This document shows, one piece after another, positions 1-64,000 of a stretch of 64,000 bases of DNA. Positions within the stretch are counted from its first letter, which is position 1. Every line of letters starts with the position of its first letter. Below the pieces are notes generated by a model. The model made no database searches and was not told where the DNA came from. It saw nothing but the letters and a program-made list of their open reading frames with translations. The stretch is from Reyranella aquatilis (GTDB taxonomy: Bacteria > Pseudomonadota > Alphaproteobacteria > Reyranellales > Reyranellaceae), in NCBI RefSeq assembly GCF_020880995.1, contig NZ_JAJISD010000013.1, positions 124,001 to 188,000 on the forward strand, read 5' to 3'. Made by a program: the position numbers and the translations under genes.

Positions 1-735
1 TTCCTGTCGGTCTACGACAAGACCAGAACGGCTCCAGGCCTCAAGGGAGTCGATATCGGCTTTCTGATGGGCCGCCGTTCGATCCTCGACGGGTTGCCGG
101 AGGAGGATTGCTCGTTCGAGAAGACGGTCTATCCCCAGTTGATCGCGCGCCACGCGCTCCTGGCGAACGTAACGCGTCATCGCTACTACAGTGTCGGCAC
201 GCAAGCGCGTCTGCCCGAAACAGCATCGTTCCTCGAGCGCCGCCCGACCCTCCTGCTCGACCGCGACGGCGTTCTGAACCGCCGCATGCCGCGGGCCGAG
301 TATGTCTGCGACTGGAGCGACTGGGTCTGGTTGCCGGACGTGCTCGAGGCGCTGCGCAGGTTGAAAGAGGCCAACTGGCGAACCGCCGTCATCACCAACC
401 AGCCCGGCATCGCGCGCGGCCATCTCACCCTCGAGAAACTGCACGAAATCCACGACCGCATGCGGGCCGAAGCGCGCGCCGCCGGGGGCGACATCGGCCC
501 GATCTATTTTTGCCCGCACAACTGGGACGACGGCTGCGATTGCCGCAAGCCGCGGCCGGGCATGCTCTTCCAGGCACAGCGGGAAATGACCCTGGATCTC
601 ACCCGGACGGCCTTCGTGGGCGACGACGAGCGCGACGGCGAAGCCGCCGCCGCCGCCGGTTGTCCCTTCCATTTCGTCACCGAGCAGAGGCCTCTCGCCG
701 CCGTGGTCGATACCCTGTTGCTCAAGGGCGGCTGA
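1..735 (+). CDS. Sugar nucleotidyltransferase / GmhB-like HAD phosphatase fusion (5' end missing)
   Basis: The frame is open from base 1, so the start lies upstream. The first ~75 visible residues look like the C-terminal end of a GT-A-fold nucleotidyltransferase: a GLKGVDIGF stretch, then RHRYYSVGT, matching the usual IDYG...FYEIGT ending of heptose- or mannose-1-phosphate nucleotidyltransferases. A linker leads to a HAD-IIIA phosphatase with DRDGVLN (nucleophile Asp and acid/base Asp), TNQPG, a zinc-type CPH...CDCRKP segment and GDDERDG. The family known for this phosphatase fold is D-glycero-D-manno-heptose-1,7-bisphosphate 7-phosphatase (GmhB). A two-domain protein that dephosphorylates and then activates a heptose is inferred. 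The glycosyltransferase and FkbM genes that follow fit surface-sugar synthesis. The nucleotide used (ADP or GDP) cannot be told because the nucleotide-binding half is outside the window. Confidence 0.82.
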   Translation, partial: FLSVYDKTRTAPGLKGVDIGFLMGRRSILDGLPEEDCSFEKTVYPQLIARHALLANVTRHRYYSVGTQARLPETASFLERRPTLLLDRDGVLNRRMPRAEYVCDWSDWVWLPDVLEALRRLKEANWRTAVITNQPGIARGHLTLEKLHEIHDRMRAEARAAGGDIGPIYFCPHNWDDGCDCRKPRPGMLFQAQREMTLDLTRTAFVGDDERDGEAAAAAGCPFHFVTEQRPLAAVVDTLLLKGG

Positions 736-811
736 AGCCGGGAACCTTGTCGCGGGCGTCGCGGCCTAATACAAGGCGCCCCGAGCTTTCCCGTCCCGCA
801 CGAGCGCCCAG

Positions 812-2065
812 ATGACGTCGACTCCGCCGTTCTACTCCTTCGTCATCCCGACCCGGGACCGGCACGACGTGCTCGGTTCGGCGATCCAGACGATTCTCGC
901 TCAGACCCGCGACAACTTCGAACTGGTCGTCATGGACAACCACAGCACGCCCGAAACGCGCCAGGTCGTCGATGCCTTCGCCAGCCCTCGCATCCGCTAC
1001 GTCCGCGCGCCCGAGCGCCTGTCGATGCTCGACAACTGGGAGTTCGCGCTCGACCACGTCAAGGGCGACTACGTCCACTATCTGGGCGACGACGACGGCA
1101 TGTTCCCGGACTCGGTCGAGGTCGCGACCCATCTTCATCGCGAATTCCCCGGTCTTCCGTTGGGCTGGCAGTCGGTGCACTACTTTTGGCCGGACTTCAT
1201 AGTTCCGAGCCATCGTGGTCTCGGCCAGATGCGCGTCGGCCGCGTCGTGGAGGTCCGTGACAGCAGGTGGGCACTTACAGAGGCCTACTCGGGAAGACTT
1301 CACCAGGCCGAGCTGCCCACACTCGTTTTTTCGTTCGTTCCAAGAGCCACGATCGAGCAGGCGCGGAAGAAGTACGGCCGCTACTTCTGGTTCCGTGCGC
1401 CCGACGTGAGCTCGGCAATCGTGAACGCGATCAACAGCGACGCCTATCTCTATTCCTACCGGCCGCTCGGCATCAATGGAGCCTCGCGGCACAGCAACGG
1501 CGCGTCGCACATGTACGCTCACATCAACGACAAGGCGTTCAAGAAGTGGCTGGCGGAAGCCAAGATAGCTTCTGCAGAAGAGCCTCTCGATGGTCGCCTC
1601 ACCGGAGGCTTCATCACCGAAGTGGCAATCGTCGACGAACTGTTCTGGCTGCAGAACAAGTTCAAGTCCGAGATCGGCGACATCCCGGTCGATATGCGCG
1701 ACTTCCTGAAGTGGATCGTACAGGCGGCGCCCCGCTACTTCGCCCGCTTCGACGAGGTCGTGGCCGCCGTCGAGACCATGGCCAAGCGCAACGGGGTCGA
1801 CATGCGCGAAATCCAGATCCCTGCCAAGGTCCCGCCGCCCGAGAAGCAGGACTTCACCTTCGGCACGGACCACCGCACCGGCACCGTCAGCTACAGCTAC
1901 TATACCAACACCGACCACGTGCGGACGGTCGCCGACTTTGCCGAGGAAGCCAGCCGGCACTGCGTGCCCGTCGGTCAACTCATCATTCAGGACCGGCGCT
2001 CTGAAGCCACGACCACGCGCGCGCCCACCCTTGGGGCGCGCCTGCGGTCTTTGCTGGGCCGCTGA
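812..2065 (+). CDS. Family 2 glycosyltransferase
   Basis: A 417-residue protein. Residues 7-110 form a GT-A domain: FSFVIPTRDR-type first strand, VVMDNHSTPET nucleotide-sugar loop, and GDYVHYLGDDDG, whose Asp cluster is the metal/NDP-sugar DXD motif. The C-terminal ~250 residues are family-specific and I cannot assign an acceptor. No membrane segment is seen, so it is probably a cytoplasmic or membrane-peripheral enzyme. It lies 76 bases downstream of the nucleotidyltransferase/phosphatase fusion on the same strand, and its end is 4 bases from the convergent FkbM methyltransferase. This suggests a polysaccharide or glycan-decorating cluster entering the window from the left. No strong ribosome-binding site precedes the ATG; it is chosen because the GT-A domain begins directly after it. 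Confidence 0.85.
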   Translation: MTSTPPFYSFVIPTRDRHDVLGSAIQTILAQTRDNFELVVMDNHSTPETRQVVDAFASPRIRYVRAPERLSMLDNWEFALDHVKGDYVHYLGDDDGMFPDSVEVATHLHREFPGLPLGWQSVHYFWPDFIVPSHRGLGQMRVGRVVEVRDSRWALTEAYSGRLHQAELPTLVFSFVPRATIEQARKKYGRYFWFRAPDVSSAIVNAINSDAYLYSYRPLGINGASRHSNGASHMYAHINDKAFKKWLAEAKIASAEEPLDGRLTGGFITEVAIVDELFWLQNKFKSEIGDIPVDMRDFLKWIVQAAPRYFARFDEVVAAVETMAKRNGVDMREIQIPAKVPPPEKQDFTFGTDHRTGTVSYSYYTNTDHVRTVADFAEEASRHCVPVGQLIIQDRRSEATTTRAPTLGARLRSLLGR

Positions 2066-2069
2066 GGCT

Positions 2070-3116
2070 CTAGCCGCCGAGCTTCAGTTCGGCAGCCCGT
2101 TCCTTCGGCACCAGGACGATGTTGGACGACAGCGGCACCCCTTCGACCGCGCGTTCCGGCCGGCCGCCGACCGGGGAGAAGGACAGGACCTGATAGTTCA
2201 GGTCGGTCTTCAGCGTGTTCAGCAGGGTTTCCGCGCTCTGGCCCTGCGCATGCAGCGCGCGGTCGTTCAGTTCCATCAACAGGACCGGACGGTGCGTCGA
2301 AAGGACCGTGCGCGCGCCGGCCACGACTCCGGCCTCCGCGCCCTCCACGTCGATCTTGACCATGTCCACCTTCGAGAGGCCATGACGGCTGACAACGGCG
2401 TCGAGCGTCTCCAGCGGCACGCGCTCGGAACTCGCACGCACCACGTCGTCATGGGCGAAGTCGCCCAGCGTGTTGTGACCGGCGTGGACACCGTGGGCGA
2501 GGTGGAGATCGACAAATCCCGCCTCGGCTCCCAGCGCCGCGGCGACCACCTGCACGTTCTCGAGGCCGTTGCGACCGAGATTGCGTTGCAGATGCGCGCG
2601 CTCGCGCGAACTGGGCTCGACGGCGATCACCCTGCCGGTCGGGCCGACGCGGCGGGCCGCGAAAAGCGTATAGTAGCCGTCGTTCGCGCCGACATCGACG
2701 AACGACATGCCGGGCTTCAGCATGCGGTCGACAAAGGCGAATTCGTTGGGCTCGAAAGAGCCGCACACGTAGAGACAGAGGCTGTTGTCGTTGCCGAGCG
2801 TGACATCGACGGTCGTGCCGCCGTGCCAGCGCACGGTCAGCGGGACGGCGAGTTCCTTCTCGCGCGCCGCCTCCCACAAGGCGCCCCTGCGGCAGGCGAG
2901 CCAGCGACGCTGGTCGTAGTACTCCTCGGCGAACCGCCAGCCGGGGCGCGGTTCCAGCCTCGACAGACGCGGGGCCAGGATTCCCGCGTAGGCAGCCCCG
3001 ATAGACGGCGCCCGCACGATCAGCCATCGACCCATATTGTCGAGATGATAGCCCACGCCGGAGCAAACCCGTTCCCAGGCGCTTGCGACGCTGATTGAAC
3101 GGCGGGCCGTCCGCAT
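2070..3116 (-). CDS. FkbM family SAM-dependent methyltransferase
   Basis: About 348 residues if translation starts at the ATG at 3116. Earlier and later in-frame starts (3263, 3035) are possible, and none has a good Shine-Dalgarno. The core has the class I SAM-binding motif FVDVGANDGYYTLF, a following VIAVEPSS (acidic-loop strand), and the FkbM signature VDMVKIDVEGAE...VLLMELN. Members methylate hydroxyls of sugars or polyketides. Next to a glycosyltransferase, methylation of a surface glycan is the likely role (inference). It is convergent with the glycosyltransferase (4-base gap) and divergent from surA, so its promoter must lie in the 3117-3277 interval. Confidence 0.82.
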   Translation of the reverse strand: MRTARRSISVASAWERVCSGVGYHLDNMGRWLIVRAPSIGAAYAGILAPRLSRLEPRPGWRFAEEYYDQRRWLACRRGALWEAAREKELAVPLTVRWHGGTTVDVTLGNDNSLCLYVCGSFEPNEFAFVDRMLKPGMSFVDVGANDGYYTLFAARRVGPTGRVIAVEPSSRERAHLQRNLGRNGLENVQVVAAALGAEAGFVDLHLAHGVHAGHNTLGDFAHDDVVRASSERVPLETLDAVVSRHGLSKVDMVKIDVEGAEAGVVAGARTVLSTHRPVLLMELNDRALHAQGQSAETLLNTLKTDLNYQVLSFSPVGGRPERAVEGVPLSSNIVLVPKERAAELKLGG

Positions 3117-3221
3117 GGCTGAACTATTTGCCCCCAACTTTGCCGAGGTTCGGCTAACGTACCCACCGCCGAGCGTCAAGCGTGCCTGTGTGTTGCCACT
3201 TTCTGTCCGTAGTGGCGTGCG

Positions 3222-3249
3222 TTGCAGCATCCCTGCTACGGAATATAAT
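3222..3249 (+). promoter_or_regulatory. Putative sigma-70 promoter for surA-pdxA-rsmA
   Basis: TTGCAG at 3222-3227 and a perfect TATAAT at 3244-3249, spaced 16 bases apart, stand out in GC-rich DNA. Predicted transcription would start near 3256, just upstream of the ATG at 3278. This excludes the two earlier in-frame surA starts (3182 and 3251). Confidence 0.6.
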
Positions 3250-3277
3250 AATGCCCCTCTCAAGCTCCGTTGGTGAA

Positions 3278-4588
3278 ATGTCCGCGCCCCTCCTCCGCGC
3301 CTCCCTCCTCCTCGCCGTGATGACGCTGCCCATCGCAGCCTCTGCCCAGCAGCGGCCTGCCGCCCAGGGTGCTTCCGTCCAGACGGCGCCGAGCCAGGGT
3401 CTGCGCGTCGTTGCGCGCGTCAACGACGATGCGATCACCGACTTCGACCTGTCGCAGCGGGTCTTGTTCGCCATCCGGACTTCTGGCTTGCAGGACAGTC
3501 CCGACCTTCGCCAGCGCATGTCCGGGCAGATGCTCCGCCAGATGATCGACGAGCGTCTGCAGATCCAGGACGCCAGGAAGCTGGGCATGCGGCCCACCGA
3601 CTCCGAGGTCAACAGCCGCTACGCCGAGATCGAGCGGGCCGCGGGACTGGGACAGGGACAGTTCAAGCTCTATCTCCAGAGCGTGGGTGTGGCACCCGAC
3701 ATCGCCAAGCAGCAGATCGAGGCCCAGATCGCCTGGGGCAAGATCATTCGCCGCAAGGTCCGGTCCCAGGTCGACGTGTCCGAAGCCGAAGTCGACGACG
3801 CGATGAGCCGCATGCGCACGAACGTCGGCAAGACGGAGACCCGCGTGGCCGAGATTTTCGTCCCGGTCGACCGCGCCGACGGTGTCGACGAGGGCAAGCG
3901 CAGTGCCGACCGCATCATGGAGCAGCTCCGCCGCGGCGCGCCGTTCGGCGCGGTGGCGCAACAGTTCTCGCAGGGCGCCTCCGCCGCATCCGGCGGCGAT
4001 CTGGGCTGGGTCCTGCCCGGTGCCCTCGATCCCTCCCTGGATGCGGTGCTTGAGCGCGTACAGCCGCGCACCTATTCCGAGCCGGTGCGGTCGGGCTCAG
4101 GCTGGCACATCCTCTACGTCGTCGATCGCCGGCCGTTCGCCGCTGCCCGTCCGGATGACGTGAAGCTCAACCTTGTCCAGATGACGCTGGCGCTGCCGCC
4201 GAACGCTTCGCCGGAGGAAACCAACCGCGCGACGGCAGACGCCCAGAAGGCCATGAGCGGCGTGCGCCAGTGCAACGATCTTCACGTGCAATCCCGCCAG
4301 ATCAAGGGCAGCACGTCGGGCGATCTGAACGGCGTGCGCGTTGGCGACCTGCAGGCAAATCCGCAGATGTACGAGCAGCTGCCGCGCCTCCCGATCGGCG
4401 GCACGGCGGGTCCGTTCCGCGTCGCCGAGGGCCTCCAGGTCGTCGCCCTCTGCAGCAAGGCCGGCGGAGACGGTCTGCCGACGCGCGACGCCATCCAGCA
4501 GCAGATTCTTGTCCAGAAGCTGGACTCCGCCGGACGCCGCTACATGCGCGACCTGCGCCGTCAGGCAACGATCGACATCAAGTCGTGA
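3278..4588 (+). CDS. surA: SurA periplasmic chaperone / peptidyl-prolyl isomerase
   Basis: A 436-residue protein that helps outer-membrane proteins fold in the periplasm. From the ATG at 3278 it begins with a textbook Sec signal peptide: a short basic start, an [12 protein letters not shown] core and a cut after ASA. The SurA N-terminal chaperone domain follows ([15 protein letters not shown], then [14 protein letters not shown]). A parvulin PpiC domain lies at about residues 190-290 ([34 protein letters not shown]). The C-terminal region is weakly conserved and a second parvulin domain is not clear. It heads an operon with pdxA (10-base gap) and rsmA, the usual proteobacterial order. lptD, which commonly precedes surA, is absent; an FkbM gene sits there in the opposite direction. 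Confidence 0.92.
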
Positions 4589-4598
4589 TGTCGGCGCA

Positions 4599-5597
4599 AT
4601 GAGCACGACCGCGCCGCTCGCCGTGACAATGGGCGAGCCGGCCGGTGTCGGAGGCGAACTTAGCCTCAAGGCCTGGCAGGCGCGGCATTCGGGCGCCCGC
4701 CCTTTCTTCATCCTCGACGATCCGGATCGCCTCGCCGCGCTCGCGAGGCAGCTCGGGGTCGATGTACCCGTGCGGAGCATCGGCCGGCCAGAGGAAGCCG
4801 CCGCAGCGTTCCCCAGCGCGCTTCCGGTCCTGCCCGTCCCCCTCGCCGCGGCCGTGACGCCCGGCCGCCCAGACGTGGCGAACGCGCCCGCCACGATCGA
4901 AGCGATCGAGCGCGCGGTGCAGTTTGCCAAGGCCGGCACCATCGCCGGCATCGTCACCAACCCGATCCAGAAGAAGACGCTGCAGGATGCGGGTTTTAGG
5001 CATCCCGGCCACACCGAGTTCCTCGCCGAACTCGCGGGTGGCGTCGAGGTCGCCATGATGCTGGCCTGCCCGCAGCTTCGCGTCATCCCGGTAACCATCC
5101 ACCTGTCGCTGGCCGATGCGGTGAAGTCACTCGACGGCGAGCAGATCGTGCGCGCGGGCCGGATCGCCGCGCGGGGATTGCGCGACCTGTTCGGCATAGA
5201 ACATCCCCGGCTGGCGGTGGCGGCGCTCAACCCGCACGCAGGCGAACAGGGCGCGATGGGCGACGAGGAGCGCCTCATCATCGTTCCGGCCATCGAGGCG
5301 CTGCAGCGGGAAGGCATCGCCGCACGGGGGCCTGCCCCGGCCGATACGATGTTCCATGCGGCAGCGCGGCCCGCCTACGACGTCGCACTCTGCATGTATC
5401 ACGACCAGGCACTGATCCCGATCAAGACCATCGACTTCGCCGGCGGCGTCAACGTGACGCTCGGGCTGCCCTTCGTGCGGACCTCGCCCGATCATGGCAC
5501 GGCGCTCGACATCGCCGGCACCGGCCGCGCCGACCCGGCCAGCCTGCTGGCGGCGATCGACATGGCCGATGACATGGCACGGCGGCGCGGCCACTGA
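4599..5597 (+). CDS. pdxA: 4-hydroxythreonine-4-phosphate dehydrogenase
   Basis: A 332-residue enzyme, the normal length for PdxA. It oxidises 4-phosphohydroxy-L-threonine with NAD in the DXP-dependent pyridoxal phosphate pathway. Visible hallmarks are the N-terminal [12 protein letters not shown], the three metal-ligand histidine motifs [17 protein letters not shown] and MYHDQALIP, and the C-terminal [14 protein letters not shown]. The ATG at 4599 gives the standard N-terminus. The frame continues open upstream inside surA, but that part has no PdxA similarity. It is second in the surA operon, and its stop is one base before the rsmA start, so translational coupling is likely. Confidence 0.95.
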
Positions 5598-5598
5598 G

Positions 5599-6432
5599 AT
5601 GGACGGCGTCGAGGCCCTGCCGCCCCTCCGCGAGACCATCGCCGCGCACGGGTTCGATGCCCGCAAGCGCTTCGGCCAGCACTTCCTGCTCGACCTCAAT
5701 CTCACCCGCCGCATTGCGCGCGCGGCGGCGCCGCTGGACGATGGGACCGTGATCGAGGTCGGCCCGGGACCGGGCGGGCTGACGCGCGCCCTGCTGCTCG
5801 AAGGGGCGCGCCGGGTCGTTGCCATCGAACTGGACGGGCGGGCGTTCGGCCCGCTCCTCGAACTGCAGGCCGTGGCCAGCGGACGGCTGGAACTGGTGGA
5901 GGCCGACGCGCTGCGCCTCGAGCCGCGGGATCTCGGGCCCGCGCCGCGGCGGATCGTGGCCAACCTGCCCTACAACGTGTCGACGGCCCTGCTGGTGCAA
6001 TGGCTGCACGCAGCAACCGACATCGCCGACATGGTGCTGATGTTCCAGAAGGAGGTGGTCGATCGCCTCGTGGCGGCCCCCCGCACCAAGGACTACGGGC
6101 GTCTTTCCGTACTGGCCCAGCATGTCTGCGAGGTCCGCCGCCTGTTCGACGTCGCGCCAACCGCCTTCGTGCCACCGCCCAAGGTTACCTCGGCGGTGGC
6201 GCGCCTGACGCCGCGGCCGGCGGCCGACCGCTTGGCAGATCTGAGGCCGCTGGAGCGTGTCACGGCCGCGGCCTTCGGCCAGCGCCGCAAGATGCTGCGA
6301 GGGTCCCTGGCGGGCGTTTTTTCCGATCCTGTCACTATTCTGGAGGGGCTCGGCCTCAAGCCCACGGCGCGCGCCGAGGAACTGACCGTCGAAGACTTCG
6401 TGAAACTGGCAGGCCTCCTTGACAGTGAGTGA
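5599..6432 (+). CDS. rsmA: 16S rRNA (adenine1518/1519-N6)-dimethyltransferase
   Basis: A 277-residue KsgA/RsmA protein that dimethylates two adjacent adenines in the 3' hairpin of 16S rRNA using SAM. Seen are the N-terminal KRFGQHFLLD, the SAM motif VIEVGPGPGGLT, VVAIELDGRA, the catalytic NLPY motif (VANLPYNVST) and the C-terminal FGQRRKMLRGSL. It starts one base after pdxA stops. The last codons and stop overlap a 14-base perfect palindrome (6428-6441) that precedes the next gene, so the regulatory site of plsC seems to be embedded in the end of this gene. Confidence 0.95.
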   Translation: MDGVEALPPLRETIAAHGFDARKRFGQHFLLDLNLTRRIARAAAPLDDGTVIEVGPGPGGLTRALLLEGARRVVAIELDGRAFGPLLELQAVASGRLELVEADALRLEPRDLGPAPRRIVANLPYNVSTALLVQWLHAATDIADMVLMFQKEVVDRLVAAPRTKDYGRLSVLAQHVCEVRRLFDVAPTAFVPPPKVTSAVARLTPRPAADRLADLRPLERVTAAAFGQRRKMLRGSLAGVFSDPVTILEGLGLKPTARAEELTVEDFVKLAGLLDSE

Positions 6433-6441
6433 GTACTCACT
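6428..6441. promoter_or_regulatory. Perfect 14-bp palindrome, possible TetR-type operator
   Basis: AGTGAGTACTCACT reads the same on both strands. It straddles the rsmA stop codon and lies 12 bases before the acyltransferase ATG. Size and symmetry resemble TetR-family operators that control lipid genes. No TetR gene is in the window, so the regulator would act in trans (inference). Confidence 0.45.
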
Positions 6442-6453
6442 ATTATTGAGCCC

Positions 6454-7257
6454 ATGATCCGTTCGCTCGCCTTCAACCTCTATTTTTATCTGGGCACCCT
6501 GCTGGTGGCCGTGATCGGCATCCTGCTCGTTCCCATTCCCACACCGGTCCTGCTGCGCGGCCTGCTGTTCCACTGGGCTCGCGCCGTCGTCTGGGGCATG
6601 CGCTGGATCGGCGGCATGAGCATCGAATATCGGGGCCTGGAAAACCTGCCGACTCGGGGCCCGGTCCTGCTGGCCAACAAGCACCACAGCGAGAGCGACG
6701 GCATTCTGCTGGCTGCCCGCATCCGCGGTATCGCCTTCGTCGCGATGCAGGAACTCTTCCGTTACCCGCTGATCGGAACGATCCTCTATCGCCTGCAGAT
6801 GATCCGCGTCGACACGTGCGGCGGCGGCCGCGAGCGCGAGAATCTCGCCCAGTTCGCCAAGCGCGCCTACGACAGCGGCCGGCACATCGCGATCTATCCC
6901 GAGGGAAACCTGATGGCCCCGGGCGAACGCGAGCGCTACCGCTCCGGCATCTACTACCTCTATCGGGACCTCGACCTGCCGGTGACGCCCGTCGCCACTT
7001 CGGTGGGTCTGCTGTGGAATCGGCGTGACTGGCGCAAGAAGCCGGGCCCCGCCGCGATCGAGTTCCTGCCCGCCATCCCGACAGGCCTCGACAAGCAGAC
7101 CTTCATGCGCACGCTGGAAGATACGATCGAAACCGCCAGCGACCGCCTGATCGCGGAGTTCTCGGGTCGGCCCTACACGCCCAGCCAGCTGGTGCTACGC
7201 TCCCAGGGACAGACCGGCATCGGCATGCCGATCACCGCCCCTCGCGCAACGCCTTGA
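6454..7257 (+). CDS. 1-acyl-sn-glycerol-3-phosphate acyltransferase family protein (PlsC-like)
   Basis: A 267-residue membrane-anchored acyltransferase. An N-terminal hydrophobic segment spans about residues 8-40. The catalytic HX4D box is KHHSESD (His77, Asp82), and later IYPEGNLMAPGE matches the glycerophosphate-binding EGT/S box. The family transfers acyl groups to lysophosphatidate or related lysolipids at the inner membrane. The exact substrate is not provable here. It lies 21 bases after rsmA behind the AGTGAGTACTCACT palindrome, so it may be transcribed separately from the surA operon. Its 3' end overlaps the convergent gmk gene by 26 bases. Confidence 0.87.
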   Translation: MIRSLAFNLYFYLGTLLVAVIGILLVPIPTPVLLRGLLFHWARAVVWGMRWIGGMSIEYRGLENLPTRGPVLLANKHHSESDGILLAARIRGIAFVAMQELFRYPLIGTILYRLQMIRVDTCGGGRERENLAQFAKRAYDSGRHIAIYPEGNLMAPGERERYRSGIYYLYRDLDLPVTPVATSVGLLWNRRDWRKKPGPAAIEFLPAIPTGLDKQTFMRTLEDTIETASDRLIAEFSGRPYTPSQLVLRSQGQTGIGMPITAPRATP

Positions 7258-7879
7258 CGAAGGCCGAGAGGCCGACCTGACGCTCGCGCTTCAGCCGCTC
7301 GGCCGTCAGGATGGACTTCAGCTCCATCAGGCTGGTGGCGATGTCGCGGTTGATGATCTGGTAGTCGTACTCGGCCCAGTGGCTCATCTCGTCGGCGGCC
7401 TTGGCCATCCGCTTCTGCACCACTTCCATCGAATCCTGGGCGCGGGTGATCAGCCGGCGCTCGAGGTCGCGGGTCGACGGCGGCAGGATGAACACCGTCA
7501 CCAGGTCGCTGCCGGCCTTTTCCTTGAGTTGCTGGGTGCCCTGCCAGTCGATATCGAACAGCACGTCACGGCCGTCGATCAGCGCCGCTTCCACCGGTGC
7601 GGCGGGCGTGCCGTAGAAATGGTCGAATACGCGCGCGTGCTCCAGGAATTCGCCGCGCTCGATCATGCCGCGGAAGGTGGCGGTGTCGACGAAGTGATAG
7701 TCGACCCCGTCCTTCTCGCCGGAGCGGCGCGCGCGCGTGGTCGCCGAGACGCTGAGCTGGATCTGCTTGTCGTTGTCGAGGAGTTGCCGCGACAGGGTTG
7801 TCTTGCCCGCGCCCGACGGCGAGGACAGGACGAGCATCAGGCCGCGCCGCGTGATCGCGGCGGCATCCTCATTCGACAT
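7232..7879 (-). CDS. gmk: Guanylate kinase
   Basis: A 215-residue enzyme that phosphorylates GMP to GDP. The P-loop is SSPSGAGKTT near residues 19-28. GMP-binding motifs follow: SVSATTRARRSGE, VDYHFVD, FLEHARVFDHFYGTP and the Walker B-like VLFDIDWQGTQQL. Its start overlaps the end of yicC by 11 bases, the common yicC-gmk arrangement, so the two are probably co-transcribed and translationally coupled. It ends 26 bases inside the convergent acyltransferase gene. With guaA and guaB at the right end, the window carries three steps of guanine nucleotide synthesis. Confidence 0.95.
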   Translation of the reverse strand: MSNEDAAAITRRGLMLVLSSPSGAGKTTLSRQLLDNDKQIQLSVSATTRARRSGEKDGVDYHFVDTATFRGMIERGEFLEHARVFDHFYGTPAAPVEAALIDGRDVLFDIDWQGTQQLKEKAGSDLVTVFILPPSTRDLERRLITRAQDSMEVVQKRMAKAADEMSHWAEYDYQIINRDIATSLMELKSILTAERLKRERQVGLSAFVKALREGR

Positions 7880-8792
7880 TCTGGACCTGCTCCCGCATGC
7901 GCTCGACGGCGCCCTTCAGATCGATGCCGATGCGCGTCAGCTCGATGTCGGCAGACTTCGAGCAGAGCGTGTTGGCCTCGCGATTGAATTCCTGGCAGAG
8001 GAAATCGAACTTCCGGCCCACCGGGTTGTCGGCGCGGGCGTCGGCCAGCAGGGCGCGGGCCTGCGCGATGTGGGCGTTCAGCCGGTCCAGTTCCTCGCGC
8101 ACGTCGGCCTTGCCGACCAACAGCGCCACTTCCTGGGCGAAGCGCTCCTCGGAGAGGGCGGGCACGCGCCCCAGCAGTTCGGCGAGCTGCGCCTCGAAGC
8201 GGGCCCGAACCGTGCCGATCTGCGCCAGAGCCCGCTCGGTCGCGCGGCTGCACAGGGCCTCGATCTCCGCGACATGCCCGTCGATCACCGCGGCGAGTGC
8301 CTTGCCTTCCGCGGCCCGCGACACGACCAGCCCCTTGAGCGCCTCATCGAGGCTCGCCTGCAGCGCCTTGTCGAGGGTGGCCAGAGCCTCCTCGGTCTCC
8401 TGGCCCGCATCCTCCTCCTCGATGACGCCCCTGACGCGCAACAGGCCATCCGCCGACGGAGGCGCGGCACCGGTACTCTTGCGGACCTCCTCGACCAGGG
8501 TCGCAAGTTCAGCGAGCAGCGCTCGGTTTATGGCGAGCGGCTTGGTCTGGCGTTCGCTGGTGACGGTAAGCGTGAGCGAAACGTTGCCCCGCTTCATCCG
8601 TCCGCCGACCGCTGCGCGCGCGGGGTTCTCGAGGCGATCGAAGCCTGGCGGTACGCGGCAGCGGATTTCGAGGTTTCGCCCGTTGACGCTGCGCGCTTCC
8701 CATACCCAGTGCCGCCGGTCATCCGAACCCTGCGCCCGGGCGTATCCCGTCATGCTTGCAATCAAATTGCCCCCTGCCCCATTCTTGGGCAC
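7869..8792 (-). CDS. yicC: YicC family endoribonuclease-like protein
   Basis: About 307 residues. The signature N-terminus SMTGYARAQG and the C-terminal FDFLCQEFNREANTL...KSADIELTRIG with a final MREQVQNVE tail identify the YicC/YloC family; E. coli YicC is reported as a small-RNA-degrading endoribonuclease. The coiled middle is helix-rich. The start is uncertain. AAGGAG lies five bases before the GTG at 8792, but ATG 8795, TTG 8765 and ATG 8753 are in frame and the family often begins at or just before SMTG. It overlaps gmk downstream by 11 bases and is divergent from an SGNH-like gene 60 bases away. Confidence 0.9.
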   Translation of the reverse strand: MPKNGAGGNLIASMTGYARAQGSDDRRHWVWEARSVNGRNLEIRCRVPPGFDRLENPARAAVGGRMKRGNVSLTLTVTSERQTKPLAINRALLAELATLVEEVRKSTGAAPPSADGLLRVRGVIEEEDAGQETEEALATLDKALQASLDEALKGLVVSRAAEGKALAAVIDGHVAEIEALCSRATERALAQIGTVRARFEAQLAELLGRVPALSEERFAQEVALLVGKADVREELDRLNAHIAQARALLADARADNPVGRKFDFLCQEFNREANTLCSKSADIELTRIGIDLKGAVERMREQVQNVE

Positions 8793-8852
8793 CATCACTC
8801 CTTAAGTGGATCGGCATTTCGATTCAATGGACTATTGAGGCGCGTGTCGATC

Positions 8853-10106
8853 ATGGCTGAGCGGCGTTGGGCACGGCAGACAGGCCTCAAGGCCGTGGCA
8901 TTGTTGGTTGGTCTGGCGGTGGCATTGATCGGCCTGGAAGCGCTGTCCACGGCCTGGCTGACGATCCGCGACGGCCGCTACACGCCGGCGAAGGAACTGT
9001 TCGCCAACACCCGCAACTCCTACATCCAAGACCTCACCATCGGCGGAAACTGCCGGTACGTCGACACGATGTACCCGCACCCGTACCTGGCGTTTGTCCA
9101 CCATCACGACGATCCCTGCGGCGTACCGGGCGCCAACAATATCGGCCTGCTCGGCGACAATTTTCCGGTCGCCCGCAATCCCGAGCGCTATGTGATCCTG
9201 GTCTCCGGCGGCTCGGTCGCTTCCCAGCTCTCCCAGCTCTACGATCCCGCGCGGCGGAGCTTTCTCGAGGAGGAGCTCAACCGCAACTATGTCAGCCCGA
9301 CCGGCAAGCCCTTCCAGGTGCTGAACGGCGCGCTGGGCGCCTGGAAGCAGCCGCAGCAGATGATCGTGTTCTCTATCTACGGCGACTTCGTCGACGCGGT
9401 CGTAACCCTCGACGGCTACAACGAGCAGTATCTGATGACGCCGGGCCTCGGGGTCCGCTTCGAAATGCCGGCCGCGAACTATCTCGGCGTGAACCCGATC
9501 ATCGCCAAGGACGGGTTCGGCAACCTGGCGATCAGCTGGTTCATGGGCCGGATCGCCGGCTGGCTGAGCCAGGGCGTCACGGCGCACTCCCATGCCGCGT
9601 ACCTGCTGGCCGTGGCCCTCGCCGGCAAGCCGCCCGACGACAATTCCGGCTTCGGCGCCAAGACCTACGCCACCATGATGGGGCTGCCGAAGGAGATCGC
9701 CTCCTCACCGTCGGCGTACCTCGATTGGCAGGTCGGCCAATACTCGAAATATATCCGGATGATGGACTTCTCGGCCCGCGAGTCGGGCATCAAATCGATG
9801 TTCTTCCTGCAGCCGGTCCCGGCCGTCGACAAGACGCTGACCGAGGAGGAAAGTCGCAACACCCCCGACCGCTCCTACGGTCCACGCTACGTCGAGATCG
9901 TGCGTCGCCTCCTCGCACTGCGCGAGCGCAACGTCGAGATCCACAGCATGCTCGACGTCTTCAAGGACGAGACGGGCACGATCTACGTCGACGACATCCA
10001 TCCAAAGCGCGAGAACATGGACAGCCGGGGTTATTCCCTGATTGCAGCCCGCATGGCCCAGGAAATGGCCAGCGCCTGGGGCTGGCGCTCGAAATCCCAG
10101 CGATAG
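8853..10106 (+). CDS. Membrane-anchored SGNH/GDSL-hydrolase-like protein
   Basis: A 417-residue protein with one N-terminal membrane anchor (hydrophobic VALLVGLAVALIGLEA, residues about 14-30) and a large, probably periplasmic domain. VSGGSVASQLS looks like the block I Gly-x-Ser nucleophile region of SGNH esterases. A C-terminal DDIHPKRENMDSRGY matches the Asp-x-x-His block V. The substrate is unknown; relatives often act on acyl or acetyl groups of envelope polymers. A GTG at 8844, three bases after GAGG, is an alternative start nine bases upstream. It is followed 10 bases later by an SDR gene on the same strand. It is distantly similar in plan to three other SGNH proteins in this window. 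Confidence 0.7.
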   Translation: MAERRWARQTGLKAVALLVGLAVALIGLEALSTAWLTIRDGRYTPAKELFANTRNSYIQDLTIGGNCRYVDTMYPHPYLAFVHHHDDPCGVPGANNIGLLGDNFPVARNPERYVILVSGGSVASQLSQLYDPARRSFLEEELNRNYVSPTGKPFQVLNGALGAWKQPQQMIVFSIYGDFVDAVVTLDGYNEQYLMTPGLGVRFEMPAANYLGVNPIIAKDGFGNLAISWFMGRIAGWLSQGVTAHSHAAYLLAVALAGKPPDDNSGFGAKTYATMMGLPKEIASSPSAYLDWQVGQYSKYIRMMDFSARESGIKSMFFLQPVPAVDKTLTEEESRNTPDRSYGPRYVEIVRRLLALRERNVEIHSMLDVFKDETGTIYVDDIHPKRENMDSRGYSLIAARMAQEMASAWGWRSKSQR

Positions 10107-10116
10107 GCAGCCCCTG

Positions 10117-10869
10117 ATGAAATCCTTCTCCAGCATCGTGATCACCGGCGCATCGAGCGGCATCGGCGAAGCCATGGCCCTCGACTATGCCGCGCCCGGC
10201 GTGGCATTGGCCCTCACCGGCCGCGACGCGGACCGGCTCGAAACCGTCACGGCCGCCTGTCGGGCGAAGGGCGCCACGATCGTCGCAGCCACGATCGACG
10301 TCACCGATCGCGAGCGCTTCCTGCCCTGGCTGGAGGCCTTCGACGACGCCCATCCGGTCGACCTGGTGATCGCCAATGCCGGCATCTCGATCGACAAGGA
10401 CAATTCCTCGCTCGACGATTTCTCCATCATCCGCAAGACGCTCGACGTGAACATCAACGGCGTGCTGAACACCGTCGAACCGCTGCTGCCCCGGATGATC
10501 GCGCGCAAGCGCGGCCAGATCGGCATCGTCTCCTCGCTTGCGGGCTTCATCGGCCTGCCCTACTCCGCGTCCTACAATGCCAGCAAGGCCGCCGTGCGCG
10601 TGTGGGGCGAGAGCATCCGCTACGTGCTGAAGAAAGACGGCGTCGGCGTCAGCGTCATCTGCCCCGGCTTCGTCGTCAGCCGGATCACGGCCGAGGCGCC
10701 GTTCCCGATGCCGTTCCTGATGACCTCTGCCAAGGCCTCGGCGATCATCCGCCGCGGCCTCGCCCTCAACCGGCCGCGCATTGCTTTCCCGATCGGGACC
10801 AAGGCGGCGGTCTGGCTGGGCACGACCCTGCCGGGACGCTGGTCGGCGCGTCTGCTGGGCGCCGGCTAG
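10117..10869 (+). CDS. Short-chain dehydrogenase/reductase
   Basis: A 250-residue classical SDR. The Rossmann dinucleotide motif TGASSGIG is at residues 10-17, NAG at 87-89, catalytic Ser140, and YNASK with Tyr153 and Lys157; PGFVVS follows the active site as usual. The substrate is not predictable. The last ~25 residues are hydrophobic (AVWLGTTLPGRW), which may tether it to the membrane. It sits 10 bases after the SGNH-like gene, probably in the same transcript. Its stop codon interlocks with that of the convergent SGNH gene (4-base overlap). Confidence 0.88.
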   Translation: MKSFSSIVITGASSGIGEAMALDYAAPGVALALTGRDADRLETVTAACRAKGATIVAATIDVTDRERFLPWLEAFDDAHPVDLVIANAGISIDKDNSSLDDFSIIRKTLDVNINGVLNTVEPLLPRMIARKRGQIGIVSSLAGFIGLPYSASYNASKAAVRVWGESIRYVLKKDGVGVSVICPGFVVSRITAEAPFPMPFLMTSAKASAIIRRGLALNRPRIAFPIGTKAAVWLGTTLPGRWSARLLGAG

Positions 10870-12155
10870 CGCTTCTCGAGCTTGCGCAGTTCCTCGTAGA
10901 CGCGGCCCGCCGCGATCTCGACGCCCTTGTCGGTCCAGTGCGCGTCGCTGCGGCGGTAGGCGCCGCGCACGCCCTGGAAATCCTTGCGCAGGTCGACGTA
11001 GCGGATCTGTGTCCGGGCCAGCGCCTCGAGCAGACGGTCCTGCCGGTAGTCGGCGATCACGTTGAAGGCGTAGAAGCGCGGCCACGGCTTCCAGTAGGCG
11101 ACATAGTCGGGATCGACGCTGCCCGGCGGCACGATGAACAACACCAGCGGCACGCCGCGCTCGCGGGCGGCGCGATCCATCGCCGTCAGCCAGGACAGCG
11201 TGGCCTGGATGTCGCCGTCCTTCACCAGGCGTGCCGCCAGTTCCTTGGTCGTCGCCTCGAAATAGGGAGACTTCTCGACCTCGGATTTGGTCATGAGGTT
11301 CAGGAGCCAGCCCTGCAGCGACTCGTCGTCGACCTTGCCGGAAGCGTAGGCCTGCCAGAAGGCGTCGCCGTCGCGACCGAAGATGGCGGCGATCTGCGCC
11401 TCGGAAAGATCGGGGTAGTAGTAGCGCTTGACGTGGCGCACGAGGGCCGGCGTGCGCTCGGCCGGCGGCAGGCGGGCGATCTTCGCCAGCGTGTCGAACT
11501 CCTGCGGTACCGGCTTGTTCGTGGTCAGCATCTCCGACAGGCGCAGGCGATTGACCAGTACCCAATTGGCGTTGGGCATGACGTTGCCCAGGATCGATCC
11601 GCCCGGTGCCTCGCTGACGAGATCGGGCAGGAGGCCCTGCCCATACCCTTGCCCGTCATAGAGGAAGTCGTTGCCGGAGAAGAAGAACACCGCGAGCGCA
11701 TCCGGCGACAGGGCGAAGGCCACGTCGCGCATCCGGTAGTAATAGCTGCGCGGCCCCGTGGCGGAGATGCCGAGGTTGATCATCTCCGCCTTCGGCTGGC
11801 CCGCCTCGATGAAGCGCCGCTCGACCTCGCCCGGCACGGTGAGGCGCGTGAGCTGGAATTCGAGATAGCTGTCGCCGATGAAGACCGCGCGGTAGCCGCC
11901 GCCGGCCGGCTTGGCGATACTGCGTTCCTTGTCGCGCATGCCCCATGAATTGTAGGGCTCGAAGATCCACGGCTTGTCCGCGAGGCCGGTGAAGTCGCTC
12001 GACTGGACGTTGACCGGCGGCGTCGAGCGCAGTGCCCGGGCCGGCCACGGCGGTGCCTCGAGCGAGGCCAACAGTTCCAGGCCCGCGAGCGTGATCCCGG
12101 TCAGGATCAGCCCGAATACGATCGCGTAGATCCGTTTGCGGCCGTTCTCAGTCAT
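10866..12155 (-). CDS. Membrane-anchored SGNH protein of AlgX/AlgJ-like type
   Basis: A 429-residue protein with a basic start, then a single hydrophobic anchor at about residues 10-31. The periplasmic domain carries FIGDSYLEF (GDS nucleophile, Ser96), NLGISATGP (block II Gly), FFFSGNDFLYD (block III Asn) and a C-terminal SDAHWTDKG (Asp-x-x-His-Trp). The Asp-His-Trp ending recalls the AlgX/AlgJ acetyltransferase domain that O-acetylates exopolysaccharide. An acyltransfer or esterase role in the envelope is inferred. Upstream on the same strand are an acyl-CoA dehydrogenase (8-base overlap) and a VWA gene, which share no obvious chemistry with it. Confidence 0.75.
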   Translation of the reverse strand: MTENGRKRIYAIVFGLILTGITLAGLELLASLEAPPWPARALRSTPPVNVQSSDFTGLADKPWIFEPYNSWGMRDKERSIAKPAGGGYRAVFIGDSYLEFQLTRLTVPGEVERRFIEAGQPKAEMINLGISATGPRSYYYRMRDVAFALSPDALAVFFFSGNDFLYDGQGYGQGLLPDLVSEAPGGSILGNVMPNANWVLVNRLRLSEMLTTNKPVPQEFDTLAKIARLPPAERTPALVRHVKRYYYPDLSEAQIAAIFGRDGDAFWQAYASGKVDDESLQGWLLNLMTKSEVEKSPYFEATTKELAARLVKDGDIQATLSWLTAMDRAARERGVPLVLFIVPPGSVDPDYVAYWKPWPRFYAFNVIADYRQDRLLEALARTQIRYVDLRKDFQGVRGAYRRSDAHWTDKGVEIAAGRVYEELRKLEKR

Positions 12156-13347
12156 CGCCCGGCGTCATATAGGGCGAGTCCGCGACGGTCCAGCGGGCCG
12201 GCTTCTCCTGCCGGAAGATCTGCCGCAGATGAACCTCGTCAGGCCCGTCGGCAATGCGCAGCATGCGCGCGACCGCGTAGGCGCGATGGATCGGGGCGTC
12301 GTCGCTGCCGCCCATCGCTCCAAACAGCTGCATCGCCCGATCGGCGATACGCTGCGCCATCTCCGGGACCGCGACCTTCACCATCGAAACGTCGCGCCAC
12401 ACGGCCTGGTGGCCGTCGCTGTCCAGACGCTCGGCCGTGCGCAGCACCAGCAGGCGGGCCTGCTCGATCTCGATGCGGGAGCGCGCGATGGCCTGTTGTG
12501 TCGAATCGTAGTCGATCACGGCCCGCCCGAACGTCCGCCGTTCGGCGGCCCGCGCCATCATCAGCTCGACCAGCACCTCGCACGTGCCGATCGCGCGCAT
12601 GCAGTGATGCAGCCGTGCCGGTCCCAGCCGCACCTGCGCGGCGGCGAAGCCTTCACCCTCCTCGCCCAGCAGGTTCTCGGCCGGCACGCGTACGTCTTCG
12701 AATGCGAGTTCGGCGATGGGGGCGATGCTGTCCTCCCAGCCGAGGAAGCGCAGCTCGCGCACGACCCGAAGGCCCGGCGACGGCATCGGCACGATCACGC
12801 AGGAATGCCGCCCGGTGCGCGGCGCCTCGGGGCGCGACACCCCCATCACGATCACGAAGGCGCAGGCGGGATGGGCGCCACCGGTGATGTACCATTTGCG
12901 GCCGTTGACCACCCAGTCGCCGCCGTCGCGCCGCAGGGTGGTGGCGATGTTGGTCGCGTCGGAGGACGCGACGTCGGGTTCGGTCATGCCGAAGGCCGAT
13001 CGCGTGCGGCCTTCCAGCAATGGCTCGAGCCAGCGCTGCTTCTGCTCCGGGTTGGCCGCGTGCTGCAACATGATCATGTTGGGAACGTCGGGCGCCTGGG
13101 CATTGAAGACTTCCGGCGCCCACGGGAGACGGCCGGTGATCTCGGCGATGGGCGCGTAGGCCCGATTGCTCATGCGGTCCGGCAGGCCGAGGTTCCATAG
13201 GCCGGCGGCACGCGCTTTCTCCTTCAAGCCGGCCATGAAGGGCGGCGTCCCCCTGTGCGTCGACACATGCGCCGCCCATTCGCGATGGCGGGGGAGGATC
13301 TCGGTGTCGAAGAAGGCCTCGACGGCAGCCAGCAGGCCGATGCTCAT
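12148..13347 (-). CDS. Acyl-CoA dehydrogenase
   Basis: A 399-residue flavoprotein. Visible landmarks are FGMTEPDVASSDATN (FAD/substrate loop), WYITGGAHPAC, RRTFGRAVIDYDSTQQ (FAD-binding Arg/Gln segment) and the C-terminal MQLFGAMGGSDDAPIHRAYAVARMLRIADGPDEVH, typical of the ACAD-10/11-like branch that uses long or unusual acyl-CoAs. The frame is open further upstream, but the ATG at 13347 gives the family-type start and overlaps the VWA stop as ATGA, so that start is preferred. The next gene downstream overlaps by 8 bases. Confidence 0.9.
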   Translation of the reverse strand: MSIGLLAAVEAFFDTEILPRHREWAAHVSTHRGTPPFMAGLKEKARAAGLWNLGLPDRMSNRAYAPIAEITGRLPWAPEVFNAQAPDVPNMIMLQHAANPEQKQRWLEPLLEGRTRSAFGMTEPDVASSDATNIATTLRRDGGDWVVNGRKWYITGGAHPACAFVIVMGVSRPEAPRTGRHSCVIVPMPSPGLRVVRELRFLGWEDSIAPIAELAFEDVRVPAENLLGEEGEGFAAAQVRLGPARLHHCMRAIGTCEVLVELMMARAAERRTFGRAVIDYDSTQQAIARSRIEIEQARLLVLRTAERLDSDGHQAVWRDVSMVKVAVPEMAQRIADRAMQLFGAMGGSDDAPIHRAYAVARMLRIADGPDEVHLRQIFRQEKPARWTVADSPYMTPGDD

Positions 13348-14048
13348 TTCATCTGGTTGGTCAGAAGGGCTGCCACGCCACCCTGGTCCTTCCCGTACTT
13401 CAGCAGCGCCGAGCGTCCGCCGGCGGCATAGGCGGCGACCGCCCCCAGCAGGCGCTTGAGCTGATCCGGACTCGACCTGTCGAACTTGCAATAGGCGCCG
13501 CGCGTCAACTTCGCGATCTGGGGGAACAGCCGCGACGCCGTGCGGTCGTCACCTTCCTGGAATACGAAGACCGGCAGCCCGAGCAGGCCCAGCTGGCCCG
13601 CCTCGTGTCCAACCGCATCGACATCCTCCTCGCAGCAGTCACCCACGAAGACCACAGCGTCGAGCCGGCTCTCGCGCCGTTGATCTCCGGCATAGCGCAG
13701 CAGGCGCGCAATCTGCGTACGCCCGGCGGCGCAGCGCACGCCGCCCATCAGGCGTGCCAGCTCGCGCCCGTCCGACGTCCACTTGCTCACCTTGAATTCC
13801 TCGAAGCCGCGATAGAAGGCGAGCCGCACGTCGAGGCCACCCAGCGCATCGGCGGCCACGAACATCTCGTCCTGGATGGCGCACGCATGATCCCAAGTCG
13901 GCTCGCGGCTCGCCGTCGCGTCCATGGCGAACAGCAGGCGGCCACGTCCACCCGGGGCGCGATTGGCCGGCAGCCTTCCGACCTCGCGCACGAAGGCATC
14001 GATGGCGTTCGCACCTGCGGTAGACGGAACAATCGGTTTGTCGGCCAC
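13344..14048 (-). CDS. VWA-domain-like protein of unknown function
   Basis: A 234-residue soluble protein. LLFAMDATASREPTWD near residues 39-54 resembles a degenerate MIDAS strand (D-x-T/S-x-S), and LDAVVFVGDCCEEDVD resembles the later VWA strand with an acidic ligand; GRTQIARLLRYAG supplies the middle Thr. It probably binds a divalent metal and a protein partner in the cytoplasm; no signal peptide is seen. It is the first gene of a tightly overlapping minus-strand run (VWA, acyl-CoA dehydrogenase, SGNH) and is divergent from an MFS gene across 63 bases. Confidence 0.7.
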   Translation of the reverse strand: MADKPIVPSTAGANAIDAFVREVGRLPANRAPGGRGRLLFAMDATASREPTWDHACAIQDEMFVAADALGGLDVRLAFYRGFEEFKVSKWTSDGRELARLMGGVRCAAGRTQIARLLRYAGDQRRESRLDAVVFVGDCCEEDVDAVGHEAGQLGLLGLPVFVFQEGDDRTASRLFPQIAKLTRGAYCKFDRSSPDQLKRLLGAVAAYAAGGRSALLKYGKDQGGVAALLTNQMK

Positions 14049-14111
14049 GTCCTTTGACCCTCTGCCAAGCGTTCAATATGGTGCAGCCGCGCATTCGCGC
14101 CAACACGAAGC

Positions 14112-15368
14112 ATGACCGGAAACGCCCCCTCCTTCGCCACGCTGCTGCTGCGCGTCTTCCTGCCGTTCGCGCTCGCCTATTTCCTCTCCTACATCTTCCG
14201 GGGCGTGAATGCGGTCATCTTCCCGTATCTCGAACGGGATGTCGGCATCACCGCGGGCGACCTCGGCCTCCTCACCTCGGCCTTCTTCCTGTTCTTCGCA
14301 GGCTGCCAGCCGATCCTCGGGGTGATGCTCGATCGTTATGGGCCGCGCCGCGTACAGGCCGTCTTGCTCGCCCTGGCGGCGATCGGCTCGGCCCTCTTCG
14401 GGCTGAGCCTCTCGCTGGGCGAACTGATCGTGGCACGCGTGCTGATCGGGCTGGGCTTCGCCGGCGGTCTCATGGCCGCGATCAAGGCGATCACGCTGTG
14501 GTATCCGCCGGAACGCTGGGGCCTGATCACCGGATTCCACATGATGGCCGGCGGCCTCGGCTCCATGGCCGCAACCCTGCCGATCCAGTGGTCGCTCTCG
14601 ATCATCAGCTGGCAGGGCCTGTTCTTCTGGCTGACCGGACTCTGCCTCGTGACCTCGGCCATCCTGTTCACGGTCGTGCCCGAGCGTGGTGTCCCCGCAC
14701 CGCAGGGCACGTTGCGCGACCAGTTCCGCATCACCGGCATCGTGCTGACCAACGGCTTCTTCTGGCGCATCCAGCCGCTGCTCACCTTCCAGCAGATGGC
14801 CTTCATCGCTGCGATCACGCTATGGATCGGCCCGTGGCTGCGTGACGTCGGCGGCATCGCCAGCCACCAGGCCCGTGCCGATATCCAGCTCTGGACGACG
14901 GCCGTGATGACGGCGGGCTTTGCGTTGAGCGGCGTGCTGTCGGGCGCCTTCCGTCGGATCGGCGTCAGCGACTTCGCCTCGGCCAACCTGGTCAGCGTGC
15001 TGTTTGCGCTGGTCTGTGCCTGGCTCGCCTTCCTGCCGTCCTTCTATCCGGTTGCGGCCTGGCTGCTGTTCGGCTTCCTCGGCGCCTATCCCATCCAGTA
15101 CATGCCGCTTCTGGCGCGCTCGTTCCCGCCGCAGTATGCCGGGCGGGTCAGCACCAGTTCGAACCTCGTGGTCTTCACGGTGATCTTCGCCGGGCAATGG
15201 GCGATCGGCAAAGTCGTCGACCTGTGGCCGCGCACCGCCACCGGCTATTCACCCGACGGCTACAGCTGGTCGTTCGGCCTGCTGTTCATTCTGCAGGTAG
15301 CGGGTCTGGCGTGGCTTCTTCTGTCGCGGGCGCGTCCGCTTCTGCAGGAGCGACCCCCGGCAGGTTGA
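14112..15368 (+). CDS. Major facilitator superfamily transporter
   Basis: A 418-residue integral membrane protein with about 12 hydrophobic segments. The first-half MFS loop motif is present as GVMLDRYGPRRVQ between helices 2 and 3, and IARVLIGLGFAGGLMAAIK marks helix 4. The substrate cannot be named; the general pattern is like nitrate/sugar-phosphate/organic-anion permeases. It lies alone on its strand between divergent VWA and convergent MipZ genes. Its last 83 bases are also coding on the other strand for the MipZ C-terminal tail. Confidence 0.85.
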   Translation: MTGNAPSFATLLLRVFLPFALAYFLSYIFRGVNAVIFPYLERDVGITAGDLGLLTSAFFLFFAGCQPILGVMLDRYGPRRVQAVLLALAAIGSALFGLSLSLGELIVARVLIGLGFAGGLMAAIKAITLWYPPERWGLITGFHMMAGGLGSMAATLPIQWSLSIISWQGLFFWLTGLCLVTSAILFTVVPERGVPAPQGTLRDQFRITGIVLTNGFFWRIQPLLTFQQMAFIAAITLWIGPWLRDVGGIASHQARADIQLWTTAVMTAGFALSGVLSGAFRRIGVSDFASANLVSVLFALVCAWLAFLPSFYPVAAWLLFGFLGAYPIQYMPLLARSFPPQYAGRVSTSSNLVVFTVIFAGQWAIGKVVDLWPRTATGYSPDGYSWSFGLLFILQVAGLAWLLLSRARPLLQERPPAG

Positions 15369-16218
15369 GCGATGCCACCAGGTCGCGCACTTCCTGGCGC
15401 GCGGCGACATGGCTCAACGTCAGGGACGGTCCCTTACCGCCGCGCTTCAGGTCGAGCAGCGTGAGGCCTGTCAGGAACAGCTCCTTGTAGATGACGCGCT
15501 CGCTGAGGCCCGCGGCGACGCGGAAGCCGATGCGCCTCGCCAGCGCCTCGATCACCGTACCCATGTCGCGCTTGTTGCGCGCGGCCAGCGACGACAGGCG
15601 ATTGCGCATCACGATCCAGTCCACGGGGCGGCCACCCTGGACAGCGCGGATCTGCCGCTGCTTCCAGACCGCCTCGGCATAGATCGACGGCCGCACGATC
15701 TTCAGCGTGTCGGGATCGACGCGCGCCAGCAGGTCGAGGTCGATGAAACTGTCGTTCAGCGGCGTCAGCAGCGTATCGGCCCAGGTGTGGGCCAGCCGGC
15801 TGAGATGGGTGTCGCTGCCCGGCGTGTCGACGATCACGAAATCCGCCGCCCCCACCGCCGGCTCCAGCGCCGCCGCCAGCCGCTCCCGCTCGTCGGCCTC
15901 GGCCTCGCGGCGGTCGTTCAGGGTCGAAATCATGACCGGCGTATGCAGCGGCATGGGCAGATCCATGCCCTTCTTCGCGGCATAGGCAGCGCGGTTCTCG
16001 ACGTAGCGGCTGAGCGTGCCCTGCCGCGCATCGAGATCGAGTGTCGCCACGCGCGCGCCGTCGTTCATCAGCGACACGGCGATGTGCAGTGCCGTCGTCG
16101 ACTTGCCCGAGCCACCCTTCTCGTTGCCGATCACCAGGACGTGGCCGCGGCCCTCGACCCGAGGCGCCTGTGTCTGGGCGATGCTCGGGTTGGGCGCCGG
16201 TTGGAATCCCTCGCTCAC
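15286..16218 (-). CDS. mipZ: MipZ-like division-site positioning ATPase
   Basis: About 310 residues. The deviant Walker A of ParA/MinD ATPases is GNEKGGSGKST. DLDARQGTLSRYVENR, VIVDTPGSD, TPLNDSFIDLDLLARVD, VWKQRQIRAVQGG and RVIYKELFLTGLTLLDL follow, colinear with Caulobacter MipZ, which blocks FtsZ assembly near ParB-bound origins. Translation most likely begins at the GTG at 16218, which overlaps the stop of the upstream molybdopterin gene as GTGA. The last ~25 residues are an Ala/Pro/Glu-rich tail that is antisense to the MFS gene end. Co-transcription with an oxidoreductase is unexpected for a cell-division gene. Confidence 0.9.
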   Translation of the reverse strand: MSEGFQPAPNPSIAQTQAPRVEGRGHVLVIGNEKGGSGKSTTALHIAVSLMNDGARVATLDLDARQGTLSRYVENRAAYAAKKGMDLPMPLHTPVMISTLNDRREAEADERERLAAALEPAVGAADFVIVDTPGSDTHLSRLAHTWADTLLTPLNDSFIDLDLLARVDPDTLKIVRPSIYAEAVWKQRQIRAVQGGRPVDWIVMRNRLSSLAARNKRDMGTVIEALARRIGFRVAAGLSERVIYKELFLTGLTLLDLKRGGKGPSLTLSHVAARQEVRDLVASLNLPGVAPAEADAPATEEATPDPLPAE

Positions 16219-18326
16219 GACGCTTTGCGGATCCAGACGGCGGTGTCGTGGAACACCGCGCCGCCATTGGGCCAGCCGGGATCGGCGGAGGTCAGCGCAT
16301 TGATGCCGATGCCGGTCTCGAAGTTGCGATTGGGCCAGATGCCTTCCACGACGACGACGCCCTTCTGCTGGCCGGCGCGCGGCTTGGCATTGACGATGGT
16401 CCTGCCGCGCTCGTTGCCTATCTCCAGCCGTTCGCCCTCGACGATCCCCATGGCCGTGCAATCGTCGGGATTCAGGAGCGCGGTCGGACGCACCTCGCGC
16501 TTCTGCGAACTCGGCGTCTCTGTGAAGGTCGAGTTGAGGAACGTGCGTGCCGGCGCCGCGACCAGCCGGAACGGCTTGTCTTCGGTGGCATTGTCGATCA
16601 CGTCGAAATGGTCTGGCAGAACCGGCATTTCCTTGCCGCGGCCGCCATAGGCGGCCCAGTCGGGCTTGAAGCGGAACTTCTTGTCGGGCCAGGCGAAGCC
16701 GTCGAGGAAGTGCGACGTCTCGAAGCCCAGATGAAAGTCCTGGCCGCCCTTCTGCCAGTTGGTCTCGGCGTCCCACATCTTCGAGACCTTGAGCGTCTCG
16801 TCCATGATCTCCCAGACCGACATGTCGAAGCCGCGATGCTTTGCGCCCAGCCGCTTCGCCAGTTCGGAAATCACATAGTGGTTCTCGCGGCATTCCCCCG
16901 GAGCGTCGATCACAGCCTTCGCGACCTGAAAGAAGGTGTGGCCGCTGGCCGTATAGAAGTCGTCGTGTTCCAGGAACATGGTGGCCGGCAGCACGATGTC
17001 GGCAAAGGCCGCCGTCTCGGTCATGAACTGCTCGTGAACGCAGACGAACAGGTCCTCGCGCTTGAACCCCTTGTGGACCAGCTCGAGCTCCGGGCAGACC
17101 ATCGCCGGATTGGTATTCTGGATCAGCATGCCGGTGACCGGCGGACCGTTCTTCAGCGCCGCGGGATCGTTGGTGAGGATCGGCCCCAGGCGCGACTGGT
17201 CGAGGTCGCGGATCGACGTGTCCACCATGTCGAGCCCATCGATCAGCGTCTTGTCGATCGGATACATGCCGGTATGGCCGTAGAGCGCGCCGCCGCCCTT
17301 GTACTGCCAGGCCCCCGTCACCGCCGGCAGGCAGGTGACGGCATGCATGTTGGCCGCGCCGTTGCGGCTGCGGCTGAAGCCGTGATGGCAGCGGATGAAC
17401 GAGGCCTTGCTCTGCCCGTAGAGGCGCGCGAAGGACACGATCTCCTCGACGGAGAGCCCGGTGATCTCGGAGGCCCATTCGGGCGTACGGCTCGCGACGT
17501 GCGCGGCCAGCTCGTCCGGCGCGTCGGTGTATTTCCGCAGATAGTCCCAGTCGGCATAGCCCTCCTTGAAGAGGACATGCATCACACCGACCGCCAGCGC
17601 GCCGTCGGTGCCGGGACGCACGGCGAGATGGACATCGGCCTGGTCGGCGGTGCCGGTACGATACGGGTCGACCACGACCAGCTTGGCGCCGCGCTTCTTC
17701 GCCTTCATCGCGTGGGTCATGACGTTGACCTGGGTGTTCACCGGATTGCCGCCCCAGATCACGACCAGTTCCGAATGCTCGTCGACCTCGCGTACGTCGG
17801 CCCCGCGCTTGGCGCCGACGCCGGCGATCCAGCCGGTGTCGGAAAGCGTGACGCAGATGGTCGAGAACCAGCGGGAATACTTCATCGCATGGCGCAGGCG
17901 GTTGATGCCGTCCCGCTGCACCAGCCCCATCGTGCCGGCATAGTAATAGGGCCAGATCGTCTCGCTGCCGTGCTGGCGCGCCTTGGCGATGAACTGCTCG
18001 GCGACGATATCGAGCGCGTCGTTCCAAGAAATCTCGGCGAACTGCTTGGAGCCCTTCGGCCCGACCCGGCGCAGCGGCTTCATCAGGCGGTCGGGATGGT
18101 GGATGCGCTCGGCGTAGCGCGCCACCTTCTCGCAGATCACGCCAGCGGTGTAGTCGTTGCGCATCGAGCCGCGAACGCGACCGATCCGGGTGTTGCTCAG
18201 CCTTTCGACATCGAGCGCGCAGGTACTCGTGCAGTCGTGCGGACACACCGACGGGACGGTCGTCGTGCCGGACTCGTGCGGCCGGGCACGGCCGACCGGC
18301 GGATAGGCATGATCGTCGGGTGACAT
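16215..18326 (-). CDS. Molybdopterin-dependent oxidoreductase (bis-MGD family)
   Basis: A 703-residue cytoplasmic-type enzyme of the DMSO-reductase superfamily. A [4Fe-4S] site is at Cys28, Cys32, Cys36 and Cys65 (CPHDCTSTC spacing). Molybdopterin regions follow: VVIWGGNPVNTQVN, VVVDPYRTGTADQAD, VHEQFMTETAAFADIVLPAT and the C-terminal dinucleotide-binding LLNPDDCTAMGI. There is no twin-Arg signal. The ATG at 18326 is preferred over 18356 because GGAG lies seven bases before it. A near relative in the window (28317-30359) shares the layout. Electron partner and substrate are unknown; no electron-transfer subunit is adjacent. Confidence 0.88.
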   Translation of the reverse strand: MSPDDHAYPPVGRARPHESGTTTVPSVCPHDCTSTCALDVERLSNTRIGRVRGSMRNDYTAGVICEKVARYAERIHHPDRLMKPLRRVGPKGSKQFAEISWNDALDIVAEQFIAKARQHGSETIWPYYYAGTMGLVQRDGINRLRHAMKYSRWFSTICVTLSDTGWIAGVGAKRGADVREVDEHSELVVIWGGNPVNTQVNVMTHAMKAKKRGAKLVVVDPYRTGTADQADVHLAVRPGTDGALAVGVMHVLFKEGYADWDYLRKYTDAPDELAAHVASRTPEWASEITGLSVEEIVSFARLYGQSKASFIRCHHGFSRSRNGAANMHAVTCLPAVTGAWQYKGGGALYGHTGMYPIDKTLIDGLDMVDTSIRDLDQSRLGPILTNDPAALKNGPPVTGMLIQNTNPAMVCPELELVHKGFKREDLFVCVHEQFMTETAAFADIVLPATMFLEHDDFYTASGHTFFQVAKAVIDAPGECRENHYVISELAKRLGAKHRGFDMSVWEIMDETLKVSKMWDAETNWQKGGQDFHLGFETSHFLDGFAWPDKKFRFKPDWAAYGGRGKEMPVLPDHFDVIDNATEDKPFRLVAAPARTFLNSTFTETPSSQKREVRPTALLNPDDCTAMGIVEGERLEIGNERGRTIVNAKPRAGQQKGVVVVEGIWPNRNFETGIGINALTSADPGWPNGGAVFHDTAVWIRKAS

Positions 18327-18406
18327 GTGGACGCTCCGCGTGAAGTGCCGCAGCATACAGTCCCGTCACCGGCCGTGAAAGCGGCCTCAGGGAGTGGAAA
18401 GCCAGC

Positions 18407-19675
18407 GTGATATCCGAGGAACAGGTCTCCGTGGGCGCCGTACGGCGCGCCGCTGCTGGCGACGCCGAGGGTATCGCAAGACTTTTCCCCAGCTTCCCGC
18501 CCCTCGCGTCGACGAGCGACACGCGCGCGATCTTCGTGATCGGTGAAGAGGCCGCCCCTCTCGGTGTCGTGCTGCTCGAGCAGAGACCTGACCATCTTTC
18601 GGTCGGGCCGCTGGAAGTTGCGTCCGGCGACGAACGGTTCGACGTGGCGCGCACGCTGATCGCCTTTGCCGAACTCACGGCACGGGCTATCGGCTTGCGC
18701 CAGGTTCGGCTCGTACCGGGCTCGCTTCCATCGGAACTCGCCTTGTCGCTGGGTTATGGCGACGGCACGAAGCGCATCCGCACAGGCAAGCTCGCGCGGA
18801 TGATCGATCATCTCGAGGCCGTCGGGGTGCCGCCGTGGCGCGATGGCGCGGCGCCGTTCGACTTTACGCTTTACTATCGCGGCATCTGGGCGGCGATGGC
18901 ACTTCTGGTCGGCTTCGGCAGCATCTCCATCGCCGTCTTCGGCCCCGGCCACGTCACGCTGCTGCACGTCCTGGGACCGGCCCTGCTCTGCGCGTCGGCC
19001 TCCCTTTTTGCCATCATGCAGGTGATCCTGATCGTCCTGGCGGCGCGGCGACGCGCCCGTCCGCTGGTAGCGCTCGGCACCTTCGTCGCGGCGGCCCTCT
19101 CCATCGCCGGCATCGGCGGGCTTTTCCTGGAGCGGGCGGTACCCTCGATCGGTGAGTTGTGGGCGATCTACACCGGTGACGAGGCGCTGGACACGCTCAC
19201 AGTCTCGGTGAGCCCCGATGGCACGACCCTGAACGTGGAGGGTGCCTACGGTACGCGAAGCGCGGAGACGGTGCGCACCGCACTCGACAAGCACCCGTCC
19301 GTACGCCGGGTCGTGCTCGCCGGGCCGGGCGGGCGCATCGGTGCTGCCTTCGAGATCAACCGCATGATCCGCAACCGCAAGCTCGCCACCCGGGTCGATA
19401 CCGGCTGCGCCTCGGCCTGCACCATTGCCTTCCTCGGCGGCATCGATCGGTCGATCTCTCCATCCGGCCGTCTCGGCTTCCACCAGGGAAGCTTTCCCGG
19501 CATGAGCGCCAACGACATGTACGAAAGCAATCGCGACGTGCGGCGCTTCCTGGTCGCGAGCGGCGTGACGCCGGAGTTCGCCCAGCGCGTGACCGACACG
19601 CCGCATGACGAGATCTGGACGCCGACGCCGCAGGAACTGCTGGCCGGGCGGGTCGTCCAGAGGGTGAACCGCTGA
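18407..19675 (+). CDS. GNAT-like / membrane / ClpP-like (COG3904-type) fusion protein
   Basis: 422 residues in three parts. Residues ~8-125 have an acetyltransferase-like order: VRRAAAGDAEGIARLF, FVIGEEAAPLGVVLL, a helix with ARTLIAFAELTARAIG and an ending LALSLGYG. Residues ~155-230 hold three hydrophobic membrane segments. The C-terminal ~190 residues resemble the periplasmic ClpP/crotonase-fold proteins of COG3904, with AGPGGRIGAAFEIN, DTGCASACTIAFLGG (serine in the nucleophile position) and LGFHQGSF (His). The start is the GTG at 18407; no better start is seen. It is divergent from the molybdopterin gene and sits 2 bases before a HAD phosphatase. An envelope-stress or quality-control role is possible but not shown. 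Confidence 0.65.
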   Translation: MISEEQVSVGAVRRAAAGDAEGIARLFPSFPPLASTSDTRAIFVIGEEAAPLGVVLLEQRPDHLSVGPLEVASGDERFDVARTLIAFAELTARAIGLRQVRLVPGSLPSELALSLGYGDGTKRIRTGKLARMIDHLEAVGVPPWRDGAAPFDFTLYYRGIWAAMALLVGFGSISIAVFGPGHVTLLHVLGPALLCASASLFAIMQVILIVLAARRRARPLVALGTFVAAALSIAGIGGLFLERAVPSIGELWAIYTGDEALDTLTVSVSPDGTTLNVEGAYGTRSAETVRTALDKHPSVRRVVLAGPGGRIGAAFEINRMIRNRKLATRVDTGCASACTIAFLGGIDRSISPSGRLGFHQGSFPGMSANDMYESNRDVRRFLVASGVTPEFAQRVTDTPHDEIWTPTPQELLAGRVVQRVNR

Positions 19676-19677
19676 CG

Positions 19678-20328
19678 ATGTCTTTCGCGGACAGTCGCTT
19701 GATCGATGGCGTCGCGCTGTGGTGCGAAGCCCTTACATCGCGCGTATCCAATGGCCGGCCGGCGCTGTTCTGCGACCGTGACGGCGTCATCGTCGAGGAA
19801 GTGGGCTACCTCGCGAAACCCGAGGACGTCCGGCTCATCCCCGCCGCCGTCTCCCTGATCCGCGCGGCGAACGAGCGGGAGGTACGCGTCGTCGTCGTCA
19901 CCAACCAGAGCGGGATCGGACGCGGTTACTTTGGCTGGGCCGATTTCAGTGCCGTTCAGGACAGGATCATCATGGAACTGGCTCGTCTGAGCGCCGGAAT
20001 CGATCTGGTCATCGCCAGCGGGCATCACGAGGATGGCGGTGGCCCCTTGGCGTCGGAGGCGCACAAGTGGCGCAAGCCCGGTCCCGGCATGATCCTGCTC
20101 GCCCGGGAACGCCTGAACATGAACCTAGGGGGATCGTTGATCGTCGGCGACAAGTTGAGCGATCTCGAAGCCGGCCATGCGGCGGGCATCGGCAACGGCC
20201 TCCTCGTGAGGACCGGTCATGGCGAAGAGGCCGTAAGGAAGCTTGCCGGTGCCTCCTTCGACCGGATGAAGCTTGGTGTGGCCGCGGACGCGTCCGGCGC
20301 ACTCGCGTGGCTGGAATCGATCCCCTAG
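19678..20328 (+). CDS. GmhB-like HAD-IIIA phosphatase lacking the zinc cysteines
   Basis: A 216-residue phosphatase. The HAD motifs are all there: FCDRDGVIVEE (nucleophile Asp and acid/base Asp), VVTNQSGIGRGYF, KWRKPGPGM (Lys) and IVGDKLSDLEAG (metal Asp). The segment that in GmhB binds zinc (CxH...CxC) is here IASGHHEDGGG...EAHKW, without any cysteine. Activity on a heptose bisphosphate or similar sugar phosphate is inferred from the convergent gmhA, whose stop overlaps by four bases. It starts 2 bases after the GNAT/ClpP-like fusion and is probably co-transcribed with it. It differs from the Cys-containing GmhB-like domain at 1-735. Confidence 0.82.
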   Translation: MSFADSRLIDGVALWCEALTSRVSNGRPALFCDRDGVIVEEVGYLAKPEDVRLIPAAVSLIRAANEREVRVVVVTNQSGIGRGYFGWADFSAVQDRIIMELARLSAGIDLVIASGHHEDGGGPLASEAHKWRKPGPGMILLARERLNMNLGGSLIVGDKLSDLEAGHAAGIGNGLLVRTGHGEEAVRKLAGASFDRMKLGVAADASGALAWLESIP

Positions 20329-20891
20329 ACGGGCCGCCCGGCCTCCACGCGCTCACAGATGTAGTGATACAGACACGCATGAGCCTGCTGGACCAGCGGC
20401 GTGTGCCGGCTGGGCACGTCGATGAGAATGTCGGCATGCCGGGCGAGTTCGCCGCCTCCCTGCCCCGTGAGCGCGATCGTGGTCATGTTCATGGATCTTG
20501 CTGCTTTGAAGGCTTCGACCACGTTCTTCGAATTGCCCGAGGTGCTGAGACCCAGCAGCGTCCCGCCCACCGCGCCGTAGGCCTCGACCTGGCGAGCGAA
20601 GACGCTCTCGTAGGCGTAATCGTTGGCCCAGGCGGTCAGCACGGCGGAATCGGCCGACAGGCAAATGCAATTAAGCCCGCGCCGTTCCTTCAGGAAGCGT
20701 CCCACCAGTTCTCCCGCGATGTGAGAGGCGTCGCTGGCCGAGCCGCCGTTTCCGCAGACCAGAAGCGGCTTGCCCGCGTCGAAGGTCCGGCCGATCTCGA
20801 CTATGGCGCGTTCGACGTTCTGGATCGGCGCATGGTCGATACAGTCTTGCAGCACGCCAATGGACGCCTGAAGGTATCCAGCGATACTCAT
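20325..20891 (-). CDS. gmhA: Sedoheptulose-7-phosphate isomerase (phosphoheptose isomerase)
   Basis: A 188-residue SIS-domain protein from the ATG at 20891, the usual GmhA length. Motifs: VCGNGGSASDASHIAGELVGRF, the substrate loop LSADSAVLTAWANDY, TLLGLSTSGNSKNV and ALTGQGGG. The family converts sedoheptulose 7-phosphate to D-glycero-D-manno-heptose 7-phosphate, the first step toward LPS core or S-layer heptose. The phosphatase needed two steps later is encoded convergently next door, and a nucleotidyltransferase-phosphatase fusion is at the left edge. An acyl-CoA synthetase gene diverges 65 bases upstream. Confidence 0.9.
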   Translation of the reverse strand: MSIAGYLQASIGVLQDCIDHAPIQNVERAIVEIGRTFDAGKPLLVCGNGGSASDASHIAGELVGRFLKERRGLNCICLSADSAVLTAWANDYAYESVFARQVEAYGAVGGTLLGLSTSGNSKNVVEAFKAARSMNMTTIALTGQGGGELARHADILIDVPSRHTPLVQQAHACLYHYICERVEAGRPV

Positions 20892-20956
20892 GGAATGCCC
20901 GGCCTTTCGTTGAAGCATCCCGTCCGCTCTAGCACATAAATGCAGGTCCAATCGGC

Positions 20957-22591
20957 ATGATCCCGCGCGGTCTCTCCTACGACGATGCCATGAAGCAATT
21001 CCGCTGGCCCACGCCCCCGCGGTTCAATATCGGCCGCGCCGTCTGCGAGCGTCATGCGCCCGACTCGCTCGCCATGATCGTCGAAAATGCAGACGGGTCG
21101 GTTCGGAATTGGACCTTCGGACAGCTTCTGGCCGCCAGTTCGCGCCTCGCCAACGCGCTGGGCGCACGGGGCGTCAACAGGGGTGACCGGGTCGGGGTGT
21201 TCCTGAGCCAGGGCGCCGAGCTCACGATCTGCCATCTCGCCGGCTATCGCATGGGGGCAGTCGTACTGCCGCTCTTCACCCTGTTCGGCGAGGAGGCGAT
21301 CGAATACCGGCTGTCGAATGCCGAAGCCTCGGCCATCATCACGGACATGAGCCAGCTTCCGAAGCTGCTGGCCGTGCGGGACCGCCTGCCGCATCTCAGG
21401 ACGGTGATCGTGATCGGTGCCGGTGCGCATGGCAGCGCCTTCCTCGACTGGGACCGCCTGCTGGCCGCCGCCTCCGACAGCTTCGCCACGGTCGACACCG
21501 CTGCCGAGGATCCGGCCCTGTTGATCTACACGTCCGGCACGACAGGCCAGCCCAAGGGTGCGCTGCATGCCCATCGGATGATGCTGGGATGCATCCCGGC
21601 CGTGGAACAGTGGCTCGGCCACTGGCCGCGCGGCAACGAGGTGATGTGGACGCCGGCCGAATGGGCCTGGATCGCCGGGCTCTACGATGCCCTGTTCCCC
21701 GCCTGGTACTATGGAACTCCTGTTCTGGCGCATCGCTTTGCCAAGTTCGATCCGGAGCGCGCCTTCGCCATGCTGGCCAAGCACCGCGTCGGCGTGAGCT
21801 TCATCCCGCCGACCGCGCTCAAGATGATGCGCCAGGTACACAAGCCGCAGGATCGCTGGAGCTACGACATCCGCGCGATCAGCACGGGCGGTGAGGCCAT
21901 GGGCGAGGAGCTGCTGAGCTGGGGGCGCGAGACGTTCGGCACGACCATCTCGGAAGGCTACGGCCAAACCGAGATGAACCTGATGCTGCTGAACTCGCCC
22001 GACTGGTTCGAGGTCCGTCCCGGCTCCTGCGGCAGGGCCTGCCCCGGGCGCAGGATCGCGATCGTCGACGAGCACGGCAACGTCCTGCCACCGGGCGAGG
22101 AAGGCCAGATCGCCGGCTGGCGGCACGATCCGATCGTCATGCTGGAATACTGGCGCAATCCCGAGGCCACCGCGCGCAAGTATGCCGGCGACTGGCTGCT
22201 GACCGGCGATATCGGCACGATCGATCCGGATGGCTACGTCTTCTTCAAGAGCCGCGACGACGACGTCATCACCTCGGGCGGCTACCGCATCGGCCCGGGC
22301 GAGATCGAGGAATGCCTGATGAAGCATCCCGCCGTGGCGATGGTCGGCGTCGTCGGCGTGCCCGACCGGCTGCGCACCGAGATCGTGAAGGCCTTCGTGC
22401 AGCTGCGCCCCGAGATCGCCCCGACCGAAGCCCTCAAGGCGGACCTCGCGGGCTTCGTGAAGACGCGTCTCGCCGCACACGAGTACCCGCGCGAGGTCGA
22501 GTTCGTCACCGAACTGCCGCTCACCACGACGGGCAAGATCCTGCGCCGCGAGCTGCGCCGTCTCCATGCCGACTCTGCGACCGCCCGGTAG
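20957..22591 (+). CDS. AMP-dependent acyl-CoA synthetase
   Basis: A 544-residue adenylate-forming enzyme. The P-loop-like A3 motif is LLIYTSGTTGQPKGALHAH, A5 is EGYGQTEMNL, A7/A8 are LLTGDIGTIDPDGYVFFKSRDDDVITSGGYRIGPGEIE, and A10 is TTTGKILRRELR with the catalytic Lys. The architecture and the PAEWAWIAGLYDALFPAWYYG stretch resemble acetyl-/medium-chain acyl-CoA synthetases. It activates a carboxylate with ATP and CoA; chain length is not determinable. It is separated by 20 bases from the convergent sedolisin gene. Confidence 0.9.
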   Translation: MIPRGLSYDDAMKQFRWPTPPRFNIGRAVCERHAPDSLAMIVENADGSVRNWTFGQLLAASSRLANALGARGVNRGDRVGVFLSQGAELTICHLAGYRMGAVVLPLFTLFGEEAIEYRLSNAEASAIITDMSQLPKLLAVRDRLPHLRTVIVIGAGAHGSAFLDWDRLLAAASDSFATVDTAAEDPALLIYTSGTTGQPKGALHAHRMMLGCIPAVEQWLGHWPRGNEVMWTPAEWAWIAGLYDALFPAWYYGTPVLAHRFAKFDPERAFAMLAKHRVGVSFIPPTALKMMRQVHKPQDRWSYDIRAISTGGEAMGEELLSWGRETFGTTISEGYGQTEMNLMLLNSPDWFEVRPGSCGRACPGRRIAIVDEHGNVLPPGEEGQIAGWRHDPIVMLEYWRNPEATARKYAGDWLLTGDIGTIDPDGYVFFKSRDDDVITSGGYRIGPGEIEECLMKHPAVAMVGVVGVPDRLRTEIVKAFVQLRPEIAPTEALKADLAGFVKTRLAAHEYPREVEFVTELPLTTTGKILRRELRRLHADSATAR

Positions 22592-22611
22592 TCAGCGGAC
22601 CGCAGGGTGCG

Positions 22612-25600
22612 CTAGGCGACCAGCAGCCCGCTTCCCGCCGTGCTTGTGAAGTCGAGCTGGACGACGAGATCCTGGTAGTCGTGATCGCCCGTGAGCGGCC
22701 GGTCCTCGAACCCCCAGGTGTTCAGCCCGTAGGCGAAGATCGCCGAGGCCTGGCCGGTATTGCCCTGGGAGAAGGCCCAGTAGACTTCGCCGGTTGTCAC
22801 GTTCGTGTACTTGAGCGCGACGATGTCGCCCTGGTCGACGTCGGCGATTTCCACCTGCAGGAAGTTCTTCTGCCCCGGCGCGTCGATCACCGTGCCGCCG
22901 CCGACGAGCTGATAGTTGCGCGCGGCGGCGGCGGCGGCATAGCCCGCCTCGCCCGGCAGCACGACGCCCGCGCCGGTGTCGATGCCTCCGTTGAGATCGT
23001 CGACCCGGTAGATCTCGAGTTGCGTCTGGTCGCCGCCATTCTGACGGATCCGCACGACCGCCTCCTGATCCGGCACGCCGCCCGCCGTCTGGGCGATCGC
23101 CACAGGACGCGCAAGCGTGATGCCGCCCGCGGCATCGCCGAACTGGACGAAGCCGTATTCGCTGGTGAGCAGTTCCTGGTAGGCGTCGAGGGCGACGCCA
23201 TTGGCCGTAACGCCCAGCACGTCGCCCGCCGACACGCCGATCTGGTAGGGCGCCGATTTCATCGCCCCATCGAGCAAGGGCATCAGCTCGCTGTCGAAGT
23301 TGTCTCCCTGGACAGCCTGCCCGGCCAGACGGCTGGTCCAACCAAAGGCGCTATTGCCCCCCATGCTCACTGCATCGGTCCCGTCCACCTGGACGAGAAC
23401 GCCGGCCCCGATGAAGTTGTTCTGCACCAGCAGGGTCTGCGACGCAGTGCTGGCGCCGCTGACCGGATCGATCACGGCATACGAAACGCCGTTGGCCAGT
23501 TCGTAGGTCTGCGTATGGGCGATCGTCGTCAGCGTCCGCGCCAGCACCATGCCGTTGGGCGTTCCCAGTCCCGAGACGAGATCGTAGCCCTCGCCTGCTT
23601 CGTACCCGTATCCGGTCGGAGTCACGTGGCTGTAGCCACTGTTCTCGCCGGGGGTGCGGTAGTCGCCGCCGGCCAGGAAAGAGGACGTGTTGTTGCCGTA
23701 CAGGACGTCGTTGAACGAGGCCGGCGCGATGGCCGAAGCGATGTAGAGCAGGTCGTTCATGTAGCCGAGATTGGGCAAATTCTGATCGGCGAAGACGGCG
23801 TTGAGCTGGACGCCCAGGGATGCCCACAGCGGTGCGGCCGAACTGGTGCCATCGTCCGGCGTGGTGGCGACGTCGGTGCCTCCCATGTCCGCCGTGGGCA
23901 CCAGGTACATGAGATTGCCGCCGCCATTTGCCGCGACGTCGGGGACCCCGCGCCCCGTCTCCGCAAGCGGATCGCTCGTAACCGGGGCGAGCCCGTAATT
24001 CAGCTGATAGAGCGGGATCGGCTGCGTGGGATCGACGCCGCCCGAACTCGTCGAGTTCTGGTAGTACCCGGTGTCCCAGTAGAGATTGGGCTCGCCGGTT
24101 ATCGTGTCACCTTGCAGGTAGTAAGAGTTCCAGACCGTCTCGACGAAATACTGGACGGTCGCCGCATCCGTCGGAAGCGTCGTCATGCCTCCCTGTACGA
24201 GGCTCCAGATCGTCGCAAGATCGCCGGCCAAAGCCAGCGAATAGAGGCCTGGATTGAGCGTATCGTCGGCCTCCGCCGTGTCGAAGCTCGAGAGCGACGT
24301 GCCGCCGACCAGAATGTTGTAGGGCTGCGTGACATTGTATTCGACGTTGGTCACGCCGTTGCTGGTTTCGTTGCCGGAGCCCCCGTCACCGAGAGCGATG
24401 ACGGTGGTCTGGTTTCGCAGCGCCGCATCGATGAACAGCTCCCAATAAGCCACGTAGAATGGCGAGCCGGGCGTCATGCTCTGCGCATCGCCCCAGGAGT
24501 TGGACGTCACCGCGGCGTAGTTGGGGTCCCAGATGCTGCTCTGCACCGCGGTGAACACCGACGCTTGCGCATATCCGGTGGTCGGCAGGCCATTGATGCC
24601 CGTGGCACTGCCGGCGCTTGCCGGCGTATTCTGTCCCGATCCGTTGTAGAGAACGATGTCGCTCTTCGGATTGATGGCGGCGACGATTCCCACATCGAGC
24701 GAGCGTTCGCTCGAGACTTCGGTTTGTCCGTTTATGCCCTGGACGGTCACTTGACCGGTGCCGGTCTGCCCGATCTGGGAGCTGGCGAGGTAGGCATCGA
24801 GTCGCGACTGGAACTCGCTACCAATTACCCCATCGGGACTGCTGCCGAGGTAGCTGCCGACACCCGGTTCGATGAGACCTATCGTCCCCGTCGCCACGTC
24901 CTCTCCAACCAGCGGGAAATTGTAGAAGGCCGCGATATCCTGAGGCGCCTGCGGCGCGGAGGTCGCGCCCGCCCCGTCGGGAAAATTGTAGGTCAGCGTC
25001 GTGCTGTTCCCGATGCTCTGGGCACCTTGGGACAAGGCGGGCGTATCGACGGTGGTCAGTTGCATACCGTCCGGGGCGTTGCTGGTATCGAACCAGATCC
25101 CTGCGATGTTCCATTCGCTCGGAAGCGAGAGATTGCCGTTCCAGAAGACGAAATCGTCCCAGGGCCTGCCGGGAACGTTGAACTCCTGAAGCGAAGAACT
25201 GAACAGGCTGTTGAACTGCGCCGCCGTGTCGAGCTGAACCCAGATGGTTCGCGATTCCTGAGACGTCACATAGTAGGAATTGGTGCTGTCGAGGATCGTG
25301 TACCCGGCAGTGTCCAGCGCGTTGTAGACGACCTGATAGGTGGCGGCATCGGCGCCATAGGTGGCCCACAGTGTCGTCTGGTCGGCAAGCGCCGCCTGGC
25401 GGGTTGCCCAGTTCTGCGAAAGCAGGGAGACGTCCGGGTCGGTGGCCGCATTGGCCCGCTCCAGGATGAGAGCGACGTTGATGTGTGCGTTCGTCGGATT
25501 GGTGTCGATATCCTCGGTCCGCATGTTGTAGGCGGCCTGCACGGACGTCCCGGCCGGGACGATTCGATACCCGGTGAAGTCGAGATACGAGGAATTGCTC

Positions 25601-25617
25601 AACTCTTCGACAGCCAT
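22612..25617 (-). CDS. Sedolisin-family (S53) serine-carboxyl peptidase with DUF4114-like C-terminus
   Basis: A 1001-residue protein with a strong AGGAGG five bases before its ATG. Residues ~45-150 look like a pro-kumamolisin activation domain. Residues ~225-700 are the S53 catalytic domain: ERSLD gives catalytic Glu304 and Asp308, GDGGSGNE gives the oxyanion Asp411, GTSSAAPLWASL gives Ser592, and FNDVLYGNN plus EGYDLVSGLGTPNG form the calcium site. The C-terminal ~40 residues (GFEDRPLTGDHDYQDLVVQL) match the DUF4114 pattern often seen in large secreted proteins. Sedolisins are acid-active secreted endopeptidases. There is no Sec signal peptide, so type I or another leaderless export is inferred; no type I exporter genes adjoin it unless the ABC protein at 25789 serves. 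Confidence 0.88.
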   Translation of the reverse strand: MAVEELSNSSYLDFTGYRIVPAGTSVQAAYNMRTEDIDTNPTNAHINVALILERANAATDPDVSLLSQNWATRQAALADQTTLWATYGADAATYQVVYNALDTAGYTILDSTNSYYVTSQESRTIWVQLDTAAQFNSLFSSSLQEFNVPGRPWDDFVFWNGNLSLPSEWNIAGIWFDTSNAPDGMQLTTVDTPALSQGAQSIGNSTTLTYNFPDGAGATSAPQAPQDIAAFYNFPLVGEDVATGTIGLIEPGVGSYLGSSPDGVIGSEFQSRLDAYLASSQIGQTGTGQVTVQGINGQTEVSSERSLDVGIVAAINPKSDIVLYNGSGQNTPASAGSATGINGLPTTGYAQASVFTAVQSSIWDPNYAAVTSNSWGDAQSMTPGSPFYVAYWELFIDAALRNQTTVIALGDGGSGNETSNGVTNVEYNVTQPYNILVGGTSLSSFDTAEADDTLNPGLYSLALAGDLATIWSLVQGGMTTLPTDAATVQYFVETVWNSYYLQGDTITGEPNLYWDTGYYQNSTSSGGVDPTQPIPLYQLNYGLAPVTSDPLAETGRGVPDVAANGGGNLMYLVPTADMGGTDVATTPDDGTSSAAPLWASLGVQLNAVFADQNLPNLGYMNDLLYIASAIAPASFNDVLYGNNTSSFLAGGDYRTPGENSGYSHVTPTGYGYEAGEGYDLVSGLGTPNGMVLARTLTTIAHTQTYELANGVSYAVIDPVSGASTASQTLLVQNNFIGAGVLVQVDGTDAVSMGGNSAFGWTSRLAGQAVQGDNFDSELMPLLDGAMKSAPYQIGVSAGDVLGVTANGVALDAYQELLTSEYGFVQFGDAAGGITLARPVAIAQTAGGVPDQEAVVRIRQNGGDQTQLEIYRVDDLNGGIDTGAGVVLPGEAGYAAAAAARNYQLVGGGTVIDAPGQKNFLQVEIADVDQGDIVALKYTNVTTGEVYWAFSQGNTGQASAIFAYGLNTWGFEDRPLTGDHDYQDLVVQLDFTSTAGSGLLVA

Positions 25618-25788
25618 ATGCCCTCCTCAGTCCGAGAGAAACTGTCACAAACCGAAGTTGAAATCTTAGTCAAATTCGTCGCGAATGACGATCGCCGCCT
25701 CCTGATGGCAGTCCAATTAACCCGAGAGTGAGTGTTCGGAAGTAGCTCCGATATCCAAGCTGGTTTTCCAGTCGGTCACTGGTGAATA

Positions 25789-27543
25789 TCAGCTAGCAGC
25801 CGCCGACAGGTTGAACTGCAGTTCGGCCAGCCGGGCATATAGTCCGCCCCGGCGCACGAGTTCGGCGTGCGTGCCGATGTCGGCCACCCGCCCCTCGTCG
25901 ATGACGACGATCCGGTCGGCCTTCTGCACCGTGGCCAGGCGGTGGGCGATGACCAGGGTCGTCCGCTTGTGCATCGCCCGGTCCAGGGCCTGCTGCACCG
26001 CCAGCTCGCTCTCGGCGTCGAGGGCGCTCGTGGCCTCGTCGAGCAGCAGCACGGCCGGATCGCAGAGCAGCGCCCTGGCGATGGCGATCCGCTGGCGCTG
26101 TCCACCGGAGAGGCGCACGCCACGCGCGCCGAGGTCGGTCGCGAAGCCGTTGGGCAGGGCCTCGATGAAGGTCAGTGCCGACGCCGCCTCTGCGGCCGCT
26201 CTGACCTCGGCGTCGCTGGCGTCGGGACGCCCGTAGCGGATGTTGTCGGCCACCGAGGCACTGAACAGGGTCGGATCCTGCGGAACGATCGCCAGCGAGC
26301 GCCGCAGGTCGGCCAGCGCAAGCTGCCGAATGTCGATTCCGTCGAGGCGAACACTGCCCTTCTCGGGATCGTAGAAGCGAAGCAGCAGGTTGAAGGCCGT
26401 GGTCTTGCCGGCTCCCGACGGCCCGACGATCGCCACGGTCTCGCCCGGCGCGACCTGCAGGTCGAAGCGGTCGAGCGCCAGCGATTCGACCCGCGTGGGA
26501 TAGCGGAACGACACGCTCTCGAACGACACCGCGCCCTGAACGGGCTTGGGCAGCGGCTCGGGGTTTGCCGGCTCGGCGATCGACGGCGGCTCGGCACGCA
26601 GCTCGGCCAGGCGCTCGGCCGCGCCCGAGGCGCGCTGCAGGTCGCCGATCGTCTCGCTGATGGCGCCGCCCGAACTCGCGACCAACACGGCGTAGAATAC
26701 GAAGGCCGAGAGGTCGCCGGCGCTGATCCGCCCGGTCAGTACGTCGTGTCCGCCCATCCACAGCAGGAACCCGACGGCCGAGAAGACGATGAAGATGACC
26801 AGCGTGGTCATGTTCGCGCGACGCGAAACCCGCCGCGTCGCCGCGGTAAAGGCCCGTTCCGTCGCCACGCCGAAGCGCTGGGCCGCGCGATCCTCCTGCG
26901 CGAAGGCCTGGACCGTGCGCACGCCGTCCAGCGTCTCCGCGCCCTCCGAGACCATTTCGCCCATCCGCGCCTGGGCTTCCCGCGAGAGCGCCTTGACCTG
27001 ACGCCCGAACACGATGATCGGCACGACCGTGAGCGGCACCACCGCTAGCGTCCAGAGGGCGAGCTTTGGGTTGGTGACCACCAGCATGACCACGCCACCT
27101 ACGCACATCAGGGTGTTGCGCAGGGCCACCGAGGCCGAGGAGCCGATCACCTGCTCGATCAGCTGGGCGTCGGCCGAGATCCGGCTCATCACGTCGCCGG
27201 AGCGCTTCACCTCGAACCAGGCCGGCCCCAGCCGCACGACGTGTGCGAAGAGGTCCCGGCGCAGGTCGCTAACCACCCGCTCGCCCAGCCACGAAACCAG
27301 GTAGAAGCGCGCGCCCGACGCTATGGCCAGCACGACAGCCACGGCCAGCAGCGAGGCCAGCGCATAGTTGAGGATATCCGGCCGCCCCTGGGCGAAGCCG
27401 CGGTCGATCAGGGCGCGCAGGCAGGCGCCGAAGGCCAGGACGGTCCCGGCGGCGACCAGCAGCGACAGCAGGGCGAGGATCGTCCGGCCGCGATAGGGCC
27501 GGAGATAGGGACCGAGCAGGGCCAGGCCGCCGAAGCGCTTCAT
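25789..27543 (-). CDS. ABC transporter, fused permease-ATPase (exporter type)
   Basis: 584 residues, a half-transporter that would dimerise. Six membrane helices lie in residues ~1-310 (ABC transmembrane type 1 fold, with the coupling-helix region EGAETLDGVRTVQAFAQED). The ATPase follows: Walker A VGPSGAGKTT, Q-loop VPQDPTLF, signature RLSGGQRQRIAIARALL, Walker B LLLDEATSALD, and switch His in VIAHRL. It resembles the MsbA/HlyB/multidrug group; the substrate is unknown. Its ATG overlaps the cyaY stop as ATGA. A long intergenic stretch of 171 bases separates it from the sedolisin upstream region. Confidence 0.9.
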   Translation of the reverse strand: MKRFGGLALLGPYLRPYRGRTILALLSLLVAAGTVLAFGACLRALIDRGFAQGRPDILNYALASLLAVAVVLAIASGARFYLVSWLGERVVSDLRRDLFAHVVRLGPAWFEVKRSGDVMSRISADAQLIEQVIGSSASVALRNTLMCVGGVVMLVVTNPKLALWTLAVVPLTVVPIIVFGRQVKALSREAQARMGEMVSEGAETLDGVRTVQAFAQEDRAAQRFGVATERAFTAATRRVSRRANMTTLVIFIVFSAVGFLLWMGGHDVLTGRISAGDLSAFVFYAVLVASSGGAISETIGDLQRASGAAERLAELRAEPPSIAEPANPEPLPKPVQGAVSFESVSFRYPTRVESLALDRFDLQVAPGETVAIVGPSGAGKTTAFNLLLRFYDPEKGSVRLDGIDIRQLALADLRRSLAIVPQDPTLFSASVADNIRYGRPDASDAEVRAAAEAASALTFIEALPNGFATDLGARGVRLSGGQRQRIAIARALLCDPAVLLLDEATSALDAESELAVQQALDRAMHKRTTLVIAHRLATVQKADRIVVIDEGRVADIGTHAELVRRGGLYARLAELQFNLSAAAS

Positions 27544-27845
27544 GGGGCCTGCCAGTTCAGCGGGACACCCAGCTCGTCGCCTAGGGCCGCCAGCAGGTCG
27601 CCGCCGGTCCGCGTGTCTAGCCACTGGCCGGCCGCCGCATCGAAAGCATAGTGGCGGGCACCGCTGATCGGCGAACTCAGCCAGACTTGCCGGGTGGGTG
27701 CATGTTTATTGACGATCCAGGTCCCGGCATCGCCCTCGACCGTCAGGATGCCCCTCTGGAGTTCGGCGTCGACATGGTCACCCAGTGCCTCCTCGAGGGT
27801 CGCGAGGAGGCTGTCGGCGAGGGTCTCGAAGATGGAATCGGTCAT
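27540..27845 (-). CDS. cyaY: Frataxin-like protein CyaY
   Basis: 101 residues from the ATG at 27845. The fold markers of bacterial frataxin are visible: an acidic N-terminal helix (FETLADSLLATLEEAL), strand GILTVEGDAGTWIVNKHAPTRQVWLSSP, then GARHYAFDAAAGQW and a C-terminal helix. CyaY binds iron and modulates IscS in Fe-S cluster assembly. It is the first gene of a pair with the ABC exporter (4-base overlap) and is divergent from rpmE. Two Fe-S-containing molybdenum enzymes are nearby, but a direct link is not shown. Confidence 0.87.
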   Translation of the reverse strand: MTDSIFETLADSLLATLEEALGDHVDAELQRGILTVEGDAGTWIVNKHAPTRQVWLSSPISGARHYAFDAAAGQWLDTRTGGDLLAALGDELGVPLNWQAP

Positions 27846-27889
27846 CGGCCCGGCCGGTCTACAGTCCGCAGCGGAGCCGTACAACCAGC

Positions 27890-27918
27890 TTGTCGCCGCG
27901 CCCCGGGGACTGTATACC
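27890..27918 (+). promoter_or_regulatory. Putative promoter of rpmE
   Basis: TTGTCG at 27890-27895 and TATACC at 27913-27918 (preceded by TG) are spaced 17 bases apart in the 131-base cyaY/rpmE divergent region. The predicted leader is about 50 bases and ends in GGAGAAGG before the rpmE ATG. Confidence 0.4.
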
Positions 27919-27976
27919 CCCGCCCCTGTTGCGTCGGCCGGTCGGAAATCGGCCCTGAAGCGCTGGAGAAGGCATC

Positions 27977-28255
27977 ATGAAAGAGAAGATCCACCCCGAG
28001 TATCACACCATCACCGTGGTGATGACCGACGGCACGTCCTTCGAGACGAAGTCGACCTGGGGCAAGGAAGGCGCGAGCCTTCGTCTCGACATCGATCCGA
28101 AGACGCATCCGGCCTGGACCGGCGTGCGCCAGAGCATCGATCGCGGCGGCCGCGTGCAGCGCTTCAAGAACCGCTTCGGCATGATCGGCGACGCCGGCGT
28201 CGGCGCCGGCGCGAAGGCCGCTGCCGCTCCGGCGAAGGCCGACGGAAAGAAGTAA
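27977..28255 (+). CDS. rpmE: 50S ribosomal protein L31
   Basis: 92 residues. [12 protein letters not shown] at the N-terminus and HPAWTG...[14 protein letters not shown] are the L31 hallmarks. The CxxC pairs of zinc-binding L31 are absent (for example THPAW where C+ forms have a Cys), so this is a zinc-independent C-minus L31, common in alphaproteobacteria. A low-complexity Ala/Lys-rich tail of about 20 residues extends past the conserved part. A strong GGAGAAGG ribosome-binding site precedes the ATG by four bases. The molybdopterin oxidoreductase follows after 61 bases. Confidence 0.95.
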
Positions 28256-28316
28256 GCCCGCTTCTTTAGGCGCTTCTGCTACATTACGGCCGCGATACCC
28301 TTCGGGAGGCGGCGTA

Positions 28317-30359
28317 GTGAAATCCGTTAGAGTTGTCTGTGCTCACGATTGTCCCGACATGTGCTCGCTCATCGCACATGTCGACAACGGTAAGGTCGTG
28401 CGCATCCAGGGTGACCCCGACCAGCCATACACGGCCGGTTTTGCCTGCGGCAAGGTCAACCGCGACAGCGACCTTGTGAATTCTCCCGAACGCATCGCCA
28501 CCCCGCTGCGCCGCACAGGGCCCAAGGGCTCGGGCCAGTTCGAGCCCATCACCTGGGATCAGGCGCTCGACGAGATTGCAGATCGCTGGAAATCCATCAT
28601 CCGCGAGAGCGGCCCTCTCGCCATCCTGGGCTACGCCTACTCCGCCCATCAGGGCCTGATGAACCGCGGGCTGGTGAACGGCCTGTTCCATGCGCTCGGC
28701 ACGTCCCGCCTGCAGGCCGGTACGGTCTGCGACACCTGCTGCGAGACCGCCTGGGATGTGACGGTCGGTCCGGTCGGCGGTGCCGATCCCGAATCGGTCG
28801 TGCATTCCGATCTGGTGATCTCCTGGGGCGCCGACCTCGCCGCCACCAACGTGCATTTCTGGGCGCTCGCCGAGGCCCAGCGCAAGAAGACCGGCATGCC
28901 GATCGTGGTGATCGACCCCCGCCGCACGCGGAGCGCCCGGGCGGCCGATCTCTACCTGCCGATCCGGATCGGCACCGATGCGGCGCTGGCGCTCGGCATC
29001 ATGCACATCCTCGTGCGCGACGGCCTTGCCAATCGCGACTACATCGCCAGGCACACGCTGGGCTTCGACAAGGTCGAGGCCGAGGTACTGCCCAGGTTCA
29101 CGCCGGCGCGGACCGCGGAGGTCACCGGCCTGTCGGTTGCCGACATTGAGAAACTCGCCTCGATGTACGGCAAGGCCAAGGCCGCGCTGATCCGTCTTGG
29201 CGAGGGCATGACCCGCCTCACCCATGGCGGCCAGGCGCTGCGGACCGTGGCCCTGCTGCCGGGCGTCTCCGGCCATTACGGCGTCAAGGGCGGCGGTGCG
29301 ATGCTGCTGACGGCCGCGTCCTGCGACCTGAACTACGCGGCGGTCCGCAAGCCCTCGGGCCCCGCCACGGCCCGCATGGTCAATCACCTGCGACTCGGTG
29401 AAGAACTCCTCAACATGAAGGATCCGCCGATCCGCGCCCTGTTCGTTGGCGCCAACAATCCGGTCGTGACCTGCCCCGAGGTGCACAAGGTCCAGAAGGG
29501 CCTGATGCGCGAGGACCTTTTCACGGTCGTGCACGACCCGTTCATGACCGACACGGCGCGCTACGCCGACATCGTGTTGCCGGCGGCCAACTACCTCGAG
29601 ACCGACGATCTCTACCGCGCCTACGGCGCCTACTGGATGCAGTGGGGCCAGAAGGCGGTCGAGCCGGCCGGTGAAGCGCGCTCTAACTTCCACGTCGCCC
29701 AGGCGCTGGCGCAGCGCATGGGCCTTACAGACAGGATCTTCAGCCTGTCCCCGCGCGAGGCCGCCGAGGAGCTCTTCAAGGGCTCGACGGGCCCCGCCTC
29801 CAACGTCGACCGGAATGAACTGTTCGCCGGGGTGCCGTTGAACATCAAGCACGACTGGGACGGCCAGCCCTTCAAGACGCCGTCCGGCAAGCTCGAATTC
29901 TATTCCGAGCAGTTGGCGCAACAGGGTCTGCCACCGATGCCCGACTGGGAAGCCGATCCCATCGAGGCGGAGGAAGCGGCCAAGTGGCCGCTCCGGCTGC
30001 TGACGGCGCCGGGCTACTTCCAGGCGCATACCGCTTTCTCTGGCGTGGGTTTCCTGCGCGAACGCGAGGGCAAGCCCTTCTGTATCCTGCACCCCGAAGA
30101 CGCCGCCAAGCGCGGCCTGAAGGATGGCGACCGGGTACGATTGTTCAACGACCGCGGCGAGATCGGTCTGATGCTCAAGGTGGCGGACGAGGTACAGCCG
30201 GGCGTTCTGCTGGTGCCGGGTCAACGCCCGGTGGGCGAAGCCGTGTCGGGCACGATCAACATGCTCTGCTCGGACCGCTACACCGACATGGGCGAAGGCG
30301 CGACCTACCAGAGCACCTGGCTGGAAGTTGCGCCCTGGAAGGAAGCGGCGGCGGCCTGA
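28317..30359 (+). CDS. Molybdopterin-dependent oxidoreductase (bis-MGD family)
   Basis: 680 residues, starting at a GTG eight bases after GGGAGG. [4Fe-4S] ligands are Cys8, Cys12, Cys16 and Cys44. Near residue 140, VCDTCCETAW occupies the position of the molybdenum-ligand loop. VISWGADLAATNVH, VVIDPRRTRSARAAD, VVHDPFMTDTARYADIVLPAANYLETDD and the C-terminal FCILHPEDAAKRGLKDGDRVRLFNDRGE fit the DMSO-reductase superfamily fold. There is no signal peptide, so it is probably cytoplasmic. Compared with the 703-residue relative at 16215-18326, the metal-loop residues differ (CDTC versus CVTL), suggesting different substrates. No partner subunit is adjacent. Confidence 0.88.
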   Translation: MKSVRVVCAHDCPDMCSLIAHVDNGKVVRIQGDPDQPYTAGFACGKVNRDSDLVNSPERIATPLRRTGPKGSGQFEPITWDQALDEIADRWKSIIRESGPLAILGYAYSAHQGLMNRGLVNGLFHALGTSRLQAGTVCDTCCETAWDVTVGPVGGADPESVVHSDLVISWGADLAATNVHFWALAEAQRKKTGMPIVVIDPRRTRSARAADLYLPIRIGTDAALALGIMHILVRDGLANRDYIARHTLGFDKVEAEVLPRFTPARTAEVTGLSVADIEKLASMYGKAKAALIRLGEGMTRLTHGGQALRTVALLPGVSGHYGVKGGGAMLLTAASCDLNYAAVRKPSGPATARMVNHLRLGEELLNMKDPPIRALFVGANNPVVTCPEVHKVQKGLMREDLFTVVHDPFMTDTARYADIVLPAANYLETDDLYRAYGAYWMQWGQKAVEPAGEARSNFHVAQALAQRMGLTDRIFSLSPREAAEELFKGSTGPASNVDRNELFAGVPLNIKHDWDGQPFKTPSGKLEFYSEQLAQQGLPPMPDWEADPIEAEEAAKWPLRLLTAPGYFQAHTAFSGVGFLREREGKPFCILHPEDAAKRGLKDGDRVRLFNDRGEIGLMLKVADEVQPGVLLVPGQRPVGEAVSGTINMLCSDRYTDMGEGATYQSTWLEVAPWKEAAAA

Positions 30360-30398
30360 GCGGCGGCGCCCGATCGCAGTCCTTGCCGCCCGCCGGCC

Positions 30399-30731
30399 TC
30401 ACGGGTCAAGCGTACCGGCCATGACGAAGCGGTGCTGCGTGCGCTCGCGCCGGGCGAGCTTCGGCAACGCCTGCCCGGCGATCAGCGCCTTGAAGTGCGG
30501 CGTTTCCTGATGCGAGGCGAAGCCCGCCTCGTCATGGAACACTTCGTAGAAGAAGAACTTGTGAGGCTCCGCGATCGAGCGGTGGATCTGGAACGCATGG
30601 ACCCACGGCTCGCGCTGGGCCTGCGGCAGGTACTGCCGAATGATGGCAGCGACTGCGTCCGCTTCTCCCGGCTTTGCCTCCCAGAAGGCCGTGACGACGA
30701 GCCCGTCCTTGAGGGAATGAAGATCGACCAT
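30399..30731 (-). CDS. Putative quinol monooxygenase / ABM-domain protein
   Basis: A 110-residue dimeric alpha+beta barrel protein. LVVTAFWEAKPGEADAVAAIIR and EPWVHAFQIHRSI, then FFFYEVFHDEAGFASHQETPHFKA, form the antibiotic-biosynthesis-monooxygenase pattern seen in YgiN. Members oxidise quinols or act in detoxification without a cofactor. It is convergent with the molybdopterin gene (39-base gap). About 80 bases separate it from the DUF2252 gene upstream on the same strand, so co-transcription is possible but unproven. Confidence 0.83.
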   Translation of the reverse strand: MVDLHSLKDGLVVTAFWEAKPGEADAVAAIIRQYLPQAQREPWVHAFQIHRSIAEPHKFFFYEVFHDEAGFASHQETPHFKALIAGQALPKLARRERTQHRFVMAGTLDP

Positions 30732-30812
30732 TTGGTTCTCCCGTCCGTCGCTGGGAGAGCGTTCTAGGTCGAATCGCCGAGCCGTCGCTTCGGCGCGCGG
30801 CGAAGCGACCCC

Positions 30813-32282
30813 CTACTTCACGACTTCCTGTGCGGCGACCTTGATGCGGCCGGTGCGCCGCGCCTTGTCGAGCGCGTCGTGGTCCTCGTCGGTCTGCTTT
30901 GCGTAGGCCATGGCGAATTTGCCGATCGCCTCGTCGAGCGTTTCGTTGTTGCCGCAATACCCGGCGATCATCGCAGGGTCGCCAGACTTCGCGTGGGCCA
31001 GCGCGAGGGCCCAGCCGCACAGGGCACAGTATTCGACGAAACCGTCGATGCTGCTGGGGTCGCTCTCGTTGAACTTTACGCTGCCTTTCATGTCGGCAAG
31101 CTGGCGGACGTAGAAATCCTTGCCCTCCGACTCGCCCCAGCCGAGGAAGATGTCAGGCGACCCCTGCGCCAGCCGCTGACCGACGACCACGCGTCGACCC
31201 TGGTTCTCGAAGCTGAGCTGGTGATCGACATAGGGGGCGAGGACCGAGCGCTTCGCCTCCTTCACCTGCAGGAACAGCGGATCGTCCGAATCGATCCCCT
31301 GCAGGAGCACGACCCAGCAGGCCGTGCCGACGCTGCCGACGCCCACGACCTTACGAGCAGCGTCGACGATGCGGTAGCGAGAGAGAAGCACGCGCCGGTC
31401 GATGGTCATCGATTGGATGTAGGCGCGAAGCATGTCGTCCAACGCCACATGGGTGGGCGTTCCCGCCACCGTATGCGTTTCGCGCACGATCAGCGGGACT
31501 TCCTCGATGATGCGATGCTCGCCATCGACCTGTTCGGTCAGCTTCTCGAGGACGCTCACGTGGCCCTTCGCGCGTGCCTTGTCCATCAGCCGCTCGGCGC
31601 CGCGCCGGGCTCGCGGCGACAGGGTATCGAGGACGGCGCGTTCGTCGATCCGGTCGTACCAGATCTGCAGGAAGCCCATTTCCGCGTACCGGCGCATCCG
31701 CTTGCGATAGGAGCGCACGATCGAGCGGGCGGCCCCTTCTGCCGCAACCCGATCGCCGCCCATGAAGCGCACCGCGACGGCGGCACTGGCCGCGAGGCGC
31801 TTGAGATCCCATTCCCAGGGACCGGGATGGACCTCGTCGAAGTCGTTGATGGCGAAGATCAGGTTCCGTTCGGCCGAGGCGAAGACGCCGAAGTTGGAGA
31901 CATGCATGTCGCCGCAGGCGCCGACGCCCATGCCCGTCACCGGTGTCGTCGACAGGTCCGCGGCCATGACCGCCGCCGATCCGCGCAGGAAGGCGAACGG
32001 AGAAGCCAGCATCCGTGCAAAACGCACCGGTACGAGCTTCTGGATGCGCGAGGCGTTCTGCTCTTCCAGGATCGCGACGGGATCGGGCCGGTTCGCCGCT
32101 TTCTCGAACGAGGCATGGGACGTTCGCGGCACCTTCGTGCGTAACGCCTTGCCGGCCTGCATGCGTTCCGCGACGGTCGCCCGCGGCGCCGTGAAGCTCT
32201 CGAACAGCTCCATGCCCTCGGTCGCGGCATTCATGCGCGCAAACGTACGGTCGACGTTGGCGTCGATCTTGACCAGTGTCAT
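30813..32282 (-). CDS. DUF2252 family protein (kinase-fold-like)
   Basis: 489 residues from the ATG at 32282, which has GGGGGAGAA just upstream; a start 30 bases earlier lacks this. Family marks are FLRGSAAVMAADL, VGACGDMHVSNFG, IFAINDFDEVHPGPWEWDLKRLAAS and VGVGSVGTACWVVLL. GDMHVSNFG followed by INDFDE resembles the HxDxxxxN and DxD catalytic elements of aminoglycoside-kinase-like proteins, so a phosphotransferase activity is plausible but unproven. No signal peptide or membrane segment is present. Its neighbours give no clear functional hint. Confidence 0.85.
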   Translation of the reverse strand: MTLVKIDANVDRTFARMNAATEGMELFESFTAPRATVAERMQAGKALRTKVPRTSHASFEKAANRPDPVAILEEQNASRIQKLVPVRFARMLASPFAFLRGSAAVMAADLSTTPVTGMGVGACGDMHVSNFGVFASAERNLIFAINDFDEVHPGPWEWDLKRLAASAAVAVRFMGGDRVAAEGAARSIVRSYRKRMRRYAEMGFLQIWYDRIDERAVLDTLSPRARRGAERLMDKARAKGHVSVLEKLTEQVDGEHRIIEEVPLIVRETHTVAGTPTHVALDDMLRAYIQSMTIDRRVLLSRYRIVDAARKVVGVGSVGTACWVVLLQGIDSDDPLFLQVKEAKRSVLAPYVDHQLSFENQGRRVVVGQRLAQGSPDIFLGWGESEGKDFYVRQLADMKGSVKFNESDPSSIDGFVEYCALCGWALALAHAKSGDPAMIAGYCGNNETLDEAIGKFAMAYAKQTDEDHDALDKARRTGRIKVAAQEVVK

Positions 32283-32366
32283 GTTTCTCCCCCGCTCTCG
32301 ACCGCCATTCAACGTCGGCGATACGCCGGGGTCAAAGAAATTGCCCGTGATCGCAGCGTCGAAGGG

Positions 32367-33902
32367 TCATCGGACCCTTGTCCGCTTCAGGGTCCCGTTC
32401 CCGTCCTCGTCGAGATTCTCGAAGGTGACTTGCGACGCCCGTCCATCCGGGCCGATCTGGAAGGTTACGCCCACGGTCCAGCCCGGGCTCTCGGCATAGG
32501 GCGCATAGAGGAAGAGGTCGCGGTTGAAATGCTTCAGGGGAAAGCGCCGGCCGGCGGGCCCCAGCACCAACGACAGGACGCCCCCGGACTCGATGACCCG
32601 AACGTCGCCGACATAGTCGTTCTGGTAGAAGCCGGTATAGGCCTGCAGCGGCAGCGGCGGTGACGGAGAGGCCGGCGGCGAGGCGTAGGGCGCCATGGCC
32701 TGCTTCTGGGCGCCGGCCCCGAAGCTGTCGTCGTAGATCTCATTCCAGTGGGCGATCCAGTCGCGGGAAGCCTTGCCCGCATAGATCTCGTCGAGGAAGG
32801 TCGCGGCCAGTCCCTCCGGCACACCGGTCGGAAAGGCATTGGTCAGGATGACGATCCCGAGTCTCTCGGCCGGCAGCATATGGACGAGGGTGCGGGCACC
32901 GGCGCTGAACGCCCCGGCATGACTCCACTCGACGCCGCGCTCGCGAAAATCGACGTTCCAGCCCATTCCGTAGAAGCCGGTGACGCCCGTCTTCGGATCG
33001 ACGTTGCGAACGATCGTAGGCCGCCGTGTCTGCTCCAGTGCAGACTCCTTGATGATCGGGCGGCCGGCGAACCGGCCGTTGCCCAGTTCGAGCCGCAGCC
33101 ACTGCATCATGTCGCGGGCGTTCGAACTCACGCCGCCTGCGGGAGACTGCGCATCGGCATTCCTCTTCACGAGCGGCGTCCATTTCCCGTCGACCCGGAC
33201 ATGCAGCGAAGAGCGGTTGGCCTGAAGCTGGAAGTCGCGGGCGCGCGAGCTGGTCGATTGCATGCCGAGCGGGCGGTAGACCTTCTCTTCCGCAAGATCC
33301 TCCCACCTCTTGCCGGTCGGCCGCGTGGCTGCGATGGCGCCCGCCGTAAAGCCGAAATTGCTGTAGACGAAGCTTGCCCGGAAGCTTCCGCCCGGCTTCG
33401 TGTAGCGGATGCGCTTCAGGATCTCCTCGCGGCTGAAGCCTAGATCCTCGATGTCGTTTCCGGCGTTCGCGGCCAGGCCGCTGCGATGCGAAAGCAGGTC
33501 GCGGATCGTGACCTGGGCCGTTGGATAGGCGTCGGGCAGCGAGAAGTCCGGATCGAGATCGCGGATGCGCGTATCCCAGGTCACCACACCGTCGCTCACC
33601 AGCGCCGCGACCACGGTTGCTGCCATCGGCTTAGAAACGGAGGCAAGCTGGAAAACCGTATCGGCGTTCACGGCCTCCGCCTGGCCCATCTCGCGAACGC
33701 CGAAGCCTTCGAGGAAAACGACCTCGTCGCGATAGACGATGCCGATCGAGAGACCGGGCACCTCCCCCTTGGCCACCGCCTGCCGGGCCAGTTCACGCAG
33801 CTTCGGCAAGGCGGCCGTGACCTTCTCCCTCGTCACGGGCTGCGCCTCGGCACCGAAGGAAACGAAGACAAGAAAGATCAGGGAAAGAAAAAGCCGCATC
33901 AT
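32367..33902 (-). CDS. Secreted serine hydrolase of the beta-lactamase/penicillin-binding class C family
   Basis: 511 residues with a Sec signal peptide (MMRLFLSLIFLVFVSFGAEA, cleavage near residue 20). Active-site motifs: ASVSK (Ser88, Lys91), YSNFG (Tyr-x-Asn) and SHAGAF (His-x-Gly). A separate C-terminal domain of about 110 residues (GFYQNDYVGDVRVIE...) matches the beta-barrel DUF3471 found in such esterases. It likely hydrolyses an ester or D-amino-acid peptide in the periplasm; a true beta-lactamase function is not implied. The start is four bases after the MFS stop, so the two are one transcript. Confidence 0.87.
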   Translation of the reverse strand: MMRLFLSLIFLVFVSFGAEAQPVTREKVTAALPKLRELARQAVAKGEVPGLSIGIVYRDEVVFLEGFGVREMGQAEAVNADTVFQLASVSKPMAATVVAALVSDGVVTWDTRIRDLDPDFSLPDAYPTAQVTIRDLLSHRSGLAANAGNDIEDLGFSREEILKRIRYTKPGGSFRASFVYSNFGFTAGAIAATRPTGKRWEDLAEEKVYRPLGMQSTSSRARDFQLQANRSSLHVRVDGKWTPLVKRNADAQSPAGGVSSNARDMMQWLRLELGNGRFAGRPIIKESALEQTRRPTIVRNVDPKTGVTGFYGMGWNVDFRERGVEWSHAGAFSAGARTLVHMLPAERLGIVILTNAFPTGVPEGLAATFLDEIYAGKASRDWIAHWNEIYDDSFGAGAQKQAMAPYASPPASPSPPLPLQAYTGFYQNDYVGDVRVIESGGVLSLVLGPAGRRFPLKHFNRDLFLYAPYAESPGWTVGVTFQIGPDGRASQVTFENLDEDGNGTLKRTRVR

Positions 33903-33906
33903 CTGG

Positions 33907-35331
33907 TTACCTGCCCGACACAGGCTGATTTTTACCATCGGAGCGGCCCGCGAGAAGAGCCAGTCTCGCACCTGCAAAAGCGGCGATCAGGGCAACCGGC
34001 ACGAAACTCACCGGGACCCAGAAGGCGGCGCTCGCGATGCCGTGGGTGCTGAGACCGCGCGAGAGCCCTGCCAGGGTGGAGACGATGCCGGCCGCGGCGG
34101 CCCCCAGCGCAAAGCCGGTCTGCTGCACCGTGGCCACCGCGGAGGCGGCGAGATCGCCCTCGCCCCGCCGGGCGCCGCCCATCAGCCGCTGGACCCCGAA
34201 GCCCCAGCACGCCCCGATGCCCAGCCCGACCAGCGCGATCAGTACGGGCAGGACGAGCACGGGCTTCGTCGTCATGAGCAGCGCGACGCCGGCCAGGCCC
34301 ACGGCCATCGCCAGCGGGCCGACGGCGAGCATCCGGCCCGCCGCCCGCGGCGACCAGCCGGAAACCACAAGCGACGATACGGTCCAGCCCATCGACGCGC
34401 CGGCGACCGTATACCCCGCGGCCAGCGGGTCAAACCCATGCAGGCCCTGCAGGAAGATCGGGACGAAGATCGAGAGCGGGCTGTAGGCGATCGATACCAG
34501 CAGCGCGAACGACATCGCCATGCCGGTCACCGATCGCGGCGAGAAGGCATCGCTGGGGAAAAGCGGCGCGGTCGACCGCCGATCGAACAGGATCATCACG
34601 ATCAGCAGGACGACCGCGGTGAGGAAGAGCCCGAACTTGGTGAGCGGCAGCGAGACGACGCTGGCGGCGGACATGACCGCGATCGCCAGACAGATCAGCG
34701 CCACTCTGCCGAAAGGCATGACGCGGGCCGGCCCGCCCTTCTCCGCCCGCGCCCGCGGCAGCGCGCGCGCCGCAACCACGGCCAGCAGCGCCGCCAGGAC
34801 GGTCACCGCGTAGAAGGCGCCACGCCAGTTACCCCAGGTCGCGAAGGCGCCACCGACCAGGGGGCCGACCAGCACCGACATGCTCCATGCACCGGAGAGC
34901 AGCGCGGCGACGCGCGGCCACATCGGCTCGGGGAACGCATTGCTCACCAGCACATAGGCCATGGCCGACAGCACGCCACCGCCGAAACCCTGGATGAATC
35001 GCCCGGCCACCACCACGCCCATCGACGGCGCGACCGCGCAGATGAGCGCTCCGATGCCGAAGACCACGGCTCCGGCGCAAAAGGCGGTGCGCGCACCCAG
35101 GCGCACCGTAAGGTGTCCCGTGCAGGTCGCCGCCACGATCGACGAGGCCAGGAAGGCCGTCGTCGGCCAGCTCATCATGGCCGTGCCGCCGACATCCTCG
35201 ACGATGCTGGGCAACACCGTCGCCAGCATCAGCACGTTCATCGAGTGCAGCAGGACGCCGCCCACCAGCGCTACCAGGAGCGGCAACCATTGCGGCTTCA
35301 GGAGCGCCGACCAACCGACCGTTGTGGACAT
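33907..35331 (-). CDS. MFS transporter, drug-exporter type
   Basis: 474 residues, with hydrophobic segments consistent with 12 to 14 helices. The motif-A-like GHLTVRLGARTAF lies between helices 2 and 3, and AGRFIQGFGGGVLSAMAYVLV marks helix 4, as in DHA2/DHA1 drug antiporters. The shared transcript with a periplasmic serine hydrolase suggests that export or uptake and processing of one compound are coupled (inference). It is divergent from the MGMT gene across 152 bases in which I see no clear promoter. Confidence 0.87.
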   Translation of the reverse strand: MSTTVGWSALLKPQWLPLLVALVGGVLLHSMNVLMLATVLPSIVEDVGGTAMMSWPTTAFLASSIVAATCTGHLTVRLGARTAFCAGAVVFGIGALICAVAPSMGVVVAGRFIQGFGGGVLSAMAYVLVSNAFPEPMWPRVAALLSGAWSMSVLVGPLVGGAFATWGNWRGAFYAVTVLAALLAVVAARALPRARAEKGGPARVMPFGRVALICLAIAVMSAASVVSLPLTKFGLFLTAVVLLIVMILFDRRSTAPLFPSDAFSPRSVTGMAMSFALLVSIAYSPLSIFVPIFLQGLHGFDPLAAGYTVAGASMGWTVSSLVVSGWSPRAAGRMLAVGPLAMAVGLAGVALLMTTKPVLVLPVLIALVGLGIGACWGFGVQRLMGGARRGEGDLAASAVATVQQTGFALGAAAAGIVSTLAGLSRGLSTHGIASAAFWVPVSFVPVALIAAFAGARLALLAGRSDGKNQPVSGR

Positions 35332-35483
35332 GGCGGCGACTGATCATTTTCCGGCACCGAGGTCAAACGATGACGTGTGGTCGCGTCCGAAAACGCGAGC
35401 ATCCATCGTGAGTGCATGGGAGTATCCAGCCATGGAATGGCTCGACCGCAGCACCCGTTACCGCGCCCTTGAGGGGCGAGCCC

Positions 35484-36002
35484 ATGGCTGAGCCTCTCGA
35501 GTTCAGCGTCGACCGGCTGGAAACTCCAATCGGTGAGTTGCAGATCGTCGCCGACGACCGTGGGAGCCTCCGCGCGATCGACTGGACCGAACACGAGCCT
35601 CGCATGCGCCTCCTGCTCGACCGTTACTACGGCAAGGGCCGTTACACGCTGCGCCCGTCAAACGATCCCGGCGGCCTCACGGCAGCGATGCGCGACTATT
35701 TCGCCGGCAACGTCGCCGTCATCGACAGGCTGGCGGTCGAGACGACCGGCACGCCGTTCCAGAAAAGCGTGTGGCAGGCACTGCGCACGATCCCCCACGG
35801 CAGCACAGTCACCTATGCCCAGCTCGCCGCGCGCATCGGCAGCCCGAGGGCCGTGCGCGCGGCCGGCCTCGCAAACGGCCAGAACCCGATCAGCATCGTG
35901 CTACCGTGTCACCGCGTCATCGGCAGCAACGGTGCCCTGACAGGCTATGGCGGCGGCCTGCCACGAAAGAAGTGGCTGCTGGAGCACGAAGGCGCGCTGT
36001 AG
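35484..36002 (+). CDS. ogt: Methylated-DNA--protein-cysteine methyltransferase
   Basis: 172 residues from the ATG at 35484, which follows GAGGGG by six bases. The suicide-acceptor motif is IVLPCHRVIGSNG (Cys142), preceded by TPFQKSVWQALRTIPHGSTVTYAQLA and followed by LTGYGGGLPRKKWLLEHE. It removes O6-alkyl groups from guanine. Ogt rather than Ada is preferred because there is no N-terminal zinc/AraC domain. It converges with a small secreted protein gene (3-base gap). With the photolyase at 48-49.6 kb this is the second DNA-damage reversal enzyme in the window. Confidence 0.93.
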   Translation: MAEPLEFSVDRLETPIGELQIVADDRGSLRAIDWTEHEPRMRLLLDRYYGKGRYTLRPSNDPGGLTAAMRDYFAGNVAVIDRLAVETTGTPFQKSVWQALRTIPHGSTVTYAQLAARIGSPRAVRAAGLANGQNPISIVLPCHRVIGSNGALTGYGGGLPRKKWLLEHEGAL

Positions 36003-36005
36003 GCC

Positions 36006-36539
36006 TCAACGGCGGAAGTTCGCCGGCGCCGTCACGTTGGCATACTCGAAGCGAACCTTGTGCTGCGCCTTGTCGGCGCCCTGCACGTCCGTCTGCTGGC
36101 GAACCGGCAGCCCGTCCCCGCCGATCCAAATCTCCGACACGGTGGGGCCCTGCGCGCCCGACGTCTGGACCCTGTAGAGGGTCGCTTCCTTGCCGTCGAA
36201 CGTGTCGATGCGCACACGGGTACAGGTATGCGGCGACTTCTGCAGGGCCTGCGTCGAGTCTCTGACGGCTTTGAGGGCGTCGTACGGCTTGGCGATCCAC
36301 TCGGTTCCCGCACGCATGTAGAGCGTGTCGCCCAGGCGGATGATCTCGCCCCTCAGGGGCTTGCCCGGCGCTGCCGCGCTCTCGATCGTGATGACCTGCC
36401 GCACGGGCACCCCCGCCTGCTTGATGACGGCGTCGAGCACCGGCTGGCAGGCCGCATCGTCGGCCTTCGCTATGCCAGCCGGCAGAGCGAGGGCAGCCGC
36501 CAGGATGAGACTCGAAAGCCCGCGCCGGATACTCGTCAT
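36006..36539 (-). CDS. Small secreted protein of unknown function
   Basis: 177 residues with a clear Sec signal peptide (TSIRRGLSSLILAAALALPAG, cleavage near AKA-DD). The mature part has two cysteines (one in DDAACQP, one in SPHTCTRV) that could form a disulfide, and a beta-rich pattern (EIIRLGDTLYMRAG, SEIWIGGDGLPVRQ). I do not recognise a family with certainty; the layout resembles lipoprotein-carrier-like or outer-membrane-accessory folds. The ATG at 36539 is chosen because the signal peptide begins there. It is downstream of the Bug-type gene (49-base gap) on the same strand. Confidence 0.72.
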   Translation of the reverse strand: MTSIRRGLSSLILAAALALPAGIAKADDAACQPVLDAVIKQAGVPVRQVITIESAAAPGKPLRGEIIRLGDTLYMRAGTEWIAKPYDALKAVRDSTQALQKSPHTCTRVRIDTFDGKEATLYRVQTSGAQGPTVSEIWIGGDGLPVRQQTDVQGADKAQHKVRFEYANVTAPANFRR

Positions 36540-36588
36540 GGCGTCCTCCAGCCTCGGAGATAGGCCGGCAGGACGGCCACGACAACCG

Positions 36589-37566
36589 TCAATCCAGCGA
36601 GATGCCGGTCTCGACCGCCACGGCCTTCCATTGGCGCACCTCGCCGTCGAGGAAGCGCGCCATCTCCACGCTGCCCTGCGGCATCGGATCGAGAAAGGCT
36701 GCGTCAAACTTCTCCTTCACATCCGGCAGCAGTAGGACGCGGGATATGTCGGCCGCAAGCTTGCTCGTCACGGCCGGCGGCGTGCCCGCTGGGGCCAGGA
36801 AGCCGTACCAGTTGTAGACGACGACACCCGGCGCACTCTCGGCATAGGTCTGCACGTCCGGCAGGCGCGGATGGCGCTCTGCCGTGGCGATCGCCAGCGC
36901 CTTCAGCTTGCCCGACTGGAGATGCGGCATGACCGGCGCCATCGCATTCATCACCAGCGGAATCTGGCCGTTGATCGCGTCGTTGAGCGCCGGCCCGCCA
37001 CCCTTGTAGGGCACATGCACGAGATCGAGGCCGACTTTGGTGCGCAGCAGCTCATAGGTCAGATGCGGACCGCTGCCCTGTCCCGGCGTGCCGACGGCGA
37101 TCTTCTGGAGCTGGTCGCGCGGCATTGCGAGCAGTTCCTTGAGGGAATTGGCCGGGAAGGACGGATGGGCGACCAGCACCTGCGGCGACGCGCCGACCAG
37201 CGTGATCGGAACGAAGTTCTTCACCGGGTCGTAGCGTGCCTTGGAATAGACCGCGGGATTGATGCCGTGCGCCACGTCGGCATAGAGCAGCGTGTAGCCA
37301 TCGGCCGGCGCCCGCGCGACGATCTCGGTGCCGAGCATGCCGGCCGCACCGGGCTTGTTGTCGACGATCAGGTTATAGCCTGCGCCCATCTCCTGGAGCT
37401 TCTGCGCCACCAGTCGGCCGGTGAAATCAGACCCGCCGCCGGGCGCGTAGGGCACCACAAGACGGATAGTCTGCGAGGGATACGCCGCCTGCGCGCCGGC
37501 GGACGAGGCTGTCAGACCGGTGGCCGCGCCAGAGACCACGAAGCTGCGTCGAGAAAGGTGTGCCAT
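36589..37566 (-). CDS. Tripartite tricarboxylate transporter substrate-binding protein (Bug family)
   Basis: 325 residues. N-terminal HLSRRSFVVSGAATGL is a twin-arginine-type signal (SRRSFVV), followed by processing near AGAQA. The mature domain has YPSQTIRLVVPYAPGGGSDFTGR, VDNKPGAAGMLGTEIVARAPADGYTLL and VHVPYKGGGPALNDAINGQI, diagnostic of TctC/Bug periplasmic binding proteins for carboxylates. TctA/TctB membrane subunits are not nearby, as is common for orphan Bug genes. It sits 49 bases after the asparaginase-like gene; a shared transcript taking up a carboxylate or amide is conceivable. Confidence 0.9.
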   Translation of the reverse strand: MAHLSRRSFVVSGAATGLTASSAGAQAAYPSQTIRLVVPYAPGGGSDFTGRLVAQKLQEMGAGYNLIVDNKPGAAGMLGTEIVARAPADGYTLLYADVAHGINPAVYSKARYDPVKNFVPITLVGASPQVLVAHPSFPANSLKELLAMPRDQLQKIAVGTPGQGSGPHLTYELLRTKVGLDLVHVPYKGGGPALNDAINGQIPLVMNAMAPVMPHLQSGKLKALAIATAERHPRLPDVQTYAESAPGVVVYNWYGFLAPAGTPPAVTSKLAADISRVLLLPDVKEKFDAAFLDPMPQGSVEMARFLDGEVRQWKAVAVETGISLD

Positions 37567-37615
37567 GGCTGGAGGAACATACACACTTCGTGCCAGACCT
37601 GTACCGTCGTTGGTT

Positions 37616-38623
37616 TCAGTAGGTCGCGAAGATCCGCGCGATCTCGGCTGGATCCGAGGTGCGGGTGAGCGCCAGGGCGAGCAGCAGACGTGCCTTCTGG
37701 GGATTGAGATTGTCGGCCGCCAGCACGCCCGCGTCGGTGAGCTTCTTGCTGTGATGGATGCGCCCTGAGCCGGCGCGCGAGGACTGCACGACCGCGACCC
37801 CCTGCTTCACCGCCTCGGTCATGGCCGCCAGGTCGGCAGCCGGGGGCATCCCGGGCGCGAAGCCGGCCGAGACCAGCCCCTTTGCCCCGGCGGCGACAAA
37901 CGCGCGCATCGCACTGCCGTCGGAGCCGGCATAGGCGTAGGCGATGTCGACCCGCGGCAGGGCGTCGAGGTCGGTGATGCTGAATTCGGTGTCCGGCATG
38001 TGCCGGCGTTCGGGCTTGCGGTAGTAGGCGATCCTGTCGCCGTCGGCATGTCCCAGGATGCCGAAGTCGGGCGTGCGGAAGGTCTGCATGCGCCAGTTCG
38101 AGGTCTTGGTGACCTCGCGCGCCGCCTGGATCTCGTCGTTCAACAGTACCAGCACGCCCCTGCCCCGGCTGTCGGCACTGGCCGCCGTGCGCACGCCGTT
38201 CACGAGATTGATGGCGGCATCGGTCGACAAGCCCGAGGCCGGCCGCTGCGAGCCGATCAGCACGACAGGCACATCGATCTTGAGCACCAGGTTCAGAACC
38301 CAGGCCGTCTCTTCCAGCGTCGCCGTGCCGTGACCGATGACGATGCCGGCGAGGTCGGGATGCTCGGCGACCACGCGATGGCAGAGGGTCGCGAGTTCCT
38401 TCCACTCGGCGAAGTAGATCTCGGGGCTCGGCACGTTGCGGAAATCGACCGGGATCACCTCGGCGATCTCGTTGACCACCGGAAAGCGTTCGACGATCTG
38501 ACTGGCATGCATCCGCTTGTCGTGGATGCCGTAGTCCTGCAACTCGAGCGGATGAATGCCGAGCGACGAGATGGTCCCGCCGGTGCCGATGAAGGCCACC
38601 TTGGGCCGCTTCGTGCTGCTCAC
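37616..38623 (-). CDS. Asparaginase/glutaminase-like amidohydrolase with altered active site
   Basis: 335 residues from a GTG at 38623 preceded six bases upstream by AGGAGA. The N-terminal FIGTGGTISS supplies the Thr14 nucleophile. The second element reads GHGTATLEETAW: the Asp that binds substrate in bacterial asparaginases (HGTDT) is Ala101 here. The usual GSQD substrate loop is replaced by FRNVPS. The Lys of REVTKTS and the C-terminal DNLNPQKARLLLALALTRTSDP are conserved. There is no signal peptide, so it is probably cytoplasmic. It likely hydrolyses an amide or lactam other than L-asparagine (inference). A Bug-type uptake gene follows. Confidence 0.85.
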   Translation of the reverse strand: MSSTKRPKVAFIGTGGTISSLGIHPLELQDYGIHDKRMHASQIVERFPVVNEIAEVIPVDFRNVPSPEIYFAEWKELATLCHRVVAEHPDLAGIVIGHGTATLEETAWVLNLVLKIDVPVVLIGSQRPASGLSTDAAINLVNGVRTAASADSRGRGVLVLLNDEIQAAREVTKTSNWRMQTFRTPDFGILGHADGDRIAYYRKPERRHMPDTEFSITDLDALPRVDIAYAYAGSDGSAMRAFVAAGAKGLVSAGFAPGMPPAADLAAMTEAVKQGVAVVQSSRAGSGRIHHSKKLTDAGVLAADNLNPQKARLLLALALTRTSDPAEIARIFATY

Positions 38624-38677
38624 GCGATTCTCCTGCGCTGTTCGAGTACGCGGCGCAGGACGCAAGATCGATGCCGC

Positions 38678-38706
38678 CGCGATGTCGCCGCTCCGGCGAC
38701 ATCGCG
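38678..38706. repeat. Perfect 13-bp hairpin between GST and asparaginase-like genes
   Basis: CGCGATGTCGCCG at 38678-38690, loop CTC, and its exact reverse complement at 38694-38706. It follows the GST stop in the minus direction and precedes the asparaginase-like GTG. No T-run follows, so it could be a weak terminator, an mRNA-stabilising stem or a protein site. Confidence 0.55.
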
Positions 38707-38728
38707 CGCAGCGAAAGACGCGAGGCGT

Positions 38729-39604
38729 CTAGCCCTTCGCCGCCACCTTGTCCTGTGTCTTCAGGTCGAAGTCGCTGGCGTCGTGACGCTCGTGGAGCTG
38801 GGCCGCGGGATCGCCCTGCAGGCGGTTGACGATGCGGCCGCGGCGGACCGCCGGACGCGCGCCGATCTCGTCGGCCCAGCGCTGGACGTTCTTGTATTCG
38901 TGCACCGACAGGAACTCGCCCGCGCCGTAGAGCAGGCCCTTGGCCAGCCCGCCGTACCACGGCCACACGGCGATGTCGGCGATCGTGTAGTCGTCGCCGC
39001 CCAGGTATTTGCTCTCGGCCAGGCGCCGGTCGAGCACGTCGAGCTGGCGCTTGGTCTCCATGGCGAAGCGATCGATCGCATACTCGATCTTGACCGGCGC
39101 GTAGGCGTAGAAATGGCCGAAGCCGCCGCCCAGATAGGGCGCGCTGCCCATCTGCCAGAACAGCCACGACAGGCATTCCGCGCGCTCGGCGCTATCGGTC
39201 GGCACCAGCGCGCCGAACTTCTCCGCGAGATAGAGCAGGATCGCGCCGGATTCGAATACGCGCACCGGCTTCGGCCCGCTGCGATCCAGCAGCGCCGGGA
39301 TCTTGGAGTTGGGATTGATCGCCACGAAGCCGCTGCCGAACTGGTCGCCCTCGCCGATCTTGATCAGCCAGGCATCGTACTCCGCACCCTTGTGGCCGAG
39401 CGCCAGCAGCTCCTCGAGCATGATGGTGACCTTCTGGCCGTTCGGCGTGCCCAGCGAATAGAGCTGCAGCGGATGCTTGCCGACGGGCAGCTCCTTCTCG
39501 CTGATCGCACCGGCGATCGGCCGGTTGATGTTGGCGAACCGGCCGCCGCTCGCCTTGTTCCAGGTCCAGACCTTGGGCGGCGTGTAGTCCGATGCGTTAC
39601 TCAT
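38729..39604 (-). CDS. yghU: YghU-type glutathione S-transferase
   Basis: 291 residues from the ATG at 39604. The N-terminal extension (PPKVWTWNKASGGRFANINRPIAG) and LQLYSLGTPNGQKVTIMLEELLALG are specific for the Nu-class YghU/YfcG group. NPNSKIPALLDRSG and FESGAILLYLAEKFG form the glutathione site. LGGGFGHFYAYAP and KYLGGDDYTIADIAVWPWYGGL are in the C-terminal helical domain. The family has disulfide-bond reductase and peroxidase activity with two bound glutathiones. A hairpin follows its 3' end. The YCII-like gene lies 149 bases upstream on the same strand. Confidence 0.9.
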   Translation of the reverse strand: MSNASDYTPPKVWTWNKASGGRFANINRPIAGAISEKELPVGKHPLQLYSLGTPNGQKVTIMLEELLALGHKGAEYDAWLIKIGEGDQFGSGFVAINPNSKIPALLDRSGPKPVRVFESGAILLYLAEKFGALVPTDSAERAECLSWLFWQMGSAPYLGGGFGHFYAYAPVKIEYAIDRFAMETKRQLDVLDRRLAESKYLGGDDYTIADIAVWPWYGGLAKGLLYGAGEFLSVHEYKNVQRWADEIGARPAVRRGRIVNRLQGDPAAQLHERHDASDFDLKTQDKVAAKG

Positions 39605-39753
39605 GCTCCACAATCCTCTGATGAAAGCTCCGTTGATGAAGCCATTCTATCCGGACCGGCGCGATCCCGCGCGCCCCGCCTCGAGGATTCGACGACGGAT
39701 TCCTCATCGGCGGCCGCACGAATTCTCGTGCGACCTGCCGAAGGCTTCCGGTA

Positions 39754-40134
39754 TCAGCCGGCCTCGCCCGTGAGGTCGGACAGTTCGTAGAGCGGCCGGA
39801 TCTCGATCTCGCTGGGTCCCGGCATGGGATTGGGGCAGCGTTTCACCCAGGACACCGCCTCGTCCATGTCCTTCACCTCCCACAGCCAGAAGCCCGCGAT
39901 CTGCTCACCCGCGGGCGCGAAAGGTCCCTTTCGCGCGGTGCGCGCGGCGCCGTCGAACGCCACCCGCCGGCCCTCCGAGGTGGGCTTCAGCCCGTCGCCG
40001 TCACGAAGGATGCCGGCTTTCTCCAGTTCCTGGTTGAACTTCCCCATCGCTTCCATCAGCGCCATGTTCTCCGGGGACTGGACGAAGCCCTTCTCGCTGT
40101 CCGCCGTCGCCTTCACGATCACCATCACCCGCAT
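39754..40134 (-). CDS. YCII-related domain protein
   Basis: 126 residues. The ATG at 40134 has AAGGAG six bases before it, so a longer open frame upstream is rejected. MRVMVIVKA...KFNQELEKAGILRDGDGLKPT and AGFWLWEVKDMDEAVSWVKRCP are typical of the DGPF/YCII superfamily, small dimeric barrel proteins that often neighbour ECF sigma factors. No sigma gene is adjacent here. No catalytic function is assigned. It is divergent from a Tat-exported hydrolase gene. Confidence 0.85.
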   Translation of the reverse strand: MRVMVIVKATADSEKGFVQSPENMALMEAMGKFNQELEKAGILRDGDGLKPTSEGRRVAFDGAARTARKGPFAPAGEQIAGFWLWEVKDMDEAVSWVKRCPNPMPGPSEIEIRPLYELSDLTGEAG

Positions 40135-40357
40135 CTCTATCTCCTTCGTGATGCCGAACTCATCGGCCTTGTGATGGAACGACGAACGGGGCTCGCCGGA
40201 GCCGACAGGCCCGCGGACATAAAAGTCGCTGGCCGATGCGCGCGCCGCGCTGTCTGGAAACCACCGCGCTGGCGGGCGATGATCGCACGGTCTCGGCGCG
40301 CCCTTTACCCAATCGGGCCGCGCCGATCCGCACCCGATACGTTCCAAGGCCAATGGC

Positions 40358-41737
40358 ATGAGCTCCGAAAACGCTGCCCCTCCCGCGCCACACTCCCGCC
40401 CGCCAGGCGCCCTTGTCGGCCGACGATCGGTTCTGGGTGCGACCGGCGCCACCGCCGGTTCGCTCGCGCTCGCAATGTCCATGCGGCAGGCGTCGGCATC
40501 GCCCGTCCAGACGGCGCAGGCCGACGCAGGGCCGCCCGTTCGGATCGCCAGGGCGCGGCTCGATGCGCTCGCGGCGAAGTTCTATCCAGTGTTCAACGAG
40601 GGCAACGTTCTGGGCGCCTTCTCGGCCGAACGGCATGGCGCGCGCTACGATGTCGAGTTGCGGGCCTTCACCACGCGCTCGCGGCTGCCGCAGACCGGCG
40701 AGCCGGTCGAGGTCAGCGGGCTTCTCGCGGTGCCCGCCGGCCGCGAGGGCCCCGTGCCTGTCGTCTCCTGGCAGCATGGCACGATCCTGTCTTTCGACCA
40801 GGTCCCCTCCAACCTCACGAAGCTCGCGGTCGAGCGCTACGAACTGCGCGATTCGGTCGATTCGCTGGAGACGCTGTTCAACATCCAGCGCCTCGCGGGA
40901 AACGGCTACGCCGTCATCGCCGCGGACTATCTCGGCAAGGGCGCCTACCGGAACGGCCGCGACGAAGCCTATGCCGTCAAGGACGTCACCGTTCAGGTCT
41001 GCCTCGATGTTCTGCAGGCCGGCGTGCGCGAACTGGAGCGATCGGGCCGGCGCCAGTCCGCGCTGTTCCTGAACGGCTGGTCGCAGGGCGCGCTCAACAC
41101 CCAGTGGATCAAGCAGGACCTGCAGCGGCGCGGCATCGCGGTGGCCGCGACGGCCGCCCAGAGCCCGTTCAACGACCTGCCGAACACGTTCCACTACTGG
41201 TCGAGCCCGCAATCCTTCGCGCCGTCCACGGCGGCTTCCTATCCGCCACCGCCTGCCTGGATCGTGCCCTGCCTGATCGTGCTGCTCGGCAGCTATCGGC
41301 GCTATTACGGCCTTGCCGATCTCTTCGAGACCGCGATCAGGCCGCAATACAGAGCCTTCGCCGAGAAATACTGGTCCGACTACAGCATCGATCCGCAGGC
41401 CGCGAAGACGATCCCGCCGGTCGCCGACTTCCTGATCGAGGGCCTGTTCGAGCGCTACACCCACGACACGAACAGCAGACTGCTGCGCCGCCTCGCCGCC
41501 AACAGCACGACCTTCTGGGACTACGATTCGCCGATCCGCTTCTACTACGGTCTGGCCGACGAGGCACTGAACCCGCGGCTCGTCAGCATGGCCCTGGCGT
41601 CGGGCGGACGCGACATGGCGGGCGTTCCGGTCAAGGGCGCGAGCCACCGCGCCACCTTCCTGGCGAGCCTCTACGGCGACGGCGCCAACCTGAACGGCCA
41701 GTCCACCGTCTTGGACTGGTTCAATTCGCGCCTCTAG
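40358..41737 (+). CDS. Tat-exported alpha/beta hydrolase (secretory lipase-like)
   Basis: 459 residues. A twin-arginine signal (GRRSVLGATGATAGSLALA, Arg22-Arg23) indicates folded export. The hydrolase shows VVSWQHGTI (oxyanion region), a nucleophile elbow GWSQGALN, catalytic Asp likely in YYGLADEALN, and His in KGASHRATF. The layout resembles secreted lipase/esterase families whose C-terminal half carries a lid. The substrate is unknown. It is convergent with the ABC-F gene (33-base gap) and separated by 223 bases from the divergent YCII gene; no promoter could be picked there with confidence. Confidence 0.83.
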   Translation: MSSENAAPPAPHSRPPGALVGRRSVLGATGATAGSLALAMSMRQASASPVQTAQADAGPPVRIARARLDALAAKFYPVFNEGNVLGAFSAERHGARYDVELRAFTTRSRLPQTGEPVEVSGLLAVPAGREGPVPVVSWQHGTILSFDQVPSNLTKLAVERYELRDSVDSLETLFNIQRLAGNGYAVIAADYLGKGAYRNGRDEAYAVKDVTVQVCLDVLQAGVRELERSGRRQSALFLNGWSQGALNTQWIKQDLQRRGIAVAATAAQSPFNDLPNTFHYWSSPQSFAPSTAASYPPPPAWIVPCLIVLLGSYRRYYGLADLFETAIRPQYRAFAEKYWSDYSIDPQAAKTIPPVADFLIEGLFERYTHDTNSRLLRRLAANSTTFWDYDSPIRFYYGLADEALNPRLVSMALASGGRDMAGVPVKGASHRATFLASLYGDGANLNGQSTVLDWFNSRL

Positions 41738-41770
41738 GCACGGCGCGATAGCCAGCCCTGGAGGCCCTCG

Positions 41771-43396
41771 TCAGCCCGGATGCAGGCCGGGCGCCTCCTG
41801 GCCCGTGCTGGCGACATACTCGGTATAGCCGCCGCCATACTGATGGACGCCCTCGGGCGTCAGTTCGAGGACGCGGTTGGAGAGCGCGGCCAGGAAGTGG
41901 CGATCGTGGGAGACGAACAGCATCGTGCCCTCGAACTGCGCCAGCGCCGCGACCAGCATTTCCTTGGTGGCCATGTCGAGATGGTTGGTCGGCTCGTCGA
42001 GCACCAGGAAGTTCGGCGGGTCGAACAGCATCTTGGCCATGACCAGCCGTGCCTTCTCGCCACCCGAGAGCACACGGCAGGGCTTCTCGACGTCATCGCC
42101 GGAGAAGCCGAAGCAGCCGGCCAACGACTTGAGCGCGCCGGTGCCCGCCTGCGGGAAGGAATGGTCGAGCGATTCGAACACCGTGTCGTCGCCGTCCAGC
42201 AGGTCCATCGAATGCTGGGCGAAGTAGCCCATCTTGACGCTTGCGCCGATCGCGACGCTGCCCTCGTCGGGCTCGGTGGCGCCGGCCACCAGCTTCAGCA
42301 GCGTCGACTTGCCCGCGCCGTTGGCGCCCAGCACGCACCAGCGTTCCAGCCGGCGCAGGCGCAGGTCGAGGCCCGAGTAGATCGACTGGCTGCCGTAGCC
42401 CTTGTGGACGTTGCGGAAGCTCACCACGTCCTCGCCCGAGCGCGGCGGCGTGCGGAACTCGAACATCACCGACTGGCGGCGGCGCGGCGGCTCGACCTTC
42501 TCGATCTTGTCGAGCTTCTTCACGCGGCTCTGCACCTGCGCGGCATGGGACGCGCGCGCCTTGAACCGCTCGATGAACTTCATCTCCTTGGCCAGCATCG
42601 CCTGCTGGCGCTCGAACTGCGCCTGACGCTGCTTTTCGCCGAGCGCCCGCTGCTGCTCGTAGAAGTCGAAGTTGCCCGAATAGGTGATCAGCGTGCCGCC
42701 GTCGATCTCGATGACCTTGCCGACGATGCGGTTCATGAACTCGCGGTCGTGGCTCGTCATCAGCAGCGCGCCGTCGTACTTCTTCAGGAAGTCCTCCAGC
42801 CAGATCAGGCTTTCGAGATCGAGATGGTTGGAGGGCTCGTCGAGCAGCATGCCGTCGGGCCGCATCAGCAGGATGCGGGCGAGCGCCACGCGCATCTTCC
42901 AGCCGCCCGAGAGCAGGCCCACGTCGCCGTCCATTCGCTCCTGGCTGAACGACAGCCCCGCCAGCACCTCGCGCGCGCGGGCGTCGAGCGCGTAGCCGTC
43001 CAGTTCCTCGAAGCGGCCCTGAACCTCGCCGTAGCGCTCGACCAGCGCATCCATGTTGTCGGCCTGGTCCGGATCGGCCATCGCCGCCTCCAGCCGGGCA
43101 ATCTCGACCGCCAGTTCGCTGACCGGGCCGACGCCGTCCATCACCGCGGCGACCGCGCTCATGCCCGACATCTCGCCGACATCCTGACTGAAATAGCCGA
43201 TGGTCATGCCGGGATCGATCGTCACCTGGCCGTCGTCGGGCTGCTCCTGGCCCGCGATCATGCGGAACAGCGTCGTCTTGCCCGCGCCGTTGGGCCCCAC
43301 GAGGCCCGCCTTCTCCCCCTTCTGGAGGCCCATCGAGGCGTCGATGAACAGGATCTGGTGGCCGTTCTGCTTGCTGATGTTATCGAGACGAATCAT
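41771..43396 (-). CDS. ABC-F family ATPase
   Basis: 541 residues with two ATPase domains and no membrane segments, so a ribosome-associated ABC-F protein. Domain 1: [42 protein letters not shown]. The linker (residues ~235-300) is charged and helical. Domain 2: GANGAGKSTLLKLV, VLSGGEKARLVMAKML, LVLDEPTNHLD. Members release stalled or antibiotic-blocked ribosomes. The ATG at 43396 gives the family N-terminus MIRLDNISK. A decayed copy of its 5' third plus upstream DNA lies at 51089-51497, and part of its upstream region recurs at 45279. Confidence 0.92.
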   Translation of the reverse strand: MIRLDNISKQNGHQILFIDASMGLQKGEKAGLVGPNGAGKTTLFRMIAGQEQPDDGQVTIDPGMTIGYFSQDVGEMSGMSAVAAVMDGVGPVSELAVEIARLEAAMADPDQADNMDALVERYGEVQGRFEELDGYALDARAREVLAGLSFSQERMDGDVGLLSGGWKMRVALARILLMRPDGMLLDEPSNHLDLESLIWLEDFLKKYDGALLMTSHDREFMNRIVGKVIEIDGGTLITYSGNFDFYEQQRALGEKQRQAQFERQQAMLAKEMKFIERFKARASHAAQVQSRVKKLDKIEKVEPPRRRQSVMFEFRTPPRSGEDVVSFRNVHKGYGSQSIYSGLDLRLRRLERWCVLGANGAGKSTLLKLVAGATEPDEGSVAIGASVKMGYFAQHSMDLLDGDDTVFESLDHSFPQAGTGALKSLAGCFGFSGDDVEKPCRVLSGGEKARLVMAKMLFDPPNFLVLDEPTNHLDMATKEMLVAALAQFEGTMLFVSHDRHFLAALSNRVLELTPEGVHQYGGGYTEYVASTGQEAPGLHPG

Positions 43397-43440
43397 GGCG
43401 CCCGTGCTGGCGGGAAAGCAGCCGCGATGCAAGCGCGGGC

Positions 43441-43467
43441 CGATGACGGTCTTGCGGCCGATTGTCC
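43441..43467 (+). repeat. 27-bp exact repeat, copy 1 (upstream of ABC-F)
   Basis: The 27 bases beginning CGATGACGGTCTTGCGGCC recur exactly at 45279-45305 in the same orientation. A degenerate form lies near 51471-51497 upstream of the ABC-F pseudogene. Confidence 0.8.
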
Positions 43468-43559
43468 TCTCTTTGCTCGCGCCGGTGGCCTCAACGACAC
43501 CTGCACCCAAGTGCGAGCCGCCTGGTGTGCGCGTCAGCCACCGGCTGCCTGTCTTCGGC

Positions 43560-43985
43560 TCAGCGCGGGCTGATGAGCGCCCTGCGCGATCGGCCCCACA
43601 GGATCAGCACGGCAAGGGCGACGTAGATCAGGTTGAACGGCAGCGGAGCAAACTCGCCGCGGATCATGTGGAACGGAATGGCCAGGGCCTGAATGGCCAG
43701 GAGGCCGGCGGCGGCCCAGACCGTCAGCTGCGGCATGATCCGGGTCGCGGCGGGCAGGATCAGGCCGACGGCGCCGAGGAACTCGACGAGGGCGATGCCC
43801 CGCACCAGCCAGAGCGGTGCGCCGGCGGTCCAGACGAGACCCATCGCCACAAGGTCGGGAATCGGCATCAGGCCCTTCATGTAGGCGGCCATCAGATAAA
43901 GGGCCGCCAGCGCGAGCTGCGCGGCCCAGAGGCCGGCGTTCCAACGCGGGCTGGAGAGGGGGGCGATCGTGGCTGTCAGGGTCAT
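43560..43985 (-). CDS. DoxX family membrane protein
   Basis: 141 residues with four hydrophobic helices. AALYLMAAYMKGLMPIPDLVAMG and GIALVEFLGAVGLILPAATRIMPQLTVWAA are typical of DoxX-like proteins, which are small inner-membrane proteins linked to redox or thiol stress. It is divergent from a LysR gene across 129 AT-richer bases, the classic arrangement for a LysR-controlled target. Its downstream end is 163 bases from the ABC-F start region. Confidence 0.83.
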   Translation of the reverse strand: MTLTATIAPLSSPRWNAGLWAAQLALAALYLMAAYMKGLMPIPDLVAMGLVWTAGAPLWLVRGIALVEFLGAVGLILPAATRIMPQLTVWAAAGLLAIQALAIPFHMIRGEFAPLPFNLIYVALAVLILWGRSRRALISPR

Positions 43986-44061
43986 GGCTGTTCTTTCCGG
44001 TTGGCGCCGTCTCGGGACTGGCGCGGTTGACTGATGGACAGATCATTTGCTCTTTCTTGTA

Positions 44062-44095
44062 AATTGATCATCAGCCCAAGAATTGATGCTATATT
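44062..44095. promoter_or_regulatory. DoxX/LysR intergenic control region
   Basis: In a 129-base AT-rich gap between divergent genes there are two AATTGAT direct copies (44062-44068 and 44081-44087, 19 bases apart). A TATATT at 44090-44095 could be the LysR -10 element. LysR regulators usually bind this kind of divergent promoter; the exact box is not clear. Confidence 0.4.
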
Positions 44096-44114
44096 TCCCT
44101 ACAGGAGATAATTC

Positions 44115-45011
44115 ATGGACGCCCTTCTCGGCCTTCGCGTCTTTGCCATGGTCGCCGAGCTGCGCAGCTTTGCCGCCGCGGCCGATCGGCTGGGCCTGTC
44201 GGCCGCGATGACCAGCAAGCACGTGCAAGCCGTCGAGGCCCGCGTCGGCGCGCGCCTGCTGAACCGTACCAGCCGAAGCGTCAGCCTGACCGAGGCCGGG
44301 ACGATCTACCTTGCCACCGTGCGGAGCCTGCTCGACGGGCTCGAACAGACCGAAGCACAGCTGGCGCAATCGACGCTCCAGCCCAGGGGCATGCTCAAGG
44401 TCAGCCTGCCGGTCTGGATGGCGAACCGGGCCTTTGCGCGGCTTCTGGCGGCGTTCCACGCCCAGAACCCGGGCGTGACGCTGGATCTCGACCTGTCGGG
44501 CCGCAAGGTCAACCTCGTGGACGAGGGTTTCGACCTGGCGCTGCGGGTCACGCCCACGCTCGACGAAACGCTGATCGCGCGGCGCCTGGCGACGATCTCC
44601 TTCGCCCTGGTCGGAACACCCGCGCTGCTGGATCGCCTGGGCCGGCCCCGGGAGGTCGAGGCCCTCGCAGGGGCGCCGTTCCTGGCCTATTCCACGGTGG
44701 CGCCGGATGGCCGGGTACGCCTGTCCAGGGACGGCCCCGAGTTGCAGTTGTACCCCGTGCTGCTGTCCGGCAACGAGACGCTCCTGCACCTTGCCGTGCG
44801 CGAGGGGATGGGCCTCGCCTTCATGCCGCTGTGGCTGGTCGCCGAGGATCTGGCGACGGGCCGGCTGGAAGCCGTTCTGCCGCCCGAGCTCTGGCCCAGG
44901 CTCACGCTGCACGCGGTCTATCCCAATCGCAGTTACTTGCCGGCCAAGGTGAGGACCTTCCTCGACTTTCTGACCGGCCCCGACGGCATAGGCGGTCTGG
45001 ACCGCGAGTGA
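44115..45011 (+). CDS. LysR family transcriptional regulator
   Basis: 298 residues. The N-terminal winged helix is LRVFAMVAELRSFAAAADRLGLSAAMTSKHVQAVEARVGARLLNRTSRSVSLTEAG, followed by the linker helix and a periplasmic-binding-like effector domain (LKVSLPVWMANRAFARLLAAFH, GFDLALRV). AGGAGA precedes the ATG by seven bases. It most likely regulates the divergent doxX-like gene and itself. The effector is unknown. The CrgA-like branch is suggested by SRSVSLTEAG and the FDLALRV context. Confidence 0.92.
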   Translation: MDALLGLRVFAMVAELRSFAAAADRLGLSAAMTSKHVQAVEARVGARLLNRTSRSVSLTEAGTIYLATVRSLLDGLEQTEAQLAQSTLQPRGMLKVSLPVWMANRAFARLLAAFHAQNPGVTLDLDLSGRKVNLVDEGFDLALRVTPTLDETLIARRLATISFALVGTPALLDRLGRPREVEALAGAPFLAYSTVAPDGRVRLSRDGPELQLYPVLLSGNETLLHLAVREGMGLAFMPLWLVAEDLATGRLEAVLPPELWPRLTLHAVYPNRSYLPAKVRTFLDFLTGPDGIGGLDRE

Positions 45012-47656
<2,645 letters not shown>

Positions 47657-47681
47657 GCGGCGCGACAGGCTGAAGACGACG

Positions 47682-47714
47682 AAGCCGCCCCGGGCAACCG
47701 GGGCGGCTTTTTCT
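47682..47714 (+). terminator. Rho-independent terminator of icd
   Basis: AAGCCGCCCCGG, a GCAA tetraloop and the exact complement CCGGGGCGGCTT form a perfect 12-bp stem (47682-47709), followed by TTTCTT. It starts 26 bases after the icd stop. Confidence 0.92.
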
Positions 47715-47753
47715 TGGCCCCGTGGCCTTGCCCTACCGCGACGACAAACAACG

Positions 47754-47866
47754 CCCTCACCCTGAGGAGCGGTCCAAAGGACCGCGTCTCGAAGGGTGGC
47801 AATGCGCACCTGCCCGTTGCCCATCCTTCGAGACGCGCGCCTTCGGCGCGCTCCTCAGGATGAGGG
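47754..47866. repeat. Palindromic intergenic repeat, copy 1
   Basis: A ~113-base inverted repeat. The left arm CCCTCACCCTGAGGAGC... GTCTCGAAGGGTGGCAA pairs with the right arm CCCATCCTTCGAGACGCGC...GCTCCTCAGGATGAGGG. Each arm carries its own small hairpin (GGTCCAAAGGACC; GCGCGCCTTCGGCGCGC). A second copy is at 58961-59070. It resembles REP-like palindromes abundant in Bradyrhizobium-type genomes (recollection). Confidence 0.85.
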
Positions 47867-47905
47867 AATTGCTTGAATTGATTCAGTCGATTGCCGAGCG
47901 GCCTC

Positions 47906-48079
47906 TCAGGACGACGAAGGTATCGCCCGCCCCTTCCGCCGCAGATCGCCCTTGCAGCGTTCCGAGCAGGTCTTGACCTGGTCCCAGTCGCGCGCCCACT
48001 TCTTGCGCCAGGCGAAGGGGCGGCCGCAGGCGGCGCAGGTCTTCTCGGGCAGGGTCGACTTGGTGTAGCGCTTCGCCAT
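47906..48079 (-). CDS. DUF2256 small zinc-ribbon-like protein
   Basis: 57 residues. TCAACGRPFAWRKKWARDW and KTCSERC carry two CxxC/CxxxC-like pairs (TCAAC; CSERC) that likely bind zinc. DUF2256 proteins are commonly encoded next to cryptochrome/photolyase-related genes. The start overlaps the photolyase stop by one base (TGATG), so the two are translationally coupled. The function is unknown. Confidence 0.88.
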   Translation of the reverse strand: MAKRYTKSTLPEKTCAACGRPFAWRKKWARDWDQVKTCSERCKGDLRRKGRAIPSSS

Positions 48080-49608
48080 CACAGCGTGCCCAGAAACGCC
48101 GCCGCACTGTCGGCGATCCGCCCCTTCTCCACGTCGGCGAACTTGTCGTAGGTGCGGACCATCTGCGCCATGCGGGGATTGCGCCCGATCTTCTCGCGGT
48201 GCCTCGAAATGAAATCCCAGTAGAGCGCGTTGAAGGGACAGGCGCGCGGGCCCGTCCGCTGCTTCACCTCGTAGGCGCAGCCCCCGCAATAGTCCGACAT
48301 GCGATCGATATAGGCGCCGCTCGCGGCATAGGGCTTGGACGCCAGCAGGCCGCCGTCGGCGAACTGGCTCATGCCCACCGTGTTGGGCAGCTCGACCCAT
48401 TCGTAGGCGTCGGCATAGACCGCGAGATACCATTCGTGCAGCTCGTGCGGATCGATCCCCGCCAGCAGCGCGAAGTTGCCGGTGATCATCAGCCGCTGGA
48501 TATGGTGCGCGTAGGCCTGCTCCCTGGTCTGCGTCACCGCCGCCCGCACGCACGCCATTTCCGTCTCGCCCGTCCAGTAGAAGCCGGGCAACGGCCGCGT
48601 ATGGCCGAGGAAGTTGCTGCGCTCGTAGCCCGGCATCTTCAGCCAGTAGATCCCGCGGACATATTCGCGCCAGCCGATGATCTGGCGGATGAACCCTTCC
48701 GCCGCGTTCAGCGGCACCCGCCCCGCCCGCCACTCGATTTCGACCTGCCGGCAAACCTGCAGCGGATCGAGCAGGCCGCAGTTCAGGTAGGGCGCGATGA
48801 CGGCGTGATAGAGGAACGGCTCGCCCGCCAGCATGGCGTCCTGGTAGTCGCCGAACTTGGGCAGCCCCGTCTCCACGAAGGCCGTGAAGGCCGCCTCCGC
48901 GTCGGACCGCGTGACGGCAAACCGGAACGGCTCCAGGTCGCCGAAATGGTCGCCGAAGCGCGCCTCGACCAGCGCCAGCACCTCGCGCGTGATCGCATCG
49001 GGCGTCACCCCGCGCGGCCGCGGCATGAACAGGTCGGCCTTGGCGGGCTTGCGGTTCTCCGCATCGAAGTTCCAGCGCCCGCCCGCCGGCTGGTCGCCCT
49101 CCATCAGCAGCCCGGTGCGCCGGCGCATGTCGCGATAGAAATACTCCATGCGCAGCTGCTTGCGGCCCGCAGCCCAGGCGGCGAACGACGCGGGCGAACA
49201 CAGGAAGCGCTCGTCCGGCAGGATGTCCACGGGCAGCGAAAAGCGCGCCGCCCAGGACTCCTGCATCTGCCGCACGCGCCATTCGCCCGCTTCCGTGACC
49301 ACCACCCGCTCCGGCCGCAGCCGCTCGATCGCCGCGCCGAGCTGCTCCGTGAACGACCCGCGATTGTCGGGATCGTCCAGGGTCACATAGTCGACCGTCC
49401 AGCCCAGCCCGCGCAGTTCCGCCGCGAAATGGCGCATGGCCGAGAACAGGAAGGCGATCTTCTTCTTGTGATGCCGCACATAGCCCGCCTCGTCCGCCAG
49501 CTCCGCCATGAGCACGCGGTCCTGCGCCGGATCGCCCGCGGCAAGGCTGGTGAGGGTCGGCGTGAGCTGGTCGCCGAGGACGAGGATGAGGTTGCGGATG
49601 GCGGACAT
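48079..49608 (-). CDS. Cryptochrome/photolyase-related protein of the FeS-BCP ((6-4) photolyase PhrB-like) group
   Basis: 509 residues. It begins RNLILVLGDQLTP, the family signature, then MAELADEAGYVRHHKKKIAFLFSAMRHFA. The FAD-binding half has GWREYVRGIYWLKMPGYERSNFLG and HHIQRLMITGNFALLAGIDP. Cysteines in NCGLLDP, DYCGGCAYEV and RACPFNALYWDF match the four [4Fe-4S] ligands of PhrB. It repairs (6-4) photoproducts or senses light, using a lumazine antenna in known members. It is co-transcribed with a DUF2256 gene. A decayed copy of its 5' end lies at 50888-50982. Confidence 0.92.
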   Translation of the reverse strand: MSAIRNLILVLGDQLTPTLTSLAAGDPAQDRVLMAELADEAGYVRHHKKKIAFLFSAMRHFAAELRGLGWTVDYVTLDDPDNRGSFTEQLGAAIERLRPERVVVTEAGEWRVRQMQESWAARFSLPVDILPDERFLCSPASFAAWAAGRKQLRMEYFYRDMRRRTGLLMEGDQPAGGRWNFDAENRKPAKADLFMPRPRGVTPDAITREVLALVEARFGDHFGDLEPFRFAVTRSDAEAAFTAFVETGLPKFGDYQDAMLAGEPFLYHAVIAPYLNCGLLDPLQVCRQVEIEWRAGRVPLNAAEGFIRQIIGWREYVRGIYWLKMPGYERSNFLGHTRPLPGFYWTGETEMACVRAAVTQTREQAYAHHIQRLMITGNFALLAGIDPHELHEWYLAVYADAYEWVELPNTVGMSQFADGGLLASKPYAASGAYIDRMSDYCGGCAYEVKQRTGPRACPFNALYWDFISRHREKIGRNPRMAQMVRTYDKFADVEKGRIADSAAAFLGTL

Positions 49609-49836
49609 TGAGGAACTTGTAGGCAGATACGGCGTTTGACCCTGCCCGGTTCACTGAAGGGTCGCCGTGAGGCCTCGAAGCGTCGTCAGCCCTGCCTTGA
49701 ACAGGCCTTCGCCATCGCCCACCAAACAGCTCACCCGGACGGCCCGCCGGCGCATTGGCAAAGAGGAAATCTCGAAAATGGCAGTGACGGGCCCCCTGGG
49801 CGGCTCTCCCCGGTCGATCCGACGTGCGGTGCGGCC

Positions 49837-50844
49837 ATGAGCGGCGGTCTCGTGGCGCTGCTCGACGACATCGCGTCCCTGGCGAAGATGGCCGCCGCCT
49901 CGATCGACGACATCGCCGGACAGTCGGCAAAGGCCGGCGTCAAGGCGGCCGGCGTGGTTATCGACGACACGGCCGTCACCCCGCGCTACGTCACCGACTT
50001 CAGCCCGGCGCGCGAACTGCCGATCATCGGCCGGATCGCGCTCGGCTCGCTGCGCAACAAGCTCCTGATCCTCCTCCCCGCGGCCCTGGCGCTCAGCCTC
50101 CTGCTGCCCGGGGCGATCACGCCGCTCCTGATGATCGGCGGGGCGTACCTCTGCTACGAAGGCGCGGAGAAGCTCTACGAGGTCGTTTTCCCGCACGAGG
50201 AGCAGGCTCACGAGGCGACCACCGAGCCGGTCGCCCTCGATGCGAAGACCCTCGAGGACCGGAAGATCGCGAGCGCCATCAAGACCGACTTCATCCTCTC
50301 GGCCGAGATCATGGCGATCACGCTGGCCGCTCTCCCTGCGGGCGGCTGGGTGAAACAGGCAATCATCCTCGCCATCGTGGCCGTCGGCATCACCGCGGCC
50401 GTCTACGGCGCCGTGGCCCTGATCGTCAAAGCGGACGATTTCGGCCTGGCGCTGGCCCGGCTGTCGCCGGGATCGGCGCTTGCCGCGCCGTTGCGCGTCA
50501 CGGGCCGCGCGATCGTGCGGGCCATGCCGCATCTCCTGAAGGCGCTCTCGGCGATTGGCACGGCGGCGATGATCTGGGTCGGCGGCGGCATCATCCTGCA
50601 CGGCCTCGACGCCTATGGCCTGGGCGGACCGACGCATATGCTGCACGACGCCGGCGCCGCCGTCGCGCGCGCCGTTCCCGTGGCCAAGCCGGTCGTCGCC
50701 TGGGCAGTGGAAGCCGCCGGCTTCGGCGTGGCCGGACTTGTCATCGGGCTGCTGGCGATCCCTTTGACCAGCCGCGTGCTGTCGCCGCTCTGGCGCCGGG
50801 TCAAATCGCTGGGCCGCCGGATTCTTTCGAGAGACCGGGCCTGA
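49837..50844 (+). CDS. DUF808 family membrane protein
   Basis: 335 residues from the ATG at 49837. SGGLVALLDDIASLAKMAAASIDDIAGQSAKAGVKAAGVVIDDTAVTPRYVTDF is the conserved DUF808/YedI N-terminus. Hydrophobic segments near residues 70-100, 160-210, 255-275 and 290-310 indicate several membrane helices, with a Glu-rich cytosolic insert (FPHEEQAHEATTEPVALD). A role in transport or membrane stress is unproven. It is divergent from the photolyase over 228 bases and is the last intact core-type gene before the decayed copies and the low-GC block. Confidence 0.87.
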   Translation: MSGGLVALLDDIASLAKMAAASIDDIAGQSAKAGVKAAGVVIDDTAVTPRYVTDFSPARELPIIGRIALGSLRNKLLILLPAALALSLLLPGAITPLLMIGGAYLCYEGAEKLYEVVFPHEEQAHEATTEPVALDAKTLEDRKIASAIKTDFILSAEIMAITLAALPAGGWVKQAIILAIVAVGITAAVYGAVALIVKADDFGLALARLSPGSALAAPLRVTGRAIVRAMPHLLKALSAIGTAAMIWVGGGIILHGLDAYGLGGPTHMLHDAGAAVARAVPVAKPVVAWAVEAAGFGVAGLVIGLLAIPLTSRVLSPLWRRVKSLGRRILSRDRA

Positions 50845-50887
50845 CGGCGGCAAGCGATTCCCGTAGGAGCAACAATCCTTTGCAAGT

Positions 50888-50982
50888 GCTCAGCTGCTCG
50901 CCGAGGACGAGGATGAGGTTGCCGATGGGCGGCATGCGAGCGCTGCAGACAGGCACGGCCAAAGCCCCTGCCCGGTTCACTG
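50888..50982 (-). pseudogene. Decayed copy of the photolyase 5' end and its upstream DNA
   Basis: Bases 50888-50982 align with 49563-49655. GCTCGCCGAGGACGAGGAT is shared, as is CCCCTGCCCGGTTCACTG against CCCTGCCCGGTTCACTG. On the minus strand the start still reads MPPIGNLILVLGEQL, close to MSAIRNLILVLGDQL of the intact gene, then similarity stops. It is a truncated, non-functional duplicate covering about 16 codons plus ~50 bases of leader. Confidence 0.75.
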
Positions 50983-51088
50983 GCGGAAAGGCGCCATCGA
51001 TCTGGGTTATGCGTCCGAACGCGAGATCGTCGGCCTTGGACTCTTCCGGGTGTCGGACAATCGCATCCGTGTGATGAGAAGCCGTTAG

Positions 51089-51497
51089 CGCACGACGAGG
51101 GCGTCCATGTCGTCGGCCTCCCCCTCCAACCACTCGACGGCCAGCGTGCTCACCGGCCCGACGCCGTCCATAACTCCCGCGACCGCGCTCATGCCCCACA
51201 TCTCGCCGACGTCCTGGCTGAAATAGCCGATGGTCAGGCCGGGATCGATCGTCACCTGGCCGTCATCGGGCTGTTCCTGGCCCGAAATCACCCGGAAAAG
51301 CGTGGTCTTGCCGGCGCCATTGGGCCCGACCAGCCCCGCCTTCTCGCCCTTATGGTGCCCATCGACGCGTCGATGAACAGGATCTGATGGCCTTCTGCTT
51401 GCTGATGTTATCGAGACGAACCACGGGGGCTGTGCTGGCGGGAAAGACGCGGCAACGCAAGGCTCAGCCGGATCGCGCCGTTGCGGCTGATTGTGCC
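51089..51497 (-). pseudogene. Decayed copy of the ABC-F gene 5' third and leader
   Basis: The minus strand encodes [20 protein letters not shown]...[44 protein letters not shown], nearly the same as residues ~15-95 of the intact ABC-F protein (41771-43396). The initiator ATG is lost (ACCACG for ATCATG). There are one- or two-base deletions near 51357 and 51392 that break the frame, and the copy ends after about 110 codons. The leader is also copied (GTGCTGGCGGGAAAG; degenerate form of the 27-base repeat). Confidence 0.85.
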
Positions 51498-51545
51498 TTT
51501 TAATTCCCTTTGAGAGGGCCCCAGTCATGTTGTCGTGTCGCAAGG

Positions 51546-52967
51546 CTAGCAGCCATCATCTTCATCGAGCCAAAATACGGTACGCTCGACCTCGAAGTCG
51601 CTGTATTCAGTCTTGCGACGGCCCATTCGGATATACGCTAACCTTCGGGTACGAAGCTTCTTTTGCGCCAGAAACAATTGGAGGTCAGCAGTCCGCACGT
51701 CTGTTGCTCTGCCGATCCTGCTGCTGAGCATATCAGGTTTGGTTGGGCTCCAAGAAGTATTCCAGATCCTGGTAGCCGATGCATCCTGCCTAGAAACAGC
51801 GAGACCGATACCGTTATCCCGAAGTTCTACCTTGGCCTCGTGGTTGAACATTTCTGGTGACGCTACTTGGAGATGCGTTGGGAACAAGTCTATGTGCCAG
51901 CGCGCATACTCGCCCGGAGTCGCGACGACAGTCAGAGGATAAGGTGGCTTCGGGATGGATTTGGGTGGCCAGATAAGCACACTTTGAAAGTCGCGTGGAT
52001 CACTCACACGGAGCCAGAGGTGCTCCAGCGGCGACAGACCTTCACGATCTTCGGGAAGCGACCAACAGGCGCAACCGGCAACGAGATCGACTTCAATCTC
52101 TTTGAACTCGAGTTCAGAAATGTCGACGGCGCGCACCGACAACAGAGCGCGCCCGCTGGCTAACTGGCCTTCGGCACTCTTCCAAACCAAGTCTGAGATC
52201 GATGCAGGCGATAACGCTGAACTCGCCAGCCCCTGCGTCCAAGAAGGCCGTTCACCATAGACTAGTCTGGCCAACCCGCGATCTAGGGGGCAAATCTCCA
52301 AAGCGATACGTTCTGCGGCGCCCCGATCCAGTCCCCATGCATGAGCCGCATATGCAAGAGTACGCAGGAAAGCCGACAAATAGACTTCCCTTTGGCGCAA
52401 ATCGAAGTGTCCAATGCCTCGTTGATCCTCCCAACTGAACCAATGAGGACTCGATGACAATGGTTCAGCGACATGGCCTTGAAGCCATTGCCATTCATAT
52501 TCCCACCGAGCAAGGAACGGCAGGCCAGTTCTCTCTTGCAGGAATTCGAACGTGGACTGGAACGAAAGCGGGATAGCCTGCCCCATCTTCTTATGGAAAT
52601 AGGCAGCGATATGCGCGTTGATTCTTGGTGTGCCTTCGCCGAAACCGTAGCAGCTATTTGGCGAGCGATTGAATAAGCGCTGCATCAGCGTATCGCTAAG
52701 ATGCGAAGGAGCCCTTACGGCCGATACCACCGCGTTATAGTTAAAGTGCGAAGCAAGATCGAAAGTGTCGATGACCGAAAGGCCAATGATTACTTCACTT
52801 TCTAATCGCCGCTCCGATATCCAAGTAATGAGGCCTCGCGCAGCCTCAATGTCACCAGTATCTATCAGTTCTGCGAGCCGCCGCGCAGCTTCCCATCGCA
52901 CTTGAAAGACAGGCCAAAGCATCCGGTGGAGCAGGAGCTCGATCTCCGGCGGCGTCACGAGGCCCAT
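51546..52967 (-). CDS. Unrecognised 473-residue protein coupled to the STAND nuclease gene
   Basis: I do not recognise a family. The first ~110 residues look helical and HEAT-like ([42 protein letters not shown]). The middle is rich in Trp and aromatics ([23 protein letters not shown]). The last ~150 residues are strand-rich and basic ([21 protein letters not shown]). No signal peptide, membrane segment or P-loop is seen. The start overlaps the upstream STAND gene by 13 bases; a GTG nine bases later is possible. G+C is visibly lower than in the core genes. Coupling to the upstream gene suggests a shared complex or pathway, probably defence, as sensor, adaptor or regulator. Confidence 0.75.
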
Positions 52968-55900
52968 CCGAGTACCGGCAACGGCTGCTCTTTAGTCTCA
53001 GCTCGAAGTGTGCCGACCATCTTCTCCGCAATAGCCCTAGCGAGCTCTTTCTCTCCAACTTTCAGAAGCAGGTAGATGAGGCGACTAAGGCCCAGCACGA
53101 GCGGTTGATCTCGTCTTCGATCCGCTCTCGTTCTGGCAGTTTCCTGCACAAATTCACGCCAACGCTCCGGGTAATGTTCCGCGACTGCATCCAGTCTTGC
53201 GATCGCGTCGTCATGACTACTGTGCCAACGCTGCCAGCCATAATTTGCGCGATGCCCAACAACCAGCCACTTAAATGCCGCGCTACGCCCTTCCAGTTTG
53301 AGAGAAAGTCGAAACGCTTCATCATAAAGCTCAGAAAAATCCCGCAGCGCGTCATCAATTCTGGAAGCCTCCAGAGACCGAAGCAATTCGTGGCCTTGGC
53401 CCAAACAGGCCCAGTGGGAAAACCAGCGTTGAAGGATATTACGTTGGTTGAAAATTCCAGCCTCTTTGAGTGCTGAGACTAGTTCATTGAGCTTGTCAGG
53501 ACCAAAGCTAGATAAATCGAACTGCGGCTCCATTGACGAAGTAGATTCGGGTTTCTGCTTCTCAGTGTCGTCCACATTGGCTGGGCCGAGATAGCGTTTG
53601 ACGCGCGCAATGGCGATCAGCCCATCAGAGTCCTTTCCGCGATCTCTAGATGCCAACCAACGCTGCTCCGTCGGTTGAATAAAGGTCGATAGCAGAGCCT
53701 CGCGGCGCGGCCCAGGCGGAAGGGTCGACACAAGCTCAAGCAGTAGTTCGTTTGCGTAGCGCCACTCTTCGCAGTGGATTAAGTACCCATAGGCACGCGC
53801 GGCTTGCTGCGGCGCGTACCGCGCCAACAGCTTGTAGAACTCAATTTTGATGTGGTCGGTCTCATCACCGTCTGTGAATTCGGTAATTTGGTCAAGAATC
53901 GGTGCGAGGCTCAGCAATGTTTTGACAGCATCTGAATCGCCATGCTCGTGCAACAGCTCGAGTGTCGTCAGCACTTCGTATCCGAAGACGTCCTTTCTCC
54001 AACCGTATCCAATGAGGCCATTGGCGGCGCGCTGCAGAAAAACAGCTGCAGCTTGTGTCAACCCATGCTCACCGCAGAAGAGGCTAAGGCGAATCCAAAG
54101 TTCCGTTCGTTCAGCAAATTGCGTTACCCCTTGGTCCAGCTCTTTGAAAAGTAGATCAGCTAGCGCTTGAGCTCCGGCCTGCGTATGGAGACGCAACGGA
54201 CGCGTGCTGAAGGCATGCAGCCAGCCTTCATTCAACCAGAATGGTGATTCCGATGCTGTCGTTATGTCAATTTCATCGATGAAATTCTCACGAGCAACGG
54301 CAAGGCTGAGCACCTGGAGATCAATGCCGATGTCGAGTATTGCCTGGCGCAAGGCTTGGTAACGAGCGTGCACCTCATAGGACCCCTCAGGCGATACTGT
54401 TGGGTTAAGTCCTGCATAGAGCGCGGCCATCGTGGGTGGCTCACCGTACTCGCTCCATGCCTTCGCAACAGCCTCAGCCATATCGGCAAGATTTTCGAGT
54501 ACCGGCACTAACCAGGCTTGATCCGAGGATGCAGAAGGCTCGGCGACGACGGGCCGCACCTCGCCTTTCGCAAAAGCCGCGCAGAAGGCGCGAAAGAAAA
54601 AGGAGCTTAAGAGCGAACGCGTTTCCACATTGCCGCCACTCAGATCGCGTTCCTCGAAAAGAGGAGCGAGTTCCAGGGGCGTAGTTAGCGGCGGCGGCGC
54701 CCCTCCGAGGAGCAAAGAAAGCGCATGCCGTCGAGGATCCTCCACCACCTCTAGGCCGATGTTGAAAGGATCGAGACGCTCTAAGCAAGCGGCGGTGAAG
54801 ACTTCGGTGTTGAATTCCGGGCCGCTGGCAATGCCAGCAAGCTCCAGGACTTTCCTAGGCTGCTGCATTCGGAGGGCTTCACGGGCGAACGCTGTTAGGG
54901 GCGCATCGGGGTTCTGGAATTGCTGGCAAAACGCTACAAAGCGCGCACCGTCGTGCTTACTTAAATGTGCAATCACCTGACCGATCGAGTCAGGCAAATC
55001 CTGCGGCCAATTAAAGCTCCGTTTGGATAAGCGCTTTAAGCGACGGTTAAATTCGTCCACCGCCTGACGCGCAAGTCCCGTGCGTTCGCTGGGACTTGCG
55101 CGACGGAGCACCAGAGCCATCGAAGTCGTGTCAAGGTCAAGAAGGTCGGCTCTCAATTCGGCGAGAGGATAAAGATCGGCGGTGACCTCGACGGCCGCAG
55201 CAAGAAAGAGATCCCATCGGTCTGTTTGAAACTCTGCGCCATTCTGCACGCGTAACCGGAGAAGACGTAGTTCTAGTGTACGCGGTAGATCGAAGTGTAA
55301 AAACGCAGCCTCCTCAGCTGCTCTCAGGATTCGGCTGATCTGATCGATCGGATAGGCTGCGGCTAACGCGGCGAGAACCCAGGGCCGATCGGGAGCGTTT
55401 ACGAGCGAGACGTCGTCCCCAAGCTGCGCTTGCGTTAGCCATAGCCAAGCCCAGCGCCAATAAGGCGGAGCACTTTGACTTAGCCATGTCAGGATTTTTT
55501 CTCGGTGAGCGGCCAGTGCCGATGCACTGCCTGACTGCTCCTGCACGAAGGCGAACAAGCTACCATGGAACGGGTACACGCCTAAGTCGCGATGATTTAG
55601 CAAGTGATCAATACGGGCTAGGGCGTCAGCATCTCCGGGCTCTGCGAACAGTTGTCTAAGACTTAAGGGTGGCATTGCAAACAGGAGCGCTGCCAGGACA
55701 TGGAGAATATCCTGCCCTCGAGCACCAACTCTGGACCATAGTGCCGCATAGTAGAGACGGATGTCACCGCTCGGGCAGGATGGCAGCGCTTCGATGATCT
55801 CAACGGTTAGTGGGGCGCCTGTCCGAGCAAGATCCTCGAATGCATAAATCAGGTGAAGGGGGAGGCCGCCCGAGATCTCGAAGAAGGCGGCAGCGAGCGT

Positions 55901-57298
55901 CGCTCTCTCCCGGGAACGCACTTCAAGGTCTCGCGCAGCGAAGATCAGACGTCCGGCCACATCTTGCTCCTTGAGCCAGTGGCTAACTGCGTCCTGCGAC
56001 ATAAGGGGGAGCTCCATCCATGCCGCTCGCGGCGCGTGCTGAAGCAGTTTCACCGGCAGTTCTTCGTCGGGCGCAGGTTGCGTTCCAACTACTAGCGCGA
56101 CGCCTCGTGGAATCGGTAGTAGTTCGGCGAACAACTGCGCCATGTGCTCTTTCGATCGCCCTTCGCGCCAGACGTGGTCCAGTCCATCGATCACGATCAC
56201 GAGTCGCTTTCCAGCGTCGGCTTGGGCCTGGCCAGATGAGACAATTGCGCTGGAAAGATCATTAGGGTCATAGCTTGCTCCCGGGCTCTGGGCACGCAAC
56301 TGCGACGTCAAGGAGTTAGCGATCTCGTTGTAATGGAAGCGCCCGGCGCTCTTGTCAGCGAGGTCGAGAAAGTAATGATGCCGGATGACGATCAGGCCCT
56401 CGTCTGATAGCTCCTCGACACAATGGCTTAGAAATGTACTTTTTCCGCGCCCGGGTGGCCCGACAAGTACTGTGACGCCGTCCACTTCCGATATCTTTCG
56501 GAGAAAGCTATCGGCAAACTCAGCGTCTGGGGGCTGATAGCCGGCTGGTACTTCGAAGTCCTGAGGTAACGGGCGTGGGCGGCGCAGAGAGAGCACTTGC
56601 CGAAGATGTTCGTGAAGAATCCTCCCATCGGGTTCCGGCCGGTACTTGAGTGTAGCCCAGGACTCAACTGCGTCCCGGAACGAAAGCCAAGCCGACCCAT
56701 CGATGTCGAAGGCAACGTCGGAACGAAGACGATTCTCTAAATCCTCAAGGATTGGCTCGGAGTGGTGGAAGTCGAATACAGCGAAGAACGCTTCCGCGTC
56801 AGTTGTGCTTCCGATTTGCTTTACGATTTCTGCTTGGACCTCAGCATCTACGCGCCTGAAATCGATGCGCGAGCCGACCAAGCAAGCTGCGACCGCCGGA
56901 TCAGGGATGCGATCCGTCCGAAGGCCGGCACTCGCCAAGCCACCGGCAAGAGCGTGTCGACCCACAGTTTGTGACCACTTTCGAAGAAGTGACGTGCCTT
57001 TCGGCCGATGCGAGAGCAACCATGACCAATTCAAAGCAGTGGCTGCGGCGCTCGGATCTGGCGTGAACTTGACTTGTAAGAGCTCGAAGCGGCCATCTGG
57101 ACGACAGGCAACGACGTCATCGACTGCACCAAACTGCTTATCATCTGAGTCAAGTTCGACCCATTGGTACAGCGTCCGGTCTCTATAAAACCGGATCAGA
57201 ACTTCGATCGCGACGAGGTCTTGATAGCGAAAGCCGGCGCGAATAATTCCCGGTCGCTTATATCCGATCGCCGCCGAGGCCGAAGATCGCATAGTCAC
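52955..57298 (-). CDS. STAND NTPase with N-terminal Cap4/DUF4297-like nuclease domain
   Basis: 1447 residues, start GTG 57298 or ATG 57292. Residues ~20-230 fit a Cap4-type dsDNA endonuclease: GFRYQDLVAIEVL, VELDSDDKQFGAVDDVV (Asp60/Asp61) and FELLQVKF (Glu72, Gln75-x-Lys77) form a PD-(D/E)xK-like core. Residues ~270-450 are a P-loop NTPase with Walker A GPPGRGKST (Lys286) and Walker B VIVIDGLDHVW (Asp371), NACHT/STAND style. The remaining ~900 residues are helical, TPR-like and serve as the likely sensor. This architecture is that of Avs-type anti-phage proteins. It lies 15-21 bases after guaA in the same direction, with lower G+C than its neighbours. Confidence 0.85.
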   Translation of the reverse strand: MTMRSSASAAIGYKRPGIIRAGFRYQDLVAIEVLIRFYRDRTLYQWVELDSDDKQFGAVDDVVACRPDGRFELLQVKFTPDPSAAATALNWSWLLSHRPKGTSLLRKWSQTVGRHALAGGLASAGLRTDRIPDPAVAACLVGSRIDFRRVDAEVQAEIVKQIGSTTDAEAFFAVFDFHHSEPILEDLENRLRSDVAFDIDGSAWLSFRDAVESWATLKYRPEPDGRILHEHLRQVLSLRRPRPLPQDFEVPAGYQPPDAEFADSFLRKISEVDGVTVLVGPPGRGKSTFLSHCVEELSDEGLIVIRHHYFLDLADKSAGRFHYNEIANSLTSQLRAQSPGASYDPNDLSSAIVSSGQAQADAGKRLVIVIDGLDHVWREGRSKEHMAQLFAELLPIPRGVALVVGTQPAPDEELPVKLLQHAPRAAWMELPLMSQDAVSHWLKEQDVAGRLIFAARDLEVRSRERATLAAAFFEISGGLPLHLIYAFEDLARTGAPLTVEIIEALPSCPSGDIRLYYAALWSRVGARGQDILHVLAALLFAMPPLSLRQLFAEPGDADALARIDHLLNHRDLGVYPFHGSLFAFVQEQSGSASALAAHREKILTWLSQSAPPYWRWAWLWLTQAQLGDDVSLVNAPDRPWVLAALAAAYPIDQISRILRAAEEAAFLHFDLPRTLELRLLRLRVQNGAEFQTDRWDLFLAAAVEVTADLYPLAELRADLLDLDTTSMALVLRRASPSERTGLARQAVDEFNRRLKRLSKRSFNWPQDLPDSIGQVIAHLSKHDGARFVAFCQQFQNPDAPLTAFAREALRMQQPRKVLELAGIASGPEFNTEVFTAACLERLDPFNIGLEVVEDPRRHALSLLLGGAPPPLTTPLELAPLFEERDLSGGNVETRSLLSSFFFRAFCAAFAKGEVRPVVAEPSASSDQAWLVPVLENLADMAEAVAKAWSEYGEPPTMAALYAGLNPTVSPEGSYEVHARYQALRQAILDIGIDLQVLSLAVARENFIDEIDITTASESPFWLNEGWLHAFSTRPLRLHTQAGAQALADLLFKELDQGVTQFAERTELWIRLSLFCGEHGLTQAAAVFLQRAANGLIGYGWRKDVFGYEVLTTLELLHEHGDSDAVKTLLSLAPILDQITEFTDGDETDHIKIEFYKLLARYAPQQAARAYGYLIHCEEWRYANELLLELVSTLPPGPRREALLSTFIQPTEQRWLASRDRGKDSDGLIAIARVKRYLGPANVDDTEKQKPESTSSMEPQFDLSSFGPDKLNELVSALKEAGIFNQRNILQRWFSHWACLGQGHELLRSLEASRIDDALRDFSELYDEAFRLSLKLEGRSAAFKWLVVGHRANYGWQRWHSSHDDAIARLDAVAEHYPERWREFVQETARTRADRRRDQPLVLGLSRLIYLLLKVGEKELARAIAEKMVGTLRAETKEQPLPVLGWAS

Positions 57299-57313
57299 CC
57301 GGGAACGCCCCCC

Positions 57314-58864
57314 TCACTCCCACTCGATCGTGCCCGGCGGCTTGCTCGTGATGTCGTAGGTCACCCGGTTCACACCGCGGCATTCGTTGATGATGCGGTT
57401 GGCGACGCGGCCGAGGAAGGCGTGGTCGAAGGGGTAGTAGTCGGCGGTCATGCCGTCGGTCGAGGTGACGGCGCGCAGCGCGCAGGCCTGGTCGTAGGTG
57501 CGGCCGTCGCCCATCACGCCGACGGTGCGGACCGGTAGCAGCACGGCGAAGGCCTGCCAGATCTCGTCGTAGAGGCCGGCCTTGCGGATTTCGTCGAGAT
57601 AGACGGCGTCGACCTCGCGCAGCAGGTCGAGCTTCTCCTTGGTGATGTCGCCGGGGATGCGGATGGCGAGGCCCGGGCCCGGGAACGGATGGCGGTTCAC
57701 CAGGTCGGCCGGGAGGCCCAGCTCGCGGCCGAGCGCCCTCACCTCGTCCTTGAACAGCTCCCGGAGCGGCTCGACCAGCTTCATGTTCATGCGCGCCGGA
57801 AGGCCGCCGACATTGTGGTGGCTCTTGATCGTCACCGAAGGCCCGCCGGTGAAGGAGACCGATTCGATCACGTCGGGATAGAGCGTGCCCTGGGCCAGGA
57901 ATTCGGCGCCGCCGATCTTCTTGGCCTCGGCCTCGAACACGTCGATGAACAGCGCGCCGATCGTCTTGCGCTTCTTCTCCGGGTCGCTGACGCCGGCCAG
58001 CGCCTTCAGGAAGGTCTCCGAGGCGTCGGCGTGGATCAGCGGGATGTTGTAGTGGTCGCGGAACAGGCGGACGACCTGCTCGCCCTCGTCCTTGCGCAGC
58101 AGGCCGTGGTCGACGAACACGCACTGGAGCTGGTCGCCGATCGCCTCGTGCAGCAGCACGGCCACGACGCTGGAGTCGACTCCGCCGGAGAGGCCGCAGA
58201 TCACCTTGCCCTTGCCGACCTGGGCGCGGACCTGGGCGATGGCGCGTTCGCGGAACGCGGCCATGGTCCAGTCGCCTTTGGCGCCGGCGATGTTCAGCGC
58301 GAAGTTGCGCAGGAGCTTGGCGCCGTCGGGCGTGTGCATCACCTCGGGGTGGAACTGCACGCCGTAATAGCCGCGGCTCTCGTCGGCGATGGCGGCGAAG
58401 GGCGCGTTCTCGCTGGTGGCGACGACGGAGAAGCCGGCCGGCAGCTTGGTCACGCGGTCGCCGTGGCTCATCCAGACCTGCTTGCGGTCGCCGGGCTGCC
58501 AGACGCCCTCGAAGAGGCGGGTCGAGGCCTTGATCTCGACTTCGGCGCGGCCGAACTCGCGGTGATGGCCGCTCTCGACCGAGCCGCCCAGCTCCTTGGC
58601 CATGGTCTGCTCGCCGTAGCAGATGCCCAGCACCGGCACGTCGGCCTTGAAGATGGCGGGATGGGCGGCGGGCGACTGGCCCTCGGTCACCGAGGCCGGG
58701 CCGCCGGAGAGGATGATCCCCCGTGGATCGAACGCCTTGATCTTCGCGTCGTCGACGGACTGGAAGGGCAGGATTTCACAGTAAACCCCGGCTTCGCGCA
58801 CGCGGCGGGCGATCAGCTGGGTAACCTGGGAACCGAAATCGACGATCAGCAAACGGTCGGTCAT
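57314..58864 (-). CDS. guaA: GMP synthase (glutamine-hydrolysing)
   Basis: 516 residues. The amidotransferase half has [10 protein letters not shown] (Cys82 nucleophile) and [13 protein letters not shown] (His/Glu). The synthetase half has the PP-loop [29 protein letters not shown] and the C-terminal [27 protein letters not shown]. It aminates XMP to GMP with ATP and glutamine. guaB lies 4.5 kb upstream in the same orientation with rsmB between, an order I recall as common in alphaproteobacteria. The putative defence genes follow directly at its 3' end, a known integration site for genomic islands in other bacteria. Confidence 0.97.
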
Positions 58865-58960
58865 GGGGCGATATAAGCGTGCCCGGCCGGGGCGGCAACC
58901 GTCGCGGTGTGGATGGCTGGGATCGGGCCGAAATCGAACAGGTCCGAGGTCACACCAGGG

Positions 58961-59070
58961 CCCTCATCCTGAGGAGCGCGCCGCAGGCGTGCGTCTCGAA
59001 GGATGGGCAACGGGCGCGGTGTGCGTGGCCCATCCTTCGAGACGGCCCTTCGGGCCTCCTCAGGATGAGG
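58961..59070. repeat. Palindromic intergenic repeat, copy 2
   Basis: CCCTCATCCTGAGGAGCGCG...GCGTCTCGAAGGATGGGCAA pairs with GGCCCATCCTTCGAGACGG...CCTCCTCAGGATGAGG, the same plan as copy 1 (47754-47866). The inner hairpin sequences differ between copies. It fills most of the 302-base gap between guaA and the GNAT gene. Confidence 0.85.
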
Positions 59071-59132
59071 ATGTGCGGGTGGCCTGGGGGACGAAGACCA
59101 TTGGCCAGCGCAGCGCCGCTTCCCCCTCCCGG

Positions 59133-59155
59133 CCTCCCCCGTGTGACGGGGGAGG
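59133..59155. repeat. Perfect 10-bp hairpin downstream of the GNAT gene
   Basis: CCTCCCCCGT, loop GTG, ACGGGGGAGG. It lies 11 bases beyond the GNAT stop in the minus direction. No T-run follows on that strand, so it may end transcription only weakly; a similar hairpin is a common intergenic repeat in GC-rich alphaproteobacteria (recollection). Confidence 0.5.
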
Positions 59156-59166
59156 TAGAAGAAGGG

Positions 59167-59745
59167 TCAGTCGTCCTCCGCCAGCCGGCGCCGGATCAGC
59201 GGCGCACCGAGGTCGCGCCAGGCGTAGGCGATCTCCTCGACGTCGGTGCCGCCCATCGTGTCGGTGCGCTCGCCCACCCGCTCGCCGCCCAGCCCCTCGT
59301 AGAAGAAGCGGGTCGGGTTGCGGGCCAGCATCCACAGGACGGCGGTGTCGCAGCGGTCGGCCTTGAGCTGGCGGAACAGCGCGTCGAGCAGGCGGCGCCC
59401 CAGCCCCTGGTTCTGGAAATCGGGCTCGACGTAGAGCGTGTAGACCTCGCCCACCCGGATTTCGCGGCCGTCCAGCCCCTCGGGCAGCCCGTCCGGCGGG
59501 TCGCGCAGCGGGCCGCAGCTGCCGAAGCCCACGACGCCCATCTCCGCGTCGTCGGCCACGAAGACGCCCCGCGCCTCGGCGGGGTCCTGCAGGAGCTGCG
59601 ACCACCAGGCCGACTGGCGCACGTCCGACATGGCGACCAGCATCGCGTCGGGCAGCAGGCCGGCATAGGTCGCCTGCCAGGTCTCGACATGGACCCGCCC
59701 GATCGCCGCGGCGTCCTGGCGGGCGGCGCGGCGGATGCGGATCAT
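59167..59745 (-). CDS. GNAT family N-acetyltransferase
   Basis: 192 residues. It opens IRIRRAARQDAAAIGRVHVETWQATYAGLLPD, the RimI/GNAT pattern with VHVxxW. VGEVYTLYVEPDFQNQGLGRRLLDALF is the acetyl-CoA binding motif A (Q-x-x-G-x-G/A), and ARNPTRFFYEGLGGERVGER is motif B. The substrate is unknown. Its ATG overlaps the rsmB stop as ATGA, so it is translated after rsmB and may act on a translation-related or unrelated target. Confidence 0.9.
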   Translation of the reverse strand: MIRIRRAARQDAAAIGRVHVETWQATYAGLLPDAMLVAMSDVRQSAWWSQLLQDPAEARGVFVADDAEMGVVGFGSCGPLRDPPDGLPEGLDGREIRVGEVYTLYVEPDFQNQGLGRRLLDALFRQLKADRCDTAVLWMLARNPTRFFYEGLGGERVGERTDTMGGTDVEEIAYAWRDLGAPLIRRRLAEDD

Positions 59746-61286
59746 GCGGACGGCTCGCGCGGCCCCTCGGGAGCGTCGGGAGCCTCGGGGGCGGCCTGAG
59801 GAGCCACGTCCGGAACGGCCACGGGAGCCGCATCCACTCCCGCCTCCGCAGCCGGGTCAGGCGCCGTCTCGGCGACGGCGTCCGGTGCGCCCTCTTCCGT
59901 CGCTTCCGCGCCCGCCCCGGCGGTCGCGCGCGGTGCCGCCACGGCCCGGGTCGCTTCCTTGCGCACCAGGGCGGCGGCGAAGAAGCCGTCGGTGCCGTGC
60001 TTCAGGGGCGAGAGCCGCAGATAGGGCGTGCTGCCGGCGTCGGCCGGCGGTTCGGTGGGGAGGATGTCGCGCCACAGCGCCTCGACCGGCACGACCTCGA
60101 ACCCGTCGTTGCGCTCGAGGAAGGCGGCGATCTGCTTCTCGTTCTCCGCCGGCAGCACCGAGCAAGTGGCATAGATCAGCCCCCCGCCGGGCTTCACCAG
60201 CTTCGCGGCGGCGTCGAGGATGGCGGCCTGCTTCGGGACCAGCTCGGCGAGATCCTCGGGCCGCAGCGTCCAGCGGCCGTCGGGATTGCGCCGCCAGGTG
60301 CCCGTGCCGGTGCAGGGCGCGTCGACCAGCACGCGGTCGAAGGCGCCGGCCTGGCGCTTCAGCCATTTGCGGTTGTCGGCGTCGATGGGGCGGCGCTCGA
60401 CATTGTGCGCGCCGGCGCGGCGCAGGCGCTGGGCGGAGCGGTCGAGGCGCGATTCGTAGACGTCCATCGCCACGACGCGGCCCTTGTTGTTCATGCGCGC
60501 GGCCATCGCCAGCGTCTTGCCGCCGGCGCCGGCGCAATAGTCGGCGATCTGCATGCCGGGCTGGGCGTCGACCAGGGCGGCCACCAGCTGCGAGCCCTCG
60601 TCCTGGATCTCGACCAGCCCGTCCTGGAAGGCCTTCCCCTTCACCACCGACAGCCGGCGGCGCAGACGCAAGCCATCGGGGGCATAGCGCATCGTGTCGG
60701 TCTCGATGCCCTCGCGGGCCAGCGCCTCGCGCGCCTGCTCGACCGTCGCCTTCAGCCGGTTGACGCGCAGGTCGACCGGCGGCGGTGTCTCGATCGCGGC
60801 GACCTCACGCCCCCAGCCGTCGCCATAGGCTTCGCGGAAATGCGGCGCGACCCATTCCTGGACGTTGAGGCGCACCCAATCGGGCTGATCCGGATGGGGC
60901 AGCGAATGGCCTTCCATCTGGCGCAGGGCGCGATACTCGGCCTCGTCGAGCCGCGACGGCCGGTAGGTGCCGCCGTCGAACAGGCTCTCGAGCTGGCCCA
61001 TGTCGAGCCCCTCAACCAGCATCAGGTCGGCGGCCACGATGGCACGCGCGCCGCGGTCGGGATGGCGCGTGCGGTCGAGCCACCAGGAGAGCTGCCCGTA
61101 GCGGCGCAGGATGCTCCAGACGCGATCGGACACGGCGCGGCGGTCGCCGCCGCCGATGAAGCGGCGCGACCGGAAATAGGCATTGGCGACGAGATCGGCC
61201 GGCCGTCCTCTCTCACCGGAGAGGCCATGGCTGACGATTTCGTCGAGGAGTTCTATGGTGGCCGCCACCCGCGCGCCCGGTGTCAC
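59742..61286 (-). CDS. rsmB: RsmB-like 16S rRNA (cytosine-C5) methyltransferase with Ala/Pro/Glu-rich tail
   Basis: About 514 residues from the GTG at 61286, which has GGGAG six bases upstream. NusB-like N-terminal helices precede the SAM domain: IADYCAGAGGKTLAMAA, VVAMDVYESRL, VLVDAPCTGTGTWRR (motif IV Cys) and GGGLIYATCSVLPAENE (catalytic motif VI Cys). The fold is that of Nol1/Nop2/Sun m5C RNA methyltransferases. After LKHGTDGFFAAALVRKEATR there are ~75 residues almost only of Ala, Pro, Glu, Asp, Val and Gly, probably disordered and not part of the catalytic core. It is divergent from the SGNH pair by 31 bases. Confidence 0.88.
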   Translation of the reverse strand: MTPGARVAATIELLDEIVSHGLSGERGRPADLVANAYFRSRRFIGGGDRRAVSDRVWSILRRYGQLSWWLDRTRHPDRGARAIVAADLMLVEGLDMGQLESLFDGGTYRPSRLDEAEYRALRQMEGHSLPHPDQPDWVRLNVQEWVAPHFREAYGDGWGREVAAIETPPPVDLRVNRLKATVEQAREALAREGIETDTMRYAPDGLRLRRRLSVVKGKAFQDGLVEIQDEGSQLVAALVDAQPGMQIADYCAGAGGKTLAMAARMNNKGRVVAMDVYESRLDRSAQRLRRAGAHNVERRPIDADNRKWLKRQAGAFDRVLVDAPCTGTGTWRRNPDGRWTLRPEDLAELVPKQAAILDAAAKLVKPGGGLIYATCSVLPAENEKQIAAFLERNDGFEVVPVEALWRDILPTEPPADAGSTPYLRLSPLKHGTDGFFAAALVRKEATRAVAAPRATAGAGAEATEEGAPDAVAETAPDPAAEAGVDAAPVAVPDVAPQAAPEAPDAPEGPREPSA

Positions 61287-61317
61287 GTCTGTCTCCCTTG
61301 CAAAGCATGCCGCTACG

Positions 61318-62388
61318 ATGAATACGCCCGACGCGCAACGTCCCCGCTCCGAGCCGTTCCGTCGCGCCGCCCTCGTCCTTCTCTCCCTCCTCGTCGGGCT
61401 CGGCCTGCTGGAACTTGGCCTGCGCGCCGCCACGTGGAGCTGGCTGTTCGCCTGGCCGAACTTCGTGCTCGACGCGCGCAAGGTGCTGTCCGAGCGCGAT
61501 ACCGGCCGCACGGCGCATGACGGGCGGCTGGGCTACGTGCCGCGCGACGGCTACACCGCCGCCGGCATCACGATCGGCGCCAACGGGTTGCGCGATACGG
61601 GTCCGGCTCCCGCCGGCGCGCGCGCGCCGATCCTCGCGGTGGGCGATTCCTTCACCTTCGGCGAGGAGGTGGGCGATAGCGAGACCTGGCCGTCCGACCT
61701 GCAGCGGCTGACCGGCCGGCGCGTGCTGAACGGCGGTGTGAGCGGCTACGGCTTCGACCAGATCGTGCTGCGCGCCGAGGCGCTGGCGCCGCTCTACAGG
61801 CCCGAGGCGATCGTCGTCGCCTTCATCGCCGACGACATCCGCCGCACCGAGATGCGGCGCCTGTGGAGCGCCGACAAACCCTATTTCGATCTCGAGGGCG
61901 ACGGGCTCCGCCTGCGCAACGTGCCCGTGCCGCCGCGTGCGCCGGCGCGCGAGACGCTCAGCTTCTGGCAGAAGACGCTGGGCTATTCCTTCGCCTTCGA
62001 CTTCATCCTGCGGCGCCTCGACCAGCTGCACGACTGGTACGGCGACCACATCCGCGTCCATCCGCGCGGCACCGGCGAGCGGATATCCTGCCTGCTGACG
62101 GCGCGCCTCGCGGAGCTGCAGAAGAGCAGCGGCGCGAAGCTCCTGCTGGTCGCCGAGTACGATCCCGTCGTGTGGGACGATCCGCGCTTCGCGGCCGAGC
62201 AGCGTCGTCTCACCGCCGGCCTGCTGGCCTGCGCGGGGAAGAACGGGCTGGCGACCCTCGACACCTACGAGGCGATGGCGGCCACGCCGCGACCGCGCGA
62301 CCTCTACGTGCTGTGGCACATGAATGCCGCCGGCAACGCGCTGATCGCACGGCTGGTCGCGGATGCGCTCGGGCTCAAGGGGCCCTGA
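61318..62388 (+). CDS. Membrane-anchored SGNH hydrolase-like protein, paralogue A
   Basis: 356 residues from the ATG at 61318. One N-terminal anchor (LVLLSLLVGLGLLELGL) is followed by LAVGDSFTFGEEV (GDSF, block I Ser), NGGVSGYGFDQ (block II Gly) and VVAFIADDIRR (block III-like). A C-terminal LWHMNAAGNALIA gives the block V His. The domain should face the periplasm. It is followed one base later by a paralogue, and both resemble the SGNH proteins at 8.8 and 10.9 kb in having a single anchor and GDS motif. Esterase or acyltransferase action on an envelope polymer is inferred. Confidence 0.8.
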   Translation: MNTPDAQRPRSEPFRRAALVLLSLLVGLGLLELGLRAATWSWLFAWPNFVLDARKVLSERDTGRTAHDGRLGYVPRDGYTAAGITIGANGLRDTGPAPAGARAPILAVGDSFTFGEEVGDSETWPSDLQRLTGRRVLNGGVSGYGFDQIVLRAEALAPLYRPEAIVVAFIADDIRRTEMRRLWSADKPYFDLEGDGLRLRNVPVPPRAPARETLSFWQKTLGYSFAFDFILRRLDQLHDWYGDHIRVHPRGTGERISCLLTARLAELQKSSGAKLLLVAEYDPVVWDDPRFAAEQRRLTAGLLACAGKNGLATLDTYEAMAATPRPRDLYVLWHMNAAGNALIARLVADALGLKGP

Positions 62389-62389
62389 C

Positions 62390-64000
<1,611 letters not shown>

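Follow-up and report, generated by a model that had tools for sequence, protein, structure and literature searches.

A probable two-chain Avs-type receptor behind guaA in Reyranella aquatilis

Among the described antiphage systems, Avs1 to Avs3 bind the phage terminase large subunit, assemble into an ATP-dependent oligomer with an activated DNA nuclease and protect against phage, as set out in PMC12931631 and PMC12724215. In Avs3 (SeAvs3, PDB 8dgc), a single chain of 2,083 residues, a Cap4-type nuclease is followed by a STAND NTPase, a long solenoid and a beta-rich C-terminus, while Avs1b (AVAST type I, NF041810) is a protease in NCBIfam. Cap4 itself, a CBASS effector (7yib/7yia), combines the nuclease with a SAVED domain. 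Most bNACHT proteins are smaller, at about 900 residues, and end in a short C-terminal sensor.

The window studied here, a stretch of 64,000 nucleotides from R. aquatilis (contig NZ_JAJISD010000013.1), contains two genes, A and B, located directly behind guaA (57298-51546, reverse strand), which encode the same order of parts as Avs3 (Table 1). We conclude that A and B are not a new two-component system but a split and divergent receptor of the Avs type, and they very probably form a mobile antiphage STAND (NLR-like) receptor that is most similar in fold to Avs3 (AVAST type III) and consists of two translationally coupled chains. The computed support comprises the homology and order of the parts, the recurrence of the pair, the catalytic residues, the overlapping junction, the changes between split and fused forms and the defence genes around the relatives. 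A sequence-only reading of the window had proposed a candidate new antiphage system, of which the predicted antiphage role stands as likely, but not the new two-component system.

That reading had also described two overlapping open reading frames of low G+C content at 51546-57298, and these were found as described, with the 13-base overlap located at 52955-52967. Both genes are intact, open throughout and match their family profiles nearly end to end (model positions 3-1464 for A and 2-478 for B). The GTG at 57298 was taken as the start of A, and the ATG two codons further on (57292) is equally possible. The foreign composition ascribed to the pair was evident in all three measures, each of which falls outside the range of ten neighbouring ORFs: the G+C content is 0.564 in A and 0.546 in B, as compared to 0.664-0.737 in the neighbours, GC3 is 0.574 and 0.568 versus 0.864-0.969, and the codon-usage distance is 1.85 and 2.01 versus 0.58-1.26. 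The site behind guaA is variable within the genus, and the 3' end of guaA does not occur again in the window at up to 3 mismatches over 21 bases. The rows for locus L045 combine twelve records, five of which were redone.

Table 1. Coordinates of the receptor genes, their parts and the adjacent host gene in the window.
Feature	Position	Strand	Remarks
guaA, host gene	57314..58864	-	guaA stop 15 nt before A start
Gene A, Cap4-type nuclease, STAND/NACHT NTPase, helical solenoid	52955..57298	-	1447 aa, first receptor chain
Cap4-like PD-(D/E)xK nuclease domain, A 19-238	56585..57244	-	7yib Z 16.8; PADLOC Effector match
Nuclease motif D50...D60-D61...Q75-x-K77	57068..57151	-	Conservation in family alignment
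NACHT/AAA NTPase core, A 273-442	55973..56482	-	Pfam PF13401 E 2.4e-8, PF05729 E 5e-8
Walker A GPPGRGKS, A 280-287	56438..56461	-	K286, S287 in 75/75 rows
Walker B region ...DGLDHVWR, A 366-378	56165..56203	-	D371, D374 in 75/75 rows
Helical repeat solenoid, about A 600-1447	52958..55501	-	Structure model to residue 1200 only
13-nt A stop/B start overlap	52955..52967	-	Junction type conserved
Gene B, receptor C-terminal chain	51546..52967	-	473 aa; model, SeAvs3 1546-2084 match, fusions to A
B helical part, residues 1-269	52161..52967	-	Model secondary structure; continues solenoid
B beta-rich C-terminal part, residues 270-473	51549..52160	-	Receptor's most variable region

The N-terminus of A, which had been read as a nuclease, has a Cap4-type fold: in a structure comparison of the A model, residues 19-238 superposed on Cap4 from E. 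cloacae (7yib) with Z 16.8 and an rmsd of 3.1 over 203 residues, and the PADLOC Effector model matched residues 16-136 (E 2.6e-10). The match of Lamassu LmuA to residues 4-110 in PADLOC (E 3.3e-6) reflects this common Cap4-type nuclease; LmuB was matched neither by B nor by the ten neighbouring ORFs in the same library. All catalytic residues named earlier (D60/D61, Q75, K77, K286, D371) are conserved in a 75-row family alignment. Of 73 ungapped rows, all have an acidic residue at position 50 and an aspartate at position 61, and position 60 is D in 71 and E in 2; Q75 and K77 are retained in 74 of 74. A conserved D...QxK motif is thus, like the fold, shared with Cap4. Unlike CBASS Cap4, A has no SAVED match in Pfam and contains a NACHT NTPase instead, and the assignment as a STAND ATPase agrees with the NACHT/AAA matches in Pfam and with K286 and D371 in 75 of 75 rows. 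A NACHT-type STAND NTPase is also a feature of the bNACHT proteins, such as bNACHT25 (PMC12169576). The helical repeats and the Avs-like plan were recovered in a structure model of A residues 1-1200 (pLDDT 89.0, pTM 0.85), for which SeAvs3 was the best match in the PDB (E 2.4e-17; next match 5e-8), with the STAND transcription regulator MalT (8bob) also among the matches. The model aligned to SeAvs3 4-1243 with Z 16.9 but with an rmsd of 37 Å, which ties with Cap4 alone (Z 16.8).

B had been described as a partner of unknown family, and searches of Pfam, PADLOC, NCBIfam, PHROGs and the PDB sequences with B indeed gave nothing useful. A separate, unrelated family it is not: B is the C-terminal portion of the receptor whose first chain is A, as seen from its fusion to A in 22 of 80 genome loci and from its SeAvs3 C-terminal fold. 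SeAvs3, the best fold match in the PDB for both chains, was the sole PDB entry below E 0.001 for the B model (E 9.8e-7; pLDDT 88.9, pTM 0.90), which superposed end to end on SeAvs3 1546-2084 (Z 10.1, 396 residues; next match Z 6.7, 88 residues). Because B holds the C-terminal part, A had seemed shorter than known Avs proteins. The mean pairwise identity, computed with region boundaries shifted by 4 residues, is 0.19 for the beta-rich part of B, as compared to 0.38-0.41 for the nuclease and the NTPase. Two other identities for B were rejected: Avs3b, since the Avs3b model (NF041817, 211 positions) had no match in the window's genome at E 10 or below and the B model lands on Avs3 itself, and an unrelated toxin or antitoxin, given the fusions and the Avs3 C-terminal fold.

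In contrast to the single chain of Avs3, members of the A+B family have about 1,920 residues, in most cases in two chains, and with about 13% identity the two are related at the profile level only. A profile of the whole receptor aligned with a profile of four Avs3a relatives over 1752 columns that included both chains (probability 98.5, E 3.1e-15) in a second run; in the first run of this comparison, the alignment covered 1123 columns and ended before B. B alone matched the C-terminal part of the Avs3a profile (probability 86.6, E 4.5e-6, score 53.7, with 20 column shuffles scoring at most 17.2) and single Avs3a proteins at E 0.0011 to 0.15, while the nuclease alone and the solenoid alone gave weak matches to the Avs3a profile (probability 8 and 4). 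Among the PDB sequences, SeAvs3 was missed by the A profile at E 0.1 and by the B profile at E 10. The NCBIfam model for Avs3a (NF041816, 2083 positions, cut-off 2800 bits) gave no match at E 1 or below to the window's A and B or to three fused relatives; in the comparison of this model with the fused relative in G420, there was one match elsewhere (E 0.19). Neither PADLOC-DB 2.0.0 nor NCBIfam 20.0 contains a full-length model for the A+B family, and no name or description of a two-gene Avs-type receptor was recognised in the open-access literature, including the accessible parts of PMC12931631, PMC11291478, PMC12724215 and PMC7159879, an existing name for the pair being one of the outcomes that would have spoken against the earlier reading. 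The pair may overlap with PD-(D/E)XK or NTPase systems of DefensePredictor (PMC13092281).

Profile searches confirmed 122 relatives of A, and 80 genome loci were fetched and kept. B is the next gene in 50 of these loci, nearly always overlapping A, and is fused to A in another 22, of which 19 are intact (about 1,900-1,960 residues) and 3 interrupted; the remaining 8 are located at contig ends (5) or contain a truncated A (3). B thus adjoins or is fused to A in 72 of the 80 loci, and the recurrence of the pair beyond the window was thereby borne out. All 16 plasmid records with a match to B also had a match to A. Plasmid records list B as a "hypothetical protein", and even as a "multidrug DMT transporter permease". 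Within the window's own family, the pair is present in 1 of 75 genomes. Scans with the single B protein gave 21 pattern matches but no confirmed relative among the genome contigs, and only its own copy in 385 genomes of the window's class. In total, 83 loci were classed as split or fused (72 genome loci, 9 from plasmids or E. coli, 1 viral contig and the window). A tree of 75 loci, from which 8 with interrupted genes were excluded (L062, L071, L083, L086, L091, L103, L104, L127), contains 51 split and 24 fused loci and at least 5 changes between the two forms; the structure alignments, which also exclude the duplicate L106, cover 64 relatives. A conserved third component was rejected, as no neighbour recurs in more than 4 of 82 loci.

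We also compared the surroundings of the relatives to control regions. The flanks matched 251 PADLOC models at 1e-10, including GajA (best 3e-253) and GajB, as compared to 3 in the controls, these being counts of models, many of them redundant, rather than of proteins. The scan covered a random choice of 128 of 258 flanking ORFs, from several phyla, and 128 of 305 control ORFs, from the window's phylum; one control region (L158) is on the same contig as a family member, about 30 kb away. No PADLOC model matched more than 4 flanking ORFs, and in the controls mad3 matched 5, mad8 2 and AriA 1. Models for AriA (to 1e-12), PtuA, AbiLi, NsnB and mad also match an ordinary ABC-F protein, and the solid signal in the flanks is therefore GajA/GajB and the other strong matches. 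In the window itself, the pair is surrounded by core genes and debris, and the PADLOC matches of the ten neighbouring ORFs scanned are generic look-alikes.

Since fused homologues are found in 22 of 80 loci, with the fused L120 placed within a split clade and L127 broken at another place, the window copy could be taken for a frameshifted, dying single-gene receptor whose split is due to damage or an assembly error. We consider this exceedingly improbable, and local damage was rejected as the cause of the split: the same junction is found at 50 genome loci spread over several phyla, conserved residues are kept in both halves, and L120 differs by eye from its split neighbour L110 along the entire junction rather than by one base. 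The junction was surveyed in 53 of 56 split loci (L086, L104 and L106 left out), with B starts sought solely in an interval that begins 25 nt ahead of the A stop and ends 6 nt past it; a start was found in 52 (not in L058), and it overlaps the A stop in 51 of the 52, which also agrees with the co-translation suggested earlier. One relative frame is shared by 48 of the 52, as would be expected if a programmed -1 frameshift fused A to B in a fraction of the product to give both fused and split forms, but stop-start overlaps (ATGA, TGATG) give that frame by themselves, the other frame is used in 4 of the 52, and inspection of the window's junction by eye showed no slippery heptamer. With SD-like motifs commoner before B starts (23 of 52, 44%) than at sampled internal positions (16%), such a frameshift is very doubtful. 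It is less far-fetched, though still unlikely, that B can work independently of A as a regulatory or sensor subunit in its own right (an inhibitor, adaptor or exchangeable sensor). In 50 of 80 loci B is encoded as its own polypeptide, and variability is highest in its beta-rich part, as expected of a swappable part; against this, B is fused to A in 22 loci, the whole of B superposes on the C-terminal end of SeAvs3, which is a single chain, and A and B have correlated pairwise identities (r 0.97, 2775 non-independent pairs), and therefore no swapping is seen. Slightly less probable again is a non-phage cue such as plasmid entry, DNA damage or a regulatory signal: STAND ATPases include transcription regulators, MalT being among the matches of the A model, but the Avs-type architecture, the Cap4 nuclease, the mobile context and the defence genes around the relatives argue for an antiphage role.

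The placement next to Avs3 is challenged by a reading that we hold at somewhat below even chances, in which A+B is an Avs-type receptor outside the Avs3 line, with an NTPase from the Avs1 side and an Avs3-like nuclease and C-terminus. The NTPase profile matched Avs1b with E 3e-13 over about 300 columns, as compared to 1.5e-6 to 0.18 for the four single Avs3a proteins. In PADLOC-DB 2.0.0, Avs1b was the sole Avs model matched by the window's A, in the NTPase region (208-530 of 1924 positions), and it was also matched by 1 of 3 fused relatives. The Avs1b model in NCBIfam was matched by all 3 fused relatives, in the NTPase region only and below the 1500-bit cut-off (24.9-29.3 bits), and not by the window's A. 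Avs1b is also similar to A+B in length, but A begins with a Cap4-type nuclease rather than a protease, the nuclease and B gave no alignment to the one Avs1b protein compared (1,919 residues; B score 19.3, shuffles up to 20.3), with nothing aligned beyond the NTPase region, and the nuclease fold and the C-terminus match SeAvs3. The label "Avs3-like" is thus due to the nuclease and the C-terminus, and to which Avs structures are solved.

By analogy with the described Avs proteins, we suggest how the split Avs-type receptor may work. Chain A contributes the Cap4-type DNA nuclease, a NACHT-type ATP switch and the larger share of the helical solenoid; the final helical repeats and the beta-rich C-terminus come from chain B. 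The two chains are predicted to associate and thereby complete the solenoid, and the completed C-terminal arm is predicted to bind a conserved phage protein made during infection; the terminase large subunit would be our guess for this trigger. Binding would lead to ATP-dependent oligomerisation that brings the nuclease domains together, and the activated nuclease domains would then cleave DNA and halt the infection, probably with the death of the cell.

The wider reading, which we put forward tentatively, is that of an obligate two-chain NLR that may even constitute a separate Avs type. In this clade, a Cap4 nuclease would be combined with an NTPase of Avs1 character and a C-terminus resembling that of Avs3, and the sensing end would usually be a separate, co-translated subunit. 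If so, B would attach to the solenoid non-covalently, at a point between two helical repeats. The split may then help to regulate the receptor (through stoichiometry or licensing of assembly) or allow the sensor to evolve, and the trigger may be something other than the terminase that known Avs3 proteins sense. The Avs proteins in the libraries and literature searched are single large proteins, which is the form that annotation models seek, and the A+B clade is probably a branch of the Avs family that is missed by the standard models. Naturally split receptors would provide a direct test of the phage-sensing part and of sensor exchange between receptors, and would show how a STAND switch works with its sensing end as a separate subunit.

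Genes A and B are very probably the two chains of one Avs-type receptor that works like an Avs receptor, with A encoding a Cap4-type nuclease, a STAND/NACHT NTPase and a helical solenoid, and B a partner chain. They are located behind the host gene guaA on the minus strand, with 15 nt from the guaA stop to the start of A. The G+C content is 0.56 in A and 0.55 in B, and GC3 is 0.57, as compared to 0.66–0.74 and 0.86–0.97 in ten neighbouring ORFs, and the two genes were the most distant in codon usage among the twelve ORFs compared. In A, Pfam identified a NACHT/AAA NTPase at residues 273–442 and a weak Cap4_nuclease match (E 0.015, under Pfam's cut-off), while PADLOC identified an "Effector" endonuclease at residues 16–136 (E 2.6e-10) and an Avs1b match confined to the NTPase region. 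No match to B was obtained in Pfam, PADLOC, NCBIfam or PHROGs, and its sole match among PDB sequences was a fibronectin domain (E 1.4).

Features of the gene pair and its surroundings in the window
Feature	Positions	Strand	Description
A	57298-52955	minus	open ORF, 1447 aa
B	52967-51546	minus	open ORF, 473 aa, overlaps A
ABC-F gene	41771-43510		intact, ordinary ABC-F gene
ABC-F fragment	51133-51461		fragment next to the insert, from the 5' part of an ABC-F ATPase gene; matches 43103-43433 of the intact copy, ~8.03 kb away, at 86% identity
photolyase-like gene	48079-49608
photolyase-like fragment	50892-50980		~89 bp, resembles the 5' end of the photolyase-like gene; across the DUF808-like gene from it, same orientation

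A profile of A was compared to genomes of 84,980 species, giving 336 pattern matches, 122 confirmed relatives and 80 loci that were kept. B was the next gene in 50 of these and fused to A in 22 (interrupted in three, L071, L091 and L127), while five were at a contig end and three had a truncated A only. The relatives were mainly from Pseudomonadota, with other labels including Gemmatimonadota, Latescibacterota, Nitrospirota, Chloroflexota, Verrucomicrobiota, Bacillota and Campylobacterota, although single labels need caution because many are metagenome bins and a copy labelled "Micrarchaeota" is almost the same as one from Chloroflexi. Among plasmids searched with tblastn, 44 records contained A and 16 contained B, all 16 of which also had A. 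Two genes were found in Cupriavidus pMOL28, P. aeruginosa pF061_1, Azonexus, Roseibium and one K. pneumoniae, and a single gene of 1907–1922 codons in K. pneumoniae STIN_94, Serratia pPM120-2 and Pseudoalteromonas carrageenovora; a near-identical fused gene was present in 4 of 5,426 E. coli genomes. The B profile matched four of 398 genomes drawn from the window's own phylum (one weakly, and one being the window's own genome), and only the own genome among 75 of the family. When 75 loci (51 split and 24 fused) were placed on a tree, at least five changes between the two forms were required, as estimated by a quick method and with several long branches, and A and B identities were correlated across pairs of loci (r 0.97 over 2775 non-independent pairs). 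The pair recurs, and B is very probably part of A's receptor.

Several individual loci were also inspected. In a Methylococcaceae bin (L127:2083-7886) the receptor is broken elsewhere (A 1–1058, then A 1058–1467 plus B), which is either a second split site or an assembly frameshift. A putative viral IMG/VR contig (L141) carries a fused receptor. Its neighbours, judged by eye, are genes for a serine recombinase, an XRE-type regulator and a metallopeptidase-like protein, and the contig may therefore represent a prophage or mobile element. Degraded copies occur close to transposase genes on Moraxella and Piscirickettsia plasmids (L007, L011, L014), with B about 7 kb away from a broken A in L011. 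In two public plasmid records, B (L005:12506-13882, L009:10473-11849) is named "multidrug DMT transporter permease", with a start annotated 66 nt downstream of the ATG overlapping the stop of A.

The overlapping junction is a conserved feature. With B starts sought in a span from 25 nt ahead of the A stop to 6 nt past it, B overlapped the stop in 51 of 52 split loci with a placeable start, by 1 to 20 nt and most commonly by 4, 13 or 1 nt; 48 of the 52 shared one relative frame and 47 began with ATG. An SD-like motif preceded 23 of the 52 starts, versus 16% of sampled internal positions, and by the same test none preceded the window's own B start. These data fit termination-reinitiation, by which the two chains would be made together. 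In 75 aligned rows, the nuclease residues D/E50, D61, Q75 and K77 and the Walker residues K286, S287, D371 and D374 were kept in every ungapped row. Mean pairwise identity was 0.38–0.41 in the nuclease and NTPase, 0.24 in the solenoid, and 0.28 and 0.19 in the helical and beta parts of B. Such a falloff is expected if the distal end contacts phage targets that evolve rapidly, but it could instead come from relaxed constraint.

Structures of B (pLDDT 88.9, pTM 0.90) and of A 1–1200 (pLDDT 89.0, pTM 0.85) were predicted with AlphaFold2 from 65-row alignments. For B, Foldseek recovered a single PDB entry below E 0.001, namely SeAvs3, an Avs3 protein bound to phage terminase (8dgc, E 9.8e-7; next E 0.36). 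VIA-align placed B 1–473 on SeAvs3 1546–2084 (Z 10.1, 396 residues, rmsd 5.6; next entry Z 6.7 over 88 residues), so that the chain break falls inside a region that is one chain in SeAvs3, before its last 540 residues. The same entry was best for A 1–1200 (E 2.4e-17; next 5e-8), and VIA-align placed A 13–1192 on SeAvs3 4–1243 at Z 16.9 with an rmsd of 37 Å, which supports the domain order and not the exact shape. The top rank of SeAvs3 also depends on which Avs structures have been solved. Residues 19–238 of A superposed on Cap4 of Enterobacter cloacae (Z 16.8, rmsd 3.1).

The relation to the known Avs types was examined with profiles. The NCBIfam Avs3a model (2083 positions) matched 6 of 398 genomes, with the best score (2748 bits) falling under the curated cut-off of 2800. 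When the split and fused family was aligned by hhalign to four full-length Avs3a relatives, the first run ended before B (prob 98.1, E 1.4e-13, 1123 columns); with the window as master the alignment spanned both chains, row positions 14–1904 on 43–2078 (prob 98.5, E 3.1e-15, 1752 columns, 13% identity). By parts, the NTPase aligned at prob 89 (E 2e-6), and the nuclease (prob 8) and solenoid (prob 4) were weak, yet at the expected places. B reached prob 75 against the whole relatives and prob 87 (E 4.5e-6) against their C-terminal part, where its score of 53.7 compares with 17.2 at most in 20 column shuffles, but only E 0.0011 to 0.15 against single Avs3a proteins. The nuclease fold and C-terminus are thus Avs3-like, whereas the NTPase is Avs1-like: it aligned strongly (E 3e-13) to one Avs1b protein (L183, found in one of 396 genomes), to which the rest of the receptor gave no alignment, B scoring 19.3 as compared to 20.3 for shuffles. 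Avs1b was also the sole NCBIfam Avs model matched by three fused relatives (24.9–29.3 bits, cut-off 1500). In view of these Avs1b matches, a separate Avs type outside the Avs3 line is a possible alternative, to which we give somewhat less than an even chance. The receptor differs from Avs3 as defined in three tested features, the curated model (neither the Avs3a nor the Avs3b model matched), the single chain and the Avs3b companion. Together, the profile and fold tests indicate a receptor of the Avs kind, outside the Avs types as modelled.

ORFs flanking the relatives (128) matched 251 PADLOC models at E 1e-10, whereas 128 control ORFs, drawn from 20 regions in other genomes, matched 3; these are counts of redundant models. 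The window's ABC-F gene is itself matched by AriA (9e-13), PtuA, AbiLi, NsnB, mad3 (2e-46) and mad8 of PADLOC-DB, so the raw counts overstate defence genes. Clear matches in the flanks were GajA (best E 3e-253) and GajB, and annotated neighbours included tyrosine-recombinase modules, a reverse transcriptase with a SLATT protein, and an abortive-infection protein. PADLOC gave no specific defence match in ten window neighbours, and the window itself does not stand out as a defence island. Within 3.5 kb, the pair lacks a conserved third gene (at most 4 of 82 loci). In a close relative, G392, guaA is followed by the DUF808-like and photolyase-like genes, and the pair is absent. Pieces of the 3' end of guaA lie away from guaA in G392 (150 bp, L045:3439-3588) and similarly in G386 (L054:12447-12540), and the B profile found no B in either, showing that the site varies in this genus. 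The remnants resemble leavings of integrative elements and the site may be an integration hotspot; no integrase or att pair was found for the insert, in a search that covered the guaA end. In G397, G404 and G406, an intact ABC-F gene is found no more than about 9 kb from guaA, adjoining it in G397.

No description of a two-gene Avs-type receptor was recognised in the open-access literature searched, a scope outside which key Avs papers lie. Two papers state that Avs1–4 carry nuclease effectors, and that the phage large terminase is what Avs1–3 detect, while Avs4 detects the portal (PMC12931631; PMC12724215). That terminase also triggers the A and B receptor is a guess to which we give nearly an even chance. 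The homology and conservation of the receptor parts are shown by computation, and by analogy with Avs proteins we infer that A and B would assemble, that their composite C-terminal arm would bind a phage protein, and that the NTPases would then form ATP-dependent oligomers and the Cap4 nucleases would cleave DNA.
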